DNA of 26,062 nucleotides from a virus: IMG/VR virus record IMGVR_UViG_3300044799_000749, positions 1 through 26,062 of that record, one strand, 5' to 3'. The position numbers were made by a program, and so were the translations under genes. Numbering within the stretch: the stretch's first letter is position 1; every line of letters begins with the position of its first letter. A model generated the notes under the pieces. It was not told the DNA's origin, ran no database searches, and saw only the letters and a list, made by a program, of their open reading frames with translations. This document shows, piece by piece, positions 1 to 26,062 of this stretch.

Positions 1-118
1 CAAAACTGGCGTACACGAGATTGTCATGACTTCAAAGTGTGACTTCCAGTATGCTATCAATGATGCTCTTGTTCTTGCTTATGATATTCCGGAGATTGGC
101 GGGTCCTTACCCTCCTAA
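1..118 (+). CDS. C-terminal end of an upstream virion protein, probably the major capsid protein (5' truncated)
   Basis: An open frame enters from the left edge (codons in phase with position 2) and ends at TAA 116-118. It encodes about 38 residues ending in 'DIPEIGGSLPS'. There is too little sequence to recognise a fold. Position suggests a head protein: the next genes are a small SAP-like protein and then the head-tail connector, and in contractile-tailed phages the major capsid gene usually lies just upstream of these. The capsid assignment is therefore inferred from gene order, not from motifs. Codon use and strand match the downstream genes, so it probably belongs to the same late operon. 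Confidence 0.5.
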   Translation, partial: KTGVHEIVMTSKCDFQYAINDALVLAYDIPEIGGSLPS

Positions 119-153
119 TTCCGATTAACCCATACCACGAAGGATGGTAAATT

Positions 154-621
154 ATGGAACTAACAGAATTGACTCCGCAGAAGATCCGGGAAATGACCAA
201 GGCAGAACTATGTTCCCTTGTTGAGGAACATGCTCTTGCTGTGATTGATCCCAAAAAGCTCAAAAGAGCTGACCTTGTGGAAGCTGTTCTGGACTCAGTG
301 GATTTTGGGGAACCCTCTGATTATCCTCCTGAAACTCTCGTAGATGAAGACAAGGTTGCTGATAGTAAAGGGGCAATAGAACGTCTTTATGTTAATCCGG
401 GGGCAGGAAGATGGGGGTCTAAAGCTAAGGGTAATCCTCGCTTTATTGTTGAGAGAGTTGCTGTTGAAAGAACAGGGATTCTTGTTAAAAGAATAGAGGA
501 CTATGAATGGCTTTTATCCTTAAAGAACACTCGGGGGATATCTCTCTTCCAGAAAGAAATGCCGGTTAAAAAAGCTGGTGCTCCTTCCTCATTGAGTGTC
601 AATTCTTTGAGAACTGGTTAA
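154..621 (+). CDS. Small head-associated protein with SAP/Rho-N-like N-terminal domain
   Basis: This 155-residue protein starts at ATG 154, about 8 bases after a purine-rich GAAGGATGG. Residues about 7-49 form a helix-extension-helix pattern (KIREMTKAELCSLVEEHAL, then KLKRADLVEAVLDSV) that resembles the SAP or Rho N-terminal nucleic-acid-binding fold. Such domains often appear in short phage proteins encoded between the capsid gene and the connector. The remainder is charged with no motif I recognise. A role in head completion or as a minor head protein is inferred from position. It could equally be an uncharacterised structural protein that reuses the SAP fold for protein contacts. Confidence 0.6.
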   Translation: MELTELTPQKIREMTKAELCSLVEEHALAVIDPKKLKRADLVEAVLDSVDFGEPSDYPPETLVDEDKVADSKGAIERLYVNPGAGRWGSKAKGNPRFIVERVAVERTGILVKRIEDYEWLLSLKNTRGISLFQKEMPVKKAGAPSSLSVNSLRTG

Positions 622-666
622 GGATCTTAATTAGTCAATTAACGAAAACAAAAGGGAGACCTTGAG

Positions 667-1608
667 ATGTATAGCGATTTGTCTTGGTTTAGAAGTCATG
701 GGGTACCCGAAGAGGATATCTCTGATGCAGACCTGACCGCTCACATCAAAGAGGTCTCCCTCTTTATTGATGATTTTACGGGAATGTGGTTTGAGTCTAG
801 GAAGAAGACTTATATTCTTGACGGTAGTGGACAGGAAGTGCTGTATGTTTTTATCCCTATTATTAAAATAAGAAGTATAAAGCTCGGGGAAACTGATGTT
901 GCCCTAGAAAATTTTGAAGTCTATAATTCAATAGATCTTCCCGATGATCGAAAAAATCCAAGAATATCAAGACCTTCTGGGAGTTATTTTCCTGTAGGTA
1001 AAAAGAATATAGAAATTATTGGAAACTTTGGGTATACCATCGAGGGAGATCCTGTAAATCTTCCCGCTTTGATTGGTGTTCCTGTATTCACTGGTTCGGG
1101 AATAGATGACCTCTCCTCTTCAGGGGTCTATACTGGAGAATCAGATATTGACCTGACTGTAATTGTTGATGGGACAGGAGCAACAGATACATATAAATTT
1201 ACAACAGATGGCGGAGAAACATATACGGAAAATGTGGTAATGCTTAGTGGTTCAGTGGAGTTAGCCGAAGGGATTGCAATTGAATTTGATGCACAGACAG
1301 GACATACCCTTGGGGATAGGTGGGATATCACTGCTGAAATTTTGCAGCCTAATAGAGTTACCCCTTATGATATTGTGAAAATCTGTAGAATGTTGGTTCT
1401 GAATGCAATTAATTATCCAATCGAAGATGCCTATACTCAGCTTGAACTTGATATGAATACAAGGATCAAGAGTGAAACTACAGATAAACATCGTGTGGAA
1501 TACAGGGATATTGCTTTGGGAAGTTTACAGAGCACAGGAATAAATATAATTGATGGTGTGCTCTTTAAGTATAAGGAGCTTAGACCGAGATATGTGGGGT
1601 GGGTCTAA
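667..1608 (+). CDS. Head-tail connector (gp6-like adaptor) with an inserted beta domain
   Basis: This is a 313-residue protein with a good ribosome site (AAGGGAGACC) before ATG 667. Residues 1-135 look like the head-tail connector family: helical N-terminus, then 'FIDDFTGMWFESRKKTYILD', then a beta region ending in 'IEIIGNFGY'. Residues 230-313 resume the connector pattern with 'TPYDIVKICRMLVLNAI'. Between them, residues about 138-225 form a Gly/Thr-rich beta segment with the signature 'QTGHTLGDRWDITA', which breaks the usual connector layout and makes the protein longer than most gp6-type adaptors. The protein would form a ring under the portal. The next gene overlaps its stop codon, so the two are probably translationally coupled. 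Family assignment is moderately firm; the insert's function is unknown. Confidence 0.7.
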   Translation: MYSDLSWFRSHGVPEEDISDADLTAHIKEVSLFIDDFTGMWFESRKKTYILDGSGQEVLYVFIPIIKIRSIKLGETDVALENFEVYNSIDLPDDRKNPRISRPSGSYFPVGKKNIEIIGNFGYTIEGDPVNLPALIGVPVFTGSGIDDLSSSGVYTGESDIDLTVIVDGTGATDTYKFTTDGGETYTENVVMLSGSVELAEGIAIEFDAQTGHTLGDRWDITAEILQPNRVTPYDIVKICRMLVLNAINYPIEDAYTQLELDMNTRIKSETTDKHRVEYRDIALGSLQSTGINIIDGVLFKYKELRPRYVGWV

Positions 1609-2009
1609 TGCCAGTAATTCCCAGACTTCTAAACCCTGTTGATGTGGAAATAGAATTCCTTGATAAAGAAGTTGTTGAAACACATCCTGTTACTGGAGAA
1701 CCTTTATATGAAGAATCTACGACAGTTACTATTAAGGGGCAATGGATTCCTGTAGATGATCGTAAGTTAGGTCCTACCTCTGGTGGGGATAGCCCAGAAA
1801 ATCAGGGATATGTTGTTATACGCGCAAAGGATATGGAAAAGGTTTTAGAAAACTGTGGTGGAACATTTAGAACAGGGGATAAAATAGTAAGTATCGGGGG
1901 AGCATCTGTTGATGCTGTTGTTCTCTCGGTGGAACATCATTCCCATTATTTTGGAAAACCCCAATTGATATTTTTGGTTTATGAAGATAAACAGAGGGGG
2001 CTTGTCTAA
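1608..2009 (+). CDS. Head-tail joining / stopper-like protein
   Basis: I start this gene at ATG 1608, which overlaps the preceding TAA (TAATG). A GTG at 1599 would add three residues, but ATG at such a junction is used repeatedly here (2009, 3754, 12139). The product is about 133 residues and beta-rich, with 'FRTGDKIVSIGG' and 'GKPQLIFLVYEDK'. Its size, position after the connector and beta content fit the head-tail stopper or joining proteins that seal the neck. No catalytic motif is visible. The function is inferred mainly from gene order; I cannot exclude another small neck protein. Confidence 0.55.
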   Translation: MPVIPRLLNPVDVEIEFLDKEVVETHPVTGEPLYEESTTVTIKGQWIPVDDRKLGPTSGGDSPENQGYVVIRAKDMEKVLENCGGTFRTGDKIVSIGGASVDAVVLSVEHHSHYFGKPQLIFLVYEDKQRGLV

Positions 2010-2800
2010 TGCCAGGAACATATGGTTATGGATATTCTCCTGTAAGAACCCCTCGTGCTATTGGAGGAGGAAGAGGTAGTTTTGGGGCTACATCTGTTCG
2101 TAGACGAGAAGTTTATAGTGCTACTGGTGGTCTTGGTAGAGAAGCTACTGGTGGTCGTGCTAAGATTCAACATGGTGGGGAAGTTCCTGGATTTAGAACT
2201 GGTGGGGCAAGAGGTTTAGCTGGTAGAATGGGTGCTTTTGGTGGGGCTGTGGCATTAACAGGTGAGTGGGATGCTGCTATGGGATGGTTTAGAACCTTCT
2301 CGAGCCGATTGGAACAGGCTTTAAACCGTGGGCAAGAGAGAGCTTGCTTACTTTTAGTTAGAACGATTAAGCAGGGTTTAGAATCAGGGCATCCAGTTGG
2401 GGGTCAGCCCTTTACTCCCCTGCATTGGTTTACCATTCAAGAAAAAGGTAATGATAGACCAATGATAGAACAGGGGCAATTATTGGAAAGCATTGATTAT
2501 AGAAAAGTAGGATTCCAATCTTGGTTTGTTGGCATTTCCAGAGGGGAAGTTCATCATAGTGGGTTTAAAACAGTTGAACTTGCTACTATTCTGGAAGAAG
2601 GGGCGTTAATTCCGGTTACTATGGGAATGCACACCTATTTAGCTTCCAAAGGTTTTGTACTTTCTCCTCAGACACAATATATACATATTCCTGCAAGACC
2701 ATTCTTAAGACCCCCTATAGAAAATAGAGGAGTGCAGGAACAGATGATAAAAGAAATATCTAGTGAAGTAATCAAAGTAATGTCAAAGGTGCGAGTATGA
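2009..2800 (+). CDS. Virion morphogenesis / tail completion protein (Mu gpG / P2 gpS-like) with Gly/Arg-rich N-terminal arm
   Basis: This 263-residue protein starts at ATG 2009, overlapping the previous stop and preceded by AGGGGG. From about residue 83 onward it matches the phage virion-morphogenesis family: a long helix (SSRLEQALNRGQERACLL), 'FTPLHWFT', a 'GQLLESIDY' segment, and the diagnostic 'IPARPFLRPP' near residues 227-236. Family members complete the tail or neck and often act at the head-proximal end of the tail. The first 82 residues are unusual for the family: low-complexity, basic and rich in Gly, Arg and Ala. The downstream gene overlaps by ATGA at 2797, suggesting coupled translation. 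Confidence 0.7.
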   Translation: MPGTYGYGYSPVRTPRAIGGGRGSFGATSVRRREVYSATGGLGREATGGRAKIQHGGEVPGFRTGGARGLAGRMGAFGGAVALTGEWDAAMGWFRTFSSRLEQALNRGQERACLLLVRTIKQGLESGHPVGGQPFTPLHWFTIQEKGNDRPMIEQGQLLESIDYRKVGFQSWFVGISRGEVHHSGFKTVELATILEEGALIPVTMGMHTYLASKGFVLSPQTQYIHIPARPFLRPPIENRGVQEQMIKEISSEVIKVMSKVRV

Positions 2801-3468
2801 CCGACAAGGATTTAAAACAGATTACTCCTGCCTTATACAAGTTGACCTATCTTCTTAGAACATCACTATTTCCTGCTGTTGATTTAGCTACTCAGAAAAA
2901 AAGGGTTGTTCTAAATTATGATCCTTATTATGAAATAGCTGGATTGCCCGTAATTGTTATTGAAAATATATTGTTATCCCGGAATATGTTTTTTAGACAA
3001 GAAGGGTTTGAATCTCCAGTAAAGAATATGGAAGATGATCCACCTACATTTACTCAAAGAAAAAATCCTTTATTTCTAGATATTAAATTCAACCTTGTGG
3101 CTATTACAGACAAGGTTTATGAAACAATGCCTCTTTATGAGAGTTTACTTGCTTTTGTTGAAGCAAACAAGTATATTACTGTTGGTGGTGAAGATGTTAA
3201 TAATGAAGTTATCTCTGATGACCCGGATACACCGGATATAGATGAAAGTCCTGAGGCATATGAATACGAAATGGATTTTGTAAATAGTATAGGTAGGTCT
3301 TTTTTTCAGAAAACTGTATCTCATTTAAATCAAATGACTTTACAGGGATGTATTTATGGTGTAAGAGTTTATCCTGGAATAGAGCTTACTGGCACGTTAG
3401 TAAAGACTCGAGTGTTCAAGTTATTCACAGTAGATGGTCTTCTTCAGTTAGAGGAGAAAACTATTTAA
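2797..3468 (+). CDS. Probable tail terminator / neck protein
   Basis: A 223-residue protein with ATG 2797 overlapping the upstream TGA and preceded by AAAGGTG. The N-terminal part ('LTYLLRTSLFPAVDL') and the beta-rich middle ('PLFLDIKFNLVAITDKVYET', then 'YESLLAFVEANKYI') fit the layout of tail terminator or completion proteins, which cap the tube and sheath. It lies between the gpG-like gene and the sheath gene, where terminators usually sit. An acidic insert near residues 135-155 (DDPDTPDIDESPEAYEYE) is specific to this copy. The assignment rests on position and general composition; no decisive motif is seen. Confidence 0.5.
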   Translation: MTDKDLKQITPALYKLTYLLRTSLFPAVDLATQKKRVVLNYDPYYEIAGLPVIVIENILLSRNMFFRQEGFESPVKNMEDDPPTFTQRKNPLFLDIKFNLVAITDKVYETMPLYESLLAFVEANKYITVGGEDVNNEVISDDPDTPDIDESPEAYEYEMDFVNSIGRSFFQKTVSHLNQMTLQGCIYGVRVYPGIELTGTLVKTRVFKLFTVDGLLQLEEKTI

Positions 3469-3490
3469 AAGTGAAAAACGAGGTGATTAT

Positions 3491-3754
3491 GTGAGAACTA
3501 AGGTAAAAAATCGAGTTAAGAATCTTCTGACAGTTAATGTAGAAGGCAAGAACTCTTTGTACATCAAACCTAGAGAGATTGCTTCACTTACTGAGAAAGA
3601 GCTTAACTCACCTCATGTTCAGGCACTTATTAGGGAGAAATATCTAGAGGTTGTTACCGAAGAGATTATCCCTGTTAAGGAAAAAGTTGCTTTTGACGCT
3701 AGAGTAACTGCCAAAGGCATGAAGGGAAAAAAGCCTAAAGGCGGTGATGGCTAA
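3491..3754 (+). CDS. Small conserved pre-sheath protein
   Basis: This 87-residue basic protein must start at GTG 3491: the adjacent ATG at 3489 is followed immediately by TGA in its own frame, while GAGGTG lies 5 bases upstream of the GTG. The pattern 'IKPREIASLTEKELNSPHVQ' followed by a short basic C-terminal tail (KGMKGKKPKGGDG) resembles small proteins often encoded just before contractile sheath genes. No enzymatic motif is present. Its stop overlaps the start of the sheath gene (TAATG), implying coupled expression with it. A structural or assembly role is inferred from context only. Confidence 0.6.
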   Translation: MRTKVKNRVKNLLTVNVEGKNSLYIKPREIASLTEKELNSPHVQALIREKYLEVVTEEIIPVKEKVAFDARVTAKGMKGKKPKGGDG

Positions 3755-5319
3755 TGGGGGAATATTTAAGCCCAAACATAACTATTGAAGAAATAGATAG
3801 TCGGATACGGGGGATTCGTCGAGCTGCTTCTACAATAGTAGGTTTCGTGGGCGTGGCAGAAAAAGGTCCTGTTGGCACAAGTGTATTGATCACAAGTTTT
3901 AATCAGTTTAAGAGAATTTTTGGTGGCTATGTTGAAGGTTACGAGCTTGCCTATGCAGTTGAAAACTTTTTCAAATACTGCGAAGGACGCTGTTATGTTG
4001 TGAGGACTACTCACTATACAACTATAACAGATCCTTCTACAAGTACAGCGGTAGCAGCTTCTGTTACCCTTGTGGATAGGAAAACTCCTACTCCGGTAGA
4101 CACCCTGAAAATCTCTGTTAGTTCACCGGGATTATGGGGGAATAACCTTTCGGTAGTTATCGAAGAGGGTTACGATGATCCTACAAATACCTTTGACCTT
4201 TCTGTATACTATAATGGTTCTAAGGTAGAGTACTATAAGGGTCTGTCCATGGTGGATACTAGCTCATCTTTCTGTGAAACTGTGGTTAATAACAAGTCCT
4301 CGTACATTGTTGTTGAAGATGAGGATAGTGGGACTACTACTCCTGATGACATGCCGGAACTCACTTCGGGTACTGGTAGTGATGGAGATCTCATCGGGGG
4401 TAGTGATGGTCTCACTTCTTTTGGAGCAACTGATGTCGTGGGAAGTTCAGCAGGTCCTACTGGTATCTGGGTTCTGGGAGAAAGAGATGACATTAGTCTT
4501 CTTGCTTGCCCCGGATTCACCGATCAGGTCGTTCATGAAGAGATGATAACCTTTGTGGAGCAATTCGACAAGTATTGCTTTGCTATTCTTGATCCTCCGC
4601 TTGGCATGGATGCCACAGAGATTGAGGAATATGTAAGGGAAACTGCCGGGTTTAACTCCAAAGAGGGAGCTATCTACTACCCATGGATAGATCAACAGGA
4701 TCCGTCAACCAGATTGCCTCGGCTACAACCTCCTTCAGGACATCTCGTGGGGATTATTGCCCGTACAGATATGAAGAGAGGGGTCTTTAAGGCTCCGGCT
4801 GGAACAGAAGATGGTAGGATTATGGATGCCCTTGGTCTTGAAAGATCAATTGACAAGGCTACGAGGGATATTCTTTATCCTGCTAGAATCAATGTTATTA
4901 AGGCTGAAGCTGGTATTGGGGAAGTTGTATGGGGGAACCGAACACTCTCATATGACGAGAATTGGAAACAAATCTCTGTAAGGAGATGTTTCCAGAATGT
5001 TGCCAGATCTATTATTCAGGGGACACAGTGGCTTGTCTTTGAACCTAATAATGCTGATACTCAGCAGAAATGTCGGGACAGTGTCTATGCTCTCCTGCGA
5101 GGATTCTGGCAAGAAGGTGCCTTTTATGATGGTGGATCCGGAGATCCAGATCAGGCTTTCTATGTTGTCTGTGATAGTACCAACAATTCACAGATTGATA
5201 TCAATGATGGGAAGTTGATCTGCGAAATCGGAATCTGCTTCACAAGGGCAGCCGAGTTTGTTATCTTCCGCATTTCCCAATGGGATGGCGGTCGAATTGT
5301 TGAGGAGGTGACAGCATAA
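3754..5319 (+). CDS. Contractile tail sheath protein
   Basis: A 521-residue protein starting at ATG 3754, overlapping the preceding stop. The N-terminus has the classic sheath pattern: 'YLSPNITIEEIDS' followed by 'STIVGFVGVAEKGPVGTSV' and 'FNQFKRIFGG', then 'CYVVRT'. The middle carries a variable Ser/Thr/Gly-rich domain near residues 90-230. The C-terminal part shows the conserved 'VVWGNRTLS' and 'ISVRRCFQNVARSI' segments, followed by 'FEPNNADTQQKCRDSVYALL', which form the interlocking sheath core. Subunits polymerise around the tube and contract to drive injection. It is followed by the tube gene after only three bases, the standard pair for a contractile tail. This is one of the firmest calls in the window. 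Confidence 0.96.
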   Translation: MGEYLSPNITIEEIDSRIRGIRRAASTIVGFVGVAEKGPVGTSVLITSFNQFKRIFGGYVEGYELAYAVENFFKYCEGRCYVVRTTHYTTITDPSTSTAVAASVTLVDRKTPTPVDTLKISVSSPGLWGNNLSVVIEEGYDDPTNTFDLSVYYNGSKVEYYKGLSMVDTSSSFCETVVNNKSSYIVVEDEDSGTTTPDDMPELTSGTGSDGDLIGGSDGLTSFGATDVVGSSAGPTGIWVLGERDDISLLACPGFTDQVVHEEMITFVEQFDKYCFAILDPPLGMDATEIEEYVRETAGFNSKEGAIYYPWIDQQDPSTRLPRLQPPSGHLVGIIARTDMKRGVFKAPAGTEDGRIMDALGLERSIDKATRDILYPARINVIKAEAGIGEVVWGNRTLSYDENWKQISVRRCFQNVARSIIQGTQWLVFEPNNADTQQKCRDSVYALLRGFWQEGAFYDGGSGDPDQAFYVVCDSTNNSQIDINDGKLICEIGICFTRAAEFVIFRISQWDGGRIVEEVTA

Positions 5320-5322
5320 GCT

Positions 5323-5787
5323 ATGCCACCTACACTTTCAACTGATAGGAACTATTACCCTAAGTTCGCTTTTGAGTTGGTCATTGACGGAATAGTCAGA
5401 GGGGTCTTCTCGAAATGTTCGGGGCTTACGGGTAAAACTGATGTCATTGGGTATTTTGAGGGTGGAGAAATACATCCTCATAATAGTCCTGGTCTTGTGA
5501 ACTTTGATGACATCACACTTGAGCGTGGAGAAACTGATGATGATGCTCTCTACCAGTGGTGGAAATCAATTTACGATCATCGTAGAGGCTTTGGCTCAGC
5601 TAATGGGGCAGAGTATAAACGAAGGGTTGTAATTCGTCAGAAAGACCGCTCTGGAACTGTTAGAAGAAGTTGGGAAGTATCCAATGCGTTTCCATCAGAG
5701 TTTGGTGTTGCTGACTGGGACAATAGTGCCAGTGAACATCACATTGAACATCTGGTATTGACACACGAGGGTTTCCAGCTTCTTTAA
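5323..5787 (+). CDS. Tail tube protein (T4 gp19 family)
   Basis: A 154-residue protein with ATG 5323 behind GAGGAGGTG (5302-5310). It has the T4 gp19-type layout: 'FAFELVIDGIVRGVFSKCSG', then an 'ITLERG' strand followed by 'YQWWKSIYDHRRG', and the terminal 'HHIEHLVLTHEGFQLL' strand pair. Hexamers stack to form the inner tube of the contractile tail. Size is typical of the family. The gene directly follows the sheath gene, and a strong hairpin follows its stop codon, which may help keep sheath and tube mRNA abundant compared with downstream genes. Confidence 0.93.
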   Translation: MPPTLSTDRNYYPKFAFELVIDGIVRGVFSKCSGLTGKTDVIGYFEGGEIHPHNSPGLVNFDDITLERGETDDDALYQWWKSIYDHRRGFGSANGAEYKRRVVIRQKDRSGTVRRSWEVSNAFPSEFGVADWDNSASEHHIEHLVLTHEGFQLL

Positions 5788-5798
5788 GGGCACATTTC

Positions 5799-5831
5799 AT
5801 GAAACGTTTGCTGGAGAGGAGGCTACACTAA
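5799..5831 (+). CDS. Possible 10-codon leader ORF overlapping a hairpin
   Basis: ATG 5799 opens a ten-codon frame (MKRLLERRLH) ending at TAA 5829-5831. AAGGG at 5786-5790, overlapping the tube-gene stop, is placed 8 bases upstream as a ribosome site. The ORF contains three arginine codons, two of them tandem AGG, and covers the whole left arm of the hairpin at 5811-5853. Ribosomes here would control whether the hairpin forms, as in leader-peptide attenuation. An ORF this short may be accidental; the support is the ribosome-site spacing and its register with the hairpin. Confidence 0.25.
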   Translation: MKRLLERRLH

Positions 5832-5853
5832 AACAAGTGAGCCTTCTCTCCAG
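5811..5853 (+). terminator. Strong hairpin between the tube gene and the chaperone gene (terminator, attenuator or mRNA stabiliser)
   Basis: The arms 5811-5824 and 5840-5853 pair over 14 bp with one G-U pair. A further 4 bp (5826-5829 with 5836-5839) close a six-base loop, leaving a single bulged A. No clean run of T follows: the 3' side is AATTTAAGAAAAAATTT. It is therefore a weak candidate for classical intrinsic termination and may instead protect upstream sheath/tube mRNA or act as a partial attenuator. It lies in the largest gap between undisputed genes in the first half of the module. Confidence 0.6.
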
Positions 5854-5891
5854 AATTTAAGAAAAAATTTAAAAACACGAAGGACAAAACA

Positions 5892-6659
5892 ATGGTTGAG
5901 AAAAAAGAAAAAGATGAGAATGTAGTAAAACCAGTGACAGCGGGAACTATGTCTCTGGCTGAATTGGATGCAGGGTTAAAGCGTATCCGTATGGAAGTTA
6001 CTTTGCCTTCTGGGGCAACACGAACTGTTTTAGAGATGACTGCATCAGAAGAATCTGTTATGCGTCAACCAGATAAGTTAAGAACTGGTCGGGCAATTGA
6101 AGAATTACTCCTTTCTTGTGTTGAAGGGGCTGAGCCTGACGAGTTGATGAATATGTCCCGAGGAGATCGGACGGCACTGTTAGTGGCGATCCGAAGGATA
6201 TCCTACGGTGACGAATATTCTTTCAAACTCACCTGTTCTCAGTGTAGAAGTGTTACTGACAAAGAAGTTAAGCTATCGGAACTTCAGTATACCAAAGCAG
6301 ACCCGAATGCTCCTAAAAAAATCAAGCTGCCGAAGTCTGGTTGGGAAGTAGAGCTAAGAGAGCTTAACGGTGCTGATGAGCACAAGATGATGAACTTTAT
6401 CAAGAAATCTCCTGAGGATATGATGGCATACGAAATCTATTTATGCCTGGAAAAAGTTAGTGGAAATCCTAGAGATGTGGTTGGTCTTGATAGAGTAAAG
6501 AAACTTGTGGCTGCTGATTGTCGTGCTATCCGGGAAGCAGTTGGTTTGTTTAGTCCCGGTGTGGACACTGAAATTATAGGAACCTGTAACACTTGCAAGG
6601 CTGAGTTCGCGGGTAATATCCCTCTGAGTGCCGATTTTTTCTTCCCGGGCAGAGCCTAG
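5892..6659 (+). CDS. Tail assembly chaperone, short form (zinc-ribbon, T4 gp26-like baseplate/chaperone family)
   Basis: A 255-residue protein starting at ATG 5892. It contains two CxxC pairs, C115/C118 (TCSQC) and C232/C235 (TCNTC), which would form one zinc ribbon. The general pattern resembles the T4 gp26-type baseplate/assembly proteins found just before the tape measure gene in many myophages. Position, and the slippery heptamer near its end, identify it as the counterpart of the 'G' tail-assembly chaperone, which binds and protects the tape measure protein. Ordinary translation stops at TAG 6657-6659; a fraction of ribosomes probably shifts -1 at 6635-6641 and continues to 6895. The family name is by eye; the chaperone role is inferred from context. 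Confidence 0.75.
   Translation: MVEKKEKDENVVKPVTAGTMSLAELDAGLKRIRMEVTLPSGATRTVLEMTASEESVMRQPDKLRTGRAIEELLLSCVEGAEPDELMNMSRGDRTALLVAIRRISYGDEYSFKLTCSQCRSVTDKEVKLSELQYTKADPNAPKKIKLPKSGWEVELRELNGADEHKMMNFIKKSPEDMMAYEIYLCLEKVSGNPRDVVGLDRVKKLVAADCRAIREAVGLFSPGVDTEIIGTCNTCKAEFAGNIPLSADFFFPGRA
6635..6641 (+). other. Candidate -1 programmed frameshift site (T TTT TTC)
   Basis: The heptamer T TTT TTC is in the correct zero-frame phase (GAT TTT TTC TTC) eight residues before the end of the chaperone ORF. The -1 frame is open from 6617 to 6892, so the two frames overlap in only about 40 bases, and the heptamer falls within them. Downstream, CCCGG 6644-6648 could pair with CCGGG 6692-6696, enclosing AGAAAT/ATTTCT (6658-6663 with 6682-6687). 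The structure is modest. The position directly before the tape measure gene is where tail-gene frameshifts are commonly found. Confidence 0.7.
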
Positions 6660-6895
6660 AAATACTGGAAGACATTGCTAGATTTCTGTCTCCGGGTACA
6701 ATGGAAATGCTTTTGGATGAATGCTTGCTGCTTTCCATTGGGGATTATGCTTGTATGAGTTTTCTTGAAGCCTTTAGTCTTCCAGTATCTTGGAGAGTAC
6801 GTTTATTAGAACGTCTTCAGGAGATAAAGGATAAAATAGAAGATAAACTTCCTTCAACTAAAGGTTCTTCCAAAAGACCCTCTAGGGGCAGATAA
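6641..6895 (+). CDS. Frameshift extension of the tail assembly chaperone (T part of the long form)
   Basis: Read in the -1 frame after the slippery site, 84 residues follow with no stop: 'LPGQSLEILEDIARFLSPGT', then 'MEMLLDECLLLSIGDYACMS' and 'FLEAFSLPVSWRVRLLERLQ', ending in a basic tail. The long form would be 250 + 84 = 334 residues. The internal ATG 6701 could start a 64-residue protein, but no convincing ribosome site precedes it, and it would discard a helical segment that is open and well formed. The helical, charged character fits the T domain, which recruits tail tube subunits to the tape measure. TAA 6893-6895 lies three bases before the tape measure start. Confidence 0.65.
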   Translation, partial: LPGQSLEILEDIARFLSPGTMEMLLDECLLLSIGDYACMSFLEAFSLPVSWRVRLLERLQEIKDKIEDKLPSTKGSSKRPSRGR

Positions 6896-6898
6896 GTT

Positions 6899-9853
6899 AT
6901 GATGAATACCAATTTCGGTCTTGGAATTCTTATATCAGCTCGTGATCAGGCGAGTATGGTTATGAATTCCATTGCCGGATCCATGTCTGGGGCTGCTGCT
7001 GCTGCTATGCACCTTAATAATCAGTTAATGGCAAGCAGAGCATTATTCACTTCTGGGTCTAGTATGATGGGTTTGGGAGCAGCTATGATTGCTCCTTTAG
7101 CTGTGGGTATTCAACAGGCTAGTGAATTTCAGTATGGGCTTACAGAAATAAATACTTTAATGGATATAAGTCTTCAGCAGATGGATGCTATGGGATCCCA
7201 ACTGTTGAGTGTAATGACTAAATATGGAGGAAACTTTAGAGAACAAACAAAAGCTCTTTATCAAACAGTATCAGCAGGAGTAGCTACTTTAGAAGATGGG
7301 TCTATATCCGCAGCGAGAGCAGTCCAGTTCCTTGATGTCGCGAATAAGGCTTCTATAGCTGGTGTTACAGATACTGCTATGGCAGTTAATGGTCTTTCTA
7401 CAATGATGAACTCTTATGAACTGCAAGTTAGTGATGTTATAGATGTTTCGGATGCTATGTTCATAGCGGTCAAACGTGGGAAGACTACATTTGCTGAGTT
7501 GGCTTATGCAATCGGTCGTGTGGCACCTATGGCTCATGTTTTAGATGTTTCTTATGAAGAGTTATTTGGAACAATAACTGCTGCGACTCTCCAAGGTATC
7601 CAGACTCGAGAATCTGTAACTGGTATGAAACAGGCTCTGCAAAATATAGTTCGTCCTTCTCAGGAAGGTAGAAAAGCATTACAAGCCTTAGGAATAGAAG
7701 GGGGAGAAAATGCTATTAGAGCTATGGGGGGATGGATACCTTTCTTAGAGAAGTTAAGATCCGGGGTACAAGCAGGAACAATACAGCTTAGTCAGTTATT
7801 CACATCAGTAGAAGGTTTTAACTATATTACAGCGGTTACAGGTGCAGGATGGAATGACTTTTTATTGGTTATGGATGATATGGGGGATAGAGCGGGAATG
7901 ACTGAGGGAGCATTCCAGAAAATGTCGGAGACTTTTAAATTCGCTTGGATGCGTTTTAAAGCTAATTTTATTGCTGGTTGGATTCGTTTTGGGTACCCTG
8001 TTTTGACTCAAATGACCAAAGGATTCAATGTGATTGTCAATTTGTTGGAAAAATTTAATAAATTCCTGGCTGAGCATCCTAAACTTTCTATGTCTTTATA
8101 CCGATTGTTGGGAATTCTTGGTATACTGATTACAACTTTGGGAACAATCGTTGCTGGTTTTGGGCTTTGGAGAATGGCTGTTCTAATGTTGAAGATAGGT
8201 TTGGGTGACTTGTATGGAATGGCTTGGTCTGTTGGTTCTAGATTAGGTTGGCTTGCTGTTATTCTGTATCTGCTTTATGAAGCTTATAGAACAAATTTTG
8301 GGGGCTTGAAAGATGCTCTAGCTCCATTTTTGACTAACCTTATGACTGATTTGGAAAATTCTGCTGATATTCTTACGGCTGCTATTGATCTGTTTGGGAT
8401 GGGGATACCTCTTGATTTAGCTAAAAAATTGGATGCAAAGGGATTATTGGATGATGCTATCACTCTCCATGATGCTTTGAAAGGAGTAAGAACATTCTTT
8501 ATTGCTTTTACAGCAACAATAGATACTTATACTATTCCCGTACTCAAAGGATTGGTTTGGGTTCTAGAAAAGATTTACGGTCTTCTTCAGGGTATGGGGG
8601 GAAAATCCCTTTTCCCTGATATAGCAAAACCTAAGGACTTATTAGATCAGGAACAGGCATACCATGAGATTGCTATTTCATTGGGGGGAATTATTGGTGG
8701 GCTTGTATGGGGAATTGTTGTGTTCAGACTATTCTGGTGGATTGGTACTATGGTCGTGGCTACTTTTTGGAATATTGTTTCTGCTGGAGCTTATCTGTAC
8801 GCTGGAATTTTATATGTGTTCTATTATCTTGTTACCTTTGTTTCTTGGGTGATGGGTATTCCTGCTTGGCTTGCTGGTGAGTTAGGAGTATGGGGGGCTG
8901 CTATTGCTAATTTTATTCTGAAGATAGCTGAAATAATAGGTTATATTTGGGGTTGGTTAGAAGTTTTTGGAACCATTACCGGGATAGCTGCTGGATGGTG
9001 GCTTGTATTGATTGCTGTTCTTGTAGGGGGAATAATTTATGTAGCTACTCACTGGGAAATGTGGTGGAGTAATATTAAATTTTTCTTCCAAGATGTTTTG
9101 GCTTCTATGAAAGAAAAGTTTTATGAATGGTTAGATCATATAGGCATCCATGTTAATTCTTTTGGTACTGAATGGGGAGTAACTTGGGAAGGGTTGGGAA
9201 CTGTGGTCAAAACCTTATTAGATGATATTCTTCAGTGGTGGAAGGATTTATTTACAGGACAATTACTTCTGGATGCTGTTAAAGAATTTATTGGTAATGT
9301 GGAGACCTTGTTCACTGATTGGAACCCATTTAAAAATTTTGGTATGAGACCAGAAAATGACTGGATGGGTCCTAACGCTCCCCGTCAGGGGTATGGGGCT
9401 ACTATTAGTAATGCTCCTGGGACTCCTCCACCTTTTGTGGGTCCCCCGGCTCCTCTTGATACCAATAGTATTTCTCCTATGGGGATCCCATATAATAATT
9501 ATGATATTCCTGGACATGCCTCTGGTGGAGAATTCACTAAGTCTGGAGTATACACCGGGTTATTCCATCGAGGAGAAATAGTAACAACTACAGATAATAC
9601 AAGAAGACTTTCTGATTTAGCAAAAAAACTTACATCTGTATCTGGGGGGAATGCTTTAGAAAAAAATAATCAGACAGTTTCCTTTAACGAAGGAGCGGTA
9701 TCTCTAGTTGTTAATGTAGCAAATGGAAATGATGTAGATCCTGAAGAATTAGCTGATAGAATATTTGATAGTATTAAATCCAAGATGGATGAATTAGCAG
9801 TAAGAACATTTAGAAGTGGCAACGGCTTCTCTCCAGGAGTAAATTATGGCTGA
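6899..9853 (+). CDS. Tail tape measure protein
   Basis: At 984 residues this is the largest gene here, starting at ATG 6899 (or 6902) after AGGGGC. Residues 1-60 have the usual 'ISARDQASMVMNSIAGSMSG' opening. Residues about 75-270 match the TP901-type tape measure core: 'ASEFQYGLTEINTLMD', then 'GVTDTAMAVNGLSTMM' and 'KRGKTTFAELAYAIGRVAPM'. Hydrophobic segments lie near 403-431, 450-463, 594-660 and 664-716, as expected for a protein that enters the host membrane on ejection. The tail end has 'HASGGEF' and 'GLFHRGEIV', a common C-terminal motif. Using the usual relation of about 0.15 nm per residue, the tail would be near 150 nm. It overlaps the next gene by 8 bases. Confidence 0.95.
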   Translation: MMNTNFGLGILISARDQASMVMNSIAGSMSGAAAAAMHLNNQLMASRALFTSGSSMMGLGAAMIAPLAVGIQQASEFQYGLTEINTLMDISLQQMDAMGSQLLSVMTKYGGNFREQTKALYQTVSAGVATLEDGSISAARAVQFLDVANKASIAGVTDTAMAVNGLSTMMNSYELQVSDVIDVSDAMFIAVKRGKTTFAELAYAIGRVAPMAHVLDVSYEELFGTITAATLQGIQTRESVTGMKQALQNIVRPSQEGRKALQALGIEGGENAIRAMGGWIPFLEKLRSGVQAGTIQLSQLFTSVEGFNYITAVTGAGWNDFLLVMDDMGDRAGMTEGAFQKMSETFKFAWMRFKANFIAGWIRFGYPVLTQMTKGFNVIVNLLEKFNKFLAEHPKLSMSLYRLLGILGILITTLGTIVAGFGLWRMAVLMLKIGLGDLYGMAWSVGSRLGWLAVILYLLYEAYRTNFGGLKDALAPFLTNLMTDLENSADILTAAIDLFGMGIPLDLAKKLDAKGLLDDAITLHDALKGVRTFFIAFTATIDTYTIPVLKGLVWVLEKIYGLLQGMGGKSLFPDIAKPKDLLDQEQAYHEIAISLGGIIGGLVWGIVVFRLFWWIGTMVVATFWNIVSAGAYLYAGILYVFYYLVTFVSWVMGIPAWLAGELGVWGAAIANFILKIAEIIGYIWGWLEVFGTITGIAAGWWLVLIAVLVGGIIYVATHWEMWWSNIKFFFQDVLASMKEKFYEWLDHIGIHVNSFGTEWGVTWEGLGTVVKTLLDDILQWWKDLFTGQLLLDAVKEFIGNVETLFTDWNPFKNFGMRPENDWMGPNAPRQGYGATISNAPGTPPPFVGPPAPLDTNSISPMGIPYNNYDIPGHASGGEFTKSGVYTGLFHRGEIVTTTDNTRRLSDLAKKLTSVSGGNALEKNNQTVSFNEGAVSLVVNVANGNDVDPEELADRIFDSIKSKMDELAVRTFRSGNGFSPGVNYG

Positions 9854-10472
9854 TCCAAAAAATATAAATTCGGGAGCCAAAGAGAAATACTCCAAAAGTT
9901 ATAATTCCAAACCTATTATGGATTATGGGAGACCAGAGTATGCTCCTAAAGCAGATAGAGGATTTATAACAAATATAGAAACTGGAGAGAACGTTGAGTT
10001 TCAGGTGAATCCTGCTACAATGGAGCGTGTAATTAATTTGGATTGGACAGTTATACAGTCTCCGGGTAGTTCAGGTCCCGAATATCAATATGCTGGTGGT
10101 GGAGAAAGAGAAATAAAGTTTGACCTTACTTTAGATGGGATAGACAGACCAATCCAGGAAGAAGGTATTTTAAAAGAGCTTTCTCAGTTAGAGCTTTTTA
10201 CTTATCCTAGGGGTCAGGATGCTTTACAGAATAGGATGTTTTTAAGTCCTCCTAGATTAATTCTTGGATATGGTCCTAGACAATGGGAAATAGTTATAGA
10301 AAAATTAAGAATAACAGAGAAAATTCATAATCGTTTGCTTATTCCAATTTTTGCTACTGTTGAAGTCACTGCGAAGGTTGACCTTTTATATAGTGAAGTC
10401 AATCAGGCTCTATTTAACAAAACGAGTAAGTGGGCTTCTTCAGATTTCAATTCTAAAAAGGGGGTTAAATAA
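9846..10472 (+). CDS. Baseplate/tube-cap protein, contractile-injection-system tube type (Afp7-like N-terminal domain)
   Basis: A 208-residue protein starting at ATG 9846 inside the end of the tape measure gene, behind CAGGAGT. The pattern 'NVEFQVNPATMERVINLDWT', then a 'YAGGGEREIKFDLTLDG' strand pair, 'SPPRLILGYG' and 'TEKIHNRLLIPIFATVEVTA' fits the CIS tube/LysM-associated proteins that sit between hub and tube in contractile tails and injection systems. In Afp/PVC-type systems this domain is fused to LysM; here a LysM-like domain is encoded by the next gene. It probably helps seat the first tube ring on the hub. Confidence 0.7.
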   Translation: MADPKNINSGAKEKYSKSYNSKPIMDYGRPEYAPKADRGFITNIETGENVEFQVNPATMERVINLDWTVIQSPGSSGPEYQYAGGGEREIKFDLTLDGIDRPIQEEGILKELSQLELFTYPRGQDALQNRMFLSPPRLILGYGPRQWEIVIEKLRITEKIHNRLLIPIFATVEVTAKVDLLYSEVNQALFNKTSKWASSDFNSKKGVK

Positions 10473-10474
10473 TC

Positions 10475-10837
10475 ATGCTTTATGTTGATAGTCGATATAA
10501 TAAAGAGAAATCATTTCCCATTCCGTTTAGAGGAGAACTCCGCACGGCTATCACTTTTAGGAAAATAGATAGAGAAATACCAAGCGGATCTTTTCTTTAT
10601 ACTATTAAAGAAACAGACACCTTAGATATGTTGGCATTTAAATTTTTCGGGGTTGGGGAATACTGGTGGTACCTTGCTGATTTGAACCCACATGTGGAAC
10701 CTTGGGATTTAGGAAACTATGTGGGTGTTCAAATTTGGATCCCCCCTGTTCATAAAGCAATCTCGAAGCAGAGAATTACACAGAAAATTGTTGTTAATCC
10801 TGCTCAAAATCCCCCCTCCGCATATATATTCGGATGA
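10475..10837 (+). CDS. LysM-like / T4 gp53-like baseplate protein
   Basis: A 120-residue protein. Residues 42-91 form a LysM-like unit: 'YTIKETDTLDMLAFKFFGV', then 'YWWYLADLNPHVEPWDLG' and 'VGVQIWIPP'. The order 'T.DTLDMLA', 'NP' and 'G..IWIPP' is that of the LysM fold. In contractile tails this fold is found in gp53 and in proteins linking hub to wedge, where it makes protein contacts rather than binding peptidoglycan. It is encoded next to the CIS-tube domain gene, so the two may be split halves of an Afp7-type protein. A role in cell-wall contact is possible but less likely at this position. Confidence 0.72.
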   Translation: MLYVDSRYNKEKSFPIPFRGELRTAITFRKIDREIPSGSFLYTIKETDTLDMLAFKFFGVGEYWWYLADLNPHVEPWDLGNYVGVQIWIPPVHKAISKQRITQKIVVNPAQNPPSAYIFG

Positions 10838-10838
10838 T

Positions 10839-11669
10839 ATGATGACTAAAAAAAATATAAGAGAGCCTTATTTTGAAATAACTGTAGGAGATACTCTTCT
10901 CAGTATGGAAGATCTGTTCAGGATAGATTCTATAAAAATAGAAGATACTAAGGAAGACGCGGATAAATGTGATTTTACTGTTGCGGATGTTAATTATGAA
11001 TATGTGGATATTTATACTGAAGAAAAACCTATAAGGGTCATTGTGGGATACCTTGTTGGGGATAAATATGTTTTTATAGGAAAGATAAGCACGGTTACTG
11101 TTAAATACCCCGAAGATGGTGTTCCTAGATTGCAGGTTTCTTGCACTTCTAGGGTGAAAGAACTTATGGATACCCAGGAGAATACTCTTTGGGAAAACAT
11201 AACAGCTTCTCAACTGGCTCAGAAGATTGCTGATAAATATGGGTTAAAGGCTGATATTGATGAAACAACAGTTTTATTTCCCTATGTTTCCCAGACGGGG
11301 ATTACAGATGCTGCCTTATTAAGAAAATTGTCTAGGAAATCCAACCGAATTTTTAAGGTTAGAGGAAATGTTCTTGCTTTTTATAAAGAGAAACCTACCG
11401 CTGAAAGTGCCAAGGTTTTTTATTATAGGGAAGAAGATCATTCTATAAAGAATTGTGAAATAAAATATAAAACCGAAACAAAAGCAAGAGGAGTTGGGGG
11501 GGCAAACTTAAATAATATGGAAGGGACTCCTGTTGAGGGGGAAGCAGAGGGAGCGGATACTGCTGGTTCAGAAAATGTTGTTGATTCTATTATGGATAGT
11601 CTTACAAGAGAGGATTTAACTTCTCCTGAGATTTATGATCCAGAGTCAGGTGAATTCTTTTTCCCATGA
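10839..11669 (+). CDS. Baseplate hub protein gpD-like, N-terminal part (late control D family)
   Basis: I place the start at ATG 10839 (or 10842, tandem ATGs), just after the previous stop; upstream codons in this frame only shadow the LysM gene. The 276-residue product shows the gpD/gp27 hub pattern: 'YFEITVGDTLLSMEDLFRID', 'DKCDFTVAD', 'TLWENITASQLAQKIADKYG' (116-135) and 'QTGITDAALLRKLSRKSN' (152-169). Such proteins form the trimeric hub that carries the spike. It ends at TGA 11667-11669 within an acidic linker ('DPESGEFFFP'), while the conserved C-terminal barrel is encoded by the overlapping next ORF in the -1 frame. It is either half of a two-subunit hub, half of a frameshifted product, or the result of an indel. 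Confidence 0.8.
   Translation: MMTKKNIREPYFEITVGDTLLSMEDLFRIDSIKIEDTKEDADKCDFTVADVNYEYVDIYTEEKPIRVIVGYLVGDKYVFIGKISTVTVKYPEDGVPRLQVSCTSRVKELMDTQENTLWENITASQLAQKIADKYGLKADIDETTVLFPYVSQTGITDAALLRKLSRKSNRIFKVRGNVLAFYKEKPTAESAKVFYYREEDHSIKNCEIKYKTETKARGVGGANLNNMEGTPVEGEAEGADTAGSENVVDSIMDSLTREDLTSPEIYDPESGEFFFP
11660..11666 (+). other. Candidate -1 slippery heptamer in the split hub gene (T TTC CCA)
   Basis: Zero-frame codons here are TTT TTC CCA TGA. The -1 frame is open only from 11654, so any shift joining the two hub ORFs must fall in about 15 bases. T TTC CCA (11660-11666) fits the X XXY YYZ pattern, and C TTT TTC (11657-11663) is a near match. CCC in the A site is not a strong slipper, so this is a weak candidate. 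The run of five T is also a place where a single-base sequencing error could create the split. Confidence 0.35.
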
Positions 11670-12139
11670 CAATAAAATCAACGAAATATTATCTCAAAGA
11701 CCAAGATGAAGGGGGGGCAATGCCCGACACTGCTGAGGAATTGTCGGATGCCTTAGAAAATCGTAGGGGTATAAATGAGAAAGCCTTAGAGGGCAAGGTA
11801 ACTTTGAAATATGCCGAACCTAGTTTAATTTCGGGGGAAACTATTATTTTAAAGGGACTTGGTCCTCGATTTAGTGGACAATACATTATAGAAAAGCATA
11901 CAATATCATATTCCAAAGGTGGTGGTCTAACAAGTGCTTTAGACCTTTCTAGAAATGCTATTGGGGATACATCAAATATTAATTCCTCTGGGACTACTTC
12001 CGGATCGGATTCTCCTTCGGAAGATGCTACTTCCGGAGCAGGGGGGAGCACAGAACAACAAGATCCTATTACCCTGACTAGAGATGAGGCTGTAAACTTT
12101 ACTCAGACAGGAGAACTACCAGAGAGGGCTACTGAATAA
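11666..12139 (+). CDS. Baseplate hub protein gpD-like, C-terminal part
   Basis: A 157-residue ORF whose ATG (11666) overlaps the stop of the upstream hub ORF (ATGA). AGGTGA lies 12 bases upstream, a usable but distant ribosome site. Residues 25-97 carry the typical end of gpD proteins: 'ALEGKVTLKYAEPSLISGET', 'LKGLGPRFSGQYIIEKHTIS' and a closing 'LDLSRN'. The remaining 60 residues are a Ser/Gly/Thr-rich acidic tail. The upstream ORF lacks this barrel segment, so the two ORFs together equal one ordinary hub protein of about 430 residues. A run of seven G at 11711-11717 lies near its start. Coupled translation and -1 frameshifting are both possible. Confidence 0.75.
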   Translation: MTIKSTKYYLKDQDEGGAMPDTAEELSDALENRRGINEKALEGKVTLKYAEPSLISGETIILKGLGPRFSGQYIIEKHTISYSKGGGLTSALDLSRNAIGDTSNINSSGTTSGSDSPSEDATSGAGGSTEQQDPITLTRDEAVNFTQTGELPERATE

Positions 12140-13197
12140 TGCAGAGATTTTGGGGAAAATATAGAGCTACAATTGCTGATAATCAGGATCCTCAGTATAG
12201 AGGAAGGATACGTGTATCTAGTCCATTAGTTTATGGGCGTAATAGCGATTCTGGGGAATTGGTTGTTTCCCCTTGGGCTTTACCTTGTTTTGCTTATGGT
12301 GGATCTGCTGATATGGGAAGTTTTGCTGTTCCACCTATTGGGTCTGGGGTCTGGATTGAGTTTGAACAGGGAGATCCGGATAAACCTATTTGGGTAGGGT
12401 CTTGGGTACAATCCCCTTCTGGGTCTGGCACAGAGGTTCCTAAAGAGGCTGTGATTAAAGAGGGATCAGGCAACCGTTTTGCTTGGAATACCGAAGCTGG
12501 TGTTGGTTCAGAAGATAATGCTCCTATACCCCAAAGTAATCCTGACAGAAAAGATCCTCAAAATTGTGTTTTCAGAACCCCCGCTGGTCATACTATAGAA
12601 ATTGATGACACTGAGAATCAACTGAAAATAAAGGTAACAGATAGCAGTGGACAGTTTCTTCTCTTCAGACCTGAGGATGGTAATGGAGGAGGTCCTAAGA
12701 TTTTATTGAAAGGAGCTTGGGGGCAATATGTTTTTTTAAATGGGAAGACTGGTGAATCAAAAATAGAATTCAAGGATAAGTCTGGGAATATAATAACTAT
12801 GGATGCAGAGGATGGTTCTATCCATCTGGAAAATGCCACTGGTGATTATATAGATATGCTTGATGGGGTTATGAATATTTTTGCTAGAACAGATGTTAAT
12901 ATAAATACTTTGGATAGTAAGATTCTTTTGAATTGTAATTCAGGAAGTATTGAGCTTAATTCCGAGGGGGGAGAAGTTGTTCTGAACTCTTTAACTGGTG
13001 GTCATGTGGATGTTAATGGGACAAATGTCAACGTGGAGGCTTTGGGCACTGTACAAGTCCATGGTAATATGGTACAAATAGATGCGGGGGCTGCTATCCA
13101 AATTGCTGGTGGTGGTCCCGCAATTGCTAGAGTTGGAGATTCATTAAGCTGTGGTGGTATAATCACTACCGGGTCTGGTAAAGCGAGTTGTGGGTAA
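12139..13197 (+). CDS. Baseplate spike protein (gpV / T4 gp5-like) with beta-helix and PAAR-like tip
   Basis: A 352-residue protein starting at ATG 12139 (TAATG overlap). Residues 8-92 form the gp5/VgrG OB-fold: 'QDPQYRGRIRV', 'SPWALPCFAYGG', 'GSGVWIEFEQGDPDKPIWVG'. Residues 145-325 are a repeated beta pattern rich in Asn, Asp and Gly ('INTLDSKILLNCNSGSIELN'), forming the triple-stranded needle. The last 26 residues ('PAIARVGDSLSCGGIITTGS', then KASCG) resemble the start of a PAAR domain and probably sharpen the tip. No lysozyme domain is present, unlike T4 gp5. The trimer sits on the gpD hub and punctures the outer envelope on contraction. Confidence 0.9.
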   Translation: MQRFWGKYRATIADNQDPQYRGRIRVSSPLVYGRNSDSGELVVSPWALPCFAYGGSADMGSFAVPPIGSGVWIEFEQGDPDKPIWVGSWVQSPSGSGTEVPKEAVIKEGSGNRFAWNTEAGVGSEDNAPIPQSNPDRKDPQNCVFRTPAGHTIEIDDTENQLKIKVTDSSGQFLLFRPEDGNGGGPKILLKGAWGQYVFLNGKTGESKIEFKDKSGNIITMDAEDGSIHLENATGDYIDMLDGVMNIFARTDVNINTLDSKILLNCNSGSIELNSEGGEVVLNSLTGGHVDVNGTNVNVEALGTVQVHGNMVQIDAGAAIQIAGGGPAIARVGDSLSCGGIITTGSGKASCG

Positions 13198-13210
13198 AAG
13201 GAGATTTAAT

Positions 13211-13354
13211 ATGAAAGCAAGAACAAAAATGACTGTTTCGTGTGTAGCCCGAAATGCCAATGGTCGCCAAATTAGTAAATCTGAATTACTTTATCGGAGG
13301 ATAAAGATATGTCTTATGTTACTATGTATACGGAAGACGGTGAGGAGTTCGTAA
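13211..13354 (+). CDS. Possible small ORF after the spike gene
   Basis: ATG 13211 is preceded by an excellent AAAAGGAGA 8 bases upstream, immediately after the spike stop. It opens a 47-residue frame beginning 'MKARTKMTVSCVARNANGRQ' and ending at TAA 13352-13354, 46 bases inside the next gene. The second half is probably dictated by the overlapping gene. The ribosome site is better than many in the window, which is the only real support. It may encode a short basic peptide, or simply deliver ribosomes to the next gene. No family recognised. Confidence 0.3.
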   Translation: MKARTKMTVSCVARNANGRQISKSELLYRRIKICLMLLCIRKTVRSS

Positions 13355-13680
13355 CCGATCTCTTTACTGGTGATGCCTCTGCTCCGACAAATTACTATAT
13401 TCATTGGGGGACAGATGGTACAGAGGCTGTTAAGGGGGATGCTGCCCTTATTGCTCCGGGAACTGAAGCTCGGGTTGCAGCAACAGAATCACAACCTACA
13501 CCTTCGAAAGCCCAGTTTGTTGGAACATTGACCTGTAATTCTACTCCAAAGACAATTGCAGAGGTTGGTTTGTTCAATCTGATAACTGGTGGTATTCTGA
13601 TTATCAGAAAGAATTTTGCTGGTATTGTTCTTGAAGAGAATGATACAATTGAATTCATTATTACATTAGAACAGACATAA
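13309..13680 (+). CDS. Small tail/baseplate structural protein
   Basis: A 123-residue beta-rich protein starting at ATG 13309 behind CGGAGG. The pattern 'NYYIHWGTDGTEAVKGDAAL', 'EARVAATES', 'TPKTIAEVGLFNLITGGILI' and a closing 'DTIEFIITLEQT' is that of small phage structural proteins found near baseplates and fibres; the 'EVGLF' turn is typical. It opens the accessory block between the spike and gp25 genes. A relative with the same 'L.E.GL.' layout appears at 20171. Probably a virion component; the exact site in the particle is unknown. Confidence 0.6.
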   Translation: MSYVTMYTEDGEEFVTDLFTGDASAPTNYYIHWGTDGTEAVKGDAALIAPGTEARVAATESQPTPSKAQFVGTLTCNSTPKTIAEVGLFNLITGGILIIRKNFAGIVLEENDTIEFIITLEQT

Positions 13681-13696
13681 GTGAGGGATTGTAAAA

Positions 13697-14530
13697 ATGC
13701 CCGGATTCGCTAATCTTGATGCTATTATCAATGCTGTATCTGTTAATTTAAAATTGCAACGTCTTCAATATAATAAGGTGTTGCCTTCAACATCGGTTAT
13801 TTATATTCCCCATACGTTTTGGTTGGCTACTGGAAACCCGGCTGCGGGAACCACTCCTGATGTTGGTCTTGCCGGAGCAGTAAAATGTGATATGACTACA
13901 CAGGGAGCAATTCTCTATACTAATCCAACTGGACCAGCAACGATGCACATCCTGTCAATGATGCTCTATTCTGTGACACCGGGAATTTTCTATCTCGTTG
14001 ACCGATTGGCACATGCGAACGTGGCAGTTAATCAGGCTGATGGAAGTTTCAGTCCCATTATTGACGGAAGGGATCGTCTGGATTCTGGAGAAGGCGGACA
14101 GATAATCATGGAAGTGACCGGGGGAACTCTTAGTATTGCTGCGAACACGGTTAATCTTACCTACACAAATGAAAGTGATGTTTCTCATATCACACCGTTA
14201 CTTACTACAGTTGCCTCCTCAAAAATTGGTAGAGTCCCCTATGCAAATTATATATGGGTTCCTTTGTTAGCAGGGGATAAAGGTGTGAGGACAATAACAT
14301 ATTGGGATATCACAGCGGATACACAGACAGGAAATATAAATATTGTAATCGTAAAACCGATTGCACAGCTAATTGTTCCTGGAGCATCTATTGCTGCCGA
14401 GAGAGATTTTGTCGTCGAATTACCCTGTGTTCCTAAGATAAAAGATAATAGTTGTCTTATGCTTTATTTTGTTCCTCAAGCTGCTTCTTCAGCAATTTGT
14501 ATTGGTGAAATACGCATCTGCGAAAATTAA
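13697..14530 (+). CDS. Phage structural protein, first of two tandem paralogues
   Basis: A 277-residue protein starting at ATG 13697 after GAGGGA. It is beta-rich, with few charges and many Ala, Thr and Val. It shares with the next gene the blocks 'AAGTTPDVGLAGAV', 'VDRLAHANVAVNQADGSFSP', 'IIDGRDRLDSGEGGQIIMEV' and 'VPYANYIWVPLLAGDK', at corresponding positions, so the two arose by duplication and diverged. I do not recognise the family; the composition suits a shell, decoration or trimeric fibre-shaft protein. Because it lies between spike and wedge genes, a peripheral baseplate role is the simplest inference. Confidence 0.6.
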   Translation: MPGFANLDAIINAVSVNLKLQRLQYNKVLPSTSVIYIPHTFWLATGNPAAGTTPDVGLAGAVKCDMTTQGAILYTNPTGPATMHILSMMLYSVTPGIFYLVDRLAHANVAVNQADGSFSPIIDGRDRLDSGEGGQIIMEVTGGTLSIAANTVNLTYTNESDVSHITPLLTTVASSKIGRVPYANYIWVPLLAGDKGVRTITYWDITADTQTGNINIVIVKPIAQLIVPGASIAAERDFVVELPCVPKIKDNSCLMLYFVPQAASSAICIGEIRICEN

Positions 14531-14539
14531 GGATGAATT

Positions 14540-15388
14540 ATGGCTGGATTTGCGACATTTGCTGCTGTGAAAGAGGAAATTGCCAAGGCTCATGGTCAAG
14601 TGATATTACCTTTTGTAAAAGTCCTTCCAACTGGAGTGATAAGTCGAGGAGGAACTACTTGGATGCAAGCAGGGCTTCCACCCGCTGGTACGACCCCGAC
14701 GACTGGACTGGCGGGGGCAGTCACTGTTGACAAGACAAATGCAGGAGCAATGAAATTTGATGATGCCCCTGCTGGACAGAATAACTATTTATGGAAAGGT
14801 CTTGTGACGAGGGCAGTAGCAGCAGCAATGGATACATTATCAGGACTTTCTCTGGTCGTTGATCGCCTGGCTCATGCAAATGTATCCATAGTTCTAGGTT
14901 CGGGTAGTTTTTCCCCAATAATTGATGGAAGAGCACGACTTGTAGTAGGAGAAGGTGGACAGATTATTTGTGAAGTCACTTCTGCTTTGAGTGCAAGCGC
15001 GAATACATTTACTTTGACTTATACTAATGAAAACAATGTTTCACATGTAACTCCAGTAGTCACTACGGTAGCGAGTGCAGCAATAGCAACATTTCCCTAT
15101 GCAAATTATTTCTTCGTACCTTTATTGGCTGGAGACAAAGCTGTAAGAACAATTACGGCTTGGACTCTTGCGGGGGGTGTAGCAACAGGAAATATAAATA
15201 TCGCCATTGTGAAACCTCTGTTATGGTTGCCTCATCCTTTCCAGTCGATGATGACTGAAAGAGAATTGTCAATACAAATGCAGGGATTACAGTCTGTGGA
15301 TAATAACGCATGTTTGCAGATGTTATTCTTTTTTGCTAGTACGTGGGTAGTTCCTCTTATGGGGGAGTTGAAACTTATTAAAGGATGA
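14540..15388 (+). CDS. Phage structural protein, second of two tandem paralogues
   Basis: A 282-residue protein starting at ATG 14540 with AAGGATG upstream. It matches the preceding protein along its length: 'PAGTTPTTGLAGAVTVD', 'VVDRLAHANVSIVLGSGSFS', 'VGEGGQIICEV', 'FPYANYFFVPLLAGDKAVRT'. The N-terminal 60 residues differ most. The duplicated pair may form a hetero-oligomer or occupy non-equivalent sites in one structure. Function unknown. Its stop overlaps the ATG of the repeat-protein gene (ATGA at 15385), which suggests the three are made together. Confidence 0.6.
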   Translation: MAGFATFAAVKEEIAKAHGQVILPFVKVLPTGVISRGGTTWMQAGLPPAGTTPTTGLAGAVTVDKTNAGAMKFDDAPAGQNNYLWKGLVTRAVAAAMDTLSGLSLVVDRLAHANVSIVLGSGSFSPIIDGRARLVVGEGGQIICEVTSALSASANTFTLTYTNENNVSHVTPVVTTVASAAIATFPYANYFFVPLLAGDKAVRTITAWTLAGGVATGNINIAIVKPLLWLPHPFQSMMTERELSIQMQGLQSVDNNACLQMLFFFASTWVVPLMGELKLIKG

Positions 15389-16515
15389 ATAGAACAAACG
15401 GCATATTGGGTTGTAGCCAGTTAGTTTCTAGGGATACTTCCTCTGATCGTTGGGGGTATAGTGCATTACAATTTGAGCTTCGATCTAATCAATTGCAACG
15501 TCCTAATTTTCCTATGGCTATTTCCAGCCGTCCTGAAACTGTAGATTCTGTAGCTATAGGAACTTCTATAATTACAAGACTTGTTTCTGGATTTCGTAAT
15601 GTTGTATCTGTAGCTATAGGAACTTCTATAATTACAAGACTTGTTTCTAGATTTCGTAATGTTGTATCTGTAGCTATAGGAACTTCTATAATTACAAGAC
15701 TTGTTTCTGGATTTCGGGATATAATATCCTTAGCCGGGGGTATCCCTGTTTCAGTAGAAGAGTTTACTGCAGGAATTAAACAATATTTTGAGGAAGTAAT
15801 AGCAGAGGCAATTGGGGTTGTTGTATCTTTGAGGTTTGTAACTGGTTTTAGGACAATACTGTCTGTAGCAACTGGAATTCCTAATAATGTGAGATTTCTT
15901 AATACCAAAAGATTGACAACTGTTGTGTCTACTGGTGTTCCTTTGATAAGCAAATTGGTTTCAGAATTTCGTGTTATGACTACAACAGCAATAGGGACTT
16001 CTGTAGTTAATAGGAGCTTAAATTCTAAGCGGTCAGTAATTGCTATGGGGGTCAATATTGTTTCTTCGGCTGAACAGTTTGTTTCTGGGGCTATAAAAAA
16101 ATATTTTGAACTTGTTACAGTGGTTATTGTAGGATTAGTAAATATTGGAAGATTATCTTGTCTCCACCGAACTGTTGGGGCTATATCCATTGTAACACCT
16201 ATTATTTCTAGGTTGGTGTTTTTTCCACGCTCTGTTATAACTGTAATAGTTGGAATAGTTGCTGTTGGTCGGAGGTTATCTCTTTCAAGAACTGTTATAA
16301 GTATGGCTCTTGGAATTCCTATAATATCAAGGTTTCTTAATCTGCTACGGTTAGTCATTTCTTCTAGTATTGGGATTCCTAAAATTTCTAGTTTTTCTAG
16401 AATTATATCTAGAACTGTAATATGGGAGTTCCCATTGAAAAGAGTTTCTGTAAGTGAGTTTACATCAAAGGATGTAATATCTTCTCATTCTAAAAAGAAT
16501 GTTGAGGTGATGTAA
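15385..16515 (+). CDS. Protein of about fifteen 20-residue hydrophobic repeats
   Basis: A 376-residue protein whose ATG (15385) overlaps the upstream stop. Residues 1-52 form a unique leader. From residue 53 the protein is a series of about fifteen units with period 20, of the form 'VVSVAIGTSIITRLVSGFRN'. Three units are nearly identical; the rest are degenerate but keep a V/I-x-S/T start, a small residue and Gly near position 7, a hydrophobic pair with Ser/Arg near 11-14, and Arg near 19. Two units are longer and end in 'KQYFEE' and 'KKYFEL'. The regularity suggests a beta-solenoid or stacked-turn fold. I recognise no family. It lies in the accessory baseplate block, so a rod or scaffold role is possible. 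Confidence 0.65.
   Translation: MNRTNGILGCSQLVSRDTSSDRWGYSALQFELRSNQLQRPNFPMAISSRPETVDSVAIGTSIITRLVSGFRNVVSVAIGTSIITRLVSRFRNVVSVAIGTSIITRLVSGFRDIISLAGGIPVSVEEFTAGIKQYFEEVIAEAIGVVVSLRFVTGFRTILSVATGIPNNVRFLNTKRLTTVVSTGVPLISKLVSEFRVMTTTAIGTSVVNRSLNSKRSVIAMGVNIVSSAEQFVSGAIKKYFELVTVVIVGLVNIGRLSCLHRTVGAISIVTPIISRLVFFPRSVITVIVGIVAVGRRLSLSRTVISMALGIPIISRFLNLLRLVISSSIGIPKISSFSRIISRTVIWEFPLKRVSVSEFTSKDVISSHSKKNVEVM
15541..15720 (+). repeat. Three tandem 60-bp direct repeats
   Basis: Units at 15541-15600, 15601-15660 and 15661-15720 are near identical; the core from CTGTAGCTATAGG through the TTACAAGACTTGTTTCT end is the same in all three. The second and third differ at only a few bases. Unit length is exactly 20 codons, so gain or loss of copies keeps the reading frame. 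More diverged units continue downstream to about 16480. Confidence 0.95.
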
Positions 16516-16518
16516 AAA

Positions 16519-16881
16519 ATGGATTTATTTCTGAGAGAAGGAAGTAGAGAGCCAATTTCTTTTATTATTAAAAGAGGAAATGTTCCTTACGCATTGGGGA
16601 CTAAAGCTGTAAGGATGAAGAGAAGAAATTGGAATAAAGAAGATGATTGTTTTGCGACAACAGATACTCCTTCTCTTTTAGTTGTGACCAATGCAGCACA
16701 AGGAATAGTAACCTTTTCTCCAGTAGGAGACACTTGGCTTTGGGACTCAAGGGGTTCTGTATATTTGGTTTATTTCGAAGTAGAAGTCTCCCCGAATGTT
16801 TGGTATACTTTTCCTGAAGGTACAAATTTGCAGATTAAAATTGTACCCGCTTTTGGGGAGGATATAGAACCGGAGGGGTAA
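16519..16881 (+). CDS. BppU-N-like / Ig-like baseplate protein
   Basis: A 120-residue protein starting at ATG 16519 with GAGGTG 9 bases upstream. The layout 'REPISFIIKRGNVPYALGTK', 'VRMKRRNWNKEDDCF', 'AAQGIVTFSPVGDTWLWDSR' and 'GSVYLVYFEVEV...WYTFPE' resembles the N-terminal domain of upper baseplate proteins (BppU type): a short beta sandwich with a 'G.V.F' strand and a closing 'P.G..L.I.I' strand. In those proteins it links receptor-binding parts to the baseplate. The call is by pattern only. It is the last gene of the accessory block before gp25. Confidence 0.5.
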   Translation: MDLFLREGSREPISFIIKRGNVPYALGTKAVRMKRRNWNKEDDCFATTDTPSLLVVTNAAQGIVTFSPVGDTWLWDSRGSVYLVYFEVEVSPNVWYTFPEGTNLQIKIVPAFGEDIEPEG

Positions 16882-16933
16882 CTGTACAAAAAAGGATTAT
16901 TATGGTAAACTTATTAAAGGTGTAATTGAAACA

Positions 16934-17347
16934 ATGCCAGAAGTAATGACAGGATATCAAGGAGTATCATTCCCAATGCGGGTTGGTCCCACTGGCAAGG
17001 TTGAGACTAGCTCTACCAATGATTCAGAAATCACACATATTATAGAATCAGTAAAACAAATTATAGGAACCCGGTGTGGTTCCAGAGATTTTCCTGGGGA
17101 AAGATACAGTATCCGGGATTTTGGGAGTAATGCTTCTTCTGTTTTATTTTCTCCAATAAATTCAGCAAACCTGCAAGTAATCAAAAGTATCATTGCGATA
17201 GCTTTAGCTAAATGGGAAAAACGTGTAATTCTCAAAAGAGTTGAGATAACAGGAGTGGATGAGGATATGGGCAAGGTTGTTGTAGAAATGGAGATCTTTA
17301 TTATTAAGACTCAGAGCATTGTAACTGTCGAGGCGGCTATGGGGTGA
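16934..17347 (+). CDS. Baseplate wedge protein, gp25 / gpW family
   Basis: A 137-residue protein starting at ATG 16934, with AAAGGTG about 11 bases upstream. It shows the gp25/lysozyme-like wedge pattern: 'FPMRVGPTGKVETSS', 'ITHIIESVKQIIGTRCGSRD', 'GERYSIRDFGSNASSVLFSP', 'IAIALAKWEKRVILKRVEIT' and a final beta hairpin. It is the universal sheath-initiating part of contractile baseplates and binds the J and hub proteins. Length is typical. The J gene follows after 7 bases, as usual. Confidence 0.92.
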   Translation: MPEVMTGYQGVSFPMRVGPTGKVETSSTNDSEITHIIESVKQIIGTRCGSRDFPGERYSIRDFGSNASSVLFSPINSANLQVIKSIIAIALAKWEKRVILKRVEITGVDEDMGKVVVEMEIFIIKTQSIVTVEAAMG

Positions 17348-17354
17348 TAATTAT

Positions 17355-18848
17355 ATGTCTCTTTCAAGTGTAAATCTGGATGTCAGTAAGTTTATAGACT
17401 TTACTGCGGGAATTGATTATACTCGAATAAGTTGGAAAGATCTTCTCAGTGAGATGGCTGATCAGATTCCTAAAATTTGTCCTGAATGGACAGATTACAG
17501 TCCTTCAGATTTTGGTATTGTGATTTTACAGCTTTTAGCAGGGGCATTGGATAAAATATCTTATCGTGTTGACTTGGCTATGAATGAGAATTCTCTTGAA
17601 ACTGCTGTTTTGAGAGAATCAATTTATAGATTGGCTAAACTTATTGACTATACTCCTTCTCCGTCTGTGAGTGCTTCTGTAGATCTTACCTTTGTAGCTT
17701 CTGGGGGAGTAACTATTCCTCAAGGAACTAAGGTGAGTACTTTGGGGTCGGCTACAACCTCAGCAATTACTTTTGAAACTTTGGAAGAGTTAGTTATTAC
17801 TGGTCCTGCTCCCTATCTTGGAATTGTTTCTGCAATCCAAGGAGAAACTATAAATGAGGTTATAGGAAGTAGTAAGGGAACTTCTCATCAGACTTTTAAC
17901 CTCTCTAGATCCCCGGTTACTTATAATTCTATAGGAGAGAGTTCCTTAATCCTTATAGTGATTGATGGGGGGGTTCTAGAAATTTGGACAGAAGTAGAAA
18001 CAATTCTTGATTATGGTCCGACTGATAAAGTTTTTGAGGTTGATATAAATTCAGAAGGTTCACTAACTATTATCTTCGGGGATAATAGGAATGGAAAAAT
18101 ACCTGTACAAGGGACTAACAATATACAGGCAGAATATAGGATAGGGGTAGGAATACTAGGTAATGTTCCTGCTTCTACAATCAAGAGTTTAGTAACCAGT
18201 CTTCCTTTAGTAGTTGGGGTTACTAATGGGGCAGCAGCATCAGGAGGGGCGGATGCAGAAAGTTTAGAAGATATTAAAAGAAATGCTCCTAGAAGTTTAA
18301 GGACAGTATGGCGAGCAGTAACAGCAGAGGATTATAAGACCTTAGCAGAAAGTAAAGTAGGAGTAGCAAAAGCATATGCTGTTTGTGGGATAATAACTTT
18401 AGCTTCTGAATATCTTCCTGTTCTGCTATATATTGCTCCCACAGGTGGGGGACTACCTTCCTCAGAGCTTAAAGAAGAATTAACAGAGTTCTTTGCAGAA
18501 AGACAAATGCTTTGTTCTGAAACAACTGTTTTAGATCCAGATTATGTTACAGTTAATGTGAATATTCTTGTGACAGCGCAACCACATTATCTCAATTCAG
18601 ATGTGAAAACTCGGGTTACGACCAAGATTACCGATTATTTTTCCTTTGACAATGTTGACTTTGGTTATGACATCTGGCTTTCTGATTTCTTGTCACAATT
18701 AGAATCATTAATTGGGGTAGATCATACAGATGTTATTCAATTATATAGGGGTGATGAGGTGGTTGGTTTTGGTAATGTGTCTGTGGATTCAAAAGAGATT
18801 CCACAGTTGGGAACTCTAACGGTAAACGTTGTCGGGGGTGTGGAATGA
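17355..18848 (+). CDS. Baseplate wedge protein J (T4 gp6 / P2 gpJ-like)
   Basis: A 497-residue protein starting at ATG 17355 with GGGGTG 8 bases upstream. Motifs in order: 'WKDLLSEMADQIPKICPEWT' and 'DFGIVILQLLAGALDKISYR' near residues 27-71; 'GGVTIPQGTKV' near 117-127; 'FGDNRNGKIP' at 241-250; 'TNGAAASGGADAESLEDIKR' near 290-309; and 'TVWRAVTAEDYKTLAES' near 317-333. These are the standard elements of J-type proteins, which dimerise with gpI-type partners to build the wedge. The C-terminal third is less conserved, as usual. Very firm call. Confidence 0.95.
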   Translation: MSLSSVNLDVSKFIDFTAGIDYTRISWKDLLSEMADQIPKICPEWTDYSPSDFGIVILQLLAGALDKISYRVDLAMNENSLETAVLRESIYRLAKLIDYTPSPSVSASVDLTFVASGGVTIPQGTKVSTLGSATTSAITFETLEELVITGPAPYLGIVSAIQGETINEVIGSSKGTSHQTFNLSRSPVTYNSIGESSLILIVIDGGVLEIWTEVETILDYGPTDKVFEVDINSEGSLTIIFGDNRNGKIPVQGTNNIQAEYRIGVGILGNVPASTIKSLVTSLPLVVGVTNGAAASGGADAESLEDIKRNAPRSLRTVWRAVTAEDYKTLAESKVGVAKAYAVCGIITLASEYLPVLLYIAPTGGGLPSSELKEELTEFFAERQMLCSETTVLDPDYVTVNVNILVTAQPHYLNSDVKTRVTTKITDYFSFDNVDFGYDIWLSDFLSQLESLIGVDHTDVIQLYRGDEVVGFGNVSVDSKEIPQLGTLTVNVVGGVE

Positions 18849-18955
18849 GTAGTAGCGTATGTTTCTTTGACAGTCCATCGATTTGTTCTGTAAAGGGGGG
18901 AGGGGGTTCTCGTCCTTCGTGCCCCTCCCTCTGGAGGAATTATGGCTCTCGCTGA
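18845..18955 (+). CDS. Possible 36-residue leader ORF between J and gpI
   Basis: ATG 18845 overlaps the J stop (ATGA) and opens a 36-residue frame ending at TGA 18953-18955, 14 bases inside the gpI gene. The sequence has three cysteines and a Gly run (KGGGGS). Translating it would drive ribosomes through the hairpin and over the gpI ribosome site. It could be a leader that couples gpI translation to J. No homology is recognised; the short length makes coincidence possible. Confidence 0.3.
   Translation: MSSSVCFFDSPSICSVKGGGGSRPSCPSLWRNYGSR
18895..18937 (+). promoter_or_regulatory. Possible two-state RNA structure controlling the gpI ribosome site
   Basis: A G-tract (18895-18905) can pair with a C-rich arm (18922-18932) over 11 bp including two G-U pairs, with a 16-base loop. 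The same C-rich arm (CCTCC, 18924-18928) can instead pair with the gpI Shine-Dalgarno GGAGG (18933-18937) over 5 bp with a CTCT loop. The two pairings exclude each other: one leaves the ribosome site free, the other hides it. This is read directly from the sequence; any regulatory function is inference. Confidence 0.4.
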
Positions 18956-20174
18956 TGATATATTGTACTTGTTGTCCCAAGTTCTTCAGCAATTAGATTT
19001 CAGTTGTAGAAGAACTTTAGGTAGTGCTGCCCAAGAAATAAACCATTCTGTGGAATTAGGATGGTCTTTTGGGGACTCTTTGATTACTGAGTTTCTGGAT
19101 GCTAATCCCACTGCTTCTATAACAAGAGATCGAGTTTTTATTCAGAGAGCAGGGAAAGGGTACCCGTATACAATAAATCAAGGAGATGTTATCTATGATT
19201 CAGATACAGATGGGGACTTGGAGACTATAGAGGATGTTAATCCTATTTATGGAGAAGTTAATTATTATACTATTTTCTACCAAGTAACTGTGACTATAAG
19301 TGGTTCCCCAATGGAGGGATACCCTGCTCAATTTTATTTAAATAATATTAATTACCCCGGTTTGATTTATGATCCTAAATGGCTTATATCTCAATTCAAT
19401 ACTAAGAAATTAATGGCGGTTCCTTTTGAGTTTGCTGATAAATTCTACTCTCCCAATTTCCTTCCAGAGATTTATAGAGAAAAGGACAAGGATGTTGATC
19501 CAGCATATTTTCTTAGAAGTTATTTTACCATAGCTGGAAGAAGTTTTGAGGATGCTTGGAGTTTTGTTGAGGAATTATTTGCTTTTTGGGATCCAATGAA
19601 ATGTGATGATGATTTGATGCAGAATCTTGCTTGGAATATAGGATGGATAGTAAACAAGGAATTACCGTTACCTAAACAGAGATTGGAAATCCGTAGAGCA
19701 GTTAGGACTTATAAGCGGAAGGGTACTGAAGCTGGACTTATTGCATTTATAGAAGGACTGTCCGGATGGAATGCTTATATTGTTAAAGGTATTCAGAATG
19801 TATTATACACAAATGAATTAGATAGTACGACTATAGGTGTTAGTGATCCAGATATTATAAATGGGATGGGAACCCTAGAGGATACAGTTGATTATATTTT
19901 GGGGGGAAATTATGCTGGATATTCAATAATTGTTGTTATTGAAGCTACTGAAGATTGGGATTTATTCAATCAAGTAAGAGAAAAAATTGTTAGAATTGTA
20001 CAAGATTGGGTACCCATCTGTTGTTCTGCTGCTATTCTCTTATCTACTCCTGCTGTTTCTGAAGATTTTACAATGACAGATGAGGATATTTCTTATGACC
20101 TTATTTCTGATAACTGGTTGTTGACAGATGTTGCTGATAGATTATTGGATGATCTTGCTTGGAGAGCACAATGA
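18942..20174 (+). CDS. Tail protein I-like (P2 gpI family) baseplate protein
   Basis: A 410-residue protein starting at ATG 18942 with GGAGG 4 bases upstream. Residues about 170-290 carry the gpI pattern: 'LPEIYREKD', 'FLRSYFTIAGRSFEDAWSFV', 'DDDLMQNLAWNIGWIVNKEL', 'KRKGTEAGLIAFIEGLSGW'. These proteins join J in the wedge and carry the tail fibres. It is about twice the length of P2 gpI: residues 50-165 are an extra beta-rich segment and the C-terminal 60 residues are acidic. It overlaps the next gene by ATGA at 20171. Confidence 0.88.
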   Translation: MALADDILYLLSQVLQQLDFSCRRTLGSAAQEINHSVELGWSFGDSLITEFLDANPTASITRDRVFIQRAGKGYPYTINQGDVIYDSDTDGDLETIEDVNPIYGEVNYYTIFYQVTVTISGSPMEGYPAQFYLNNINYPGLIYDPKWLISQFNTKKLMAVPFEFADKFYSPNFLPEIYREKDKDVDPAYFLRSYFTIAGRSFEDAWSFVEELFAFWDPMKCDDDLMQNLAWNIGWIVNKELPLPKQRLEIRRAVRTYKRKGTEAGLIAFIEGLSGWNAYIVKGIQNVLYTNELDSTTIGVSDPDIINGMGTLEDTVDYILGGNYAGYSIIVVIEATEDWDLFNQVREKIVRIVQDWVPICCSAAILLSTPAVSEDFTMTDEDISYDLISDNWLLTDVADRLLDDLAWRAQ

Positions 20175-20689
20175 AAGAAACAATAAATAAATCAGGATTC
20201 AAATTAAAGGGAAAACTTATAGACATTGCTCAGTATCCCAATGGTACTGAAAAAATTCTCCAAGAAACAAATAATCTTGTTGTTGATATGGGTCTCTGTT
20301 TTATTATAGGGGTTCTTGGGGGGTTAGAAGATTTTGGGATTCTAACGATGCAAGTGGGGGAAGGGTTGCCAGAATGGGATATAGAACTCCCTTCTCCAGA
20401 AGAAGATGATACGGAGCTAGTTTCACCGATACATGAAAAGGCAGTTGTGAAACATTATTGGGATGAGGTAGAAGGGGAATTTACACTGGTGCCTACACCA
20501 ATTTTAGATGTTAGAGTGACTTTTTATGCTGATGAAGCTAATGGTGATTTAAGAGAATTAGCTTTAAGAGGTGGGACTACCGGGGAAGTTATGTATAATT
20601 ATATTATACATGAAAAAATTGTTAAAACATCTGATTTCAATTTGCTTAGAATAATAAGAATTACTGCCGATAGAACATGGGGGTCATAA
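20171..20689 (+). CDS. Fibre-proximal tail structural protein
   Basis: I start at ATG 20171, which overlaps the gpI stop and follows GGAGAG; a TTG at 20159 gives four more residues but is less likely. The 172-residue product has 'ETNNLVVDMGLCFIIGVLGG', an acidic linker, 'VTFYADEANGDLRELALRGG' and 'YNYIIHEKIVKTSDFNLLRI'. This is the layout of small phage proteins encoded with fibres, similar in outline to the 13309 product. It probably attaches fibres to gpI or decorates the baseplate edge. Confidence 0.6.
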   Translation: MKETINKSGFKLKGKLIDIAQYPNGTEKILQETNNLVVDMGLCFIIGVLGGLEDFGILTMQVGEGLPEWDIELPSPEEDDTELVSPIHEKAVVKHYWDEVEGEFTLVPTPILDVRVTFYADEANGDLRELALRGGTTGEVMYNYIIHEKIVKTSDFNLLRIIRITADRTWGS

Positions 20690-20692
20690 AAA

Positions 20693-22777
20693 ATGACACA
20701 ACCTTCGAATACCTTTGATGAAACTAAGAACTGGTTATGGATTAATCAGCAGGAAAATGTTCCTCTGGAAGCGGATAAATTAAATATAGATTCCCAGATT
20801 GCCAGTTTATTGACACGAAGAGCAATTTGTGAACTTATAGGTAATGGGTCTGCGAATGATGGCTTTCTTGTAGATGATACTGAAGAGCTTAACCCGGTTA
20901 TTGGAATAGGTAATATATATGCCTGTGGGATAAAATTGGAACAGCCTGATGAGATAACCTACAATACTCAACCTAGTTTTACGGAGACTACTGAAAAGAC
21001 AGCAGGGGATGGGATATACTATCTCGACATTGTTGAAGAACAGTTGACTGAGATAATAGATCCTGATATTATTGATCCTGCTATTGGATTCCCTACAGTT
21101 CTTCCTAAAAGGGCTAAATGGATTTTAAAATGGGTAGAAGATACAGCTATAATGCCGAACCCGTCTGCCACTCATTATCATATTCTTGTTGGTATCAGAT
21201 CAGGAGGAATCCTTGTAGACCAAAGGAATGCTGGGATTGTTGTTGCTGGTGCGGATACAGGGTTTCAGGGGAGAGAAGGTGAAGGGTTAGCAGAGGGAAC
21301 TTCTTCTCAGGGTTGTGATCATATTCTTACTGTTTCTAAATCTGGGGATACTCCGTATTCTACAATTCAGAACGCACTTGATTACGCGGAAGCTCAAACG
21401 CCTACTAAGGAAACTCCTTGGATAGTTGCTGTCTGTCCTGGAGAATATGATGAACCTATAATAGTGGGGAAAGATTATGTTAGTCTTGTGGGGGTTGGGG
21501 GGACTCGTAAGGATGGGGCAAGGGTTCTTGGTCATTATGTTGCTCCTACAATAGAATCATGTGTGGAAAATATGATGTTTGAGAAAGTTCTTGTTCCCGG
21601 TGGAACTGATGGTATCATTTTTGCTGGAGAAGGAATACATGATTTTATAAATTGTAAGTTTAAGATAGCTAGTACAAATATGGGAAGTTATTTAGTGGAT
21701 ATTGGTTCAACTGGAGAAGGCACCTATACTTTTCAAGATTGTGATTTTGAATATATTGCAACAGGAATTGTAGGAGGATTAAAAACACATGGGGTTCTCT
21801 ATTGTGGGAATTCATCAGATACTATTATATTGCGGATGACAGGCTGTAAGATAGATTTTTCTCTAGAGGATGATAATGATTATTATTTTATATTTGCTTT
21901 TGATGGTCTTGGTCCTAAAGAATATGTTATTGACAATAATGTGATTACTGTTAATACTGGGGGAGCCGATGGTCCCTATGAAAGGATAGTTCTTTGGACA
22001 ACAAGTCCGGGTATCCCGGCAACTATAGGGGATAAATATCCTTCCTTTATTAATAATAGAATATCAGTTACTCATGATATGGGTCCTAGTCTTACTTATG
22101 CGAAGACTTGGCATTATTGGGTTGGGTCAACTGGAGTTTTATTGGTCCAAAATAATAGTTGGGGAAATAGTATAGGTCGAGGAATATACTGTGATGGAAT
22201 AGCTTATGTTTATGGTGATACTGGTCTGGCAATTGGTGTAGAAGGCTCAGGTACTGTTTATGGTTCTTTTATTTGTAACCAAGCAGGGGGTTATAACCAT
22301 ATTTCTCAATTAGATGTTTTAGGAAAAGGTTGTTTAGGGAGTAACCAAGAGATTCCTCTTAATTTAGTGCAGACAGTTGTTCAATTTGATACTGAAGTTT
22401 TGGATACAGTTTCTGATTGGTTTGATCAGGGAACATACTCCTGGACTGTTCGGAGGGGCGGTTATATTTCTATACAAGGTAAACTACAGGTTTCCTATGT
22501 TGTTTCTACAGCGAAGACTTTAAATCTCCTTGTGGAAATTCTAAAAGATGGAATATCTATTGATAATTCTGTTTTTCAAATCCAAAACCTTGGTTCCATA
22601 GCTTTAGAGAACCAATTTGTTTGTCCTCTTTTGTATACAGGGTTACTGGAAGTTGGGGCTGTTATAACAATTGCTGTTACTGCTCAAATCCCGGCTGTTA
22701 GTCCTACTGACGAGCTTCTTATTTTAGGAGATGGAAGTGGTCTGGATACAGTTCTTACTGTTCAGAAAATAGCATAA
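20693..22777 (+). CDS. Tailspike / tail fibre with beta-helix and C1q/TNF-like C-terminus
   Basis: A 694-residue protein starting at ATG 20693. Residues 1-200 form an attachment domain shared with the next gene (see 'RRAICELIGNG' in both). Residues 205-550 begin with 'SGDTPYSTIQNALDYAEAQT' and 'PWIVAVCPGEYDEPIIVGKD', the standard start of pectate-lyase-like beta helices, followed by many N/D/G-rich rungs. Residues 556-694 are a beta sandwich pattern ('VQFDTEVLDTVSDWFDQGTY', 'RRGGYISIQGKLQVSY', ending 'LDTVLTVQKIA') resembling C1q/TNF-like jelly rolls, common at receptor-binding ends. Probably recognises and possibly cleaves host surface glycan; no catalytic residues can be assigned. Confidence 0.82.
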   Translation: MTQPSNTFDETKNWLWINQQENVPLEADKLNIDSQIASLLTRRAICELIGNGSANDGFLVDDTEELNPVIGIGNIYACGIKLEQPDEITYNTQPSFTETTEKTAGDGIYYLDIVEEQLTEIIDPDIIDPAIGFPTVLPKRAKWILKWVEDTAIMPNPSATHYHILVGIRSGGILVDQRNAGIVVAGADTGFQGREGEGLAEGTSSQGCDHILTVSKSGDTPYSTIQNALDYAEAQTPTKETPWIVAVCPGEYDEPIIVGKDYVSLVGVGGTRKDGARVLGHYVAPTIESCVENMMFEKVLVPGGTDGIIFAGEGIHDFINCKFKIASTNMGSYLVDIGSTGEGTYTFQDCDFEYIATGIVGGLKTHGVLYCGNSSDTIILRMTGCKIDFSLEDDNDYYFIFAFDGLGPKEYVIDNNVITVNTGGADGPYERIVLWTTSPGIPATIGDKYPSFINNRISVTHDMGPSLTYAKTWHYWVGSTGVLLVQNNSWGNSIGRGIYCDGIAYVYGDTGLAIGVEGSGTVYGSFICNQAGGYNHISQLDVLGKGCLGSNQEIPLNLVQTVVQFDTEVLDTVSDWFDQGTYSWTVRRGGYISIQGKLQVSYVVSTAKTLNLLVEILKDGISIDNSVFQIQNLGSIALENQFVCPLLYTGLLEVGAVITIAVTAQIPAVSPTDELLILGDGSGLDTVLTVQKIA

Positions 22778-22795
22778 TAAAAGGAATATAAAAAG

Positions 22796-23803
22796 ATGGC
22801 TACACCGCTGGATACTTATAATGAATTTAAAAATTGGATTTGGCTAAACTTCCAAAAGACTGTACCTATAGAGGCAGATAAGCTGAATATACAGGCACAG
22901 AGTCTTAAAGATCATATTAGAAGAGCCATTTGTGAACTTATTGGTAATGGAGCAGGATATGATGGCTTTCTTATAGTTCCTACTGATCCAAGTGATCCAA
23001 CAATAAAAGCAGGGAGTATTTTTATTGCAGGGCATAAATTGGATTTAGAAGCAGATGTTACTTATTCAACACAACCTTGGGCTGTGGATGCTCCTGCCAT
23101 TTCAAACCCTGCAGAGGGTTTTTATTACCTTTCGGTTATAGAAGAATTAATAGACCAGTCAGATGATGCAGAGATTGTTGATCCTTTGTTGGGAATAGAA
23201 TGTGTACAGCCTTACAGGTTGAAATGGGTTGTAAAATATAAAGCTGCCCCGTTCACTCTTCCAGTCCCGGCTGATAATGAATATCTAATGAGTTTATATA
23301 TTGTTAGTTCGACTCCTCCGTTTGCTGACCTAGATTTAAGAAGTAGGTATTGCTCTGTAAAAGCTGGAGTTGATACCCGGTATCAAGATAGGGAAGGGGG
23401 AATTCTTGGGAGTGGACATGAACATCATTTGGATGATATTTGGGTTATTAGTATTGGGGATGGGTATTATTCGTATACTGATTTTCAAACAGTTATGGAT
23501 TCTATTTATGATAGGATACTTTCTATAGAAGATAATACCCGTTTCAAAACAGCTAAAGGTGGGGGAACTCCTGGGGGAACTTATGGTAAATTAACAGGGG
23601 CTATTAATGGAGTAAATCAGATCTATTACCTCCCAGATAAATATATCGCGGGGAGCTTGCATGTGTACGTTGGGGGTGTTAGACTATCCCCTGATGGTGA
23701 CGATTACTCTGAATCTGATCCGGAAACTGGTAAGTTAATTATGGTGATTGCTCCAGAATCGAATTCTATTATCCTTGTAGACTACATTGAAGATCCTTTA
23801 TAG
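22796..23803 (+). CDS. Tail fibre protein with paralogous N-terminal attachment domain
   Basis: A 335-residue protein starting at ATG 22796 behind AAGGA. Residues 1-200 align with the N-terminus of the preceding fibre: 'FKNWIWLNFQKTVPIEADKL', 'IRRAICELIGNG', 'GFYYLSVIEEL', 'RLKWVVKYK'. The rest is short: a His-rich stretch (GSGHEHHLDD), a helical segment and a C-terminal beta domain with 'LPDKYIAGSLHVYVGGVRLS', common in phage adhesin tips. It lacks the beta helix, so this may be a short fibre or an adaptor that binds the same baseplate site as its paralogue. Confidence 0.72.
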   Translation: MATPLDTYNEFKNWIWLNFQKTVPIEADKLNIQAQSLKDHIRRAICELIGNGAGYDGFLIVPTDPSDPTIKAGSIFIAGHKLDLEADVTYSTQPWAVDAPAISNPAEGFYYLSVIEELIDQSDDAEIVDPLLGIECVQPYRLKWVVKYKAAPFTLPVPADNEYLMSLYIVSSTPPFADLDLRSRYCSVKAGVDTRYQDREGGILGSGHEHHLDDIWVISIGDGYYSYTDFQTVMDSIYDRILSIEDNTRFKTAKGGGTPGGTYGKLTGAINGVNQIYYLPDKYIAGSLHVYVGGVRLSPDGDDYSESDPETGKLIMVIAPESNSIILVDYIEDPL

Positions 23804-23812
23804 AGGCAAATT

Positions 23813-25273
23813 ATGAAAACTACAATTGTGAAATTTATTATTCTATGCCTGTTACTTTGGGGAATACCTATAGTAGCAGATGCAGCAACAACCTTGGTTG
23901 ACGCTTGGAGAGTAAGAGTAAAAACGACTACACTCACCTCCACACTCTCAGGGGCAGGAGATGATGTCCAAGAAATTTTTGAATCAATAGATGAGATGCC
24001 TTTGGGGACACCAACTGCTGATGAAGTCTATGATGAGGGTGATACTATTGATTATTCTTCTGGGAATGGTCCCTTTCATGGAACTTTTCCATCTGGTGGA
24101 ACTCCTGAGATTTGGAATACTGTTTTGAGGACTACTAATTGGTGGTTAGAATCCAGGGATAAATCTGCTAGTGATCTTAATTTTCTTTTATACCAGAAAA
24201 CTAGTGGGGTTGCTGCTGGTGTTCAGTATCATGCTATAATGGCATATTCTAGAGATTATGGTTCTACAATAACTATTGATTCTGCATTTACTGTAGGGGG
24301 TCCAGCAACTTTCTTTACAGGTCTGATTTCTAATGATACTGGTGTAGTCGGCAGTGATTTCCGGGCAGAAACGAATACATATGCAAACGCTCTTTTAGTG
24401 GATAGTACAAATGATTATGTCTATTGTGAGGCTCCTACACGAATAGGAGATGTTAATACAGCCGGAGTATTCTCTGTGAGTAAAGGGGATACAACATATC
24501 CAATAGTTATTGATGGGGCAAGTGGAGAAATAAGAAATGGAGCAGATCAGGGAGCATATAGTATACAGACAGCTACAGAAATGTATGCTGCAGGAAACAT
24601 TACATCTGGGGGAATAGTTTCAGGAGCATCTGTTTCAGGAACAGCTTCTATCTCTACATTGGGGGATGCTATACTTGGGGATGCTACCCATAGGGGGAGA
24701 ACACTATATTATGATGGTGCTGGTAAATATGTTATGTTTGAAGCTGATGCTTTAGTAGATAATGTGACGATTGATTGGTCGGCTATGCACTCGTTTACAA
24801 CCGGGGATTTATTTTCTCTTGTGAATGCAGGATTTGATCATTGGGATGTTACTCCTGTGGATCCAGCGACTATTACTCCGGATACAAATACAGATGGTGA
24901 GGTCTATAGTGCTGGTATTCCGGGTGCTGGAACAACAGTTACAGCTACTTTAACTCCTCTTGGATGGGTAATAGGAGTAGGAAGAGCAGGGACTGCTAAT
25001 CATGGGACTGCTTATATAGCTACATGGACTCCAGATGGAGGAAATATAGATACCATTACATTTACTTTGTATGTTGGTGTCAATGCAACGGATACATGGA
25101 CAAGTGCTTCAGGATCAGCAGGGCTATCATTTAGTAATGTAGGAGCAGAACAAATCTCTGAAGCCCTAGCACAAAACGCATATATACAGATTCAAGCTAG
25201 AGTAACTACACAGGTGGGAACTTTGGATGTTATAAAGGTAACATCTTGGTCTGTGCATGAATTAATACTTTAG
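23813..25273 (+). CDS. Tail-fibre-like protein with N-terminal Sec signal peptide
   Basis: A 486-residue protein starting at ATG 23813 with GAGGC upstream. Residues 1-24 look like a classical signal peptide: KTTIVK, a hydrophobic core (FIILCLLLWGIPIV), and 'ADA' before the likely cleavage point. The mature part is Ser/Thr/Gly/Ala-rich and beta-like, with fibre features such as 'NITSGGIVSGASVSGTASIS' and 'GRTLYYDGAGKYVMFEADAL', and a C-terminal domain near residues 350-486. Position and composition say tail fibre; a signal peptide is unexpected for a cytoplasmically assembled virion protein. It may be an exported phage protein rather than a virion part. Confidence 0.65.
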   Translation: MKTTIVKFIILCLLLWGIPIVADAATTLVDAWRVRVKTTTLTSTLSGAGDDVQEIFESIDEMPLGTPTADEVYDEGDTIDYSSGNGPFHGTFPSGGTPEIWNTVLRTTNWWLESRDKSASDLNFLLYQKTSGVAAGVQYHAIMAYSRDYGSTITIDSAFTVGGPATFFTGLISNDTGVVGSDFRAETNTYANALLVDSTNDYVYCEAPTRIGDVNTAGVFSVSKGDTTYPIVIDGASGEIRNGADQGAYSIQTATEMYAAGNITSGGIVSGASVSGTASISTLGDAILGDATHRGRTLYYDGAGKYVMFEADALVDNVTIDWSAMHSFTTGDLFSLVNAGFDHWDVTPVDPATITPDTNTDGEVYSAGIPGAGTTVTATLTPLGWVIGVGRAGTANHGTAYIATWTPDGGNIDTITFTLYVGVNATDTWTSASGSAGLSFSNVGAEQISEALAQNAYIQIQARVTTQVGTLDVIKVTSWSVHELIL

Positions 25274-25291
25274 CAAAGAAGGATATAATTA

Positions 25292-25690
25292 ATGACTCAG
25301 CGACAAGAACAACTGGAAAGAATCTTTGCTCTGGATAAAATGTTAGCTCTTGGTAGGGGGGGTAATACTTCAGAAAAGATCAATATAACCAATGATCTCT
25401 TTTTGAAAAAAGTCTGTACTGCTGAAGATGAATCATATCAGGTCATTGAAGTCTGGGCTACTGAAGAAGAAGAGACAGGTTTACCTCCGGCAACAAATGG
25501 TAGAACCTATGCTTTTCTTATTGTGCTTCAAGGGGAAGCTGTATTAAATAATAATATAGTTCTTGGTCCTCTTTCAGTACACAAAGTAGTTTCTAAGGAG
25601 CCACATATAGTTAAATTTTCTCCGAACACTAGATTATTAACTATAGCTATTCCTGAAAAAAAGGAGAATCCTTCTGATGCCAGCAGATAA
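25292..25690 (+). CDS. Small cupin-like protein
   Basis: A 132-residue protein starting at ATG 25292 after AAGAAGGA. Residues about 45-122 show a cupin-type strand order: 'YQVIEVWATEEEETGLPPAT', 'RTYAFLIVLQGEAVLNNNIV', 'LGPLSVHKVVSKEPHIVKFS', 'NTRLLTIAIP'. The usual metal-binding HxH is not obvious, so it may be a non-catalytic beta barrel. It sits between fibres and the lysis genes, where many phages encode fibre chaperones or small structural proteins. Function unknown. Confidence 0.45.
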   Translation: MTQRQEQLERIFALDKMLALGRGGNTSEKINITNDLFLKKVCTAEDESYQVIEVWATEEEETGLPPATNGRTYAFLIVLQGEAVLNNNIVLGPLSVHKVVSKEPHIVKFSPNTRLLTIAIPEKKENPSDASR

Positions 25691-25907
25691 AGAACCTTAT
25701 GTGGACACTAATTGGGAGAGATGGCGCGGGGAAGTCTCTCGATCATTGGAACTTATGGAGGGAGATTTGACTAAGATAGAAAAAGCTGTTGGAGAGATAC
25801 GGGAAAAGATGACATCTTTAGAAATAAAATATGCTGCCGTTTCAGTAATTATTTCTATAGTGACTGCTGTGATAACGGCTGTTATTGTAGCAAAAATAGC
25901 TGGCTAA
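25677..25907 (+). CDS. XhlA-like coiled-coil membrane protein (holin-associated)
   Basis: A 76-residue protein starting at ATG 25677, overlapping the previous gene, with AAGGAG 10 bases upstream. Residues 14-50 are a charged heptad-like helix ('SLELMEGDLTKIEKAVGEIR'), followed by a single hydrophobic segment (residues 53-74, 'AAVSVIISIVTAVITAVIVA'). This coiled coil plus one TM layout is that of XhlA-type proteins, which cooperate with holins in lysis. The next ORF is holin-like, consistent with a lysis cassette. It could also be an anchored scaffold protein. Confidence 0.7.
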   Translation: MPADKEPYVDTNWERWRGEVSRSLELMEGDLTKIEKAVGEIREKMTSLEIKYAAVSVIISIVTAVITAVIVAKIAG

Positions 25908-25918
25908 GGAAAAAAACA

Positions 25919-26062
25919 ATGTCTACAAGTGAGAAAAGTGGGTACAAGAAGAGTGAATTTTGGATGGGGATATTTGGTATGATTCTCCTGACTGTTGTTC
26001 AGCTTATGGGGAAATCCACTGTGGATTACACAACAACTGTTGGGGCGATAGTGCTTCTTTAT
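25919..26062 (+). CDS. Holin-like small membrane protein, 3' truncated by the window
   Basis: ATG 25919, 11 bases after the preceding stop and behind AAGGAAAAAA, opens a frame that is still open at the right edge (48 codons). It begins with a charged segment ('STSEKSGYKKSEFW'), then a hydrophobic stretch ('MGIFGMILLTVVQLMG') and a second one starting at 'TTTVGAIVLLY'. The 'YK.SEFW' start followed by two TM segments is common in small phage holins. With the XhlA-like gene it would form the lysis module. The full length is not visible. Confidence 0.6.
   Translation, partial: MSTSEKSGYKKSEFWMGIFGMILLTVVQLMGKSTVDYTTTVGAIVLLY

Follow-up and report, generated by a model that had tools for sequence, protein, structure and literature searches.

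We propose that the hub of the contractile-tail phage represented by the window (the whole stretch of DNA analyzed here, a 26,062-base IMG/VR virus fragment covered by a single contig) is, very probably, a genuine two-chain protein and a newly found variant of a known hub family. Dozens of uncultured phages have the same two-gene arrangement, which therefore appears to be a genuine design of the protein rather than an error of sequencing.

As described in the initial annotation, the locus consists of two overlapping open reading frames (ORFs) in −1 register with a T5 run just upstream of the overlap; the overlapping bases are ATGA. The genes in this part of the window are ordered tape measure, CIS tube, LysM/gp53-like protein, hub ORFs, and spike, and the features around the junction are as follows.

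10475 to 10837, plus strand: gp53/LysM-like baseplate protein, upstream neighbor (phrog_7145, E = 8.6e-5; synteny)
10839 to 11669, plus strand: hub chain 1 (gpD/gp27-type, N-terminal part), 276 aa (phrog_52 and profile matches)
11634 to 11666, plus strand: YDPESGEFFFP, C-terminal motif of chain 1, common to chain 1 of the nearest relative, L034
11648 to 11653, plus strand: AGGTGA, weak Shine-Dalgarno-like sequence, 12 nt before the ATG (hybridization energy, −3.8 kcal/mol)
11658 to 11662, plus strand: T5 run, suspected earlier; the relatives have no conserved slippery site
11666 to 11669, plus strand: ATGA, chain-2 start overlapping the chain-1 stop (from the sequence; like junctions in split relatives)
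11666 to 12139, plus strand: hub chain 2 (predicted C-terminal part of barrel 2 and a low-complexity tail), 157 aa (phrog_52 and profile matches)
11720 to 11722, plus strand: second in-frame ATG of chain 2, after the AAGGGGGGG stretch; alternative, less likely start
12139 to 13197, plus strand: central spike (Phage_base_V OB domain), downstream neighbor (PF04717, E = 2.1e-18; synteny)

ORF1 ends with ...EIYDPESGEFFFP-TGA, and ORF2 opens with ATG ACA ATA AAA in register −1 (equivalent to +2) relative to ORF1. The TGA at 11651 to 11653, within AGGTGA, closes the chain-2 frame upstream, and therefore a change of frame is possible only in positions 11654 to 11669. We rejected the ATG at 11720 as the true start of chain 2, because conserved residues homologous to those of other chain-2 proteins precede it. 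Five other gene junctions in the window also have a start-stop overlap of 1 or 4 nt.

We then analyzed the sequences of the two ORFs. ORF1 matches the PHROG tail family phrog_52 at columns 212 to 415 (E = 1.2e-15), and ORF2 matches the same family, in order, at columns 452 to 557 (E = 7.3e-11); the Pfam GPD match obtained from the single sequence was below the cut-off. Folds were compared through sequence profiles only, and the profiles of the two halves matched solved hubs with E values of 5.6e-11 and 4.9e-7. The N-half profile, built from 35 homologues, matched the N-terminal parts of the A-1(L) hub (8kea), the pyocin R2 hub (6u5h, residues 2 to 164), the MuSo2 hub (3cdd), and VgrG chains, and the C-half profile matched residues 286 to 353 of 9gtr, 253 to 321 of the pyocin R2 hub (6u5h), and 295 to 358 of T4 gp27. 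A direct hhalign comparison with T4 gp27 was weak (E = 0.08), aligning at residues 308 to 350. These profiles agree with the earlier assignment of the N-terminal hub motifs to ORF1 and of the C-terminal barrel to ORF2, with the refinement that, by analogy with gp27, barrel 2 would draw on both ORFs. In T4 gp27, the two homologous barrels comprise residues 2 to 111 and residues 207 to 239 plus 307 to 368 (PMC3004832), and the cut in the window hub falls within the stretch corresponding to the insertion that separates gp27 residues 239 and 307. By the same analogy, chain 1 would contain the first barrel, the alpha/beta domain, and the first strands of barrel 2. The break would thus fall in a loop or insertion inside the second beta-barrel, and the two chains would complete one barrel.

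The hub therefore resembles the P2 gpD/T4 gp27/Mu gp44 family (phrog_52; Pfam PF05954 Phage_GPD and PF24032 YQBQ) in the family matches of both halves, in the position of its genes beside the spike and after the LysM and tube-end proteins, and in its expected place between the tail tube and the spike. Known members are one polypeptide carrying both barrels, whereas in the window and in 31 clusters of relatives two ORFs encode the hub, which is therefore a variant of the gpD/gp27 family. That such hubs are normally a single polypeptide, as initially annotated, holds for every solved hub that we found, and the diffocin, A-1(L), P1, and XM1 hubs are each described as one protein. A profile of single-chain relatives aligns with the Anabaena phage A-1(L) hub gp15 (8kea) across both halves of its barrel region (residues 481 to 699), but gp15 is one 899-residue chain with hydrolase domains. 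We also observed that phrog_20686, a 135-aa PHROG family without an assigned function, matches chain 2 of the window, of L034, and of another split hub, L113; judging from these matches, it may represent a stand-alone C-terminal hub part in deposited phages.

The gene order LysM - hub N - hub C - spike - gp25 - J is kept among split-hub records. The window and 11 long records (43 to 104 kb, which may be incomplete) each contain exactly one N-profile and one C-profile match, adjacent to each other. Bacillus phage SP-15 and Streptomyces phage LuckySocke share the order sheath, tube, tape measure, LysM, hub, spike, but their hubs are single ORFs of 382 and 410 aa. Elsewhere in the window, the tail module contains two adjacent paralogues without an assigned function (13697 to 14530 and 14540 to 15388), 46% identical over their whole length. 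The protein encoded at 15385 to 16515 consists of repeated SVAIGTSIITRLVSGF-like units, and no counterpart of it was noted. Two further adjacent tail-module proteins (20693 to 22777 and 22796 to 23803) have a common N-terminal part of 230 residues (38% identity) and differing C-terminal parts, and they are likely alternative fiber or adhesin modules. Over the whole window, runs of at least five identical bases number 61 for G and 5 for C, versus about 38 and 5 expected from a first-order Markov model.

Relatives were recovered with alignment queries. A scan with the sheath alignment yielded 80 loci, and scans with an alignment of hub N halves and with the second lineage's own N halves revealed a sizable second group of uncultured phages with contractile tails, whose hubs are split at the same place as in the window; since the latter query was built from split hubs, the share of split hubs in the whole collection cannot be read from these counts. 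Single-sequence scans of viral contigs with ORF1, the spike, and the LysM protein found no relative, nor did two scans of genome contigs. Among 50,697 phage records queried with the chains of several split hubs, we obtained distant matches only, and most of the annotated ones are single hub or tail proteins. Neither a cultured phage with a split hub nor a solved split hub was found, and the open-access literature searched contained no report of a two-chain hub.

The closest hub relative found, L034, is approximately 24% identical to the window hub and is split at the same place, identically in five contigs. Its ORF1 (17538 to 18377) ends with ...YKYDPKKGQWISVALK-TAA, and its ORF2 starts with a GTG at 18392, after a 14-nt spacer that contains a perfect Shine-Dalgarno sequence (AAAGGAGGAAT). 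The two hubs have in common the motif YDPxxGx[WF] at the end of chain 1 (YDPKKGQWISVALK-stop in L034). In its longer form, Y-x-YDPxxGx[WF] (window, 11634 to 11666; L034, 18330 to 18374), the motif appears again close to the beginning of chain 2 in L034 (18440 to 18480), and a similar stretch, VDGITGKE, is present in the linker and at the C terminus of the single-chain hub L031; it is possible that the motif is a docking peptide. L028, the closest relative by its sheath (82% identical), is a contig that stops in the tape measure gene, before the hub.

Altogether, 81 chain-1 sequences of split hubs formed 31 clusters at 90% identity, which include L034 and exclude the window. In 88 split loci and in the window, chain 2 starts no more than 14 nt upstream or downstream of the end of the first stop codon, with junctions of the form ATGA, GTGA, TAATG, or TGATG or with short gaps, as expected for coupled pairs, in which a conserved start overlaps or adjoins the upstream stop. 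The other register is used in 6 of the 31 clusters, and on the tree the register switches three times inside the second group. In L114, the reading frame of chain 2 is closed right up to its own ATG, and at several loci the overlap is too short for slippage. Codon-position divergence in two groups was highest at third positions on both sides of the junction, and therefore both frames are under selection and are read as protein up to the junction. Many junctions have a normally spaced Shine-Dalgarno sequence (GGGAGG in the L134 group, for instance), and those of the L113 group have little or none, a pattern that, at the sequence level, is compatible with translational coupling.

In a tree of 38 sequences, split hubs fall at two places: the second group (support, 100/100) lies beside single-chain hubs, and the window pairs with L034 (93/93) near the single-chain hubs L031 and L118. 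The window and L034, whose mutual identity is low, have long branches, so their exact placement is less sure than their separation from the second group. A single clade for all split hubs was rejected by the AU test (P = 3e-8, and 4e-4 without the window), with the caveat of these long branches. The trees place two independent origins of the split among single-chain hubs. In L031 (16945 to 18405) and L118 (7344 to 8873), the single-chain hubs nearest to the window clade, the first hub segment is followed by a long insertion; that of L118 contains a LysM domain (PF01476, E = 2e-10), and a separate LysM gene was not detected in L031.

The initial annotation had left open whether the two ORFs reflect coupled translation of two chains, a programmed −1 frameshift, or a single-base error in the T5 run. 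Should a base be missing near this run, the gene would really be one ORF in this virus; the zone in which an error could lie (11654 to 11669) does include the homopolymer, and hubs of one continuous ORF, which the initial annotation had suggested looking for, are indeed usual among more distant relatives. The nearest relative, L034, nevertheless has its break at this very point, its spacer could not result from a one-base error, there is a second large split lineage, and the ATGA form agrees with other junctions in the window. We therefore consider a sequencing or assembly error unlikely.

A frameshift, which would yield a full-length hub with or without a truncated form, would be in keeping with the −1 register and the T-rich stretch in the short overlap, but there is no canonical XXXYYYZ heptamer, most relatives have no T run and share neither a slippery site nor a fixed register, and the predicted downstream RNA fold is no better than those of shuffled sequences (z = −0.2). 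Together with the second register, the L114 frame, the short overlaps, and the L034 spacer with its Shine-Dalgarno sequence, this makes a frameshift very improbable. We give equally little credit to the hub gene being a decayed pseudogene in a phage served by another hub. In favor of this reading, the window is only a 26-kb part of the genome, but family motifs are kept in both halves, no additional hub is present in relatives of 43 to 104 kb that have this split, and codon-position divergence in relatives is normal on either side of the junction. Conversely, chain-2 starts within 14 nt of the stop, two registers, and short overlaps fit two polypeptides made by coupled reinitiation and speak against both programmed frameshifting and the loss of a base; of the three options, a two-chain hub is strongly supported by the split relatives in two separate lineages.

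We propose that one mRNA would carry chains 1 and 2 and that the ribosome would end chain 1 at the TGA (11667) and reinitiate at the ATG that overlaps it (11666), so that both chains are made in matched amounts. The chains would then assemble, probably three of each, into the usual trimeric hub between the tail tube and the spike. Because the break lies in a loop inside the discontinuous barrel 2, both chains would contribute strands to this barrel. On balance, we favor a broader view: a recurrent two-chain hub, with three copies of each chain, in which strands from a second polypeptide complete a barrel of the symmetry-adapting ring. Such a hub would have arisen at least twice, each time at the same loop, and would have been kept across a widespread uncultured contractile-tail lineage.

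The hub belongs to the core of contractile tails, pyocins, and type VI spikes. A stable split inside its barrel would show where the fold tolerates a break. A natural two-component hub would be usable in engineering tail-like machines. For annotation, genes labeled as a truncated gpD and a hypothetical protein can together encode a complete hub, and split hubs may give phrog_20686 a function.
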